Of a stretch of 51,334 nucleotides of DNA, positions 1 through 51,334 are shown piece after piece. A model generated the notes under the pieces. The model worked only from the letters and a program-made list of their open reading frames with translations, was not told the origin of the DNA and ran no database searches. Numbering within the stretch: position 1 is the first letter of the stretch; every line of letters begins with the position of its first letter. The position numbers and the translations under genes are program-made. Source of the stretch: Oceanivirga salmonicida (lineage in GTDB: Bacteria; Fusobacteriota; Fusobacteriia; Fusobacteriales; Leptotrichiaceae); assembly GCF_001517915.1 (NCBI RefSeq), contig NZ_LOQI01000003.1:1-51334 (forward strand), read 5' to 3'.

Positions 1-52
1 AAAAAAAAAAAATGAAATAATAGATAAATTAAAATTCACAATCTAAAAAAAT

Positions 53-105
53 ATCACTCAAATTCGGCTATACATATTGTATTGGCTTAGTTTGAGTGAT
101 TTTTT
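53..105. terminator. Bidirectional hairpin terminator at window edge
   Basis: A perfect 10-bp stem (53-62 with 91-100, arms ATCACTCAAA and TTTGAGTGAT) encloses a 28-nt loop and is followed by a T-run at 98-105. An A-run just upstream (46-51) would give a T-run on the other strand, so it could stop transcription both ways. It probably ends a plus-strand gene lying outside the window. Confidence 0.6.
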
Positions 106-133
106 GTTGCGAAACTTGGGTTATAACTGAATA

Positions 134-166
134 GAAAAAAATAGAGATTTTAATATCTCTATTTTT
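134..166 (-). terminator. Terminator of the M24 peptidase gene
   Basis: Read on the minus strand, an 8-bp stem (141-148 with 155-162, arm ATAGAGAT) with a 6-nt loop is followed by a T-run (134-140). The stop codon of the peptidase gene (159-161) lies inside the stem. Confidence 0.7.
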
Positions 167-1223
167 CATATTTAGTAAGTACCATACAACCATCTTTGGT
201 AACTACTATATCATCTTCTATTCTAACTCCTGCAACACCAGGTTTATAAATTCCAGGTTCTATTGTAAATACCATGTTTTCCTCTAATATGTCATCAGTA
301 CTTTGAGAAACATCTGGAAATTCATGTACTTCCATACCAAGACCATGTCCTAATCTATGAGTGAAATATTCTCCATACCCACCTTCTGTTATAATGTCTC
401 TTGCAATTTTGTCAATCTCGCTAAATTTCATACCTGGCTTACAAGCCTTAATTGCTTCCATATTGGCTTTTTTGACTAATTCGTATATAGTTTTAGCTTC
501 ATCGCTAACTTTTCCAAATTCAAAGGTTCTAGTCTCGTCTGAGGCATATCCTTCATACCATACACCTAGGTCAAATAGAGCATAGTCTCCTTTTTTTAAT
601 TTTGTAGTGCCACTTTCTCCATGTGGATTAGCAGCATTTTTACCAAACAATACTATAGTATCAAATGACATAGATTTAACACCTAATTTTTTCATTTCAA
701 ATTCTATTATAGATTTTAGTTCTAATTCAGTGATGCCTTCTCTTAAATTATTTTTAGCAATATCAATTGCTATATCAGATAACCTTGTTGCTTCAATTAA
801 CTTTTCTATTTCATCACTAGACTTATATTTTCTCATATCTGCAATTAGATTATCACATTCATTAAATGATTTAATTTCAAATATTTTTTGTATTCTTTCT
901 AATCTATCAATAGTTAAATGAGTTTTTTCAAGTAGAACATTTTCTAATTTACCTGTAAGTTTAAATAAATTAGCATAACCATCTTCTGTGTCAAGATAAG
1001 AAGTTAAATCTAATTTAACTCTTAGACTACTTTTTGCACTTTCAAATTCCATTGCAGGAACTAATAAAGAGATTTTATCTTTACCAATAATAAGTGCTAA
1101 TAATCTTTCGTGTGGATCACAACTAAAACCTGTTAAATAATATATATTAGTAGGTTTAGTAATTATTGCAGCATCTATATTTTTTTCTCTTAATATTTTT
1201 TGTATATATTTAATCTTTTCCAT
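159..1223 (-). CDS. M24 family aminopeptidase (Xaa-Pro aminopeptidase/prolidase-like)
   Basis: This 354-residue protein has the creatinase-like N-terminal region and the C-terminal pita-bread metallopeptidase fold of the M24 family, which removes N-terminal residues next to proline in the cytoplasm. The five expected metal ligands are visible: Asp218 and Asp229 (in FDLG and SDETRT), His293 (in HRLGHGLG), Glu322 (in TIEPG) and Glu336 (in RIEDD). The start is set at 1223 because AGGAG lies 5 nt upstream. A longer reading from 1262 would translate a terminator hairpin. It follows the outer-membrane gene at 1270 but is separated from it by that hairpin. Whether it is an Xaa-Pro aminopeptidase or a dipeptidase cannot be told from sequence alone. 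Confidence 0.9.
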   Translation of the reverse strand: MEKIKYIQKILREKNIDAAIITKPTNIYYLTGFSCDPHERLLALIIGKDKISLLVPAMEFESAKSSLRVKLDLTSYLDTEDGYANLFKLTGKLENVLLEKTHLTIDRLERIQKIFEIKSFNECDNLIADMRKYKSSDEIEKLIEATRLSDIAIDIAKNNLREGITELELKSIIEFEMKKLGVKSMSFDTIVLFGKNAANPHGESGTTKLKKGDYALFDLGVWYEGYASDETRTFEFGKVSDEAKTIYELVKKANMEAIKACKPGMKFSEIDKIARDIITEGGYGEYFTHRLGHGLGMEVHEFPDVSQSTDDILEENMVFTIEPGIYKPGVAGVRIEDDIVVTKDGCMVLTKYEK

Positions 1224-1235
1224 TATTCTCCTATA

Positions 1236-1260
1236 ATAAAAAGCTCTTAAAGAGCCTTTC
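1236..1260 (-). terminator. Hairpin terminator between outer-membrane gene and peptidase gene
   Basis: On the minus strand AAAGGCTCT pairs with AGAGCTTTT around a 3-nt loop (core 1243-1247 with 1251-1255) and runs into a T-tract. It lies 10 nt downstream of the stop codon of the 1270-1932 gene and upstream of the peptidase ribosome-binding site. Confidence 0.65.
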
Positions 1261-1269
1261 ATTTTTATT

Positions 1270-1932
1270 TTATTTTCCTCCTAATAAGTAACCGAATTTA
1301 ATTCCTGGACGGAATGAATGAGTTATATTATAAGCATCATCCTTTTTTAAACCTAAGTTATCTTTATCGGCAGTATCATTTTTAGTTTTTATACCAGAAT
1401 TTTCATAACCTAATACAACTGATAATCTAATTTGGTCATTTAATTTTGCACCAACTAATAAGTCAACATTTACAACATGTCCACCACCTAATACTTTTGG
1501 ACTAGAATTGAAATCAAAATAACCGTGTCCACCAGCAGTTACTCCTAAACCAATAAATGCTTTTGTATCAGAGTTAGGTATAGCAAAATCAAAATTCATT
1601 TCTCCACCTACTGTAGCAACTATACCATGTATATTTTCTACTGGTTTATTCCATTCATATTGTGATACAATTTTATCTCCTAAAGTAATTCTAGGACCAA
1701 AAACTAAATCAACTTTTTCATTAATTTCATATTTCCATTCAGGCACATAACCAATTCTTAAATCTACTTCTTTTTGCCATATTTTTGTTGGCATTTTACC
1801 ATTTTCTGAAATTTTTTGAATTTTAAATGGAAAACCAATTTCTCCTTCTATTCTATGAAATGGACCTTCAATATCAGCTGCAAAAGTAGTTAAGCTAGCT
1901 AATGCTGCAACTGTAAATAATAATTTCTTCAT
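1270..1932 (-). CDS. Putative outer-membrane beta-barrel protein
   Basis: The 220-residue product starts with a signal peptide (MKKLLFTVAALASLTTFA, cleavage expected near residue 18). The rest alternates short amphipathic strands rich in Gly, Val and aromatic residues, as in small outer-membrane beta-barrels. It ends FGYLLGGK rather than in the terminal Phe usual for barrel-assembly substrates, although FGY lies close to the end. It is not clearly related to the four small barrels at 19199-20447 and 38357-39588. A strong promoter lies upstream, and the gene is preceded by AAAAGGAG. Function unknown; a porin or adhesion role would be guesswork. Confidence 0.6.
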   Translation of the reverse strand: MKKLLFTVAALASLTTFAADIEGPFHRIEGEIGFPFKIQKISENGKMPTKIWQKEVDLRIGYVPEWKYEINEKVDLVFGPRITLGDKIVSQYEWNKPVENIHGIVATVGGEMNFDFAIPNSDTKAFIGLGVTAGGHGYFDFNSSPKVLGGGHVVNVDLLVGAKLNDQIRLSVVLGYENSGIKTKNDTADKDNLGLKKDDAYNITHSFRPGIKFGYLLGGK

Positions 1933-1991
1933 TTTTTTTCTCCTTTTAAATTAATTTGATATACATTTTTTAAATTTATTATATCATTAAA

Positions 1992-2020
1992 ATTATAACA
2001 CTATTTGATTTAAAAATCAA
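1992..2020 (-). promoter_or_regulatory. Promoter of the outer-membrane gene at 1270-1932
   Basis: On the minus strand TTGATT (2015-2020), a 17-bp spacer and TATAAT (1992-1997) preceded by TGT form a strong sigma-70-type promoter with extended -10. A second TGATATAAT lies at 1978-1986. The -35 overlaps the last codons of ldh. Confidence 0.65.
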
Positions 2021-2942
2021 TTTTATCAATAATAGTTTTTAGAATTTTTTTTGAATTATTTAATTTTTCTTGTTCCGCTTTGCTAAACTCTGGACATATT
2101 TTCATGACTTGTCCATTTCTGCCAACAATGTTTGGAACAGAATAATATATATTATCAATAGGGTTATATGTAGAGACTGTTAATATAGATTTTTCATCTC
2201 TTAATATAGCACCAACAATTCTATTAACTGCTAAGCCTATTGCATAGTTTGTATATCCTTTTTTCTTAATAATTTCATATGCAGAATTTTTTACTGACAT
2301 TTCAACAGAATTTTTCAATTCATCTAGTTCTATATTTTCTCTTTTACAATATTCATCAATAGATAATGGACCAATGCTAAGAGATGACCATACAGCAAAT
2401 TCACTATCTCCATGTTCACCTATTATATAACCATGTATGCTTCTTGGATCTAAATCAAATATTTTTGCCAAATTATATTGTAATCTAGAAGTATCAAGTA
2501 CAGTACCACTTCCTATTACTCTATTTGCAGGAAAGCCAGATAATTTATATGTTATATATGTTAATATATCAACAGGGTTAGAAACAACTAATAATATTGC
2601 ATTAGGAGAATATCTCACAATTTGTGGTATCATTTGTTTAAAAATTGATAAATTTTTATTTATTAAATCTAACCTAGTTTCTCCATCTTTTTGTCCTGCA
2701 CCAGCAGTAATTATTACTATATCTGAATTAGCAGTATCTTTATAATCTCCTGCAATAATTTCAGTTGATTTAAAAAATGCAGCACCATGTGCTATGTCTA
2801 ATGCTTCTCCCATAGCCTTATCTTTGTTAATATCAACTAATACTATATTAGATGCTATACCAGTTTCTGCTATTGAAAGTGTAGTAGCAGAACCTACAAA
2901 TCCCGCTCCTATAATTGAAATCTTATTTGTCCTTTTCATCAT
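2010..2942 (-). CDS. ldh: L-lactate dehydrogenase
   Basis: This 310-residue NAD-dependent dehydrogenase interconverts pyruvate and L-lactate, regenerating NAD+ in fermentation. Visible signatures are the N-terminal dinucleotide-binding glycine motif GAGFVGS, the substrate loop GQKDGETRLDL and the active-site IIGEHGDSEFAVWS with the catalytic His. Gln in GQKDGETR marks lactate rather than malate specificity. The length is normal for bacterial LDH. It lies 54 nt downstream of the orphan ABC ATPase and may share its transcript. A strong purine-rich Shine-Dalgarno (AAAGGAGAAGTAGG) sits about 28 nt before the ATG, unusually far; no better in-frame start exists because of a TAA between them. The next Met codon (2939) is an equally possible start. 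Confidence 0.93.
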   Translation of the reverse strand: MMKRTNKISIIGAGFVGSATTLSIAETGIASNIVLVDINKDKAMGEALDIAHGAAFFKSTEIIAGDYKDTANSDIVIITAGAGQKDGETRLDLINKNLSIFKQMIPQIVRYSPNAILLVVSNPVDILTYITYKLSGFPANRVIGSGTVLDTSRLQYNLAKIFDLDPRSIHGYIIGEHGDSEFAVWSSLSIGPLSIDEYCKRENIELDELKNSVEMSVKNSAYEIIKKKGYTNYAIGLAVNRIVGAILRDEKSILTVSTYNPIDNIYYSVPNIVGRNGQVMKICPEFSKAEQEKLNNSKKILKTIIDKIDF

Positions 2943-2996
2943 ATTTTTGTATGCTAAATCTCTTTAACCTACTTCTCCTTTCACCTTTTTATATAC

Positions 2997-3623
2997 TTAT
3001 TTTTTAATATCTAATGTAAAAACTCTATCTGAAATATGTTTTACAAGATTTATATCATGAGATATGAAAATAAAAGTTGTAAAAAAGTTTTTGTTAAAAA
3101 ATTTTATTAAATTTATAATTTGTTCTTGTGTGCTTAAATCTAATGCAGAAAGTGGCTCATCGCATATGATTAATTTGGGGTTTGAAATCATTGCAGCCCC
3201 TACAACAACCCTTTGTCTTTGTCCCCCTGATAAATCAGTAGGGTATTTATTTTTGTAATCCTCTAATAAAAGTATTTTTAACATATCATCTACTTTTTCA
3301 TCAATATTTTCTATATTATTGACTATTAAAGGTTCTTTTAATATGTTCTCGACTGTAATTGCTTCATTAAGTGAAGTGTATGGATCTTGAAATATCATTT
3401 GTATATCAATTATTTTTCTTTCAGAAATATCTTTATTTTCAAATATTATTTCTCCACCATCTTTTTTTTCAATTCCCATAATTATTTTTGCTATTGTAGA
3501 TTTACCTATACCTGACTTACCTATAATTGAAAATATTTCTCCTTTTTTTACATTAAATGAAACATTTTCAAATATATATTCATTATTAAATTTTTTGCTT
3601 AAATTTTTAATTTCTAATAACAT
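2997..3623 (-). CDS. ABC transporter ATP-binding protein, peptide/nickel (OppF/DppF) type, orphan
   Basis: The 208-residue protein is a single ABC ATPase domain with Walker A GKSGIGKST (about residues 35-43), Q-loop FQDPYTSLN, signature LSGGQRQR, Walker B LIICDEPLSALD and switch His in ISHD. The FQDP(Y)TSLN Q-loop is typical of the oligopeptide/dipeptide/nickel importer ATPases. It is clearly shorter than OppF/DppF (about 320 residues) and lacks their C-terminal oligopeptide-binding extension. No permease or substrate-binding protein is encoded nearby, so its partners must be elsewhere or missing. AAAGGAG precedes the ATG by 7 nt. The gene is followed by ldh. Confidence 0.88.
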   Translation of the reverse strand: MLLEIKNLSKKFNNEYIFENVSFNVKKGEIFSIIGKSGIGKSTIAKIIMGIEKKDGGEIIFENKDISERKIIDIQMIFQDPYTSLNEAITVENILKEPLIVNNIENIDEKVDDMLKILLLEDYKNKYPTDLSGGQRQRVVVGAAMISNPKLIICDEPLSALDLSTQEQIINLIKFFNKNFFTTFIFISHDINLVKHISDRVFTLDIKK

Positions 3624-3686
3624 GGTTGTTCTCCTTTAATATATTATACTCAATTTAAGGGAAATATAAAAGGATTTTATGTAAAT

Positions 3687-3709
3687 AAAAAAGGCACAAT
3701 GCCTTTTTT
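3687..3709. terminator. Terminator after the OmpA-family gene
   Basis: AAAAAAGGCA (3687-3696) and TGCCTTTTTT (3700-3709) form a hairpin with a 3-nt loop and T-runs on both strands. Its main use is probably to end the minus-strand transcript of the gene at 3721-4842. Confidence 0.75.
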
Positions 3710-3720
3710 ATAAATTTTTA

Positions 3721-4842
3721 CTATTTAACTAATTCAGAGAATTTTAATTCAACACGTCTATTCATGTATCTTCCTTGTTTAGTCTTATTAGTAGCAGCTG
3801 GTTCTAATTCACCTTTACCAGTAATGCTATTAACTTTAATAGAATTACTTAATCCGTATTTTTGTAATAACATAGTTATTTGTTTAGCTCTTTCAACAGA
3901 TAATTTTTGGTTGTATTTAACTGATCCAGTAGCATCAGTATGTCCAACTACGTCTATATCACCTGATACAGCGAAATTATTAACCATATCTACGATTTCT
4001 TTTAAGTTCTTTTGTTCTTGTGCATTTGGCACTCTACCATCAACTTTAAATCCATATATAGTACAGATTTTAGTTTCTGATGAACAATTACCATGTATGA
4101 AATCTGGTCTTTCAACTTCAACTATAACTGGTTCTTCAACTACAGGTACAACTGGTTCTGGTGTTGGTTCAACAATTGGTTCAACAACTATTGGTTCAAC
4201 AACAACTGGTTCAGGTTTAACTACTTCTTTTTGAACAACTGGAGCTTTTTTAATGAATGATCCTAATCTAAGACCTACTCTAATACCAACTTTGTTGTCA
4301 AATGCTTTATTTCCAGCAGCCTTTAAGTCTTTTGGAGTGAATCCACCATCATATAATAATTCAGCAACTAATGCGTTGTATTCAACACCAAGTCCTAAAC
4401 CATAGTAAAGACCTGGTTTAAATGGATCTCCTACTTTTTCTCTTGAAGCCATTCCACCTAATCTACCTACAACATAAGCTGCAGCGTCATCTTTTTTATT
4501 TCTCCAAAAATTAAGATGTGTTACCGCATAAATAGGTATGAATTCTTTTTCATTTTTAGCAGTAGTACCTTTTTTAAATAATACTTCTGGTCCAGAATTG
4601 TAGTGTAATGATTTATAACCGAAGTTATATTCAGCACCTACCCCTAATTCAAATACACCTGTGTCTATAGGTATAATTTCAGTTCCTAATGTGAACCCCA
4701 TACCGTTAGTATTATCTAACGATGGTTTTGTTGCAAATTTAACGTGATCTCTATATGCGTCGAAACCTGTTTTAACGTTCCATTCCCACGCGAATGTGTT
4801 CATGGCTGCAAATGTTAATGCGATAATCGCTATTTTTTTCAT
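3721..4842 (-). CDS. OmpA family outer-membrane protein with peptidoglycan-binding domain
   Basis: The 373-residue precursor has a signal peptide (MKKIAIIALTFAAMNTFA), a beta-barrel region (about residues 19-200) and a Pro/Val/Glu-rich linker (about 205-245, repeats of VVEPIV). A conserved Cys pair (NCSSETKIC) precedes a C-terminal OmpA domain (about 265-373). That domain shows DIDVVGHTDATGSVKYN, ERAKQI and NRRVEL, holding the Asp and Arg that bind diaminopimelate or its equivalent. By analogy with OmpA proteins it anchors the outer membrane to the wall. It has its own near-consensus promoter and its own terminator, so it is likely abundantly expressed as a single gene. The exact barrel topology is not determinable here. 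Confidence 0.88.
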   Translation of the reverse strand: MKKIAIIALTFAAMNTFAWEWNVKTGFDAYRDHVKFATKPSLDNTNGMGFTLGTEIIPIDTGVFELGVGAEYNFGYKSLHYNSGPEVLFKKGTTAKNEKEFIPIYAVTHLNFWRNKKDDAAAYVVGRLGGMASREKVGDPFKPGLYYGLGLGVEYNALVAELLYDGGFTPKDLKAAGNKAFDNKVGIRVGLRLGSFIKKAPVVQKEVVKPEPVVVEPIVVEPIVEPTPEPVVPVVEEPVIVEVERPDFIHGNCSSETKICTIYGFKVDGRVPNAQEQKNLKEIVDMVNNFAVSGDIDVVGHTDATGSVKYNQKLSVERAKQITMLLQKYGLSNSIKVNSITGKGELEPAATNKTKQGRYMNRRVELKFSELVK

Positions 4843-4898
4843 ATTTTTCCCCCAATTCTAAATATATTTACATACATTTGTTTAATATACTCTGATAT

Positions 4899-4927
4899 AT
4901 TATATAACAAAAATTGTTAAAAATCAA
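4899..4927 (-). promoter_or_regulatory. Promoter of the OmpA-family gene
   Basis: On the minus strand TTGATT (4922-4927), a 17-bp spacer and TATAAT (4899-4904) match the same pattern found upstream of the 1270-1932 outer-membrane gene. It is divergent from the mnmA promoter. Confidence 0.7.
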
Positions 4928-4936
4928 CTTAAAATG

Positions 4937-4945
4937 TGGTATAAT
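4937..4945 (+). promoter_or_regulatory. Extended -10 promoter for mnmA operon
   Basis: TGGTATAAT is an extended -10 element 43 nt before the mnmA start. A TTGTTA sits 20 bp upstream (4914-4919), a long spacer, so the extended -10 probably carries recognition. Confidence 0.5.
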
Positions 4946-4987
4946 AAAATTAAATAAATAATATTTGAGTTAGGAAACAGTGAAAGT

Positions 4988-6073
4988 ATGAATAAAAAAG
5001 TAGTGTTAGGAATGTCTGGCGGGGTAGATTCATCAGTGGCAGCAGTGATTTTAAAAAATCTTGGATACGAGGTTATAGGGGTATTCATGAAAAATTGGGA
5101 AGAAAAAGATGAAAATGGAATTTGTACTAGCGAAATTGATTATGCAGATGCAATGAATGTTGCTGAAAATTTAGGAATACCATTTTATTCTGTTAATTTT
5201 GTAAAAGAATATGCAGACAGAGTATTTAGTTATTTTTTAGATGAGTATAAAAAAGGAAGAACTCCAAATCCAGACGTAATGTGTAATAAAGAAATAAAAT
5301 TTAAAGCATTTTTAGAATATGCATTTAGTTTAGGTGCTGATTATGTAGCAACTGGGCATTATGCTAAGGTAATGCATACAGATAAGGGAAGTATTTTATT
5401 AAGGGGTATAGATGATAATAAAGATCAATCATATTTTTTATCTAAATTAAGTAGTGAGCAGTTAGAAAAGGTAATTTTTCCATTGGGGGATTATACTAAA
5501 CCTGAAATAAGAGAGATTGCAAAAAAAAATGGATTAATAACGGCTAATAAAAAAGATAGTACAGGAATATGTTTTATAGGAGAGAGAAATTTTAAAGAAT
5601 TTTTAAATAACTATTTACCGAATAAAAAAGGGAATATAGTAGATGAAAAAGGTAAAATTTTAGGAACTCATGATGGACTTATGTACTATACTATAGGACA
5701 AAGAAAAGGTATAGGTATAGGAAATACAAAAGATGGTAATGGAAAGCCTTGGTTTGTTGCTTATAAAAATTTAGAAAAAAATGAATTGGTGGTATCACAA
5801 GGAAATACTGATATCTTATATTCAAAAGGTCTTATAACTAATGACTTTGAATTAATTAATAAAGAAATAGCAAGTTTCCCCCTAAGATGCACAGTTAAGT
5901 TTAGATATAGACAAGATGACGTTTCTGCTATAATTACAAAAGAAAATGGGAAACATATAGTTATGTTCGATGAAAAACAAAGAGCGGTAACGGAAGGTCA
6001 AATAGTTGTCGCATATTTAGGGAATATTTGTATAGGTGCGGGAGCAATAGATAGTATAATAAAAGGAGATTAA
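4988..6073 (+). CDS. mnmA: tRNA-specific 2-thiouridylase MnmA
   Basis: MnmA installs the 2-thio group on the wobble uridine of tRNAs Lys, Glu and Gln, using ATP and a persulfide relayed from a cysteine desulfurase. The 361-residue protein shows the PP-loop SGGVDSSVA near residues 10-18, the first catalytic Cys99 in [11 protein letters not shown] and the second Cys195 in STGICFIGE, all as in the family; length is normal. It is the first gene of a run of closely packed plus-strand genes reaching 15923, many of which also act on RNA. Substrate tRNAs Glu and Gln are encoded at 40538 and 39677 in this window. AGGAAAC about 11 nt before the ATG is the likely ribosome-binding site. Confidence 0.96.
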
Positions 6074-6075
6074 GT

Positions 6076-7863
6076 ATGTTTTTTGGGTTTTTTGGCAAGA
6101 ATAAAAATGAAAAGATTGAAGAAGTTAAAGAATATTTAAATATTATAGATGAAGACGGAAAAGAAATTACTGTTGAAAAAAAAGAATGGTTAGCTACTGA
6201 GTTTTATCCATATATAGAAAACAATATTAATAATGATGAAGAAATATATAATATGGTTAATTTAGCAATGGAATATGGTGTAAAATATGAAGTTTTAGAG
6301 CCAAGTTATAAACTATATATTAAAGATAAAAGTGTAAATAAAAACGTTTGTCTTTTATTTAAAGCATATAGAATTAATAAAATGAATGATGAAGCAGTAG
6401 ATTTATATGAAGAATACATGAATGATGGAAATGATTTGAATTGTTTCATGTATTATGATTTGGCTTTAGCACAAGAAGAGTTATCGAGATATGATATGGT
6501 TGAAAAAAACTTATTCTTAGCATTTACTAAGAACAACAACTATATTAAAGTAATAGATAAATTAATGGATTATACTAGTAAATTTTTAGAACCTGATAAA
6601 TATTATGAATGGTTAAAAGATTTAAATGATACTTCTAGTTCTTGGTATTTGAGTAAAGAATTGGCAATATTACAATTTGAAAAAAAATTATATGGAGAGG
6701 CAACAAATAATTTATTAAAAAGCCTTAGTTTGTGTTCGAATAATGAAAAAAATGTTATTATTATAGCTAAATTATTATTAGAAAATAATAGATTAAATGA
6801 ATTTGAAAATTGTATTTTACCTAAATATGATATAAATACTAGTGATATTAATTTTCATAATATAGTTCAAAAATTTTATTTCAAGGATAAACAATATAAA
6901 AAAGGTTTAGATTTATTAAAAGAAATATATTTAACAGGAAAATATGATGAGATATTTGTTCAAAATGAAAAATTATTTTTAAAATCTAAATTATTAGAAC
7001 AAGATAAGAAAAAGTATGCTAGATTGGTTAGTGGTATAGCTTCACCTAAGGCTAGATTTAATCCACTTTTTGCACCTATATACACTAAGCAATTAAATAT
7101 GAAAGTTAAAGAAAAAACAGGACCAAAATTTATATTTTTAGGATTTACAACTAATGGAGAAGTTGGAGAATATTCCGAAAACTTGAAGGGAATAGTTAAA
7201 AATATTTCTTCATATATATGTGATTTATTGTATTTTAATTCAGATATATCAATAAATAATGCCTTCTTATATGATGATTTAGGACCGGTATTAAAGCGTG
7301 GAGAATATAAAGATGAGTATTTCAAAAAAATAAAAGAAAGTAATCCTGATATGGAATATGTAATAACAGGAGAAATTTTTGAAGTAGATTCAAATGGAGC
7401 ATTTGATATTAGATTTTATACATATAATTTTGAGATGGATCAAAGATTACAACTTTATTTAACTACTACTTCTGAAAATGGCTTATATGAAGTAATATCT
7501 AAATTTTTAAATGTTATTATTAATAAGATGCTTGATATCAATGTAGAAAGTGTAAAAATAACAGATAAAAAATTCTTAGAAATATATACGGATTATGTAG
7601 AAATATTTTTAAATGTAAATAATGATAATGAAAATAAAGTATATACTACTGATAAGATAATTAGATATTGTTTAAATAATCCTAGTGAATATAAAGTAAA
7701 TATAGCATTATCTACAATACTTACTCAAAGTGAGTACTTCCCTGAAATTAAAGAGAATTATAAACAAAAAATATATGATATTATAACTTTAAATAATATG
7801 ACATATAAAGATTTAATGAGTAATTTTGAATTTGTATACGGAGAAATAAATGAAGAAGCTTAA
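6076..7863 (+). CDS. Unknown protein with tetratricopeptide-like helical N-terminal half
   Basis: I do not recognise this 595-residue protein. It has no signal peptide or membrane segment; the extreme N-terminus (MFFGFFGKNKNEK) is hydrophobic but short. Residues about 60-320 read as repeated amphipathic helix pairs with alternating Leu/Tyr/Ala, like degenerate TPR units. A second part (about 350-490) begins after GPKFIFLGF and contains predicted alternating beta strands (VITGEIFEVDSNGAFDIRF). Its ATG lies 2 nt after the mnmA stop with AAAGGAG 7 nt upstream. Its last 14 nt overlap the next gene, so the two are translationally coupled and probably work together. Confidence 0.75.
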   Translation: MFFGFFGKNKNEKIEEVKEYLNIIDEDGKEITVEKKEWLATEFYPYIENNINNDEEIYNMVNLAMEYGVKYEVLEPSYKLYIKDKSVNKNVCLLFKAYRINKMNDEAVDLYEEYMNDGNDLNCFMYYDLALAQEELSRYDMVEKNLFLAFTKNNNYIKVIDKLMDYTSKFLEPDKYYEWLKDLNDTSSSWYLSKELAILQFEKKLYGEATNNLLKSLSLCSNNEKNVIIIAKLLLENNRLNEFENCILPKYDINTSDINFHNIVQKFYFKDKQYKKGLDLLKEIYLTGKYDEIFVQNEKLFLKSKLLEQDKKKYARLVSGIASPKARFNPLFAPIYTKQLNMKVKEKTGPKFIFLGFTTNGEVGEYSENLKGIVKNISSYICDLLYFNSDISINNAFLYDDLGPVLKRGEYKDEYFKKIKESNPDMEYVITGEIFEVDSNGAFDIRFYTYNFEMDQRLQLYLTTTSENGLYEVISKFLNVIINKMLDINVESVKITDKKFLEIYTDYVEIFLNVNNDNENKVYTTDKIIRYCLNNPSEYKVNIALSTILTQSEYFPEIKENYKQKIYDIITLNNMTYKDLMSNFEFVYGEINEEA

Positions 7864-8356
7864 AAATTTTATACCAGCAATATTATTAATATTAATCTTA
7901 ATATATAGAAATATGACTATTGATTCTAGTTCTAACGATGAATATTTAGTTGTAGGTTTAACTATAATATTTATAAGAATGATATTTTTTAAAATGTCAT
8001 TAAATAGAAGTATGCTTTATGTAATATTATTATCAGTGATTGGAATATTTTATATATACATTTATACACATAACAATATAAATGATTTAATAACTGAAAA
8101 CTATATTTTGTTAGCTTCTATATTTAATTTAGTAAATATACTACTAATGTTATGGTTAATACACCAAAATTATGTGTTTATAGGTATGATATATTTAATA
8201 AATGCTGTACTAATTTCAGTAGAATTAATACCTAATATAGCCAATTATGTAGAAATTTTAGCAATATCAATATATATAATAGCGAATATTAAAAAAATAA
8301 TAAATATGAAAAGCGTTAAAGAGAAAGCAGAAATAAAGGAAGAAAAAAATGATTAA
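7850..8356 (+). CDS. Unknown integral membrane protein
   Basis: The 168-residue product is almost wholly hydrophobic with five or six likely membrane segments (starting near residues 7, 33, 55, 84, 108 and 131) and a Lys/Glu-rich cytoplasmic tail (KEKAEIKEEKND). No family motif was recognised. The start lies inside the upstream gene (14-nt overlap), where GGAGAAATAA supplies the ribosome-binding site. Its end overlaps rsmB by 8 nt. Tight coupling to the TPR-like protein suggests a membrane partner for it, but that is inference. Confidence 0.7.
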   Translation: MKKLKNFIPAILLILILIYRNMTIDSSSNDEYLVVGLTIIFIRMIFFKMSLNRSMLYVILLSVIGIFYIYIYTHNNINDLITENYILLASIFNLVNILLMLWLIHQNYVFIGMIYLINAVLISVELIPNIANYVEILAISIYIIANIKKIINMKSVKEKAEIKEEKND

Positions 8357-9641
8357 AGAAGATTTGGTACATATTTTAGACAACATAATAGATAAGCAGA
8401 AATTTAGTAATATGGAGATGAATTACTACTTTAAAATAAAAAAATATTCACTAGAAGAAAGAGCATTTGTTAAAAACTTATTGAATGTAACTATAAAAAA
8501 TCTAATATATATAGATTATTTGATAGACAATTCAGCAAAGAAAGTAACAAAGAGAAAGACTAGGCAAATATTAAGAATGACATTAGCACAAATGTATTTT
8601 ACAAATTCTGATATTAAGGGTGCAGTTTATGAAGCAGTACAAATAGCAAAAGAAATTAATGTTGAACAAGGGAAATTTGTAAATGCAGTTTTAAAAGACA
8701 TAATAAAAAACAAAGAAAAAGTGGATAAAAAAATAGAAGCAGAAAAACTATATTACATAAAATATTCTTACCCTAGATGGCTATATGAAAAAATTTGTAT
8801 AGATTGGGGAAATGATGCTTTAGAAATTATGAAATCTTTAAAAGAAAGATCATATTTGTCGCTTAGAATAAATACTAAAAAAATTACTAATAAAGAATTT
8901 GAAGAAAAAATAAAAAAAGTTGATACTAAAGTATTATTTCAAGTTGAAAATGTATATTACTTATCTAATTATAAGGTTTTTGAAAGAAAAATATTCAAAG
9001 AGGATGAAGTATTTATACAAGATGCTTCTTCATACATAGTTGCTAAGAATATGAATATAAAAAAGGGTGCGAAAGTATTAGATGCATGTAGTGCTCCAGG
9101 TGGTAAGAGCATAGCCGTGCTTAATATGTATGAGCCAGAAGTAGTTTTTTCTTGTGATATATATGAACATAAATTAGATGCTTTAAATGAAATAAAAGAA
9201 AAATTAAATTTAAAAAATATGACAGTTTTAAATAGAGATGCAAGTAAAGAAGAAAGTTTTATGGAAAATATTTTTGATAATATTTTATTAGATATTCCAT
9301 GTTCAGGACTAGGGGTTCTTAGACGAAAACCTGAAAAGGTGTATACACTGGATTCAAAAAATATAAAATCACTTAAAAAATTACAAAAAAAGATATTTGA
9401 AACTAATTTAACTTATTTAAAAAAAGGTGGAGAATTAATATATAGTAGTTGTACTATAACGAAAAATGAAAATACAAATAATGTAAAATATTTTTTAGAA
9501 AAACATAAAAACCTAGAAGTGAGTGAGGTGTATATACCAGATAATATTGAGTATGTTAAGGATGAATTTGGGGGAGTATATATAAGTCCTAAAAATAAAT
9601 ATGTAGATGGATTTTATATTATTAAATTTAAAAAGGGATAA
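8349..9641 (+). CDS. rsmB: 16S rRNA (cytosine-967 C5)-methyltransferase RsmB
   Basis: The 430-residue protein has an N-terminal NusB-like helical domain (about 1-135) followed by a Rossmann-fold methyltransferase. Motifs are the SAM-binding LDACSAPGGKS (244-254), the catalytic region LDIPCSGLGVLRRKPE with Cys318, and YSSCTITKNEN with Cys368; the two cysteines are the general-acid and nucleophile pair of m5C methyltransferases. It acts on 16S rRNA before 30S completion. The gene overlaps its upstream neighbour by 8 nt and precedes the cca-Nudix gene by 2 nt. AAGGAAG lies about 7 nt before the ATG. Confidence 0.94.
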   Translation: MIKEDLVHILDNIIDKQKFSNMEMNYYFKIKKYSLEERAFVKNLLNVTIKNLIYIDYLIDNSAKKVTKRKTRQILRMTLAQMYFTNSDIKGAVYEAVQIAKEINVEQGKFVNAVLKDIIKNKEKVDKKIEAEKLYYIKYSYPRWLYEKICIDWGNDALEIMKSLKERSYLSLRINTKKITNKEFEEKIKKVDTKVLFQVENVYYLSNYKVFERKIFKEDEVFIQDASSYIVAKNMNIKKGAKVLDACSAPGGKSIAVLNMYEPEVVFSCDIYEHKLDALNEIKEKLNLKNMTVLNRDASKEESFMENIFDNILLDIPCSGLGVLRRKPEKVYTLDSKNIKSLKKLQKKIFETNLTYLKKGGELIYSSCTITKNENTNNVKYFLEKHKNLEVSEVYIPDNIEYVKDEFGGVYISPKNKYVDGFYIIKFKKG

Positions 9642-9643
9642 AG

Positions 9644-11374
9644 ATGCGATTAAAATTAGAGTATGAGATAGTAGAAATATTAAATAAACTAAGACAATTT
9701 GGTAAAATATATATAGTAGGTGGATTAGTTAGAGATAAAATAATAGGTATTGAGTCTAATGATATTGATATGATGTCAGATATAGAGACCGATACCTTAC
9801 TTGAAGTTTTAAAAGAATATAATCCTATTGTATATAATAGGCGATATCAAATAATAAAATTTAAAACTCAAAATAATAGATACGAAATAGCAAGATTAAG
9901 AGAAGATACAGGTATAGTAGATATAAAAAATTTTAGAAGATTTAATTTTGTATCAGACATTACAAAAGACGTAAAAAGGAGAGATTTTACGATTAATGCT
10001 ATTGCTTATGATGGAGAACATATTATAGATTTAATTGATGGTTTAAAAGACATTAAAGAGCAGAGAATAAAAATTATTGGTGATAGTGAGACAAGATTAT
10101 CAGAAGATAAGATTAGAATATTAAGAGCATTTAGATTTATGGCAAAACTTAATTTTGATTTTGATGAAAATCTTGAAAATGCAATAAAATTAATGGCAAA
10201 AGAATCTGATTTGTTTTCTAATTTTTCAAAAGAAAGATTATTAGTAGAATTTAATAATATAATATTAAACAAATATGGTCATAAAGCCTTAAAAAAAATG
10301 TTTGAACTTAATGTTTTAAAATATTTCATACCTATTTATGATAATAGAAGATATAATCCTGAATTATTTTATAAAATATGTAAAAAATATGAATTTATGA
10401 TATTAAAATATAAGGTTATAGATAAAGAAATGGCATATGCATTATTATTTTCTTTTTCTGCTAAAAAAAAGATTGATTTTTCAGAAAAAAATTATGAAGC
10501 AGATAGTGTACAGGTGTTTGAAAAATTTAGACAGATTTATAAAATGCGAAAAAAAGAAGAGTGCAATATTATTAATTTAATATATTATCATAATATTATT
10601 TATAAAAATCCATCGCTTATTATGATAAAAAGAATGCTTTTGGATTTAGTAAATAATAATATGGTTTGTAAACTTATAAACATGACTAAAATTATGTATG
10701 AGTGGGAATTTGATAATGAAAATATAAATAAAATACTGTATAATATACAAAGACTATATTTAGCAGATGAGCCAGTTTTCATATCTGATTTAGAAGTTTT
10801 AAATATTGATTTGTATAATCTTAATTTAGATAGTAAAAAATTTTTCCAAATGAAAAAACAAGCTTTTAAAGAAGTTTTAAATGGAAAATTATCTAATACA
10901 AAAGATCAAATTTTAAAAAGTATTATATCAAAAAATAAATTAAATATAGAGTTAAAAGAAGAAATTTGTGCAGGGGCTGTTGTATACAGAAAAATTGAAA
11001 ATAAATATCAATTTTTAATAATTAAAGGAACTAATGGAGGTAGTTGGGGATTTCCAAAAGGACATGTTGAATACGATGAACTATTAAGTGAAACTGCAAT
11101 AAGAGAAATAAAGGAGGAAACTAGCATAGATGTTAGTATAATTAATACTAAAAACTTTGTGTATGCAATAAAATATATAATAAGTCCTGACATTTACAAG
11201 GAAGTCAATATATTTTTAGCAAGAGCTAATAATTATGAAATAAAAATAGATGAATTAGAATTAGAAAAAGCATTATGGCTTGATTTTAACGAAGCTGTTT
11301 CGATATTAACTTATCAGCACCAAAGAAATATATTAAGAAAAGCTATGCTATATATATATGAAGATGAGAGATAA
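9644..11374 (+). CDS. cca: CCA-adding enzyme (tRNA nucleotidyltransferase) fused to a C-terminal Nudix hydrolase domain
   Basis: Residues 1-430 are a class II tRNA nucleotidyltransferase that builds or repairs the CCA end of tRNA. Visible are VGGLVRD (25-31), the metal-binding pair Asp40/Asp42 in SNDIDMMSD, RRDF (112-115), and EDKIRILRAFRF (about 154-165). Residues about 441-576 form a Nudix hydrolase domain: GFPKGHVEYDE then the box from Gly473 to Ile495 (G-x5-E-x7-REIKEETSI). The box is complete except that the usual late Gly is Ser494. The GFPKGHVE lead-in resembles diadenosine-tetraphosphate (Ap4A) hydrolases. One uninterrupted 576-codon frame covers both, so this is a real fusion in the given sequence. 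Encoded tRNAs in this window already carry CCA, so the enzyme likely serves repair. Confidence 0.92.
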   Translation: MRLKLEYEIVEILNKLRQFGKIYIVGGLVRDKIIGIESNDIDMMSDIETDTLLEVLKEYNPIVYNRRYQIIKFKTQNNRYEIARLREDTGIVDIKNFRRFNFVSDITKDVKRRDFTINAIAYDGEHIIDLIDGLKDIKEQRIKIIGDSETRLSEDKIRILRAFRFMAKLNFDFDENLENAIKLMAKESDLFSNFSKERLLVEFNNIILNKYGHKALKKMFELNVLKYFIPIYDNRRYNPELFYKICKKYEFMILKYKVIDKEMAYALLFSFSAKKKIDFSEKNYEADSVQVFEKFRQIYKMRKKEECNIINLIYYHNIIYKNPSLIMIKRMLLDLVNNNMVCKLINMTKIMYEWEFDNENINKILYNIQRLYLADEPVFISDLEVLNIDLYNLNLDSKKFFQMKKQAFKEVLNGKLSNTKDQILKSIISKNKLNIELKEEICAGAVVYRKIENKYQFLIIKGTNGGSWGFPKGHVEYDELLSETAIREIKEETSIDVSIINTKNFVYAIKYIISPDIYKEVNIFLARANNYEIKIDELELEKALWLDFNEAVSILTYQHQRNILRKAMLYIYEDER

Positions 11375-11375
11375 A

Positions 11376-11927
11376 ATGTTTGTTGCCTTAGTGCATTACC
11401 CAGTATATAATAGAAATAATGAAATAGTAGCAACTTCAGTAACTAATTTTGATATACATGATATATCAAGAACTTGCAGAACATATGATATTGCTAATTA
11501 TTACATAATAACACCTGTTCAATCTCAAATAGAACTAACTAATAGAATAATAGGATATTGGCAAGTAGGAGATGGTATAGGTTTTAATAAGGATAGAAAT
11601 GAAGCTTTTGAAAATACACTAGTAATAGAAAGTATAGAAAAAGCCATAGAAGATATTATAAAAAAGACAGGTAAAAAACCTAGAATTGTAACAACTTCGG
11701 CTAGAATTTTTGATAATTCTATAAGTTACAAAAAAATGAGTGAAAAAATAAAGACAGAGAATGAGCCTATACTTTTATTATTTGGTACAGGTTTTGGTTT
11801 AACTGATGAGATAATGAATATGTCGTACCATATCTTAGAACCCATAAGAGCCAACACAAAATATAACCATTTATCAGTTAGGTCAGCAGTTAGCATAATT
11901 TTAGATAGATTATTAGGAGAGGATTAA
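11376..11927 (+). CDS. Predicted SPOUT-family SAM-dependent RNA methyltransferase
   Basis: The 183-residue protein matches the small family exemplified by Thermotoga TM1570: N-terminal FVALVHYPVYNRNNEIVATSVTNFDIHDISRTCRTY, then YYIITPVQSQ, and a C-terminal knot-like segment LLLFGTGFGLTDEIM. The family has the trefoil-knot SAM fold and is presumed to methylate RNA, but its target is unknown to me. The start is placed at 11376, with GAGAG 5 nt upstream and the conserved Val-His-Tyr-Pro near the N-terminus; earlier in-frame ATGs at 11358 and 11364 lie inside the cca gene and lack a site. It begins 1 nt after the cca stop. Confidence 0.83.
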   Translation: MFVALVHYPVYNRNNEIVATSVTNFDIHDISRTCRTYDIANYYIITPVQSQIELTNRIIGYWQVGDGIGFNKDRNEAFENTLVIESIEKAIEDIIKKTGKKPRIVTTSARIFDNSISYKKMSEKIKTENEPILLLFGTGFGLTDEIMNMSYHILEPIRANTKYNHLSVRSAVSIILDRLLGED

Positions 11928-11929
11928 AA

Positions 11930-12316
11930 ATGGTAGGTATAGTAATAGTAAGTCATAGCTATAATTTGACTAAATATTTAATAGAATTTTTAGAAATTTT
12001 TAAAACAAGTGATTTTGAAATAGTAAATGGTAGTGATGAAAATCAAGCATTTGGAACTAGTGTAGAAAAGGTTGAAACTGCAATAAAAAAAGCAGACAAA
12101 GGTAGTGGAGTTTTGTTATTCGTTGATTTAGGAAGTTCTATTGATATAGCATTAAAAGCAATGGAAAATTTAAATGGTGTAGTAAATACACAAATAGCAG
12201 ACAGTCCATTAATTGAAGGAAGTATATCAGCAGTAGCAGCAAATGATGAGGATATTTCTCTTTCAAAATTAAAAGTAATTGCAGAAGACAGTATTAATTT
12301 TAGAAAAATTAAATAA
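11930..12316 (+). CDS. dhaM: DhaM-type PTS phosphocarrier (EIIA-mannose fold), orphan
   Basis: The 128-residue protein starts MVGIVIVSHSYNLTK, with the phosphorylatable His9 in the SHS context of DhaM, and continues GTSVEKVETAIKKA, LLFVDLGSSIDIALKA and the ending typical of single-domain DhaM (EIIA-man fold). In known systems DhaM is phosphorylated by HPr and passes phosphate to ADP on DhaL for dihydroxyacetone phosphorylation. No dhaK or dhaL gene is present here. It follows the SPOUT gene by 2 nt. It may belong to a regulatory PTS with ptsI (16033) and the EIIA protein (23506), or partner genes may lie elsewhere. Confidence 0.82.
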   Translation: MVGIVIVSHSYNLTKYLIEFLEIFKTSDFEIVNGSDENQAFGTSVEKVETAIKKADKGSGVLLFVDLGSSIDIALKAMENLNGVVNTQIADSPLIEGSISAVAANDEDISLSKLKVIAEDSINFRKIK

Positions 12317-12346
12317 GGATTAATTAAAGTAAAATAGGAGGCAAAA

Positions 12347-12907
12347 ATGAGAAAAAGAATATTAACAATATTATTGATGTTTTTAGGTTTAATGAGTTTT
12401 GCAAAAAAACCAATAGATTATATATCTGCTGGTAGAGTTCAAATGTTTAATGGTGAAAAATATGAACTAAGATTTAGTTATAATCCTATAAAAGATTATT
12501 TTAAACAAGAATATAATAGAAAAGAGGACCAATCTCCTAATTATGTTAAAATGATAATTATAGATATTTTAAAAGTATCTGAAAATGAAAAACTTTCTGA
12601 TATTGTAGCGGTTAAATATAATAGTTGGAAAGAACAAGGACTATTAAAATATTTTAAGGTTTTAAGTGAAAGCGAAAATGAGATAATATATGAGTTTATA
12701 TTAAATTCAAATGAAATTCATGAGTATAATATATACAGAGAAAAAATTACAAATGGTTATCTTGTTTTATATGCTTATTCACAAAGAGGCTATATACATA
12801 ATGAAAAAGAATTTAATGAATATAAGGCTAAAATAATAAAAAATAAAGATGATTTGTTTAAAAAAATTAAAGAAGTTAAATTGCCAGTTGTAAAGATTAA
12901 AAAATAA
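12347..12907 (+). CDS. Secreted or periplasmic protein of unknown function, tandem copy 1
   Basis: The 186-residue precursor starts with a signal peptide ([19 protein letters not shown]) with likely cleavage after SFA. The mature part opens with the motif [20 protein letters not shown] and ends [12 protein letters not shown]. Both are shared almost exactly with the next gene, while the middle (about residues 45-165) is divergent. No known domain was recognised. AGGAGG precedes the ATG by 6 nt. It follows dhaM by 30 nt with no terminator between them. Confidence 0.7.
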   Translation: MRKRILTILLMFLGLMSFAKKPIDYISAGRVQMFNGEKYELRFSYNPIKDYFKQEYNRKEDQSPNYVKMIIIDILKVSENEKLSDIVAVKYNSWKEQGLLKYFKVLSESENEIIYEFILNSNEIHEYNIYREKITNGYLVLYAYSQRGYIHNEKEFNEYKAKIIKNKDDLFKKIKEVKLPVVKIKK

Positions 12908-12917
12908 AGGAAAATAG
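12867..12917 (+). repeat. 51-bp direct repeat, copy 1
   Basis: A 51-bp segment covering the last 13 codons plus stop and 10 nt downstream of the first tandem gene is repeated without mismatch at 13456-13506. A 36-bp identical stretch also spans the two starts (12340-12375 and 12920-12955). These ends mark the duplicated unit. Confidence 0.9.
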
Positions 12918-12926
12918 GGGGCAAAA

Positions 12927-13496
12927 ATGAGAAAAAGAATATTAACAATATTATTAATGTTTTTAGGCTTAATTAGTTTTGCAAAAGATAAAGAACCAAT
13001 AGATTATGTGTCTGCTGGTAGAGTTCAAATGTTTAATGGTGAAAAATATGAACTTAAATCTAGTTCAAATCCAGTAAAAAATTATTATAGACAAGAATAT
13101 ATAAAAAAAGATGAAAAATTACCTGAATTTGAAAAAATTATAATGATTGAAAGTTTTAAAGCCAAAAAAAATGAAACTATTCAAAATGCTGCTAATGCAA
13201 TTACTACTTCTTGGAAGAAATCAGAAGGTTTGATATATTTTAATATTATAGAGGATAGTAAAAATAAAGCTATTTTTGAGAGTATATTAATTTTTAGAGA
13301 TAAAGTATGGGAATATAGTATATATAGATTGGAAATGCAAAAAGAAAACATGGTTTTATATGCTTATAGATATAGAGGTAATTTGAAAAATGAAAAATTA
13401 TTTGAACAATTTAAGTTTGAAGTATCAAAAAATAAAGAGGATTTTATACAAAAAGTTAAAGAAGTTAAATTGCCAGTTGTAAAGATTAAAAAATAA
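12927..13496 (+). CDS. Secreted or periplasmic protein of unknown function, tandem copy 2
   Basis: The 189-residue paralogue of the preceding gene has the same signal peptide ([19 protein letters not shown]) and the same first mature block ([20 protein letters not shown]). A divergent centre follows ([16 protein letters not shown] aligns with NSWKEQGLLKYFKVL), then an identical C-terminus ([12 protein letters not shown]). AGGGGG replaces the AGGAGG of copy 1 as ribosome-binding site. The 19-nt gap between copies is itself part of the repeat. The pattern suggests a tandem duplication with fast central divergence or later conversion of the ends. Function unknown. Confidence 0.7.
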
Positions 13497-13506
13497 AGGA
13501 AAATAG
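13456..13506 (+). repeat. 51-bp direct repeat, copy 2
   Basis: Exact copy of 12867-12917, covering the 3' end of the second tandem gene and the 10 nt after it. Sequence downstream of this copy differs (the next gene is an unrelated membrane protein), so the duplication ends here. Confidence 0.9.
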
Positions 13507-13512
13507 AAAATA

Positions 13513-14151
13513 ATGAGAAGTATTGTAAATGAACTAAGAGAAGAAAAATTGAGCATATTAAAGTTATTTATTTTATCATATAAGGCTATATTTACTAATA
13601 TTATTATGTTAGTAATAACTGCTTTAATGTTAGTAGTAATGTATTTTATTCCAATTGAATTCATTTTATTATTAGACCCAATTTCATATTTGATGGTAGT
13701 AATAGTATTAGAGTATACATTTTTTAAAAAAACTAATTACAATATTAAAAGAGTAGCCTTATTTCTTGTTATAATACTTTTATTTGAATATATACTTTTT
13801 CAATATTTGATTTTAATTGTACCATTATTACTATTGCTTAGAAATTTAGATTTCAGTTCTAGTTTATTATTATCTTTTAAATTAATTAGAGATAATATAG
13901 CTAAGATATTTTTAACTAATTTTATGCAACTTATATTTTTAGGTATAATTATTGGATTTCCACTAGCATTTTATACAACAGAATTAAACTTAATTCCAGT
14001 AGGAGCAAATCAAGAACAAGTATATGAAATACTTATAAAATTTACTACACCTTATTTACCTTTTTTTAAAATAATAAGCAGTATAATTTTTGGAGTACAA
14101 AATTACTTGATATACAAACACGTAGAATATAAAGATATAATAAGGGGTTAG
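13513..14151 (+). CDS. Unknown multi-pass membrane protein
   Basis: The 212-residue product has about five or six hydrophobic segments (starting near residues 28, 49, 82, 96, 135 and 185) and a charged N-terminus (MRSIVNELREEKLSILK). The pattern of an amphipathic N-terminal helix followed by paired membrane helices recalls uncharacterised small integral membrane proteins of other low-GC bacteria, but no named family is assigned. AAGGAAAATAGAAAATA lies before the ATG. It ends 1 nt before rimM, so it is probably co-transcribed. Confidence 0.65.
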   Translation: MRSIVNELREEKLSILKLFILSYKAIFTNIIMLVITALMLVVMYFIPIEFILLLDPISYLMVVIVLEYTFFKKTNYNIKRVALFLVIILLFEYILFQYLILIVPLLLLLRNLDFSSSLLLSFKLIRDNIAKIFLTNFMQLIFLGIIIGFPLAFYTTELNLIPVGANQEQVYEILIKFTTPYLPFFKIISSIIFGVQNYLIYKHVEYKDIIRG

Positions 14152-14152
14152 C

Positions 14153-14656
14153 ATGAACGAAATGATAAATATAGGCATTATAAAAGGAACTCATCATTTA
14201 CAAGGGGCCTTAAAAGTAAATACGGGATTTTTACATTTTGATAAAATAAAAGGTGAAAAGGTTTTAATAGAAGCATTTAAAGGTATGCAAATATTAACTA
14301 TAAAAGATTTTAAAAAAATGACTGATAAAAAATATATAATAACTTTTGAAGAAGTATCTAATGTTACTGATGCAAAAGAATTAATAGGTGCTAGTATAAA
14401 AATAAGAAAAGATTTATTACCTAAAATAGACAAAGATGAATATTATACAGATGATTTAATAAGTTTTAGAGTATATAGTGATAATGAATATATAGGAGAC
14501 GTTATAGATATTATGGAAACGTCTGCACATGATATATTAGTGGTTCAAAATAACGAAAAGGAAGTTTTAGTTCCTTTTGTACAAGATGTATTTATAGTTA
14601 ATATTGATTTTGAAAATCAAAAAATAGATATTAATTTATTGGAAGGAATGTTATGA
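14153..14656 (+). CDS. rimM: Ribosome maturation factor RimM
   Basis: RimM assists assembly of the 30S head near ribosomal protein S19. The 167-residue protein shows the N-terminal reductase/isomerase-like barrel (IGIIKGTHHLQGALKVNT, a variant of the usual GxhGlkGelkv) and the C-terminal PRC-barrel segment (EYYTDDLISFRVYSDNEYIGDVIDIMETSAHDILVVQ then VLVPFVQDVF). Length is normal. The gene overlaps trmD by 4 nt, the arrangement found in very many bacteria, which confirms the call. Unlike the common rpsP-rimM-trmD-rplS order, neither ribosomal protein gene is adjacent here. Confidence 0.95.
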   Translation: MNEMINIGIIKGTHHLQGALKVNTGFLHFDKIKGEKVLIEAFKGMQILTIKDFKKMTDKKYIITFEEVSNVTDAKELIGASIKIRKDLLPKIDKDEYYTDDLISFRVYSDNEYIGDVIDIMETSAHDILVVQNNEKEVLVPFVQDVFIVNIDFENQKIDINLLEGML

Positions 14657-15369
14657 AAATAAGGGTGCTTACACTATTTCCAGAATTGTTTGATTTATAT
14701 TTATCTCAAACTATATTAGAGAGAGCAAAAAATAATATAATAGATTTTGACATAGTAAACATTAGAAAATATGCCGAGGATAGACATGATGGAATAGATG
14801 ATACTGCCTTTGGTGGTGGAGCAGGAATGGTATTAAAACCTGAGCCATTTTTTAAATATTTTTTTGAATTAAAAGATAAGAATATTAAACCTTATGTAGT
14901 TTTTGTAAGTCCACAAGGTAAAAAATTAGATCAAAAAAAGGTTATGGAATTAGGAAATAAAGATGATTTATTAATAATATCAGGTAGATATGAAGGATTA
15001 GATCAAAGAGTAATAGATAGGTATGTAGATGAAGAAATTTGTGTTGGAGACTATGTATTAACAAGTGGAGATTTACCTAGTCTTAGTATAATAGATGCAA
15101 TTTCTAGACAAAAAGATGGAGTTATAAAAAAGCAATCTTATGAAACAGATTCATTTTATAATGGGCTTTTAGGCTATCCACAATATACTAAACCTAGTAA
15201 TTTGGGTAGGCATAAAGTTCCTAGTGTTTTATTAGAAGGAAATCATAAAAAGATAGAAGAGTTTAGATTTAAAGAGAGTGTAAAGAAAACTATACTTAAT
15301 AGACCTGATTTGCTAGAAGAAAAAATGAAAGATAAAGAATTTGTTAAAAAATTAAAGGAGATATTATGA
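14653..15369 (+). CDS. trmD: tRNA (guanine-37 N1)-methyltransferase TrmD
   Basis: TrmD methylates G37 next to the anticodon and prevents +1 frameshifting. The 238-residue protein opens IRVLTLFPELFDLYLSQTIL and has DDTAFGGGAGMVLKPEP. The trefoil-knot SAM site follows: FVSPQGKKLDQ, ISGRYEGLDQRVIDRYVDEEI and VGDYVLTSGDLPSLSIIDA. All are diagnostic, and length is typical. It overlaps rimM by 4 nt and the next gene by 4 nt, so translation is coupled along the three genes. Confidence 0.97.
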   Translation: MKIRVLTLFPELFDLYLSQTILERAKNNIIDFDIVNIRKYAEDRHDGIDDTAFGGGAGMVLKPEPFFKYFFELKDKNIKPYVVFVSPQGKKLDQKKVMELGNKDDLLIISGRYEGLDQRVIDRYVDEEICVGDYVLTSGDLPSLSIIDAISRQKDGVIKKQSYETDSFYNGLLGYPQYTKPSNLGRHKVPSVLLEGNHKKIEEFRFKESVKKTILNRPDLLEEKMKDKEFVKKLKEIL

Positions 15370-15923
15370 GATTTTTTTTACCAGTTATATTATTTACTGC
15401 CATATCTTTTTCAAAGGATACAGATTATAATTTAGAGTTATATAATCCTTTGAAAAATAATAAAAATGTACAAATATTAAATATTAAAAATTATGTTCCA
15501 CCTGTTATTACAGCCATAGAAAACAATGATATAGATGCATTAAAAAAAGAAAAAATAGATTCAAATATTAATAGTCCTGTATTAAATAAAAACTTACTAG
15601 GAACAGCTATATACAATAATTCAAAAGATGCTTCTAAGTATATAATGCAAAAAGATAATGAGCAAATAAATGAGATATCTAGCGATAATACTTTACCTAT
15701 TCAAAATGCGGTACTTAAAGAAAATGAAGAAATACTAACGCTTTTATTAAATAATGGAGCTATTATTAGAAAAAAAGATGCAAATGGAAATGATGCTTAT
15801 GATTTAGCTACTAAATTTGGAAAAGGTAGAATGGTTAAGATACTAAGAGATAAAGAATTAAAGAAATATAGAAAAAATAAAGAGAAAAAAATAAAAGAAA
15901 AGAATAAAGAAAAAAGCAAATAA
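15366..15923 (+). CDS. Secreted ankyrin-repeat-like protein
   Basis: The 185-residue precursor has a signal peptide (MRFFLPVILFTAISFS). Residues about 48-155 resemble ankyrin repeats: VITAIENNDIDALKK, LLGTAIYNNSKDASKYI, LPIQNAVLKENEEILTLLLNNGA and DANGNDAYDLATKFGKGRMVKIL. A strongly basic, low-complexity tail (about 158-185, Lys and Glu) ends the protein. Exported ankyrin proteins of bacteria usually mediate protein-protein contacts; no partner is evident. Its ATG overlaps the trmD stop (4 nt), and it is the last gene of the run before the ptsI promoter. Confidence 0.72.
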   Translation: MRFFLPVILFTAISFSKDTDYNLELYNPLKNNKNVQILNIKNYVPPVITAIENNDIDALKKEKIDSNINSPVLNKNLLGTAIYNNSKDASKYIMQKDNEQINEISSDNTLPIQNAVLKENEEILTLLLNNGAIIRKKDANGNDAYDLATKFGKGRMVKILRDKELKKYRKNKEKKIKEKNKEKSK

Positions 15924-15945
15924 ATTAAATTTATAATAAAAAAGT

Positions 15946-15973
15946 TTGAAAATAAAAGAAAATATTATATAAT
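15946..15973 (+). promoter_or_regulatory. Promoter of ptsI
   Basis: TTGAAA (15946-15951), a 16-bp spacer and TATAAT (15968-15973) lie 60 nt upstream of the ptsI start. No GC-containing terminator hairpin is visible between the upstream gene and this promoter, so some read-through is likely. Confidence 0.6.
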
Positions 15974-16032
15974 ATAGATATAGATAGACATGTATATATT
16001 AAGTGTAAGTAAGTAATTTTAGGAGGACAAAA

Positions 16033-17739
16033 ATGATTAGATTAACAGGTATTCCAGCGTCAGAAGGTATTTCGATAGGAAAAATTTTAGTATATCAAAC
16101 TGAAAAAATTGATATGGAAGCTATAAAAATTTCAAAGATTCCATCAGAATCAGAAATGTTAAAATTAGAAGAAGGTATGAAAAAAACCAAAATACAAATA
16201 TTAAATATTAGAGAAAAAGTAAGTCAAGAAATGGGAGAAGATAAGGCTGGAATTTTTGATGCTCATTTAGAATTATTAGAAGATGATGATTTGTTAGATG
16301 AAGTAAAAGAAAGAATAAAAACTCAAAATATGACAGCAGCTTATGCACTTAATGAAGGTATAGAAGAATATTGTGCACTATTATCTCAATTAGATGATCC
16401 ATATTTAAGAGAAAGAGCAACTGATCTACAAGATATAGGATCAAGATGGGTAAAAAATATATTAGGAATGAAAATAAGTTCTTTATCTAATTTAGAACCT
16501 AATACTATTGTTGTTACTTACGATTTAACACCATCAGATACAGCACAATTAGATCTTAAAAATTGTGCAGGATTTATAACTGAAATAGGCGGTAAAACTG
16601 CCCATTCTGCTATAATGGCTAGATCATTAGAATTACCAGCTATAGTTGGAGTTAAAAATATACTTAGCACAGTAAAAGAGGATGAAAAAGTAATAATAGA
16701 TGGAGATACAGGAGAAATATATTTATCTCCAACTGAATTGATAGAAAAAGAATTTACTAAAAAAAGAGAAGAGTTTTTAAATAATAAAGAAGAATTGAAA
16801 AAAGTTAAATATTTACCAACTGTTACATTAGATGGTAGACAATTAAGTGTAATGGGAAATATAGGTAGTCCAGAAGACGTAGATGCAGTATTAGAAGCAG
16901 GTGGAGAAGGTATAGGTCTATATAGAACTGAATTTCTATTTATGAATTCAGATCATATGCCTACTGAAGAAGAACAATATAGAGCATATAGAATAGTAGC
17001 AGAAAAAATGCAAGGAAAACCAGTTACTATTAGAACCATGGATATAGGTGGAGATAAAGAATTACCTTATTTAGATTTAGCAAAAGAAATGAATCCATTC
17101 TTAGGTTATAGAGCTATAAGAATTTCATTAACTCATAAAGAAATGTTTAAAACTCAATTAAAGGCTATATTAAGAGCATCTGCTTATGGTCAAGTTAAGA
17201 TAATGTACCCTATGGTTTGTTCAATAACTGAAATTAGAAAATCTAATCAAATATTAGAGGAATGTAAGAAAGAATTAGATGCAATAGGTAAGTTATATGA
17301 TAGAAATATTAAAGTGGGAATAATGGTTGAAACACCATCTACTGCAATAATAGCATATAAATTTGCAAAAGAAGTTGATTTCTTCTCTATAGGAACTAAT
17401 GATTTAACTCAATATTTCCTAGCAGTAGATAGAGGAAATGAAAAAGTTTCTTCATTATATAGTTCATATAATCCAGCAGTATTAGAAGCTATACAAAAAG
17501 TTATAGATGCAGGACATGACAGAGGTATAAATGTAAGTATGTGTGGAGAATTTGCTGGTGATAAAAAAGCAACTGAACTTTTATTAGGAATGGGATTAGA
17601 TTCGTTCTCAATGAGTGCAAGTTCTATATTAGGAGTTAAGAAAAACATTAGAGATTCTAAATATATAGAAGCACAAAATTATAGAAATATAATATTAAGT
17701 AAAGATACGCCAGAAGACGTAATAAGTAGTTTAAAATAG
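16033..17739 (+). CDS. ptsI: PTS enzyme I (phosphoenolpyruvate-protein phosphotransferase)
   Basis: Enzyme I takes phosphate from phosphoenolpyruvate and passes it to HPr at the head of the phosphotransferase system. The 568-residue protein has the N-terminal HPr-binding and phosphohistidine domain with His191 in EIGGKTAHSAIMARS. The C-terminal PEP-utilising barrel shows GEGIGLYRTEFLFM, TIRTMDIGGDKELPY, NPFLGYRAIR and GINVSMCGEFAGD with the catalytic Cys. AGGAGG precedes the ATG by 8 nt. No ptsH (HPr) gene is adjacent, although ptsH-ptsI is the usual order; HPr must be encoded elsewhere. Two candidate phosphate acceptors, DhaM-like and EIIA-like proteins, lie within 8 kb. Confidence 0.97.
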   Translation: MIRLTGIPASEGISIGKILVYQTEKIDMEAIKISKIPSESEMLKLEEGMKKTKIQILNIREKVSQEMGEDKAGIFDAHLELLEDDDLLDEVKERIKTQNMTAAYALNEGIEEYCALLSQLDDPYLRERATDLQDIGSRWVKNILGMKISSLSNLEPNTIVVTYDLTPSDTAQLDLKNCAGFITEIGGKTAHSAIMARSLELPAIVGVKNILSTVKEDEKVIIDGDTGEIYLSPTELIEKEFTKKREEFLNNKEELKKVKYLPTVTLDGRQLSVMGNIGSPEDVDAVLEAGGEGIGLYRTEFLFMNSDHMPTEEEQYRAYRIVAEKMQGKPVTIRTMDIGGDKELPYLDLAKEMNPFLGYRAIRISLTHKEMFKTQLKAILRASAYGQVKIMYPMVCSITEIRKSNQILEECKKELDAIGKLYDRNIKVGIMVETPSTAIIAYKFAKEVDFFSIGTNDLTQYFLAVDRGNEKVSSLYSSYNPAVLEAIQKVIDAGHDRGINVSMCGEFAGDKKATELLLGMGLDSFSMSASSILGVKKNIRDSKYIEAQNYRNIILSKDTPEDVISSLK

Positions 17740-17748
17740 GAGTATAAT

Positions 17749-18303
17749 ATGAAAGTTGTTATGACATTAGTTAAAGATTTTGAACTTTTGGAAGCAGTTG
17801 GCTCTATTGATATGCTAAGGAGAGCTGATATTGATTTAGATATTGTATCAGTATTTAATGAAGATATAGTTATGTCTTATCATAATGTGGGATTAACAGT
17901 AGATAAAAAAATGAAAGATATTGATTTAAATAGTTATGATATGTTAATATTACCAGGTGGAGCAGGCACAGTTAATTATTTCAATTCAAAAGAATTAATG
18001 CAGGTTGTTAAAGAGTATAATAAAGAAAATAAGTATTTAGCAGCCATATGTGCAGCACCATCAGTTTTAGCAAAAAATGGTGTTTTAAATGGGAAAAATG
18101 TTACGGCATTTCCAAGTGTAATTTCTGATTTAGAAAAGGCTAATGCTAATGTAATAAATAAAGGTGTGGTTGTAGATGGTAAAATTATTACAGGACAATC
18201 TGCGGCTTATAGTATAGATTTTGGATTAACATTAGTTGAAACTATATTAGGAAAAGAAAAAAGAATAGAAATAGAGAAATCAATAATTAGAAGCTCAAAG
18301 TAG
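17749..18303 (+). CDS. DJ-1/PfpI family protein (YajL/ThiJ-like)
   Basis: The 184-residue protein has the flavodoxin-like DJ-1 fold signature: MLILPGGAGTVNYF followed by the nucleophile-elbow Cys in YLAAICAAPSVLAKNGVLNGK and TGQSAAYSIDFGLTLVE near the end. The family includes chaperones, glyoxalases and deglycases acting on damaged proteins or nucleotides; the exact activity is not evident. It begins 9 nt after ptsI with GGAG before the ATG, so it is likely co-transcribed with it. A terminator overlaps its stop codon. Confidence 0.88.
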   Translation: MKVVMTLVKDFELLEAVGSIDMLRRADIDLDIVSVFNEDIVMSYHNVGLTVDKKMKDIDLNSYDMLILPGGAGTVNYFNSKELMQVVKEYNKENKYLAAICAAPSVLAKNGVLNGKNVTAFPSVISDLEKANANVINKGVVVDGKIITGQSAAYSIDFGLTLVETILGKEKRIEIEKSIIRSSK

Positions 18304-18314
18304 AGCTTCTTTTT
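18289..18314 (+). terminator. Terminator of the ptsI transcript, overlapping stop codon
   Basis: AGAAGCTC (18289-18296) and GAGCTTCT (18303-18310) form a perfect 8-bp stem around a 6-nt loop, followed by a T-run. The TAG stop (18301-18303) is in the loop and first stem base. Confidence 0.8.
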
Positions 18315-18334
18315 GAAAGAATTACGGAGGTTAA

Positions 18335-19117
18335 ATGAAAAAGTTGGCAATAATAACAGGTGCAACTAGCGGTATAGGTTATGAAATAACTAAATTAATA
18401 GCCAAAGAAGACGTTGATATATTAATGATATCTAGAAATAAAGATAAAATGGAAACTGTTAAAAAAGAATTAGAATTATTTAATAAAAATAAAATAAGTA
18501 TATTATCAATAGATTTATCTAAAAATTTAGAAACTGATTTTGAAAATATAGTAAATGAGATTGGAGATAGATCAATTAAATACTTTATAAACAATTCAGG
18601 TTTTGGAGATTATGGAGAATTTTCTAGTGCAGATATAGAAAAGCAAAGAAATATGATAAATTTAAATATATTGGCATTAACTAATTTAACTAAGATATTT
18701 TTTGATAATGTAAAATCAGATAGTGAATCATATTTATTAAATGTAGCATCAGTAGCATCTTTTATGTCAGGACCATTAATGTCAGTATATTATGCAACTA
18801 AGGCTTATGTATTGTCATTTACGAGAGCATTAATATATGAAAATAGAGAAAATAAGAATATTCATATATCTGTATTATGTCCAGGCCCAACTAAGACTAA
18901 TTTTATTAAATCATCTAATTTAGAAAATTCAGGATTATTTAATAAATTAAAAATTATGTCAGCCTATGATGTTGCTAGAATAGGGTTTAGTGAACTAAAA
19001 AAAGGTAAAAAAGTAATAATACCTGGAATAAATAATAAAATAGGTGTAATACTTAATAAGTTTGCACCAAGTAATTTAGTAAGTTATATAGTATATAAAA
19101 TAAATAAGAAAAAGTAA
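18335..19117 (+). CDS. Short-chain dehydrogenase/reductase (classical SDR)
   Basis: The 260-residue protein has the Rossmann cofactor motif TGATSGIG (about residues 8-15), NNSGFGDYG in place of NNAG, the catalytic Ser segment LLNVASVASF and the Tyr-x3-Lys pair in VYYATKAYVLSFTRAL. CPGPTKTNF follows, as in the classical SDR group (DltE/YqjQ-like). An Arg after the first strand (MISRNKDKM) suggests NADP(H). The substrate cannot be named. GGAGG lies 5 nt before the ATG. No independent promoter is obvious in the 31 nt after the upstream terminator, so expression may rely on read-through. Confidence 0.88.
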   Translation: MKKLAIITGATSGIGYEITKLIAKEDVDILMISRNKDKMETVKKELELFNKNKISILSIDLSKNLETDFENIVNEIGDRSIKYFINNSGFGDYGEFSSADIEKQRNMINLNILALTNLTKIFFDNVKSDSESYLLNVASVASFMSGPLMSVYYATKAYVLSFTRALIYENRENKNIHISVLCPGPTKTNFIKSSNLENSGLFNKLKIMSAYDVARIGFSELKKGKKVIIPGINNKIGVILNKFAPSNLVSYIVYKINKKK

Positions 19118-19198
19118 AAAAAAGTAAAATTACTTAAAAAATTATAAGTATTTAATTTTAATTATTAATATGTTTAATAATAATATAGGAGGTTCAAT

Positions 19199-19810
19199 AT
19201 GAAAAAAATAATAACAGTAATATCAATTTTAATTACAGCAACAACAACTATGTCAATGACTTCAATAAGAACATTAAAAGGGATAAAATCAGTAAGAGGA
19301 AATGTAACATATACAAATAATAGTATTACAAAAAATATTCCTATACATACAGTATTTTTAGGTTTAGAAGGTGAATATCTATTGCCAGTATATGAAAATT
19401 ATAATAAAACTAAATTTTTATTAGGTGTAGGTGGAGATATTAAATTAGGTTTTTCTGGTTATAAAGAAGATAATTTGAAAAAATTTTTAATAGAAGGTTA
19501 TTTAGGTCCATATGTAACAGGGCAATTTGGATACCAAGTAAATAGAGATTTTTTATTAAGAGGTGGACTTAAAGTTGGCGTTGGTTTAGATACTCATAGT
19601 GTTTGGTCAAAACCAGGTGCTTTAAATGCTAAATTTGCACCTACTGTTGGAGTGCCTATCACTTTAATAGGAGGATTAGATTATAATAAATTTAGTCTTA
19701 ATCTTGAAATAGGTGGAAAATATCTTGCTAAAAAAGGTGAAATAGGAATATTAAATAAACATAAATTTGTATTTACAACAGGAATTTCATTAGGGTATAT
19801 TTTTAAATAA
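19199..19810 (+). CDS. Small outer-membrane beta-barrel protein, paralogue A1
   Basis: The 203-residue precursor has a signal peptide (about residues 1-20) and a body of alternating strands. Recurrent motifs are LEGEYLLPVYE, LGVGGDIKLGF, PYVTGQFGYQVNRDFLLRGGLKVGVGLD, VGVPITLIGGLDYNKF and the terminal LGYIFK. The same motif series occurs in the next gene and in the two genes at 38357-39588, defining a four-member local family. AGGAGG precedes the ATG. No function is recognised; the features fit an 8-10 stranded barrel. Confidence 0.68.
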   Translation: MKKIITVISILITATTTMSMTSIRTLKGIKSVRGNVTYTNNSITKNIPIHTVFLGLEGEYLLPVYENYNKTKFLLGVGGDIKLGFSGYKEDNLKKFLIEGYLGPYVTGQFGYQVNRDFLLRGGLKVGVGLDTHSVWSKPGALNAKFAPTVGVPITLIGGLDYNKFSLNLEIGGKYLAKKGEIGILNKHKFVFTTGISLGYIFK

Positions 19811-19862
19811 TAATCTAATATGTGAAAATATATAATATGTAGAAATATAAAGGAGATCAACT

Positions 19863-20447
19863 ATGAAAAAAATGTTAATTATTGGAATAGCAATGTCAAT
19901 TTTTAGTTTTTCAGAAGGGGCATCATATATTAGAACAGGTATAAATTATACTAGAAATAAAGTTAATATAAGTGATAAAAATGTACATACTGTTTTAGTA
20001 TCAGGAGAACTAGAATATTTATTTCCTGTATATGAAAATTCAGGTTTTAAAGTATTGACAGGTGTAGGAATAAATGGGAAAATAGGTGGAGCTAATATAT
20101 TTAGAAATATTAAGAAACAAAACTTATTAGAAATATATGCTGGACCCTATGTAACACCACAAATTTCATATGATATAAATGATTATTTAACTGCTAGAAC
20201 AGGATTTAAATTAGGAGTGGGCTTAAATGTGCATGAAGTTTTTAATTATGATTTAAATAATGATACTATTATAACTCCATCAGCAACTTTAGGTATACCA
20301 ATGACTTTTGTTTTGGGAGTAGATATTGGAAGATTTACAAGTAATTTTGAAATAGGTTCTAAATTAGTTATGGGAAATGGTAAATTATTGACAGAGAAAA
20401 ACAATTTCTTACTTATAACTTCATTATCTATAGGTTATAAATTTTAA
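19863..20447 (+). CDS. Small outer-membrane beta-barrel protein, paralogue A2
   Basis: The 194-residue precursor is the tandem partner of the preceding gene: signal peptide (about 1-18), then GELEYLFPVYEN, LTGVGINGKIGG, PYVTPQISYDINDYLTARTGFKLGVGLNVHEVF, LGIPMTFVLGVDIGRF and the C-terminal LSIGYKF, whose terminal Phe fits a barrel-assembly signal. AAAGGAG lies 8 nt before the ATG. A strong terminator follows, so the pair probably forms one unit. Function unknown. Confidence 0.7.
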   Translation: MKKMLIIGIAMSIFSFSEGASYIRTGINYTRNKVNISDKNVHTVLVSGELEYLFPVYENSGFKVLTGVGINGKIGGANIFRNIKKQNLLEIYAGPYVTPQISYDINDYLTARTGFKLGVGLNVHEVFNYDLNNDTIITPSATLGIPMTFVLGVDIGRFTSNFEIGSKLVMGNGKLLTEKNNFLLITSLSIGYKF

Positions 20448-20470
20448 TTAGATTACAAATTTTAATTAAG

Positions 20471-20509
20471 AGATCATTAAACTTAAAAACAAGTTTAATG
20501 GTCTTTTTT
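20471..20509 (+). terminator. Terminator of the paralogue A1-A2 unit
   Basis: A 14-bp stem (20471-20484 with 20491-20504, one wobble pair) with a 6-nt AAAAAC loop runs into six T residues. Confidence 0.85.
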
Positions 20510-20530
20510 GTAGAAGAAAAAAGAAAAATA

Positions 20531-20575
20531 TGCTAAAATATACAAAAAAACAATTGAAAAATATGAGAGTATAAT
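20531..20575 (+). promoter_or_regulatory. Candidate promoter region of tyrS
   Basis: Two candidate -10 elements are present, TGCTAAAAT (20531-20539, extended form) and TATAAT (20570-20575). Neither has a good -35 at 16-18 bp. I looked for a T-box leader, common before synthetase genes in low-GC bacteria, and saw none. Confidence 0.35.
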
Positions 20576-20605
20576 GTAATATATTAGTTAAGAAAGTGAG
20601 TGAAA

Positions 20606-21823
20606 ATGACAAATCAAGAAATTGAAAAAGAAGTATTAAGGCAATATGATATTCTAAAAAGAGGTTGCGAAGAAATAATAAATGAAGAAGAGTTTAAGAA
20701 AAAGTTAAGAAAAAGTATAGAAGAAAATAAACCATTAAAGGTTAAATTAGGTATAGACCCAACTGGAAGTGATTTACATATAGGGCATGCAGTTCCACTT
20801 AGAAAATTAAAACAATTTCAAGATTTAGGGCATGAGCCAATATTTCTAATAGGAACATTTACTGCAAGAATAGGAGACCCAACTGGTAAGTCTGAAACTA
20901 GAAAAATGCTTAGTATGGAAGAAATAGAACAAAATATTAAAACATACCTAGAACAAGTAAAATTAATATTAGATATTGATAAATTAACAGTTAGGTATAA
21001 TCATGAGTGGTTAGAAACTTTAAGCTTAGCAGAAGTATTAAATCTTTTATCTAAATTCACTGTATCACAAATGGTAAGTCGTGAGGATTTTTCAAAAAGA
21101 TTAGCAGCTAATAAACCAGTATCATTAATAGAATTTATGTACCCTATATTGCAAGGTTATGATTCGGTAGCCTTAGATGCTGATATAGAATTAGGTGCAA
21201 CTGAACAAAAATTTAATCTTTTAAGAGGGAGAGATTTATTAAAAGATTTTGGTAAAGAACAACAAATATGTATGCTTATGCCTATATTAGTTGGGTTAGA
21301 TGGAACTGAAAAAATGAGTAAATCATTAGGTAATTATATAGGGGTAAAAGATAGTCCTAATGATATGTTTGGTAAGATAATGTCAATATCAGATGATTTA
21401 ATGTATACATATTATGAACAAATTACACAAATTTCTATTGATGAAATAAAAGAAATTAAAGAAAAAATGCATCCTATGGAAGCAAAAAAGAAACTGGCTA
21501 TGGAATTAGTTAATACATACTATGGAAAAGATGCAAGTATTGAAGCAAGAGCATATTTTGAAAATATTTTTTCAAAGAAAAATTTAGATATAGAATTGCC
21601 AGAATTTGAAGTTGATTTTAATGAAATCAATGTTATTGATCTTTTAGTAAAAGAACTTAATATATTTAATTCTACAAGTGAGGCTAGAAGATTAATCTCA
21701 CAAGGTGGATTTAAAGTTAATGATGAGAGTATAAAAGACGTTAAACATGTTTTAAAAATAGAAGATAACATGATAATAAAAGCAGGAAAGAAAAATATTT
21801 TTAGATTAAATAAGAAAGGATAA
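20606..21823 (+). CDS. tyrS: Tyrosine-tRNA ligase
   Basis: This class I synthetase charges tRNA-Tyr, which is encoded at 40155-40239. The 405-residue protein has LGIDPTGSDLHIGHAVPL with the HIGH motif at 58-61, the tyrosine-binding helix region MYPILQGYDSVALDADIELGATEQKFNLL, and KMSKS at 236-240. An S4-like RNA-binding domain sits at the C-terminus (NSTSEARRLISQGGFKVND). HIGH spacing and the LDADIELGATEQ form place it in the TyrRS-2 (TyrZ-like) subgroup. The start is set at ATG 20606, 5 nt after GTGAG; a GTG two codons upstream is less likely. It is followed after 5 nt by the thioredoxin-reductase-like gene. Confidence 0.96.
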   Translation: MTNQEIEKEVLRQYDILKRGCEEIINEEEFKKKLRKSIEENKPLKVKLGIDPTGSDLHIGHAVPLRKLKQFQDLGHEPIFLIGTFTARIGDPTGKSETRKMLSMEEIEQNIKTYLEQVKLILDIDKLTVRYNHEWLETLSLAEVLNLLSKFTVSQMVSREDFSKRLAANKPVSLIEFMYPILQGYDSVALDADIELGATEQKFNLLRGRDLLKDFGKEQQICMLMPILVGLDGTEKMSKSLGNYIGVKDSPNDMFGKIMSISDDLMYTYYEQITQISIDEIKEIKEKMHPMEAKKKLAMELVNTYYGKDASIEARAYFENIFSKKNLDIELPEFEVDFNEINVIDLLVKELNIFNSTSEARRLISQGGFKVNDESIKDVKHVLKIEDNMIIKAGKKNIFRLNKKG

Positions 21824-21828
21824 ATTAT

Positions 21829-22752
21829 ATGGAAAAAATATATGACGTAATAGTAGTTGGTGGAGGGCCTTCAGCAATAGCAAGTGCTATATATACAGTT
21901 AGAAAAGGTCTTAAGGTTGCAGTAATTGCTGATAGTATAGGTGGACAAGTAATAACTACTAATGAGATAGAAAATATTATAGGTATACCTAAAACAACAG
22001 GTTATGAGTTTACAACTAATCTTGAAAAACATTTAACAGAATATGAAGTAGACGTTTTCAAAGGACATTTAGTTAATCAAATTAAATTAGAAAATGAATA
22101 TAAGTTAGTTATTACAGATAATGAAACATACAAGACAAAATCAGTAATATTAGCAACTGGTGCTAAACATAGAAAATTAAATGTAAAAGGGGAAGATGAT
22201 TTTGCTTCAAAAGGAGTACATTATTGTGCAACTTGTGATGGACCATTTTATAGAAATTTAGACGTTGTAGTAGTTGGTGGTGGAAATTCTGGTGTAGAAG
22301 CAGCACTTGATTTATCTAATATAGCTAAAAGTGTTACTTTAATTGAGTATTTAGATACTTTAAAAGCAGATAGTTTACTACAAGATAAATTAAAAGAAAA
22401 TGAAAAAATAAATGTTATACTAGGTGCAAAATTAGAGGAAATCAAAGGAACACAATTTGTTACAAATCTAGACTATATTGACAGAAAAACAAATGAATTA
22501 AAGAATATAAAAACAGATGGAATTTTTGTAGAAATAGGATTGTTACCTAGCACAGATAATTTTAAAGATTTAGTTGAATTAAATAATAGAAATGAAATAA
22601 AAATAGATGCATTAAATAAAACAAATGTAGATGGAATATTTGCAGCAGGGGATTGTACAGACGTAGCATATAAGCAAATAATAATAGCATTAGGAGATGG
22701 AGCAAAGGCGGCTCTTAGTGCATTTGATTATCTTTTAAAGTTAGAAAAATAA
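21829..22752 (+). CDS. trxB: Thioredoxin reductase-like FAD/NAD(P)-dependent flavoprotein
   Basis: The 307-residue protein has the FAD-binding VVGGGPSAIASAIY at the N-terminus, GGQVITTNEIENIIG, the redox-active CATC (Cys133-Cys136), the NAD(P)-binding VVVGGGNSGVEAAL, and the closing GIFAAGDCTD. These define the low-molecular-weight thioredoxin reductase family. GGQ-x4-TNEIENI is closer to the AhpF C-terminal/NADH-type reductases than to E. coli TrxB, so the partner could be thioredoxin or another thiol protein. It lies 5 nt after tyrS and 18 nt before the yebC-type gene. Confidence 0.92.
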   Translation: MEKIYDVIVVGGGPSAIASAIYTVRKGLKVAVIADSIGGQVITTNEIENIIGIPKTTGYEFTTNLEKHLTEYEVDVFKGHLVNQIKLENEYKLVITDNETYKTKSVILATGAKHRKLNVKGEDDFASKGVHYCATCDGPFYRNLDVVVVGGGNSGVEAALDLSNIAKSVTLIEYLDTLKADSLLQDKLKENEKINVILGAKLEEIKGTQFVTNLDYIDRKTNELKNIKTDGIFVEIGLLPSTDNFKDLVELNNRNEIKIDALNKTNVDGIFAAGDCTDVAYKQIIIALGDGAKAALSAFDYLLKLEK

Positions 22753-22770
22753 ATAGGAGGAACAATAAAT

Positions 22771-23487
22771 ATGGGAAGACACGGAACCATTGCTGGTCGT
22801 AAAGAATCGCAAGATAAAAAAAGAGCAGCAGCATTTACCAAATATGTAAGATTAATAACAGTAGCAGCAAGAGAAGGAGCAGACCCTGAGTATAATGTTT
22901 CTTTAAAACATGCAATAGAAAAAGCAAAAAGTATAAATATGCCTAATGATAATATACAAAGAGCAATCAAAAAAGGATCAGGAGATGGAAGTGCTGATGC
23001 TTTTGAAACTTTAAATTATGAAGGTTATGGTCCTGGGGGAGTTGCTATTATAGTTGAAACTTTAACTGATAATAGAAATAGAACAGCTTCAAATGTTAAA
23101 AGTCTTTTTGATAGATCAGGTGGTAATTTAGGAGTTACGGGTTGTGTTTCATATATGTTTGAGAGAAAAGGTGTAATTGAAATTGAAAAAAAAGATGGAA
23201 TGTTAGAAGATGAAATAATGGAAACGGCATTAGAAGCAGGTATGGATGATATGATAACATATGATGATAGTTTCTATATAACAACTCCACTTGAAAATTA
23301 TGATACAGTTAAAGACGCACTAACTAATGCAGGTTATGAACTATTAGAAGCAGATTTAGAATATGTTCCTTCTATAGAAGTAGAAACTTTATCAGATGGA
23401 GATAAAGATAAATTGCAAAAATTAGTTGATAAATTAGAAGAAGACGATGATGTGCAAAAAGTGCATCATAATTTTACTGGTTTTTAA
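22771..23487 (+). CDS. YebC/PmpR family protein (TACO1 homologue)
   Basis: The 238-residue protein begins MGRHGTIAGRKESQDKKRAAAFTKYVRLITVAAREG and contains ADPEYNVSLKHAIEKAKSINMPNDNIQRAIKKGSG and YEGYGPGGVAIIVETLTDNRNRT, all hallmarks of the YebC family. Members bind DNA or the ribosome; recent work ties them to translation through proline-rich stretches as well as to transcription control. AGGAGG lies 10 nt before the ATG. It appears co-transcribed with the flavoprotein gene upstream and the EIIA gene downstream. Confidence 0.95.
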   Translation: MGRHGTIAGRKESQDKKRAAAFTKYVRLITVAAREGADPEYNVSLKHAIEKAKSINMPNDNIQRAIKKGSGDGSADAFETLNYEGYGPGGVAIIVETLTDNRNRTASNVKSLFDRSGGNLGVTGCVSYMFERKGVIEIEKKDGMLEDEIMETALEAGMDDMITYDDSFYITTPLENYDTVKDALTNAGYELLEADLEYVPSIEVETLSDGDKDKLQKLVDKLEEDDDVQKVHHNFTGF

Positions 23488-23505
23488 TGACAAGAGGTGC
23501 TAATA

Positions 23506-23943
23506 ATGGAAAGTGAATTTTTAGATGATGATTTATTTTTACTTGATTTGGAAATATCTAACAAACAAGAATTGTTTGAGTTAGTTGCAAAACATGCAAA
23601 AAAATTAAATTTAATAGAAGATGAAGAAGGTTTAATACAAGATCTTTTTGAAAAAGAAAAATATACGGCTACATATCTAGGAAATGAGTGCAGTATACCA
23701 CATGTAAGAAGTTCAAAAATAAATAAAAATACTATACTGTTTTTTAGATTAAGTAATGGAATTGAATGGTCAGATAAAGATACGGCAAAATATATATTTG
23801 TTATACTTGCTAAAAAAGAAGATAGAAATTTACATATAGACCAATTAAAAAGTGTTTCTAAGAAAATTTTAGATAAGAAAAAATTTGAAATTTTTAAAAA
23901 TTCACAAGATAAAAAAGAAATTTTAAGTATATTAAAAAGCTAG
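23506..23943 (+). CDS. Lone PTS EIIA domain protein (fructose/mannitol/Ntr type)
   Basis: The 145-residue protein is a single PTS EIIA type 2 domain. His66 in GNECSIPHVRS is the expected phosphorylation site (family pattern IPH). Flanking FEKEKYTATYLGNE and IFVILAKKEDRNLHIDQLKSVSKKILDKK also fit. No EIIB or EIIC membrane subunit is encoded nearby, so a regulatory PtsN-like role is as likely as sugar uptake. The start at 23506 uses GAGGTG 7 nt upstream; a GTG at 23497 overlaps that site and is rejected. It is the last gene before a terminator shared with convergent rpmB. Confidence 0.87.
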   Translation: MESEFLDDDLFLLDLEISNKQELFELVAKHAKKLNLIEDEEGLIQDLFEKEKYTATYLGNECSIPHVRSSKINKNTILFFRLSNGIEWSDKDTAKYIFVILAKKEDRNLHIDQLKSVSKKILDKKKFEIFKNSQDKKEILSILKS

Positions 23944-23973
23944 AATAATAAAATATTCTAGCTTTACTTTTTT
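23936..23973. terminator. Bidirectional terminator between EIIA gene and rpmB
   Basis: A perfect 12-bp stem (23936-23947 with 23954-23965) with a 6-nt loop contains the plus-strand stop codon. T-rich tracts follow on both strands, serving the two convergent genes. Confidence 0.8.
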
Positions 23974-23996
23974 GAAACAGAGTTTATCAAGCTAGA

Positions 23997-24263
23997 CTAC
24001 TCTGCTTCTGAGAATAATATTCTAGACAATCTGTCACTCAAATTATCTTTATTACTCATTAATATTTTTCTAACTTGGTCAGAATTTTTACCTTTTAAAG
24101 TTTTCATAGCTTTTGTACAAACTCTTATTTTAACTTCTTTACCGTTAATCTCTAATTTCATAACTTGTAAATTAGGTCTCCAAATTCTTTTAGTAGCTCT
24201 GTGAGAGTGGCTTACTAAATTACCGTGTCCTGTTTTTTTCCCAAAAACTTCACATACTTGCAT
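23997..24263 (-). CDS. rpmB: 50S ribosomal protein L28
   Basis: The protein is 88 residues from the start at 24263 (MQVCEVFGKKTGHGN), where GGAGGTG lies 6 nt upstream. L28 signatures are CEVFGKKTGHGNLVSHSHRATKRIWRPNLQ and KIRVCTKAMKTL. It is a little longer than typical bacterial L28 (about 62-78) because of a C-terminal tail (NKDNLSDRLSRILFSEAE). The first-strand Cys and later Cys do not form the four-Cys zinc site of some L28 proteins. It is monocistronic with its own promoter. Confidence 0.95.
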   Translation of the reverse strand: MQVCEVFGKKTGHGNLVSHSHRATKRIWRPNLQVMKLEINGKEVKIRVCTKAMKTLKGKNSDQVRKILMSNKDNLSDRLSRILFSEAE

Positions 24264-24298
24264 CTTTTGCACCTCCATAATTCAATACTTAGATTTTT

Positions 24299-24327
24299 AT
24301 TATATCATATTGAAATATATTATTCAA
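24299..24327 (-). promoter_or_regulatory. Promoter of rpmB
   Basis: On the minus strand TTGAAT (24322-24327), a 17-bp spacer and TGATATAAT (-10 at 24299-24304). The same hexamers and spacing occur at 38262-38290. Confidence 0.7.
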
Positions 24328-24422
24328 GGGCGTTTTTGCTTTTATTTAAAGATAAATTTTGTTTTAATTCATATAGGTATTTATATACAAAAAATAAAAA
24401 AATTTCAAAAAAAAAAAATATG

Positions 24423-24431
24423 TGTTATAAT
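24423..24431 (+). promoter_or_regulatory. Extended -10 promoter for the gene at 24471
   Basis: TGTTATAAT lies 40 nt upstream of the start, after a long A-tract (about 24407-24418) that could act as an UP-like element. No clear -35. Confidence 0.5.
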
Positions 24432-24470
24432 AAACTATAAACATATAAAATATAGGAAGAAGGATATAAA

Positions 24471-25343
24471 ATGAAAAAAATATTTGTAGTAATATTAATT
24501 GCCTTGGGATTAGGTTCATATTTATTTATAAAACAATATAAAAATAAAGAAGTAAAATCTACAACTGATATTACAAAAACAGAAGAGGTTGAAAATAATA
24601 CAGAGAATAACACAGAAAATAAAATAGAAAATGAAAAAGATACTGAAATTAAAACATTAATATCTAATACTAATGTTGAAAAAAATATAAATAGTAAAGA
24701 TTTTGAAAATAAGGTAAACATAATAAAGAAAAATTTAGGAATAACGGCTAATGAAAAAACAGTTAAAATAATGTTAGAAATAGATGAAATGCTTAACTTA
24801 ACTGATGCTGAGTCAAATGAATTCTTTGATAAATTAAGTTTAAGATTATCTAAAATAGTTAAATCAGGTTATGCAAATGTTGAAAAGTTAAACGAGATAG
24901 TAGATTTAACAAAGGTAATATTGGTTAAAGAAAAAGAGTATAAAGTTAAAGATGAAAAATTAACATTAGATGATCTTGAAAGAGCTAAAAATTCTGCATT
25001 TAATATATTAGGTCTAAATCAAGATGCATTAGATAAAAAAGAAATAATAAAGAAAAATTTAGATATAAAAATTGATAAAAATACTGTTGAAATTATGGTA
25101 GAAATAGATAAAATAGCTAATTTAACTGATTATGAATCAAAGGCATTATTTAATAAAGTAGGAGCTGAAACTGCTAAACTAGTTAAAGATGGTAAAGCAA
25201 AACCTACTGATTTGAAAAAGATATTAGAATTAATTAAACTTGTATTATCTAATCAAAAAAATGGAACAGGAGAAAATGGAAGATTAACAGCCAATGATGC
25301 TAATAAAGCATTAATGGACGTAATAAAGACATTTAAAAAATAA
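24471..25343 (+). CDS. Membrane-anchored or exported protein with duplicated domain, unknown function
   Basis: The 290-residue product has an N-terminal hydrophobic segment (MKKIFVVILIALGLGSYLFI), a Glu/Asn/Thr-rich low-complexity stretch (about 33-72) and two homologous helical repeats (about 84-180 and 189-288). Each runs KKNL-x-I, then V-x-IM-x-EID, then NLTD-x-ES, then a Lys-rich helix ending in LT-x-DD/ND and a final helix. Repeat 2 ends GTGENGRLTANDANKAL, reminiscent of a dockerin or EF-hand calcium loop, but the match is loose. No family is assigned. It has its own promoter and terminator. Confidence 0.72.
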   Translation: MKKIFVVILIALGLGSYLFIKQYKNKEVKSTTDITKTEEVENNTENNTENKIENEKDTEIKTLISNTNVEKNINSKDFENKVNIIKKNLGITANEKTVKIMLEIDEMLNLTDAESNEFFDKLSLRLSKIVKSGYANVEKLNEIVDLTKVILVKEKEYKVKDEKLTLDDLERAKNSAFNILGLNQDALDKKEIIKKNLDIKIDKNTVEIMVEIDKIANLTDYESKALFNKVGAETAKLVKDGKAKPTDLKKILELIKLVLSNQKNGTGENGRLTANDANKALMDVIKTFKK

Positions 25344-25354
25344 AATAAAATTAT

Positions 25355-25378
25355 AGGTAGATTATTATCTGCCTTTTT
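25355..25378 (+). terminator. Terminator of the duplicated-domain gene
   Basis: AGGTAGAT (25355-25362) pairs with ATCTGCCT (25367-25374) around a TATT loop with one wobble, followed by a T-run. Confidence 0.75.
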
Positions 25379-25398
25379 AACTGAATATAGGGGTGCAT

Positions 25399-25854
25399 AT
25401 GAAAAAAATAATATTTACATTTTTAACAGTAATATTTTTTATATCTTGTGGCTATACTGTACCTAAAAAATATATGTCATTTCATTTTGACACTAAGGTA
25501 AGTGGAATTAAACTTTTAAGAGAAGATAAAAAAAATAGCGAAAGAGTAATTATAGGATTTAAAGATTTTCAGGGTGAAGAATTTGTTAATTTTGAACTAG
25601 GAGATTTTTCTAAATTTAGTGGTAAAATTGGTATAGTATATATAAAATCCAATGGAAGATTAAATGATAAATATAGCTCATATTATGGGACAGAATATGA
25701 AATGAAAGGAAGCATAGAAAATATAATTTTAGAAAATCCAAAAAAGAAAGTTAAAATATATATAGATATGAAAAATGGAACAGCATGGGTAGATAATGTA
25801 GAAAATAAATTTATAGTAGAAGAAATAAAATTGAAAAAAATAGAAAAAATTTAA
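25399..25854 (+). CDS. Putative lipoprotein of unknown function
   Basis: The 151-residue precursor carries a lipoprotein signal, MKKIIFTFLTVIFFISCGY, with lipidated Cys18. The mature part is basic and strand-rich (KVKIYIDMKNGTAWVDNVENKFIVEEIKLKK); no family was recognised. The start is ATG 25399; an in-frame GTG at 25393 overlaps the AGGGGTG ribosome-binding site. It lies between two terminators, so it may be transcribed by read-through or by a promoter not identified. Confidence 0.72.
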   Translation: MKKIIFTFLTVIFFISCGYTVPKKYMSFHFDTKVSGIKLLREDKKNSERVIIGFKDFQGEEFVNFELGDFSKFSGKIGIVYIKSNGRLNDKYSSYYGTEYEMKGSIENIILENPKKKVKIYIDMKNGTAWVDNVENKFIVEEIKLKKIEKI

Positions 25855-25919
25855 ATAATTTGATATATAATTTCAAAATTAAGTGCAGAGAAAACTGTGA
25901 AAAATATAAACAAAATATC

Positions 25920-25952
25920 AGTAGTAGAGATTTTCACCTTTACTACTTTTTT
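25920..25952 (+). terminator. Terminator of the lipoprotein gene
   Basis: AGTAGTA (25920-25926) pairs with TACTACT (25941-25947) around a 14-nt loop and runs into six T residues. Confidence 0.7.
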
Positions 25953-25961
25953 AATGAAATT

Positions 25962-25990
25962 TTGACAAATAGTATGTTAATGTGTAAGAT
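25962..25990 (+). promoter_or_regulatory. Promoter P1 of the mevalonate-groESL operon
   Basis: Perfect -35 TTGACA (25962-25967), 17-bp spacer and -10 TAAGAT (25985-25990). Transcription would start near 25997, giving a leader of about 100 nt before the small ORF. Confidence 0.6.
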
Positions 25991-26055
25991 TAGATGAGAG
26001 TAAATGTAATATAATAGTGATAGTTTATAATCTATGTACTTTTATCAATTAAATA

Positions 26056-26064
26056 TGATATAAT
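26056..26064 (+). promoter_or_regulatory. Promoter P2 of the mevalonate-groESL operon
   Basis: TGATATAAT is an extended -10 identical to those of rpmB, eno and the gene at 38357. No convincing -35 is seen 17 bp upstream. A start near 26071 would still include the small ORF. Confidence 0.5.
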
Positions 26065-26107
26065 GTAGCTATAAATGCAAATATAAATTAAAGAAGGAGT
26101 GATTAAA

Positions 26108-26278
26108 ATTAATAAAATAAAGTATATCATAGATCATAAAATGTTAGAAAAACTATGTAATAGAAATTTAGTAATTTTAGAATCTGTATTTAAAGAAAAT
26201 ATATTTATAAGCATAGCAAAACAAATTAGTGTTTTTGCTAATAATGAACAAAGATTAAGCATAATGATAGGTAGGTAA
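26108..26278 (+). pseudogene. Small ORF with ATT in place of ATG; possible remnant or leader before mvaS
   Basis: AAGGAG (26094-26099) is followed after an ideal 8-nt gap by ATT, then 55 further sense codons and TAA at 26276-26278. The ribosome-binding site of mvaS is made by its last codons. An in-frame GTG at 26099 overlaps the Shine-Dalgarno; the first ATG is 26141 and has no site. The peptide (INKIKYIIDHKMLEKLCNRN, then LVILESVFKENIFISIAKQI) loosely resembles the N-terminal KH-like region of PhoH-family ATPases, whose ATPase part is absent. It could be a gene fragment whose ATG mutated to ATT, a functional ATT-started peptide, or a translated leader. I cannot decide between these; the PhoH link is inference from memory. 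Confidence 0.4.
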
Positions 26279-26282
26279 TAAA

Positions 26283-27392
26283 ATGAAAATAGGTATAGAT
26301 AGAATAGGAATACATGTTCCAAAATATTATTTAGATATAGAGAATTTAGCAAGTGCTAGGGGAGTAGACCCTATGAAATTTACTAAAGGGTTATTACAAA
26401 AGAAAATGGCAGTAACACCTATTAGCCAAGATATAGTAACAATGGGTGCTATGGCTGCTAATAAAATATTAGATAAAAAATTAAAAAAAGAAATAGATCT
26501 TTTAATAGTAGGAACTGAAACAGGAGTAGATCAATCAAAGTCAGCAAGTATATTTATACACTCTCTTTTAGGATTAAATCCGTTTTGTAAAACTTTTGAA
26601 ATTAAACAAGCATGTTATGGAGCAACTGCTGCATTACTTTATGCAAAAGACCATATAAAAACTCATAAAAATTCTAAAGTTTTAGTAATTGCTTCTGACA
26701 TTGCTAAATACGGAATAAATACAGGTGGAGAATCAACGCAAGGTGCTGGTGCAGTCGCTATATTAGTAACTAATAATCCAAGTATTGCTGAAATAGAGGA
26801 TGAAACAGTATGTTATACAGAAGATATTATGGACTTTTATAGACCTAATAAATCTGATTATGCATTAGTAGATGGGAAATTATCAAATGCCATGTATTTG
26901 AAAGCATTAGATATGGTATATAATAAATATATAGAACTAGGTTATAATACTGATTTTAAAGATATATGTTTTCACATCCCATACCCTAAATTAGGAATTA
27001 AGGGATTAAGACAAATAAGACCTGATTTAGAGTATAAAAATGATGATGCTATAAAATTAAATTCTGAAATAGGAAATATTTATACAGGTTCTCTATTTTT
27101 AAGTTTTTATTCTTTAATTTCTAACTCAAATGAATTAAAAACTGGGGATAGAATAGGAATGTATAGTTATGGTTCAGGTGCTATTGCAGAGTTTTTTGCT
27201 GTCAAATTATGTGATAATTTTAAACAGGAAAAACTTGATTTAAGTAATAGAATAGAATTAAATATAAATGAATATGAAAATATGTTCTTTAAAGAATTAG
27301 AAGAAGATATAGAATTTGAAAATTATGCTAATGAAAAGATATATTTAAAAGGTGTATTTGACACTAAAAGGAAGTATGCGATAAATGAATAA
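26283..27392 (+). CDS. mvaS: Hydroxymethylglutaryl-CoA synthase
   Basis: MvaS condenses acetyl-CoA with acetoacetyl-CoA to HMG-CoA, the first committed step of the mevalonate route to isopentenyl diphosphate. The 369-residue protein shows the catalytic triad: Glu79 in VGTETGVDQSKS, the acyl-carrying Cys111 in IKQACYGATAAL and His231 in ICFHIPYPKLGIKG. Length is close to other bacterial MvaS proteins (about 385). It heads the operon and starts 4 nt after the small ORF, with TAGGTAGG as ribosome-binding site. No acetoacetyl-CoA thiolase gene is in the window. Confidence 0.96.
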   Translation: MKIGIDRIGIHVPKYYLDIENLASARGVDPMKFTKGLLQKKMAVTPISQDIVTMGAMAANKILDKKLKKEIDLLIVGTETGVDQSKSASIFIHSLLGLNPFCKTFEIKQACYGATAALLYAKDHIKTHKNSKVLVIASDIAKYGINTGGESTQGAGAVAILVTNNPSIAEIEDETVCYTEDIMDFYRPNKSDYALVDGKLSNAMYLKALDMVYNKYIELGYNTDFKDICFHIPYPKLGIKGLRQIRPDLEYKNDDAIKLNSEIGNIYTGSLFLSFYSLISNSNELKTGDRIGMYSYGSGAIAEFFAVKLCDNFKQEKLDLSNRIELNINEYENMFFKELEEDIEFENYANEKIYLKGVFDTKRKYAINE

Positions 27393-28617
27393 TGATTTTA
27401 AAGCTTATTATAAAAAAACAAGATTAGAAAGATTAGAAGTATTGAAAAATAATAACTATATTTCCAAAGAGTCATATAATTATTTATTATCTGAAAAAAC
27501 TCTAACTAATGATGTTGCTGATAAATTTATAGAAAATCAAATAGGAATATATTCTTTACCTTTGGGTATTGCAACTAATTTTTTGATAAATAACAAAGAA
27601 TATGTAATACCTATGTGTATAGAGGAACCATCAGTTATAGCAGCGGCTAGTAATGCAGCCAAAACTATAAGTGAAAATGGTGGAATAACAGCAAGTATAG
27701 ATAAAAAGTATACTATAGGTCAAATAGCAGTATATAATGTAATGGATTTTGATTTGGCTATACAAAAAATTAATGAAAATCATGATATGTTAATAGATAC
27801 TGCAAATAAAGCACATGTTGGCATAAACCTTGTAGGTGGTGGAGCAAGAAAAATATATGCAGAAAAAAAAGAGGAATTTTTAGTAATATATTTAGTGGTA
27901 GATACAGTAGATGCTATGGGTGCTAATATTTTGAATACAATGTTAGAAGCAGTTTCGGTAATAGTTGAAAACCTAATAGAAGGTTCTATACTTATGAGTA
28001 TAATTTCTAATTATTCAACTAAATCTATAGTTAAAGCAAGTTGTAAAATTGAAATAGAAGAATCTATAGGTAAAAAAATTGAATTGGCATATAAGTTTGC
28101 AAAAGCAGATATATATAGAGCAGTTACTAATAATAAAGGTATATTAAATGGAATAGATGCATTAACTATTGTAACAGGTAATGATTTTAGAGCAATGGAA
28201 TCTAGCATACACTCATATGCAAGTAGAAACGGCAAATATGAACCCTTAACTACATGGGAATATAAAAAAGGTTACTTATATGGTAACATAGAGATACCAT
28301 CGCCTGTTGCCACTGTTGGGGGCTCTATAGGATTAAATTATGTTACTAAAATAGCCTTAGAGATATTAAAAAATCCAAATGCCAAAGAATTATCTATGAT
28401 AATGGCTTCGCTAGGATTAGCACAAAATTTTGCAGCATTAAAAGCATTAGTTACAACAGGTATACAAAAAGGACATATGAAATTACATGCAAGAACAATA
28501 GCAATATTTGCAGGTGCTAAGGAAGAAGAAATAGATATTTTGGTTAATGAAATGATAAAATTATCTAAAATAGATTTAATATATGCCAAAGAAATATTAG
28601 GAGAAATTAGAAAATGA
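27385..28617 (+). CDS. mvaA: Hydroxymethylglutaryl-CoA reductase, class II
   Basis: MvaA reduces HMG-CoA to mevalonate. The 410-residue length without a membrane domain and the motifs LPLGIATNFLIN, CIEEPSVIAAASNAAK (catalytic Glu80/81 region), DAMGANILNTMLE, GNDFRAMESSIHSYASRNG and the C-terminal GHMKLHARTIA with the catalytic His mark a class II enzyme. It overlaps mvaS by 8 nt, indicating coupled translation. Cofactor preference (NADH or NADPH) cannot be read reliably. Its product feeds the mevalonate kinase encoded immediately after. Confidence 0.96.
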   Translation: MNNDFKAYYKKTRLERLEVLKNNNYISKESYNYLLSEKTLTNDVADKFIENQIGIYSLPLGIATNFLINNKEYVIPMCIEEPSVIAAASNAAKTISENGGITASIDKKYTIGQIAVYNVMDFDLAIQKINENHDMLIDTANKAHVGINLVGGGARKIYAEKKEEFLVIYLVVDTVDAMGANILNTMLEAVSVIVENLIEGSILMSIISNYSTKSIVKASCKIEIEESIGKKIELAYKFAKADIYRAVTNNKGILNGIDALTIVTGNDFRAMESSIHSYASRNGKYEPLTTWEYKKGYLYGNIEIPSPVATVGGSIGLNYVTKIALEILKNPNAKELSMIMASLGLAQNFAALKALVTTGIQKGHMKLHARTIAIFAGAKEEEIDILVNEMIKLSKIDLIYAKEILGEIRK

Positions 28618-29414
28618 GTACATGTTCTAAAATAATACTATTAGGAGAACATAGTGTAGTTTATGGGAAAAAAGCATTAGCAATTCCTGTAAAAAAATTA
28701 TGCATAAATGTAGAATTAGTTGATGAAAAAATTAAAGAAGATAGTCATGTTAGATATATAAAAGAAATTATTGAAAAAAAACATAATGTAGATAAAAAAT
28801 ATGTGAAAATAAATTCTAGCATACCTATAAGCAGTGGTATGGGGTCATCAGCAGCACTTGCTATAGAAATGGCAAAGAAATATAATGCTGATATAAGATA
28901 TGTTGTTGACAAGGCTGAAATAAAAATGCACCAAAATCCTAGTGGTATAGATGCTAATGTAATATTAAATGAAAAAAGTATAATATTTCAAAAAAATAGA
29001 GAAAACATTGAAGTAGATAAATTAGGAGCATATTTAGTAATTTCCCATAGTGATGAGTATGGAGATACTAAAACTGCTGTTAACATGGTAAAAAAATTAA
29101 ATAGAGATGATATAATAGAACAATTAGGTGAGATTACAAAAGATGGTATAAGGGCATACTATAAAAAAGACTTATATTCTTTGGGTCTAGCCTTTACTAA
29201 ATCTCAAAAATGTTTAGAACAATTAAATTTAAGTACAAAAAGAATAGAAAAAATAATAGATAAAGCAAAATATGATAGTTTAGGTTCTAAAATAAGTGGT
29301 TCAGGCTTAGGTGGAGTGGTAATATCACTTTGCAAAAATAAGGCAAAAGCCAAAAAAGTAAAAAAGAAATTAAATAAAAGTGGAATAGATAAGGTTTGGG
29401 TAGTTAAAATATAA
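28614..29414 (+). CDS. mvaK1: Mevalonate kinase
   Basis: This GHMP kinase phosphorylates mevalonate at C5. The 266-residue protein begins SKIILLGEHSVVYGKKALAIP (family motif 1) and has the ATP loop SSIPISSGMGSSAALAIE, the catalytic Asp113 in HQNPSGIDANV, and KISGSGLGGVVISL (motif 3). It is shorter than many homologues (about 300). It overlaps mvaA by 4 nt (ATGA) and is followed after 32 nt by mvaD. Assignment among GHMP kinases rests on the LGEHSVVYG and NPSGIDA motifs and on operon position. Confidence 0.92.
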   Translation: MSTCSKIILLGEHSVVYGKKALAIPVKKLCINVELVDEKIKEDSHVRYIKEIIEKKHNVDKKYVKINSSIPISSGMGSSAALAIEMAKKYNADIRYVVDKAEIKMHQNPSGIDANVILNEKSIIFQKNRENIEVDKLGAYLVISHSDEYGDTKTAVNMVKKLNRDDIIEQLGEITKDGIRAYYKKDLYSLGLAFTKSQKCLEQLNLSTKRIEKIIDKAKYDSLGSKISGSGLGGVVISLCKNKAKAKKVKKKLNKSGIDKVWVVKI

Positions 29415-29446
29415 AGGTAATTTAATAACAATGAAAGGTATAAATT

Positions 29447-30340
29447 ATGAACATAGCATATATGAATATTGCAATAATTAAATATTGGTGTAAAAATATG
29501 TTTAATCCATATTTAGTGCCCTTAGTTCCAAGTATTTCTTTGTTATCGACTACTATGTATACTAAAACTAAAATAAGTGCTAGTGTATCTGATACTTTTT
29601 ATTTAAATGGAAAATTACAAGATGATATTGAAACTTCTAAAATTTTTTCTTTTGTAGATAAGGTAGTTAGTAATAGAACGAAACTTTGTATAGAAAGTTT
29701 TAATTCTATGCCAACAGCAGCAGGTTTAGCTTCTAGTGCTTCGGCATACAGTGCTTTAACTATGGAACTTAATAAATATTTTGATTTAGGTTTAACTGTT
29801 GACCAAATGTGTAAAATTGCTAGTATGGGGTCTGGTTCTGCTGCTAGAAGTTTTTTTTATATATCTGCTTTTGATGAAAATGGAGAAATATACCCTTTAA
29901 AAACAAATTTAGAATTTGGTATGAAAGCAATAATTATAAGTGATAAGAAAAAAAGTATTAGTAGTAGGGCTGCTATGGAAATTTCTAAAAATACTTCTAA
30001 TATAATAGATATCTGGGTAGAAAAAAATAAAAAGTATTTTGTGGAAATGAAAAAGGCCTTACTTAATAATGATTTTGAATTAGTTGGGAAACTAATGCAA
30101 GAGAGCACTAAGTTGATGCATGAAGTAATGAAAACTTCAACACCTAGTATAAATTATTTAACAGATAAGAGTGTAGATTGTATAAAATATATAGAAAATT
30201 TACAATCCATTGGCTATAAAATATACTGGACAACAGATGCAGGGCCTAATGTGAAAGTTCTTTATTTAAAAAAAGATGAAGAAAAAATTTCTAAAATTTT
30301 AAATGAAAAATATAAAGGAGTAATCTTAAATGTTATATAA
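29447..30340 (+). CDS. mvaD: Diphosphomevalonate decarboxylase
   Basis: MvaD converts mevalonate diphosphate to isopentenyl diphosphate with ATP and loss of CO2. The 297-residue protein has NIAIIKYWCK near the N-terminus (family NIALIKYWGK, here with Cys15 for the usual Gly), SFNSMPTAAGLASSASAYSALT and MGSGSAARS. The late DAGPNVKVL supports the call. The gene is reached after a 32-nt gap, the only non-overlapping junction within the isoprenoid genes. Its end overlaps the next kinase gene by 11 nt. Length is a little below the usual 320-330. Confidence 0.94.
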   Translation: MNIAYMNIAIIKYWCKNMFNPYLVPLVPSISLLSTTMYTKTKISASVSDTFYLNGKLQDDIETSKIFSFVDKVVSNRTKLCIESFNSMPTAAGLASSASAYSALTMELNKYFDLGLTVDQMCKIASMGSGSAARSFFYISAFDENGEIYPLKTNLEFGMKAIIISDKKKSISSRAAMEISKNTSNIIDIWVEKNKKYFVEMKKALLNNDFELVGKLMQESTKLMHEVMKTSTPSINYLTDKSVDCIKYIENLQSIGYKIYWTTDAGPNVKVLYLKKDEEKISKILNEKYKGVILNVI

Positions 30341-31205
30341 AGCCCCATCTAAAATATATTTGGCAGGAGAATATGCAGTTTTAAAACCTAATTCAGTAGC
30401 TGTTATTGCCTGTGTAGATAAATATACATATTTAGATTTAGAACCAAGTAATGTTGAAAAAGTAATAAGCAATATAGATGATAAACATAATTTATTGAAA
30501 AATGCTAGAAAAGTGGCTTTTGAATATATAGGAGAGTATAAGACATTTGCTTATACATATACAACTGATTTATATGATAAAAATATGAAATTAGGTTTAG
30601 GTTCATCTGCTAGTGTAGTTGTAGTAACTATAAAGGCTCTATTAGAACACTTTAATATTTCATACACTAAAAATACCTTATTTGAATTATCTGTTAAGGC
30701 CATGCTTTTATCGAATATGAAAGGTTCTATGGGAGATATAGCATGTATTTGTTATGAAACTTTAATAGAGTATAAAAGTATTTATAAAGATAGTTTTAAA
30801 TACAGTATAAGACCTATAAACTTAGATAAAAATCTTGAAATAACATGCATTCATACAGGAGTAGAAGCGAGTACAAGTAAGCAGATATCTAAACTTGATA
30901 TTGATAGTGATGAGTTTAATGAATTTTGCAAAATTTCTGATAAATATACAAATATGTATGTTAAAGCCCTAGAAACTGGGAATGACAAGTTATTATCTTT
31001 AAGTATAGAAAACTTAAGAAAAAATTTATTTGAGTTAGAAAAGTTTAGCAATATAACTATACATAGTGAAAAAATAAAGGAAATAATAAATAATAATGAA
31101 AATTGTAAAACTAGTGGTGCAGGTTTGGGTGATTTTGTGGTGTCAGTAAAATTAGGAGAAAAAAATGAAAAAGAATCAACATATGAAGTATGCTTTAGAA
31201 TGTAA
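30330..31205 (+). CDS. mvaK2: Phosphomevalonate kinase
   Basis: This GHMP-family kinase makes mevalonate 5-diphosphate, the substrate of MvaD. The 291-residue protein begins YKAPSKIYLAGEYAVLKPNSVAVI, has the ATP loop KLGLGSSASVVVVTIKALLEHF and a KGSMGDIACICYETLIEY segment, and ends near TSGAGLGDFVVSV. The AGEYAVL and GSMGDIA forms are typical of bacterial phosphomevalonate kinases. It is shorter than the 330-360 residues common in Gram-positives. It overlaps mvaD by 11 nt and the isomerase by 41 nt; AAAGGAG lies 8 nt before the ATG. Confidence 0.93.
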   Translation: MLYKAPSKIYLAGEYAVLKPNSVAVIACVDKYTYLDLEPSNVEKVISNIDDKHNLLKNARKVAFEYIGEYKTFAYTYTTDLYDKNMKLGLGSSASVVVVTIKALLEHFNISYTKNTLFELSVKAMLLSNMKGSMGDIACICYETLIEYKSIYKDSFKYSIRPINLDKNLEITCIHTGVEASTSKQISKLDIDSDEFNEFCKISDKYTNMYVKALETGNDKLLSLSIENLRKNLFELEKFSNITIHSEKIKEIINNNENCKTSGAGLGDFVVSVKLGEKNEKESTYEVCFRM

Positions 31206-32108
31206 AACTAATAATTCACTAAATGATATTAGATTGAAATATTTTTCTATGCCAGAAATTAGCATGGATGAAATAGATATATCTACAAGTTTTTGTGGTA
31301 TAGATTTTAAATACCCTATATATATTAATGCAATGACTGGTGGAAGTGAAAATGCAGATAATATAAATAAAAGATTAGAATATATATCAAAAAAACTAGA
31401 AATATTTATGTTTTCTGGTTCTTATACTCCAAATTTGAATAATAATAATAATAAATATTATTACCCTAAAAATATGGGTGTTAATTTAGGAGCAGACAAA
31501 AGTATAGATGATATGAAAAAAGCAATAAATGAGACTAATGCTAAAATAATTCAAATTCATTTAAACCCTATGCAAGAATTAATGATGGTAGATGGAGATA
31601 GAAATTTTAAAGCCTATACTAAAAATATATCTTTAGCAATAAAATCTTTAGACATACCAATAATTCTTAAAGAAACAGGTTATGGTATGAATGGTAAAAC
31701 TATTGAAAAAGCAATAAATTTTGGCATTAAAACTATTGATATAAGTGGTAAGGGCGGAACTAATTTTTCGTATATAGAAGATAAAAGAGCAAATAAGAAT
31801 AGAGAGTATATGTACGAAATTGGCTATACAACGAAAGAAAGTTTGCTTAGTAGTATAAAATATCAAGATAGAGTAGAAATACTCGCTAGCGGTGGCATAG
31901 AGAGCCCTATGGACATAGTTAAATGTCTTAGTATGGGGGCAAAAGCAGTGGGCATGTCAGGACATATACTAAAACTACTTAATAAGTATGATGATGATGA
32001 TAAGATTATAGAAATTATAAAAGAATATATAAATGAAATAAAAATTCTTATGTGTATTACTAATTCTAAAAATTTAAAAGAATTAAAAGGTAAATGGGAG
32101 GAAGTAAA

Positions 32109-32112
<4 letters not shown>
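31165..32112 (+). CDS. fni: Isopentenyl-diphosphate delta-isomerase, type 2 (FMN-dependent)
   Basis: Fni isomerises isopentenyl to dimethylallyl diphosphate using reduced FMN in a TIM barrel. The 315-residue protein starts MKKNQHMKYAL (family RKxeHl), then shows YPIYINAMTGGSENADNIN, NMGVNLGADKSIDDMKKA, QIHLNPMQELMMVDGDRNF, ILKETGYGMN, DISGKGGTNFSYIE, ILASGGIESPMDIVKCLSMGAKAVGMSG. It is somewhat shorter than typical (about 340). The 41-nt overlap with the kinase gene is long, but AGGAG 6 nt before the ATG and the conserved start support it. groES starts within its stop codon. Confidence 0.94.
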
Positions 32113-33963
<1,851 letters not shown>

Positions 33964-33980
33964 TATATAAAATGAAAAAA

Positions 33981-34007
33981 CACACTCTAATTTAGAGTGT
34001 GATTTTT
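33981..34007. terminator. Bidirectional terminator between groL and ridA
   Basis: CACACTCT (33981-33988) and AGAGTGTG (33994-34001) form an 8-bp stem with a 5-nt loop, A-run before and T-run after, serving the convergent genes groL and ridA. Confidence 0.85.
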
Positions 34008-34012
34008 ATTTG

Positions 34013-34390
34013 TTATTTTACAGCTATAACATCAATTTCAACTTTAACGTCTTTAGGTAGTCTTGCTACTTCAACACATGCTCTTGCAGGTTTAACTTCA
34101 CCTAAATATTTTTCATAAACTGAATTGATTTTTCCAAAATCATTCATATCTTTGATAAATACAGTTGCCTTAACAACATTTTTAAATTCATAACCAGCTT
34201 CTTTTAATATAGCTCCAATATTTTCTAAACTTTGCTTAGTTTGTAGTTCTACATCCTCAGAAACTAAAGTCATAGTAGCAGGAACAAAAGGTATTTGTCC
34301 TGAAACATATAAAACTCCATTTACTTCAATTGCTTGTGAATATGGACCTATTGCAGCTGGTGCATTAACAGTGTTAATAATTTTTTTCAT
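34013..34390 (-). CDS. ridA: RidA family enamine/imine deaminase
   Basis: RidA hydrolyses reactive 2-aminoacrylate and related imines released by PLP enzymes. The 125-residue protein has the complete family pattern: NAPAAIGPYSQAIEVNGVLYVSGQIP, then LENIGAILKEAGYEFKNVVKATVFIKDMNDF and the substrate-binding Arg in KPARACVEVARLPKDVKVEIDVIA. AAAAGGAGG lies upstream of the ATG. It is a single gene divergent from eno and convergent with groL. Confidence 0.95.
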   Translation of the reverse strand: MKKIINTVNAPAAIGPYSQAIEVNGVLYVSGQIPFVPATMTLVSEDVELQTKQSLENIGAILKEAGYEFKNVVKATVFIKDMNDFGKINSVYEKYLGEVKPARACVEVARLPKDVKVEIDVIAVK

Positions 34391-34429
34391 AATAGCCTCC
34401 TTTTAATATATACATATATCTACATTTTA

Positions 34430-34438
34430 ATTATACCA
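34430..34438 (-). promoter_or_regulatory. Extended -10 promoter of ridA
   Basis: On the minus strand TGGTATAAT, 40 nt upstream of the ridA start. No matching -35 was found at normal spacing. Confidence 0.45.
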
Positions 34439-34563
34439 TTAAAATCAAAAAATAAAAGAAATTTTTATTTGTTATTTTTATCCCAAATTAAAAGAGAAAG
34501 AGAGTTTTTCTTTTATTTATTAGTCTAATCGCTAATATTTTACTATACAAAAAATGGTATTTG

Positions 34564-34572
34564 TGATATAAT
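34564..34572 (+). promoter_or_regulatory. Extended -10 promoter of eno
   Basis: TGATATAAT, 43 nt upstream of the enolase start; -35 region is poor (TATACA at 34544-34549). Confidence 0.5.
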
Positions 34573-34593
34573 GTGTTTATAAATTTAAAATGA

Positions 34594-35928
<1,335 letters not shown>

Positions 35929-35952
35929 TAATAACAATAAAAAATAAAAATG

Positions 35953-35975
35953 CCCTGAATTTTCAGGGTATTTTT
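35953..35975 (+). terminator. Terminator of eno
   Basis: CCCTGA (35953-35958) and TCAGGG (35963-35968) form a GC-rich hairpin with a 4-nt loop; flanking A and T runs (35946-35950 and 35971-35975) extend the stem and give the T-tract. Confidence 0.85.
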
Positions 35976-35999
35976 AAAACTTTAATTTGAAAGGAAGAA

Positions 36000-36707
36000 A
36001 TGGAAAAGAATAAAATACAATATTTAAGATATTACGATATAATATTTATTACGATAATTATGTTTGGAATTGCAATTTACAGTTCAATTTTAGATTATAA
36101 AGACATAATATATGGAGTATCAAATATAAATGAAAATTTATATTTTTCATCTACAGAAGATTGGTTTAGTATAATTATAGAAATTTTTGAATTATTCATA
36201 GTTTTTGTATATTTATATTTTAGAAAATTTGATTTTTCAAAGTGGAAATTTAAAATGGGATTAAAGACTATTTTAAAAGGAATTTTAATTTATATAGTCG
36301 CATCACTTATTATAGATATTTCTTCATTTGTTTTTAGTTTTAACCAATTTCCATTAGTTTATACAGGGCAGTTTATTGCTGTCAGTGAATTTATCAAAGA
36401 ATTTAGTATATCATTAATACCATTTTCAATTTTAAATGGTTTTTTTGAAGAAATATTCTTTTTGGGAATTTGTTTAAGCGTAAAAGAAAAATATATTAAA
36501 TATGCATTAATTTATTCTATGATAATTAGAGTATCTTTTCATACATATCAAGGTATGGCATCTGCTATGACTATTGGTATAGGAATAGGTCTATTATTTT
36601 ATGTAGCATACACTAAATATTCAAATAAAAATTTAGCACCTGTCGTAATAGCACATATTATTTCAGATATTTTTGGAGCAGGAATTATAGGGTTTTTAGT
36701 ATATTAA
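36000..36707 (+). CDS. CPBP family intramembrane metalloprotease homologue
   Basis: The 235-residue protein has about six to eight membrane segments and the CPBP/CAAX (Abi) motifs: paired Glu150-Glu151 in NGFFEEIFFLGI, His181 in VSFHTYQG, and His219 with Asp223 in VIAHIISDIFG. These four positions form the glutamate/histidine metal site of Rce1-like proteases. The Arg that usually follows in EExxxR is replaced by Leu155, so activity is uncertain. Bacterial members process or protect against small peptides in some species; no peptide gene is seen here. AAAGGAAG precedes the ATG. It is followed by the esterase-like gene. Confidence 0.82.
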   Translation: MEKNKIQYLRYYDIIFITIIMFGIAIYSSILDYKDIIYGVSNINENLYFSSTEDWFSIIIEIFELFIVFVYLYFRKFDFSKWKFKMGLKTILKGILIYIVASLIIDISSFVFSFNQFPLVYTGQFIAVSEFIKEFSISLIPFSILNGFFEEIFFLGICLSVKEKYIKYALIYSMIIRVSFHTYQGMASAMTIGIGIGLLFYVAYTKYSNKNLAPVVIAHIISDIFGAGIIGFLVY

Positions 36708-36736
36708 AAATAAATTTTTAGTTAGGTAGGCGAATA

Positions 36737-37726
36737 ATGAAATTATTTTTTAAAATTATATTATTAATTGTTTTAATAATATTCTTAGTAGTTTTTTATG
36801 TGAATTTAATTCAAAAAAGATCTTTTAGAAGTTTTGTAGTTGAAAAATATTTGTGGTTAAATAATGAGAAAAGTTATTTTGAAGAAAAATCTGATGAATT
36901 ATTTGAAAAGCAGATAGAAGAATCTATGAAAAAAAGTGATATGGCATATGAGAAACCAGTAAATTATATTGATTATGAAATAAATGAAAAGTATATTGAA
37001 GGTATGCAAACTTTTATTTGGAATGATAAAAAAGATATAAATCAAAAAAATATAATATATATACATGGTGGTTCTTATATAAATCAACCTAATTCGTATC
37101 ATTTTAAAGCATTGAATAATATAACTAAAAAAACAGATGCTAAAGTGTTTTTTCCAATATATCCAAAAGCACCAAAGCATACTTATATTGATTCATTATT
37201 AAAATTAGAGACTTTGTATAAAAGTATTTTAAACGAAAATGTAAAACCAGAAAATATAACTATAATGGGAGACTCTTCTGGTGGTGGACTAGCCTTATCA
37301 TTTGCACTTTTTATAAGAGATAAAAATTTAATTCAACCTAAAAATATTATTCTTGTTTCTCCTTGGTTAGACCTTACTTTAACTAATGAAAAAATAAAAG
37401 AATATGAAAGTAAAGATCCTATATTATCTAGTTGGGCTTTGAAAAAAATAGGAATACTTTGGGCAGGTAGTAAAGAAGAAACTAAAAATAAATATGTAAG
37501 CCCTATATTTAATTCTTTTGAAAATTTAGGGAAAATCACAATAATTACAGGAACTAATGATATACTTTACCCAGATATTTTAAAATTAAAAAAAATATTA
37601 GAAGATTCTAAAATAGATTTTAATATTATAATCAAAGAAAAAATGGGGCATGTATATATTATTTACCCTATTCCAGAAGCAAAAGAAACACAAGATGAAG
37701 TAATCAAAATAATAAAAAAAATTTAA
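36737..37726 (+). CDS. Membrane-anchored alpha/beta hydrolase (hormone-sensitive-lipase family esterase)
   Basis: The 329-residue protein has an N-terminal hydrophobic anchor (about residues 2-24) and an alpha/beta-hydrolase domain. Visible are the oxyanion-hole motif IYIHGGSYI (HGG at 110-112), nucleophile Ser180 in MGDSSGGGLAL, and acid Asp275 in ITGTNDILYPD. His305 in EKMGHVYIIYP completes the triad. This combination is typical of the HSL (Abhydrolase_3) group, which cleaves short acyl esters; the substrate is unknown. The active domain probably lies outside the inner membrane. A weak GTAGG precedes the ATG; it likely shares a transcript with the CPBP gene 29 nt upstream. Confidence 0.87.
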   Translation: MKLFFKIILLIVLIIFLVVFYVNLIQKRSFRSFVVEKYLWLNNEKSYFEEKSDELFEKQIEESMKKSDMAYEKPVNYIDYEINEKYIEGMQTFIWNDKKDINQKNIIYIHGGSYINQPNSYHFKALNNITKKTDAKVFFPIYPKAPKHTYIDSLLKLETLYKSILNENVKPENITIMGDSSGGGLALSFALFIRDKNLIQPKNIILVSPWLDLTLTNEKIKEYESKDPILSSWALKKIGILWAGSKEETKNKYVSPIFNSFENLGKITIITGTNDILYPDILKLKKILEDSKIDFNIIIKEKMGHVYIIYPIPEAKETQDEVIKIIKKI

Positions 37727-37818
37727 TAGATTAGTCATAAAATATTATCAAAAAAATGTCTATACTATAGGAAATTATTAGGTTTTATAAAAAATAAAAT
37801 AAAAAGTTATAAAAAAAT

Positions 37819-37846
37819 TTGCATTTTAAAAAATTAAAGGTATACT
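37819..37846 (+). promoter_or_regulatory. Promoter of spoVG
   Basis: TTGCAT (37819-37824), 16-bp spacer and TATACT (37841-37846) lie 33 nt before the spoVG start. Confidence 0.55.
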
Positions 37847-37878
37847 ATATTAACACATTTAAGGAAAGAGGTAGTAAA

Positions 37879-38154
37879 ATGACTATTACAGACACTAAAA
37901 TTAGATTAATTAAGAGTACAGAAGAAGAATTGAAATTAAGAGCTTATGTAGACATAACATTTGATAATTGCTTTGTTGTGCATGGATTGAAAATAATAGA
38001 TGGTCAAAATGGATTATTTATAGCAATGCCATCAAAGAAAATATCAACAAATGAATTTAAAGATATAGTTCATCCTATACAAGCAGAATTTAGAAAAGAA
38101 ATAACAGATATTATACTTGCTAAGTATGAAGAAGAAAAGAATAAAGAAGAATAA
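37879..38154 (+). CDS. spoVG: SpoVG family nucleic-acid-binding regulator
   Basis: The 91-residue protein has the SpoVG pattern: MTITDTKIRLIKSTEEELKLRAYVDITFDNCFVVHGLKIIDG then GLFIAMPSKKI and FKDIVHPIQAEFRKEI. SpoVG binds DNA or RNA and controls varied targets in Bacillus, Staphylococcus and Borrelia; the name does not imply sporulation here, and no sporulation gene is present. The start at 37879 has AAAGAGGTAG just upstream; an earlier in-frame start at 37819 would run through the promoter. Monocistronic, with a terminator overlapping its stop. Confidence 0.95.
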   Translation: MTITDTKIRLIKSTEEELKLRAYVDITFDNCFVVHGLKIIDGQNGLFIAMPSKKISTNEFKDIVHPIQAEFRKEITDIILAKYEEEKNKEE

Positions 38155-38180
38155 AGTCATATAAATATACGTGACTTTTT
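38153..38180 (+). terminator. Terminator of spoVG
   Basis: AAAGTCA (38153-38159) pairs with TGACTTT (38172-38178) around a 12-nt loop and continues in T; the last two bases of the stop codon are in the stem. Confidence 0.65.
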
Positions 38181-38195
38181 GTAAGACAATTAATA

Positions 38196-38248
38196 AATAC
38201 ACTATTACATTTATAATTTTAGAATTATAATTTAGATAGTGTATTTTT
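38196..38248 (+). terminator. Nested two-stem hairpin with T-tract
   Basis: An outer perfect 10-bp stem (AATACACTAT 38196-38205 with ATAGTGTATT 38236-38245) encloses an inner 8-bp stem (38211-38218 with 38223-38230, TTAG loop), then a T-run. It lies only 15 nt after the spoVG terminator and before the next promoter, so it is either a back-up terminator or part of another RNA element. Confidence 0.6.
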
Positions 38249-38261
38249 ATATTAAAATCTA

Positions 38262-38290
38262 TTGAATACTTAAATTAAACATGATATAAT
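38262..38290 (+). promoter_or_regulatory. Promoter of the second small beta-barrel gene pair
   Basis: TTGAAT (38262-38267), 17-bp spacer and TGATATAAT (-10 at 38285-38290): same hexamers and spacing as the rpmB promoter. Confidence 0.7.
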
Positions 38291-38307
38291 GAACTGATTT
38301 TTTTATG

Positions 38308-38356
38308 AAAGGAGGAATTTATATAATATTTATTATATAAATAGTTAAGAAAACTT
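38308..38356 (+). promoter_or_regulatory. Shine-Dalgarno separated from the start codon by a perfect hairpin
   Basis: AAAGGAGGA (38308-38316) is the strongest ribosome-binding sequence here but lies 40 nt from the ATG at 38357. Between them is a perfect 11-bp inverted repeat (38318-38328 with 38331-38341). Folding it would place the Shine-Dalgarno about 17 nt from the start. Close to the ATG there is only weak AAGAAAA. Confidence 0.55.
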
Positions 38357-38968
38357 ATGAAAAAAATATTTTTTATATTATTATTTAGTTTAGTTAGTAA
38401 TTTATTTGCATTAAATAATAATATAGGAGAAATTAATTTGAAAGCAGGAGTAATATTTAAAAGAGAACCTGATTTAAATGAACCATATAATTATTGGGGA
38501 ACAGCGTATTCTTTTGTTCAAATTGGAGAATTAGAATACCTATATCCAGTATATAGATCTAAAAATAATGAGATTATAAAAATTGGAGGAGGACTTCAAA
38601 CTTGGTTTCAACTATATGATGCCCCAAGAAAAAATACTCAAAAATCTGCAAAAATATCTATATCTCCAATTTTTACAGCAGTTATAGAAAAAGAAATAAA
38701 AGAAAATTTAAGTATTTATGGTGGAGTCAGTGTTGGAGCGGGGCCTCATTTATTAACAGTTTTTAAAGATAAAAAACAAAATAAAAAAGGTTCGATAACT
38801 GTAAGGCATGGTTTCCCATTATATGGTAAATTTGGTGTGAAATATAATAACTTTATTATAGAATCACAAGCAGGAGTGTATATTGCAAAATATATAAGAG
38901 AAGTTGATAATATAAATACATATAAATATATAGCAAATGTTGGAGTATTATTTGGGTACTCATTTTAA
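38357..38968 (+). CDS. Small outer-membrane beta-barrel protein, paralogue B1
   Basis: The 203-residue precursor has a signal peptide (MKKIFFILLFSLVSNLFA) and the family motif series GELEYLYPVYRS, IGGGLQTWFQL, PIFTAVIEKEIKENLSIYGGVSVGAGPH, GFPLYGKFGVKYNNFIIESQAGVYIAKY and the C-terminal VLFGYSF with terminal Phe. It matches the genes at 19199 and 19863 in order and spacing of these motifs, and its tandem neighbour more closely. A TAG at 38342-38344 rules out an upstream extension. Function unknown. Confidence 0.7.
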   Translation: MKKIFFILLFSLVSNLFALNNNIGEINLKAGVIFKREPDLNEPYNYWGTAYSFVQIGELEYLYPVYRSKNNEIIKIGGGLQTWFQLYDAPRKNTQKSAKISISPIFTAVIEKEIKENLSIYGGVSVGAGPHLLTVFKDKKQNKKGSITVRHGFPLYGKFGVKYNNFIIESQAGVYIAKYIREVDNINTYKYIANVGVLFGYSF

Positions 38969-38988
38969 AAATGTGGAAAGGTAATTAA

Positions 38989-39588
38989 ATGAAAAAAATA
39001 TATATAACATTATTAACAGTAATATTATCAGGAATTGTATTCGGATTGCCAAATACTGATGGAGAAATTAATTTAAAGGCAGGGGTTAATCTTAGAATAG
39101 ACCCAGATTTGCGTGAACCAATATTGTATGTAGGAACATCCATTCTTTTTTCTGAAAATTTAGAATTAGAATACTTACATCCTGTGTATAAAATAAATTC
39201 TAAAACTGATTTAAAAATAGGTGGTGGATTACAAAATTGGTTTATGCTTTATGAAGTTGATGGTAAAAAAGCTCAAACTTCACTTAAATTTTCAGTAGCA
39301 CCTGTTGTTTCATCAATAATAGAACATAATATAAATGATAATACAAGTATTTATGGTGGTGCTAGCATAGGTATAGGGATAAGATCTTGGGTAGCGTTTC
39401 CAAATGAATTTCAAAGACCATTTAAATCGGGAATAACTTATGGAATACCTATATATGGTAAATTTGGAGTAAAATATAAGAAATTTTTAATAGAATTACA
39501 ATCAGGAGTATATATAAGTAAATTTAGAGATAAAAATTTTCATAGATATGTTGGAAATATAGGAGTAGTAGTAGGTTATTCATTTTAA
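38989..39588 (+). CDS. Small outer-membrane beta-barrel protein, paralogue B2
   Basis: The 199-residue tandem partner of the preceding gene has a signal peptide (about 1-19) and shares GEINLKAGV, PDL-x-EP, LELEYLHPVYKI, IGGGLQNWFMLYE, NDNTSIYGGASIGIGI, GIPIYGKFGVKYKKFLIELQSGVYISKF and VVVGYSF at the C-terminus. GGAAAGG lies about 8 nt before the ATG, a normal site unlike that of B1. It ends the unit at a strong hairpin terminator. Confidence 0.7.
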   Translation: MKKIYITLLTVILSGIVFGLPNTDGEINLKAGVNLRIDPDLREPILYVGTSILFSENLELEYLHPVYKINSKTDLKIGGGLQNWFMLYEVDGKKAQTSLKFSVAPVVSSIIEHNINDNTSIYGGASIGIGIRSWVAFPNEFQRPFKSGITYGIPIYGKFGVKYKKFLIELQSGVYISKFRDKNFHRYVGNIGVVVGYSF

Positions 39589-39591
39589 TTA

Positions 39592-39635
39592 AAAAAATGT
39601 TGAAATAAGAAATATAAACTTATACAACATTTTTT
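39592..39635 (+). terminator. Terminator of the B1-B2 pair
   Basis: AAAAAATGTTG (39592-39602) pairs with CAACATTTTTT (39625-39635); an inner ATAAG/CTTAT stem continues the hairpin. Confidence 0.75.
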
Positions 39636-39651
39636 ATTTATATATTTAAGT

Positions 39652-39673
39652 AAAAAAAAAGAACTATAAGTTC
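39652..39673 (-). terminator. Terminator of the tRNA-ybaB transcription unit
   Basis: On the minus strand GAACT (39669-39673) pairs with AGTTC (39661-39665) and is followed by nine T residues, 3 nt after the CCA of tRNA-Gln. Confidence 0.7.
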
Positions 39674-39676
39674 AAA

Positions 39677-39751
39677 TGGTTGGGCTGGCTGGATTCGAAC
39701 CAACGCATGGTGGAGTCAAAGTCCACTGCCTTACCGCTTGGCTACAGCCCA
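39677..39751 (-). tRNA. tRNA-Gln (anticodon UUG)
   Basis: A 75-nt cloverleaf on the minus strand: acceptor TGGGCTG/CAGCCCA, D arm with AGCGGTAA, anticodon loop CTTTGAC (anticodon TTG), T arm GGTTCGAATCC, discriminator A and encoded CCA. It is the last RNA of the unit, downstream of ybaB. Confidence 0.96.
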
Positions 39752-39778
39752 ATAAATGACAAAATAATTTGTCAAGTT

Positions 39779-40132
39779 TTAGAATAAACCAGGTATAGAA
39801 ACTCCACCAGTTACAGATGACATTTCGTTTTCTGCAAGTTCTTCGGCTTTGCTAAATACTTCGTTTATTGCTGATAAGATTAATTGTTCTAATTCTTGTG
39901 TATCATTTTCTTTAACAGCTTCTTCTAGTACTTCTTTACCTATTTTTAATTCAATTAATTTTTTTTGTCCGTTTGCTTTAACTTTAATTTGTTCACCAGC
40001 AACAGAAGCTTCAACAAATTTATCTTTAAGACCTTCTTGTACTACCAACATAGCCTCTTGCATTTGTTTTGCTTTTTTTATTATATCGTTTTGACTACCA
40101 ACACTTTTGTTAGTTTTTAATTTTCTTACCAT
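39779..40132 (-). CDS. YbaB/EbfC family nucleoid-associated protein
   Basis: The 117-residue protein has the YbaB fold signature: an N-terminal helix (DIIKKAKQMQEAMLVVQEGLKDKFVEASVAGEQIKVKANGQKKLIELKIGKEVL), then a C-terminal helix (LEQLILSAINEVFSKAEELAENEMSSVTGG). The family binds DNA as a dimer and is often encoded next to dnaX and recR, which are absent here. AAAGGAG lies 6 nt before the ATG. It lies between tRNA-Tyr and tRNA-Gln on the same strand with short gaps, so its mRNA is probably released by tRNA processing. Confidence 0.92.
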   Translation of the reverse strand: MVRKLKTNKSVGSQNDIIKKAKQMQEAMLVVQEGLKDKFVEASVAGEQIKVKANGQKKLIELKIGKEVLEEAVKENDTQELEQLILSAINEVFSKAEELAENEMSSVTGGVSIPGLF

Positions 40133-40154
40133 TATTATCTCCTTTATAAAAAAA

Positions 40155-40239
<85 letters not shown>

Positions 40240-40246
40240 GAAAAAA

Positions 40247-40322
<76 letters not shown>

Positions 40323-40335
40323 GTTTTAATTAAAA

Positions 40336-40412
40336 TGGCGGAAGTGACGAGACTCGAACTCGCGACATCTTGCGTGACAGGCAAGCACTCTAACCATCTG
40401 AGCTACACCTCC
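40336..40412 (-). tRNA. tRNA-Asp (anticodon GUC)
   Basis: A 77-nt tRNA: acceptor GGAGGTG/CACTTCC with one G-U pair, anticodon stem CTTGC/GCAAG around CTGTCAC (anticodon GTC), T arm GAGTTCGAGTCTC, discriminator G as expected for Asp, encoded CCA. Confidence 0.95.
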
Positions 40413-40420
40413 ATATTTAA

Positions 40421-40496
40421 TGGTGGTCACAACTGGGCTCGAACCAGTGACCCCCTGCTTGTAAGGCAGGTGCTCTCCCAACTGAGCTATGCGACC
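40421..40496 (-). tRNA. tRNA-Val (anticodon UAC)
   Basis: A 76-nt tRNA: acceptor GGTCGCA/TGTGACC with one G-U pair, anticodon stem CTGC/GCAG with TAC in CTTACAA, T arm GGTTCGAGCC, discriminator A, encoded CCA. Confidence 0.96.
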
Positions 40497-40537
40497 TTCT
40501 TCATTTTAATTAATTTTTAAATATTTATATGTTTGTA

Positions 40538-40612
40538 TGGTAGGCCCTAGGAGAATTGAACTCCTGTTTCCGGGATGAAAACCCGATGTCCTGACCACTA
40601 GACGAAGGGCCC
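40538..40612 (-). tRNA. tRNA-Glu (anticodon UUC)
   Basis: A 75-nt tRNA: acceptor GGGCCCT/AGGGCCT with a G-U first pair, anticodon stem CGGG/CCCG with TTC in TTTTCAT, T arm GAGTTCAATTCTC, discriminator A, encoded CCA. First RNA of the unit. Confidence 0.95.
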
Positions 40613-40640
40613 ATACAATCGCTTACTAGCGACAAAAGTA

Positions 40641-40669
40641 ATGATATCAAAAATATCCGCAAATGTCAA
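40641..40669 (-). promoter_or_regulatory. Promoter of the tRNA-ybaB unit
   Basis: On the minus strand perfect TTGACA (40664-40669), 17-bp spacer and TATCAT (40641-40646) preceded by TGA. It is the closest match to a full consensus in the window, as expected for stable RNA. A GTCGCT/AGCGAT inverted repeat (about 40619-40634) sits in the short leader. Confidence 0.75.
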
Positions 40670-40728
40670 TAAGAAATTTAAAAAAAAAATAAAAAAAATA
40701 AAAAATAATAGAAAAAAAAGCTTAAAAA

Positions 40729-40737
40729 TGCTATAAT
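40729..40737 (+). promoter_or_regulatory. Extended -10 promoter of the gyrB operon
   Basis: TGCTATAAT, 39 nt before the gyrB start, downstream of a long A-rich tract (40681-40720) that may act as an UP-like or bent element. The -35 (TAGAAA at 40709-40714) is weak. Confidence 0.5.
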
Positions 40738-40775
40738 ATATAAGTGAAATTAGAAAAAAAGATTAGGAGATGAAT

Positions 40776-42707
40776 ATGGTAGAAAAAAATTATGGTTCTG
40801 ATGATATTATGGTCTTGGAAGGTTTAGAAGCCGTAAGAAAAAGACCTGGTATGTATATAGGGACGACATCGTCAAGAGGACTACACCAATTAATATGGGA
40901 AGTAGTTGACAATAGTATAGATGAAGCGTTAGCTGGTCATTGTGATACAATAAAAATTAGGATGTTACCTGATAACTATATTGAAGTATCAGATAACGGT
41001 CGTGGTATACCTATTGCCATGCATAAAACTGGAAAACCAACATTAGAAGTTGTTATGACAGTATTACATGCAGGTGGGAAATTTAGTGATAAGAATTATA
41101 CCTTTTCTGGTGGGCTACATGGAGTAGGAATTTCAGTAGTTAATGCCTTATCAGATGATTTAATAGCGACTGTTACAAGAGATGGACAAATAGTAGAGCA
41201 AAAATTTTCTAAGGGAAAAGTGGTTTCAGATTGTGTCCAAATAGGAACTGCTGATGAAAATGAGCATGGAACAGTAATTAAATTTAGGGCAGATAAAACA
41301 ATATTTGGTAATATAGTATTTGAGCATGCAATTTTAGAAGATAGAATAAAAGAACTTGCTTATTTAAATACAGGACTTAGAATAATTTTAACTGATGAAA
41401 GAGATGAAGAAGAGGAAATAGAAGTTCAAGAATTTAAGTTTGATGGTGGAATTAAAGACTTTGTAGAAGATATGCTTCAAAAAGAAAAAATGGTTGCTCC
41501 CGTAGTTTACATGAAAGATAGAGTAGATATAGGAGATAAATACATAGAAGTTGAGGTTGCATTAACATATAAAAATAATCAATCAACTACTGAATATTCT
41601 TTTGTAAATAATATTAATACCTATGATGGTGGTACACATGTTCAAGGATTTAGAAGTGCATTAACTAGAACAATAAATGACGTTGCTAAACAAATAGGAT
41701 TATTAAAAGATAAAAAGAATGAAAATTTCCAAGGTTCAGATGTAAGAGAAGGTTTAGTTTCAGTTATAAATATTAAATTTCCTGAACCTCAATTTGAATC
41801 ACAAACTAAATCAAAATTAGGAAGTAGTGAAGCAAATTCTGCAGTTTATGGAGTGGTAAGTAATAAACTTAAAATATATTTAGAAGATCATCCAAAAGAT
41901 GCTGCTGCCATAATAGAAAAAATGTTAATTTCTAAAAAGGCAAGAGAAGCAGCAAAACAAGCAAGAAGTGCTATACTTAGAAAAACAGGACTTGAGATTG
42001 GTTCACTTCCAGGAAAACTTGCAGATTGTTCTTCTAAAAATGCAGATGAATGTGAAATATATATAGTCGAAGGAGATTCAGCAGGTGGTTCTGCTAAACA
42101 AGGAAGAAATAGAAAATTCCAAGCTATATTACCACTAAGAGGTAAAATAATAAATGTTGAAAAAGCAGCATTACATAAAATATTAGAAAATACAGAAATT
42201 AAGGCTATGGTAACTGCTTTTGGAACTAATATAGGTGAAAACTTTGATATAGAAAAACTTAAATATGGCAAGATAATAATAATGACAGATGCCGATGTAG
42301 ATGGAGCACATATTAGAACTTTAATGTTAACATTCTTCTTTAGATATTTAAGAGAATTAATAAATAATGGTAATATATATATTGCACAACCACCTTTATA
42401 TAAAATACAAGTAGGTAAGAGTATAAAATATGCTTATTCAGATGATGAGTTGAAAAATATTACTACAACACTTGATAGTGAAAACAGAAGATATGGTATA
42501 CAAAGATATAAAGGTTTAGGAGAAATGAATCCTGAACAATTATGGGAAACAACTATGGATCCTGATACTAGAACTTTATTAAGGGTTACTTTAGAAAATG
42601 CAAGTTATGCAGATAAAATGTTTACTATACTTATGGGAGATAAAGTAGAACCAAGAAGACAATTTATAGAAGAACATGCAAATTATGTAAGAAACTTAGA
42701 TATTTAA
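40776..42707 (+). CDS. gyrB: DNA gyrase subunit B
   Basis: GyrB supplies the ATPase of gyrase, which introduces negative supercoils. The 643-residue protein has the GHKL ATP site (GLEAVRKRPGMYIG, VVDNSIDEALAG, DNGRGIP, GGLHGVGISVVNAL), the transducer, and the TOPRIM metal site (YIVEGDSAGGSAKQGRNRKFQAILPLRGKI, MTDADVDGAHIRTL). It also has the C-terminal RYKGLGEMNPEQLWETTMDP. The start at 40776 is 6 nt after AGGAG; the ATG at 40770 abuts the site. gyrA follows after 12 nt. Only one type II topoisomerase pair is present here; the GyrA-box in gyrA supports gyrase over topoisomerase IV. Confidence 0.96.
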   Translation: MVEKNYGSDDIMVLEGLEAVRKRPGMYIGTTSSRGLHQLIWEVVDNSIDEALAGHCDTIKIRMLPDNYIEVSDNGRGIPIAMHKTGKPTLEVVMTVLHAGGKFSDKNYTFSGGLHGVGISVVNALSDDLIATVTRDGQIVEQKFSKGKVVSDCVQIGTADENEHGTVIKFRADKTIFGNIVFEHAILEDRIKELAYLNTGLRIILTDERDEEEEIEVQEFKFDGGIKDFVEDMLQKEKMVAPVVYMKDRVDIGDKYIEVEVALTYKNNQSTTEYSFVNNINTYDGGTHVQGFRSALTRTINDVAKQIGLLKDKKNENFQGSDVREGLVSVINIKFPEPQFESQTKSKLGSSEANSAVYGVVSNKLKIYLEDHPKDAAAIIEKMLISKKAREAAKQARSAILRKTGLEIGSLPGKLADCSSKNADECEIYIVEGDSAGGSAKQGRNRKFQAILPLRGKIINVEKAALHKILENTEIKAMVTAFGTNIGENFDIEKLKYGKIIIMTDADVDGAHIRTLMLTFFFRYLRELINNGNIYIAQPPLYKIQVGKSIKYAYSDDELKNITTTLDSENRRYGIQRYKGLGEMNPEQLWETTMDPDTRTLLRVTLENASYADKMFTILMGDKVEPRRQFIEEHANYVRNLDI

Positions 42708-42719
42708 TAGGAGATGAAA

Positions 42720-45242
42720 ATGTCAGATAAAATAAATGAAAATAACGAAGAAGAAATAAAAGATGTAATGTCTACGGATTCTAGAGAACAAGAAATACCA
42801 ATATATATTGAAGATGAAATAAAGGCGTCATATCTTGATTATTCTATGAGTGTAATAGTAAGTAGAGCTTTACCTGATGTAAGAGATGGACTAAAGCCAG
42901 TGCATAGAAGAATACTATTTGCTATGAATGATTTAGGAATGACTAATGATAAGCCATTTAAAAAATCAGCGAGAATCGTTGGGGAAGTTTTAGGTAAGTA
43001 TCACCCACATGGAGATACTGCTGTATATAACTCTATGGTAAGAATGGCACAGGAATTTAATAGTAGATATATGTTAATAGATGGTCATGGTAACTTTGGG
43101 TCAATAGATGGAGATAGTGCTGCTGCAATGAGATATACAGAAGCAAGAATGGCTAAAATTACTAATGAAATTTTAGAAGATATAAATAAAGATACCATAG
43201 ATTTCAGAAAGAACTTTGATGAAAGTTTAGATGAACCAATAGTATTACCTGCAAAATTACCTAATCTATTATTAAATGGAGCAACAGGTATAGCAGTAGG
43301 TATGGCAACTAATATACCACCACATAATTTATCAGAACTTTGTAATGGAATAGTAGCATTAATAGACAATGATAATATTACTATAGATGAATTAATGGAA
43401 CATATACCTGCACCAGATTTTCCAACGGGTGGAATAATAAACGGTAGACAAGGTATAATTGATGCTTATAGAACAGGTAGGGGTAAAATACAACTAGTTG
43501 GTAAATTAAGCATAGAAACTTCTAAAACTGGTAAAAACAGTATAATAATAACAGAGATACCTTTCCAAGTTAATAAATCTAAATTAATAGAAAAAATAGC
43601 AGATTTAGTAAGACAAAAGAAAATATCAGGAATTACTGAATTAAGAGATGAGTCTGATAGAGATGGTATAAGAATAGTTATAGAAGTTAAAAAAGGAGAA
43701 GAACCTGAATTAATACTTAATATGCTATATAAATATACTGATTTACAAACTACTTTTGGTGTAATAATGTTAGCCTTAGTAAAAAATATTCCAAGAGTTT
43801 TAAATTTAAAACAAATTCTAAAAAAATATTTAGAGCATAGATATGAAGTAATAGTTAGAAGAACTAACTTTGACTTAGAAAAAACTAAGAGAAGAGCTCA
43901 TATATTAGAAGGATTTAGAATAGCACTAGACAGTATAGATGAAATTATAGTTTTAATTAAAAAGAGTCCAGATGGAAATGTTGCCAGAGATAATTTAATG
44001 GCAGAATATGGATTTAGTGAAATTCAAGCCAAAGCCATATTAGATATGAGATTACAAAGATTAACTGGTTTGGAAAGAGAAAAAATAGAGCAAGAGTATA
44101 ATGATTTATTAGCTTTAATAGCAGAATTACAATCTATATTAGATTCAGATGAAAAGATATATGGAATAATTAAGCAAGAAGTAATAGATATTAAGACTAG
44201 TTATGGAGATAAGAGAAGAACTGAGATACAAGATAGAAGAAATGATATAGACATAGAAGACCTTATAAAAGAAGAAGAAGTTGTTGTAACAATAACTAAT
44301 AAAGGTTATGTTAAAAGAGTTTCATCTGATACATATAGACTTCAAAAAAGAGGTGGCGTAGGAGTTAATTCTACTAATACCATAGAAGATGATGAAGTTA
44401 AAGATATATATACAGTTAAGACTCTAGATAGATTATTAATCTTTACTGATAAAGGTAAGGTATATAATATTAAAGTTTATGAAATACCAGAAGCAAGTAA
44501 ACAAGCTCGTGGTAAACTTATAAGTAATATTATTAATCTTGATGATGGAGAAAATGTAAGTGCTATATTAAATACGGTAGGAGCAACTAAGACTTCAGAA
44601 ATATTCTTTTTAACTAAAAATGGTATTGCAAAGAGAACTAAGATGGAAATGTTTGAAAGCATTAACAAAACTGGTAAGATAGCAATTACCCTTAAAGATA
44701 ATGATGAATTAGTATTTGTTGATTTCTCTCGCGGCTTAGATGATGAAATATTTGTAGCAACTAAAAAAGGTATGGCTATAAGATTTAAAGAATCTGATGT
44801 AAGAACTATGGGAAGAAGTGCTAGCGGTGTTAAGGCTATAAATCTTAAAAAAGATGATATAGTAACATCAGCATGTGTAATAGATACAAGTAGTGAACTT
44901 AAAAATTGTGAAGTTTTAACTATTTCATCAGAAGGATTTGGTAAGAGAACGAATTTATCTGAATACCATGTTCAAAAAAGAGGTGGAAAAGGAGTTAAAA
45001 ACTTTAAGATTAGTAAGAAAACTGGTGATGTAGTAAGTTCATTATTAATAGATAATACTGATGTTAATAGAGAAATATTATTAATAACAAAAGATGGAAC
45101 ATTAATAAGAACTAAAATAAAACAAATTTCAACATATAGTAGAGCAACTTCAGGAGTAATAGTAATTAAACCTAGAATTGGAGATTATGTAACATCCATA
45201 GCAATGACTTTGGAAGGTGATGAAAATGTCAATGAAGACTAA
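42720..45242 (+). CDS. gyrA: DNA gyrase subunit A
   Basis: The 840-residue subunit cleaves and religates DNA. Visible are [28 protein letters not shown], the active Tyr in [11 protein letters not shown], and [16 protein letters not shown]. The C-terminal beta-pinwheel carries a GyrA-box-like QKRGGVG in its first blade and QKRGGKG later. In the quinolone-resistance region [17 protein letters not shown], residues equivalent to E. coli Ser83 and Asp87 are Thr100 and Asn104. The start at 42720 is 6 nt after AGGAG; the ATG at 42714 abuts it. The 3' end overlaps the next gene by 17 nt. Confidence 0.95.
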
Positions 45243-45999
45243 AAAAAGAGTACTATTTTCTATAAGTAAGAAAAGTGAAATAGATGCTGCTTTTAATTTC
45301 TCAAGAGCCATAAAAAAACATTTTGAAAATGTAGAAACATGTGTAGTTTATGTAAAAGATATAACTAAATATGAAATTTTTCAAAATAATATAAATGGTT
45401 ATACTATGACTAATGCTGCAACTATGGTTATGGGAGAATATAAAGGAATAGAAGATAATTTTTATGAAGAAATAAAAGAGAAAGCTAAAAATTATTTTGA
45501 TAAAGTATATAGTGTAACAGGCGAAGCCATGGAAGTTATAACAGAAGAAATGAAAGCATATGATTTATTAGTTATAGTTCGTGATGAAGGAAATATTACT
45601 TCATCACTTACTGATGTTATAAGATCACATTATAAACCTTTGGTTATAATACATGAAAATGGTAAAGAATTTAAATTCGATAAAATATTAATGTTAAATG
45701 ATGGTGGTTATAAGGTTAATAAATCAGTATTTTCATATTTTAATATATTTGGAGAAAGAAATGTAGATGTATTAAGAGTAAATGTTGAAGATAGAGATAG
45801 ACTTACTGAAAGATTTGGAGATATTTGTAATTTAATACATGAAAATGGAAATGAAGTAGAAATAATAAGTAAATATATACCTAATTATGATATTATACTT
45901 ATGGGTGGACTTAATTACCCAGCATTTTTTGAGAGATTTACAGGACAAACAGGTTTAAAGATAATAGAATTATCAACTAAGCCAATATTCATTGGTTAG
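45226..45999 (+). CDS. Unknown protein with universal-stress-protein-like architecture
   Basis: The 257-residue protein has alternating strand/helix units: [47 protein letters not shown], then [22 protein letters not shown] and [37 protein letters not shown]. This reads like two adenine-nucleotide alpha-hydrolase (USP) folds in tandem, the second ending with a shortened G-x2-G-x9-G type nucleotide motif. The assignment is tentative. The start at 45226, inside gyrA, has GGAAGG about 8 nt upstream. Its coupling to gyrA is striking but unexplained. Confidence 0.6.
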
Positions 46000-46007
46000 G
46001 AGTATAT

Positions 46008-47360
46008 ATGAGAAATAAATTAAATTTAAAAGTTAAAGCATTTGAAACAAGTATTATTTGGGTATTACTTGCAAGTTTAATTTCTGGATTACTACTTTTA
46101 GGTAAATTACTTACTATGCGTAATAATTACATAAGCTTTAAAATGCATGTATTTAATTTTGAAGATTTAGTAAATGAAATGTCTAAATATATGAATACAT
46201 TAAAAGATTTAGAAGTATTACTGCAAATATATAGAATTTCAATATTGATACTTTGTATAGTTATAGCATTTTTCATAATTTATAGAATAGCAACAAAAGA
46301 AATTTTTAAATTAACGAAGTTTAGTTTTATAATATCTTTTATAACATTAATGTTTTCTTGCTATTTAGTATATATTACAAAAGATATATTTTATGCTTTA
46401 AAAACATTAAATAACAGATTATATGATACAGATTTTTCAAAGATAGCATATCTTGCATCTAAGTTTCAAAAGATAAAAAATATTAGATATATTGCAATAA
46501 CAATATTTTTCTTAGTTTTAGCATTAACAATAATTGCTTTAATAATTAATATTTATGAAGCGACTAAAAAAAGTGATATAGTATTGTTTCCAACAGTAAA
46601 TTCTGCTATTTTATCAATTAGTGTAATAACTTTTTTAATTTTAATTTTTGTAACATATAGAATTAATGCAGGGAGTAATATAATAAGGCCGTTTGACTAT
46701 ATCATGATAGAATATGATACAGATGATAATGAAAATATAATTCCATATGCAAAAATTGATATCAAGAAAATTGAAAAAAAATATGTTGATCCATATATAA
46801 AAGATTTTTTAAAAACAGGATTAATATATGAAATTAAATCTAATAGAAAATACAATAATAAGTCGTTTTTAGATATTAAGGTTGCTTATGATATAGAAAA
46901 AGCAGAAGATTTAAAATTAAGTTTAAGAGAAACTGAAAAGAAAATATTACTTAAAGAGAAAGTTAGCATAGCAAAAAATAATGATGAAATTGATAAAGAA
47001 AAATTATTAAAAAAAATTGATAAAAAAGATACTAGATATATATCTAATGCTGATAGTGAACTAACTTTTAATAAGTTATTTTATTCAAAAGATAAAAATG
47101 GTAATTTAGAAGTGTATTTTATACAAAAAATTTCTGTTGATATATTGTCTAATACAGAATTAAATGAAATAGAAAAATCAGGTATAAATAAACTTGATGG
47201 ACTTATTTATAGAATGGTATATTTAGGAAATGTATATATAAATGAGAAAAAAGATATATTATCATATAATGGTATAAATAAAAAGGATTTAATAAAACAT
47301 ATAAAACAGGAATCAGAATTTAATGAATATTTAAGAGAGATGAATATAAAGGAATTTTAG
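46008..47360 (+). CDS. Unknown membrane protein with large soluble C-terminal domain
   Basis: The 450-residue protein has about five membrane segments in its first half (starting near residues 15, 76, 104, 161 and 197) and a long charged C-terminal domain (about 220-450, rich in Lys, Glu and Asp) with no recognised motif. The segment around residues 37-73 (SFKMHVFNFEDLVNEMSKYM) is a probable extracytoplasmic or amphipathic loop. GGAG lies 5 nt before the ATG. It sits between the USP-like gene and pheS in a continuous operon (8- and 11-nt gaps). No family is assigned. Confidence 0.65.
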   Translation: MRNKLNLKVKAFETSIIWVLLASLISGLLLLGKLLTMRNNYISFKMHVFNFEDLVNEMSKYMNTLKDLEVLLQIYRISILILCIVIAFFIIYRIATKEIFKLTKFSFIISFITLMFSCYLVYITKDIFYALKTLNNRLYDTDFSKIAYLASKFQKIKNIRYIAITIFFLVLALTIIALIINIYEATKKSDIVLFPTVNSAILSISVITFLILIFVTYRINAGSNIIRPFDYIMIEYDTDDNENIIPYAKIDIKKIEKKYVDPYIKDFLKTGLIYEIKSNRKYNNKSFLDIKVAYDIEKAEDLKLSLRETEKKILLKEKVSIAKNNDEIDKEKLLKKIDKKDTRYISNADSELTFNKLFYSKDKNGNLEVYFIQKISVDILSNTELNEIEKSGINKLDGLIYRMVYLGNVYINEKKDILSYNGINKKDLIKHIKQESEFNEYLREMNIKEF

Positions 47361-47371
47361 AAAGGGTTTAA

Positions 47372-48388
47372 ATGAAGGAGAAGTTAAAAGTTCTTACTGA
47401 GCAATTACATAAAAGACTAGAAGAAGTTCTTGATATGGAAGAGTTAAATGAGATAAGAATAAAAGCACTTGGTAAAAAAAGTGAAATAAATGCTCTTATG
47501 AAAGAAATGGCAAAACTTACTCAAGATGAGAGAAAAGCTTTTGGTCAAATAATAAACGAAGTTAAATCAGAATTGCAAAATAGAATTGAGCAAAAAACAT
47601 TTGAAATAAAAGAAATATTAAAGAAAAAAAGAATAAAAGAAGAAACTATAGATATTAGTTTACCAGGTAAAAAAACTAATTTAGGAAGTCTTCACCCTAT
47701 AACTAAAACTATGTCAGAAATAAAAGAAATTGTTTCTAATATGGGATTTGATATAGTAGATGGACCTGAAATAGAATTAGTTAAGTATAATTTTGATGCA
47801 CTTAATATTCCTACAACACACCCATCAAGAGAAAAAACAGATACTTTCTATATAGATAATGACTTACTATTAAGAACACAAACTTCACCTATGCAAATTA
47901 GGTATATGTTAGAAAATGAACCACCATTTAGAATGATTTCACTTGGTAAGGTATATAGACCTGATTATGATGTTTCTCATACACCTATGTTTCATCAAGT
48001 TGAAGGACTTATGGTAGGAGAAGATGTTTCTTTTGCTAACTTTAAGGCATTACTTGAATTAATTGTAAAAAGAATATTCGGGGAAGATAGAAATGTAAGA
48101 TTTAGACCGCATTTTTTCCCATTCACTGAGCCTAGTGCTGAAATGGATGTTGAATGTGGTATATGCAAAGGTTCTGGCTGTAGACTTTGTAAGGGTACAG
48201 GTTGGCTAGAAATACTAGGTAGTGGTATGGTTAATAACAAGGTATTAGAAGCTGGTGGTATAGACTCTACGAAGTATCAAGGATTTGCCTTTGGTATAGG
48301 TATAGAAAGAGTAACTATGCTTAAATATGGTATAGATGATTTAAGATCATTTTTTGAAAATGATATAAGATTTTTAGAGCAGTTTTAG
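47372..48388 (+). CDS. pheS: Phenylalanine-tRNA ligase alpha subunit
   Basis: The 338-residue class II subunit charges tRNA-Phe in an alpha2beta2 complex with PheT. It has an N-terminal coiled coil (about 1-85), motif 1 around GSLHPITKTMSEIKEIVSNMGF, motif 2 in FRMISLGKVYRPDYDVSHTPMFHQVEGL, FRPHFFPFTEPSAEMDV and motif 3 GFAFGIGIERVTMLKYGI. A four-Cys cluster (C-x2-C-x4-C-x2-C, in VECGICKGSGCRLCKGTGW) occurs as in some bacterial PheS and could bind zinc. The Ala of GFAFGIGIER is the wild-type residue. AAAGGG precedes the ATG; pheT follows after 10 nt. Confidence 0.97.
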   Translation: MKEKLKVLTEQLHKRLEEVLDMEELNEIRIKALGKKSEINALMKEMAKLTQDERKAFGQIINEVKSELQNRIEQKTFEIKEILKKKRIKEETIDISLPGKKTNLGSLHPITKTMSEIKEIVSNMGFDIVDGPEIELVKYNFDALNIPTTHPSREKTDTFYIDNDLLLRTQTSPMQIRYMLENEPPFRMISLGKVYRPDYDVSHTPMFHQVEGLMVGEDVSFANFKALLELIVKRIFGEDRNVRFRPHFFPFTEPSAEMDVECGICKGSGCRLCKGTGWLEILGSGMVNNKVLEAGGIDSTKYQGFAFGIGIERVTMLKYGIDDLRSFFENDIRFLEQF

Positions 48389-48398
48389 GGGGGTAGAG

Positions 48399-50777
48399 AT
48401 GTTAATTTCTTTAAATTGGTTAAACCAGTATGTAGATATTAAAGATAAAGATATTAATGAGCTAGAAAATGCTCTAACAATGATAGGTCAAGAAGTAGAA
48501 AAAATAGAAAATAAATATGGACATTTAGATAAGGTTTTAACCGCTAAAATAGTTAAGTATGAAATGCACCCAGATTCAGACCATTTAACTATTTGTCAAG
48601 TTGATAATGGAACTGAAATTTTGCAAGTAGTTTGTGGTGCACCTAATCATAAAGAAGGCGACATAGTTGCTATGGCACAAATAGGTGCTAAATTAGGAGA
48701 AGATTTCATTATAAAAAAAGGTAAAATAAGAGGAGAAGCATCAAACGGTATGCTTTGTTCACTCGCTGAATTAGGTTTAGGAGATGAAGCAGATGGTATT
48801 ATGATACTACCTAAAGATACTCCGTTAGGTGTGCCTATTAATAAACTATACGATAAAGATGATATAGTTTTTGAATTAGAAATAACACCAAATAGACCTG
48901 ATTGTTTATCGTATATGGGTATTGCAAGAGAATTATCTGCTTACTATAATTTACCATTAAAAAAACCTGACACTAAAATAATGTCAGAAATAGATAAAAC
49001 AAATTATTCTACTGTAAATATAGACAATGCCAATATTTCTAAAAGATATATGACAAGAATAATAGAAGGTGTTAAAGTAACTGATAGTCCAAAATGGCTT
49101 AAAGATAAATTAGAAGTATTGGGCATGAAAAGTGTAAATAACATAGTAGATGCTTCAAATTTTGTAATGCTAGAACTTAATCAACCAAATCATATTTTTG
49201 ATTTAGATAAGATAGATAGCAATATAATAATAAGAAATGCAAAAGAAAATGAAAAAATTATTACATTAGATGATAATGAATTAGAATTAGATACTAATGA
49301 TATAGTTGTAAGTTCTAATAATGAAGTTATAGCATTAGCAGGAGTTATGGGTTCTAAAAAACATTCAGTAACTAATGAGACTACAAATATATTATTAGAA
49401 GTGGCACATTTTGATTCACAAAGTGTTAGAAAAACAAGTAGAAAATTTGCTATAATTTCTGAATCTTCATATAGATTTGAGCGTAGTGTAGATATAGAAA
49501 ATCAAATAAATGTAATAAATAGACTTGCTAATGTAATAGTAGAAGTAGCGGGTGGAAAAGTTTTAAATGGTATAGTATATAAATATCTAGAAAAACAAAC
49601 TGTAAATACAACTAGTCTTGATTTAGAAAGATTATATAGATTTATAGGTAAAAATATAGGAAAAGAAAAAGTTATTAGTATATTAGAAAACTTAGAAATA
49701 AAGGTGGTAGATAAAGTAGACACATTAGAATTAACACCACCAACTTATAGACAAGACCTATTATTAGAACAAGACTATTTTGAAGAAGTAATAAGAATGT
49801 ATGGATTTGATAACATAGAAAATATACTTCCTAAATTAGATATAAAAGAAAATAAGGTAATAGATACTACGGCTCTAAATTATAGGTTAAAAAATATATG
49901 TTCTTCAATTGGTTTAAGAGAAGTAATAAACTATAGTTTTATACCTAAAAAAGCTTATGAAATGACTAAGCAAAGTTTAGAGGATACAATAGAAATTGAA
50001 AACCCTATAACAGAAGATTTTGCTATTATGCGTAAGAGTTTAATGTTTAGTTTACTAAAAAATGTTAAAGACAACTTTAATAGAAGTTTTAATGATATTA
50101 AACTATTTGAAGTGAGTAAAACTTTTGAAAAGAAAAATGACGAAATACTTGAATCTACTAAATTAGGAGTAGTATTAGCAGGAAGTAAAGATAAGAATAT
50201 TTATGCTAATGAGTTAGTTTATGACTTTTATGATATAAAAGGTATAGTAGAAAGTATTTTAGAAAGTCTTAATGTAACTTCATATAAAGTATTAAGGACT
50301 GATAATGAAAGTCTACATACTGGTCGTGGAGCTGATATATTCATAGGTAGAGATTTAATAGGAAGTTTTGGAGAAATACACCCTGATTTAGATGAAAACT
50401 TTGATTTTGATGGTAAGAAAGTAATGTATTTTGAATTAGATATAGAGAAAATTAAAAAATATATGAAAGATAGTATAAAATATCAAAGTATAAGTAAGTA
50501 TCAAGTAGCTACTAGAGATTTAGCCTTTGTGGTTGGAGAAAGAGTATTAGTAGGAGATGCTATTAAGTCTATAGAAAAAATAGATAAAATAGTAAAAAAA
50601 ATACATTTATTCGATATTTATCAAGGTATAGGCATTGAAAAAGGTTGTAAGAGTTTTGCGATAAGTATACTTATGAGAGATGAAAATAAGACATTAGAAG
50701 AAAAAGAAATAAATTCTGTTTTAGATAAAATTATAGCGAAATTATCAAAAGAGTATGGTGCAGTTATAAGAAAGTAG
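48399..50777 (+). CDS. pheT: Phenylalanine-tRNA ligase beta subunit
   Basis: The 792-residue subunit has an EMAP/OB-fold tRNA-binding domain (about 40-150, TICQVDNGTEILQVVCGAPNHKEGDIVAMAQIGAKL). The B3/B4 editing domain (about 210-370), the B5 domain (about 400-470) and the catalytic-like core follow. A C-terminal anticodon-binding ferredoxin-like domain (about 700-792, SKYQVATRDLAFVV) completes the protein. Domain order and length match bacterial PheT. AGGGGGG lies upstream of the ATG. It is co-transcribed with pheS and followed after 8 nt by a lipoprotein gene. Confidence 0.97.
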   Translation: MLISLNWLNQYVDIKDKDINELENALTMIGQEVEKIENKYGHLDKVLTAKIVKYEMHPDSDHLTICQVDNGTEILQVVCGAPNHKEGDIVAMAQIGAKLGEDFIIKKGKIRGEASNGMLCSLAELGLGDEADGIMILPKDTPLGVPINKLYDKDDIVFELEITPNRPDCLSYMGIARELSAYYNLPLKKPDTKIMSEIDKTNYSTVNIDNANISKRYMTRIIEGVKVTDSPKWLKDKLEVLGMKSVNNIVDASNFVMLELNQPNHIFDLDKIDSNIIIRNAKENEKIITLDDNELELDTNDIVVSSNNEVIALAGVMGSKKHSVTNETTNILLEVAHFDSQSVRKTSRKFAIISESSYRFERSVDIENQINVINRLANVIVEVAGGKVLNGIVYKYLEKQTVNTTSLDLERLYRFIGKNIGKEKVISILENLEIKVVDKVDTLELTPPTYRQDLLLEQDYFEEVIRMYGFDNIENILPKLDIKENKVIDTTALNYRLKNICSSIGLREVINYSFIPKKAYEMTKQSLEDTIEIENPITEDFAIMRKSLMFSLLKNVKDNFNRSFNDIKLFEVSKTFEKKNDEILESTKLGVVLAGSKDKNIYANELVYDFYDIKGIVESILESLNVTSYKVLRTDNESLHTGRGADIFIGRDLIGSFGEIHPDLDENFDFDGKKVMYFELDIEKIKKYMKDSIKYQSISKYQVATRDLAFVVGERVLVGDAIKSIEKIDKIVKKIHLFDIYQGIGIEKGCKSFAISILMRDENKTLEEKEINSVLDKIIAKLSKEYGAVIRK

Positions 50778-50785
50778 AGGGAAAT

Positions 50786-51238
50786 ATGAAAAAGAGTATA
50801 ATGACAGTTATTATAGTTTTAATGACTATGGCTTGTTCAGGTATTAATTCTAATATATATATTCCGAATTTCTACATAAATAAAAAAGCAAATGAAAAAA
50901 TATATATTAAAGAAAATTTAATAGCAGATTTAGAAGTTAAAAATGTTGATACTAGGGTAAAAGATGGAAAAATACATTCAACTTTATCTTATTCTTATGG
51001 TGATACAAAAGGAATAATTAAGGTTGCAACAGGATTATTGATAGAAGGGAATAAACTATATTTAAAAGATGTTGAATTTATTAGAGATAGTCAAGATTCT
51101 ACAATAACAACAGCAATTGAAAAATTAATTTTAAAAGCTATGGAATATAAAGTATTATATGATTTTTCTGAAAGAAATATCATAGTTGATGATATAGAAT
51201 TGACAAATAAAGGAATGACTTTAAAGATAAGTAAGTAG
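50786..51238 (+). CDS. Putative lipoprotein, possibly DUF1439/YceB-like
   Basis: The 150-residue precursor has a lipoprotein signal with Cys17 in MTMACSG. The body shows ENLIADLEVKNVDTRVKDGKIHSTLSYSYG followed by GLLIEGNKLYLKDVEFI and ends in a basic strand. This amphipathic arrangement recalls DUF1439 (YceB) lipoproteins that bind hydrophobic ligands, but the resemblance is from memory and weak. AGAGGGAAAT precedes the ATG 8 nt after pheT. It is the last gene of the gyrBA-pheST operon. Confidence 0.65.
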   Translation: MKKSIMTVIIVLMTMACSGINSNIYIPNFYINKKANEKIYIKENLIADLEVKNVDTRVKDGKIHSTLSYSYGDTKGIIKVATGLLIEGNKLYLKDVEFIRDSQDSTITTAIEKLILKAMEYKVLYDFSERNIIVDDIELTNKGMTLKISK

Positions 51239-51243
51239 TATAG

Positions 51244-51284
51244 AAAAAGAGTATTAGGTATAATTTATCTTAATACTCTTTTTT
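51244..51284 (+). terminator. Terminator of the gyrBA-pheST operon
   Basis: A 13-bp stem (51244-51256 with 51271-51283) with a 14-nt loop and T-run lies 5 nt after the last stop codon. Confidence 0.85.
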
Positions 51285-51334
51285 GATAGTTATTATTTAA
51301 TATGACAATATTTAATGTAAAACGTCACATAAAA

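Follow-up and report, generated by a model that had tools for sequence, protein, structure and literature searches.

An eroded, internally deleted thiolase gene probably precedes mvaS in the mevalonate operon of Oceanivirga salmonicida

Directly in front of mvaS, the HMG-CoA synthase gene of Oceanivirga salmonicida, lies a small open reading frame that has a Shine-Dalgarno (SD) sequence and begins with ATT where an ATG would be expected, which raises the question of whether it is a gene fragment, a rarely initiated gene or a translated leader. We analysed it within a window of 51,334 nucleotides (contig NZ_LOQI01000003.1, positions 1 to 51,334). The layout described in the first-pass annotation is exact: AAGGAG is separated by an 8-nt gap from ATT at 26108-26110, and the 56 codons, ATT included, end at the TAA at 26276-26278, 4 nt before the mvaS ATG at 26283. 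Another TAA comes immediately after this stop.

26094..26099, + strand: SD AAGGAG, read from the sequence (duplex -8.8 kcal/mol)
26108..26278, + strand: 56-codon frame from ATT to TAA, probably an eroded, internally deleted acetyl-CoA acetyltransferase relic (synteny, profile chain and DNA chain)
26283..27392, + strand: mvaS, HMG-CoA synthase (TIGR01835, 446 bits against a cut-off of 360)

The SD is ordinary to strong, ranking 11th among 36 starts in the window, and is properly spaced from the ATT, with no better canonical start at hand. Two neighbouring codons had been missed earlier, an in-frame GTG at 26099-26101, which overlaps AAGGAG, and a second ATT at 26102. The GTG is badly placed because it sits on the SD itself, and its own upstream pairing amounts to -1.0 kcal/mol, compared with -8.8 for the ATT at 26108. 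Elsewhere in the window, two tandem pairs of paralogous small genes (12347-12907 with 12927-13496, and 38357-38968 with 38989-39588) have signal-peptide-like starts, including MKKIF.. and MKKIY...

Two elements lie 5' of the frame.

25920..25947, + strand: intrinsic-terminator-like hairpin closing the upstream transcription unit (10-pair stem and T run)
25962..25990, + strand: candidate promoter of the mvaS operon, TTGACA-17-TAAGAT (consensus scan, 10/12)

Shuffled sequences are expected to contain 0.0 sites like the hairpin; promoter-like sites numbered 11 against 6.9 expected, so the candidate is weak by itself. Since the terminator-like hairpin and the promoter-like site both precede the frame, ribosomes on the mvaS transcript would probably meet it before any other translatable unit.

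Is the frame a gene fragment at all? It is longer than base composition would lead one to expect: when the segment was dinucleotide-shuffled, a fraction of 0.0004 of the sequences had at least 56 open codons from the ATT, and the fraction was 0.0017 when the upstream intergenic DNA was shuffled. Its codon-usage score falls between those of genes and intergenic DNA and below nearly all genes. The peptide matched nothing in Pfam, NCBIfam, PHROGs or PDB, thiolase profiles included, and its matches within the family were at chance level. The blank searches and the poor codon usage would suit an open frame that arose by chance in AT-rich intergenic DNA, behind a fortuitous SD, and was never a gene. 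This explanation is nevertheless very improbable, given an open-frame probability of about 0.001 or less, the synteny with a lost gene and the significant matches at both ends, which are described below. A faint resemblance to the N-terminal KH-like part of PhoH proteins had also been proposed. That impression is all that speaks for a PhoH remnant, the likelihood of which is next to nil: neither a PhoH nor a KH profile matches the peptide, the PhoH domain (PF02562) is absent from the whole 1,768,580-base genome and clearly present in only a few members of the family, and none of the relatives' mvaS neighbourhoods that we examined contains phoH.

The position of the frame points to a different gene. 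A short acetyl-CoA acetyltransferase (thiolase) stands directly 5' of mvaS in the relatives G019, G027, G028, G001 and G029-G032, the first of which is Oceanivirga miroungae ES3154-GLU, the sole other species of the genus in the comparison; scans for mvaS in genome and viral contigs returned no Oceanivirga mvaS locus besides that of O. miroungae. The thiolase of these relatives is about 354-370 a.a. long, either overlaps mvaS or stops 0-8 nt short of it, and is the only thiolase that each of them has. The O. salmonicida genome has no intact thiolase before mvaS. Its two thiolases (402-405 a.a.) are unlinked to the operon and belong to another type, sharing 87% identity with one another and about 45-50% with the operonic type. 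Because the gene that precedes mvaS in relatives is absent and only thiolases of the other type occur elsewhere, the operonic thiolase is missing here. The order of the genes 3' of mvaS, named from their sequences and not by profile (mvaA, mevalonate kinase, decarboxylase, phosphomevalonate kinase, isomerase, groES, groEL), is the same in the window, G028, G027 and G001, and its first three genes are kept in O. miroungae. The 56-codon frame, placed directly before mvaS where the relatives' acetyl-CoA C-acetyltransferase sits, fills the exact slot of the missing gene.

Several further observations were made at these loci. One long thiolase ends an atoDAEB-looking operon behind pfl/pflA (L059, O. 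salmonicida genome G000:C58:4000-10533, 2435-6365), and the second stands alone (L060, G000:C30, 6361-7578). At the start of the latter locus (1-778, minus strand), after pnp, are three tandem, near-identical ORFs of 70-78 a.a. that resemble single S1 domains, and the pnp product beside them ends with a similar S1-like domain. In two other genomes, mvaS lies within an 826-a.a. open frame, possibly a fusion with the next gene (G012:C1:1927519-1928679, L035), or is split into two frames (G013:C1:270198-271300, L042).

Free local alignment of the peptide with single thiolases gave p = 0.03-0.14 and landed consistently on residues 35-75, elsewhere in the protein. With no more than this, and with the database searches blank, the case for a thiolase rests on the synteny and on comparisons anchored at the two ends of the frame. 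Three blocks were distinguished, one at each end and a possible one in the middle.

26079..26124, + strand: start block, apparently the 3' end of a lost osmC-like gene, then the initiation site (SD and ATT) and opening codons of the lost thiolase (alignment to O. miroungae)
26160..26196, + strand: possible middle block, LVILESVFKE against thiolase LGKLKPVFKE (30/38 alignment columns)
26228..26275, + strand: end block, SVFANNEQRLSIMIGR against the thiolase C-terminus ..LCVGGGQGISILIER (anchored at the stop)

At the 3' end, with the alignment anchored at the stop, the frame agrees with the thiolase C-terminus over its final 9, 12 and 16 residues to a degree reached in 0/20,000 shuffles (p<5e-5), and among about 1145 real frames none surpassed the end block at N=9 or 12; we take the C-terminus to be homologous over N=9-16. 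At the DNA level, the last 60 nt are identical to those of G027 at 33/60 positions with zero offset relative to the mvaS ATG (p ~0.001), and the end block matches G027 and G028 only.

At the 5' end, 36 of 44 aligned bases in 26079-26124 are identical to the start region of the O. miroungae thiolase (L049:5669-5712), a region that takes in the last codons of the preceding osmC-like gene. The score of this alignment, 24, compares with 11.9 (sd 1.9) for shuffles and was reached by none of 5000 shuffles and none of 116 other real gene starts, whose maximum was 18; some 13,650 other 100-nt tiles scored at most 22. As a calibration, the intact orthologous start regions of mvaA and mvk score 39-41 and that of mvaS scores 20, so that a score of 24 is in keeping with an orthologous site under erosion, and we take the start region to be homologous. 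Among the relatives compared, the start block matches O. miroungae only, and a whole-genome BLAST of the block in that species returned many better chance matches in AT-rich DNA; the weight of the block as evidence therefore depends on synteny, which fixes where it lies. Compared with O. miroungae, the reading frame is shifted by a 2-nt difference that lies just behind the start. No signal of an osmC relic was detected farther upstream, before 26079, and the O. salmonicida genome has no intact copy of the osmC-like gene found ahead of the thiolase in O. miroungae. A weak match to that gene elsewhere in the genome (G000:C55:7520-7645, L153 and L157; 38% over 42 a.a., four stops) is possibly a dead copy.

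Between the two ends, the middle block contains the exact 13-mer CTGTATTTAAAGA in the same frame, with p=0.08 when taken alone, and is no more than suggestive of a thiolase scrap. Residues 35-75, favoured by the free alignments, were rejected as its source, as the DNA-level chain and the comparison with O. miroungae point elsewhere in the gene (LKPVFKE). When the whole frame was chained end to end to the thiolase through free internal deletions with both ends anchored, the protein-level chain gave p=0.002-0.017. The DNA-level chain was matched by 0/200 shuffles for O. miroungae and G027, which was not so for G028, G001 and G030.

Taken together, the frame is very probably what internal deletion and erosion have left of the thiolase gene that once opened the mevalonate operon, with an inherited ATT. 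The first-pass suggestion of a gene fragment was thus right, by synteny and by both ends, and the conserved reading frame that it would have sought in relatives is there only in part: the peptide has no conserved counterpart, and its two ends match the thiolase. With the operonic acetyl-CoA C-acetyltransferase (TIGR01930) the frame has in common the place before mvaS, the initiation region, the C-terminal residues and the position of the stop; it differs in lacking about 900 bp, in a reading frame shifted near the start by the 2-nt difference and in the loss of the catalytic motifs. In place of the catalytic-Cys motif LC[IV]GGGQG stands VFANNEQR (GGGQG to NNEQR), the 56 residues contain neither GHP nor CxGGGxG, and no Pfam Thiolase_N or Thiolase_C match was obtained. 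The loss of the catalytic motif marks the frame as a relic, and, judged from its residues, it is without thiolase activity and cannot be a thiolase.

The history that we propose begins with a thiolase as the first gene of the ancestral mevalonate operon. This gene probably became dispensable because the two unlinked AtoB-type thiolases can presumably make acetoacetyl-CoA. It would then have lost about 900 bp of its interior and eroded, leaving the initiation site (SD and ATT), a possible scrap of the middle and the last codons, which end 4 nt before mvaS.

How did the ATT come to stand at the start? A start-codon mutation that disabled the gene had been considered, and this idea finds no support in the comparison with O. 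miroungae, in which the intact thiolase has ATT at the aligned position. Its start reads AAGGGG TTGAGTAAA ATT AAT AAT AAA GTA: the ATT follows the SD AAGGGG (-7.5 kcal/mol) by 9 nt, and the only canonical codon, a TTG, abuts the SD. If its first codon is taken to be the ATT, this protein and the GTG-started thiolase of G027 have N-termini of equal length. The window repeats the O. miroungae layout: a canonical codon (GTG) sits on the SD, the ATT follows the SD by 8 nt, and the stretch TAAAATTAAT is shared without a difference. Across the relatives, with the genus represented by two species, the start codon is GTG in G027 and G028, ATG in G001 and TTG in G030. Since ATT is aligned in the intact gene of O. 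miroungae, the ATT is probably ancestral, inherited from a working thiolase gene, and the O. miroungae thiolase plausibly starts at AUU.

Genes initiated at AUU include infC, pcnB and cvfC1, and the AUU or AUA start of infC serves the autoregulation of IF3. A rare ATT start of the infC kind, another of the first-pass suggestions, gained support: in O. salmonicida infC reads GGAGG-8 nt-ATT-AAG-GGA (L155, G000:C56, about 183-201), and AUU initiation at the frame is plausible because infC in the same genome has the same 8-nt spacing between SD and ATT. The two differ in that infC encodes a conserved essential protein and the 56-codon frame does not. In O. miroungae, infC has ATA 8 nt after GGAGG (L156, G019:C1, about 189-207). 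In both Oceanivirga infC genes a GTG sits on the SD. In Staphylococcus aureus, AUU and AUA starts with strong SDs yield about 10-30% of the expression from AUG (PMC13009471). There, cvfC1 is an AUU-started first gene of an operon, encoding 61 a.a. at about 10% of the AUG level; ribosome profiling demonstrated its initiation, and staphylococci have the start in common (PMC13009471). Both cvfC1 and the present frame are small and first in an operon, with an SD and an AUU/ATT start, whereas the cvfC1 start is backed by ribosome profiling and the AUU start of the frame, a probable relic, is a candidate one.

Finally, we considered whether the frame passes ribosomes to mvaS, as in the translated leader of the first-pass annotation, with which the distance to mvaS is compatible. 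Coupling needs very short distances, and termination-reinitiation is possible at the 4-nt spacing found between the TAA at 26278 and the ATG at 26283 (PMC10666635). The SD of mvaS itself is moderate (-7.3 kcal/mol, against -3.4 in O. miroungae), with no stable structure over it, so that coupling would be less needed. The fold of the leader RNA is not unusual (z=0.47), and no Rfam match worth the name to a leader element or riboswitch was found.

A functional AUU-started leader ORF, selected to stay open and handing ribosomes to mvaS, would keep expression of the mevalonate operon low and IF3-sensitive, and could itself be built from the thiolase relic. The strong SD duplex, the spacing shared with infC, the distance to mvaS, the rarity of so long an open frame and the cvfC1 precedent (PMC13009471) are all consistent with such a leader. 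We nevertheless consider it unlikely, as the peptide is not conserved, no unusual RNA structure or Rfam family accompanies it, and mvaS has an SD of its own that is stronger than in O. miroungae. In addition, the openness of the frame is less surprising than the shuffles suggest, because most of it descends from stop-free coding DNA, and for this reason we dropped openness as proof of selection. The best reading is that the relic is non-functional and that its initiation site may still load some ribosomes; if active at all, it would do so at a low, AUU-limited rate and pass them to mvaS by termination-reinitiation. A bolder combination is more doubtful still, namely that the operonic thiolase of Oceanivirga is translated from AUU, which would bring this start to a new kind of gene, and that in O. 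salmonicida, after the loss of the enzyme, selection has retained the AUU site and the last codons as a translated, IF3-sensitive leader coupled to mvaS.

The locus illustrates that an orphan small ORF invisible to profile searches can be named by synteny and end-anchored tests; the analysis also disposed of an attractive but misleading idea, that of a PhoH fragment with a mutated start codon. If the O. miroungae thiolase does start at AUU, a metabolic enzyme would join the few genes known to have this start.
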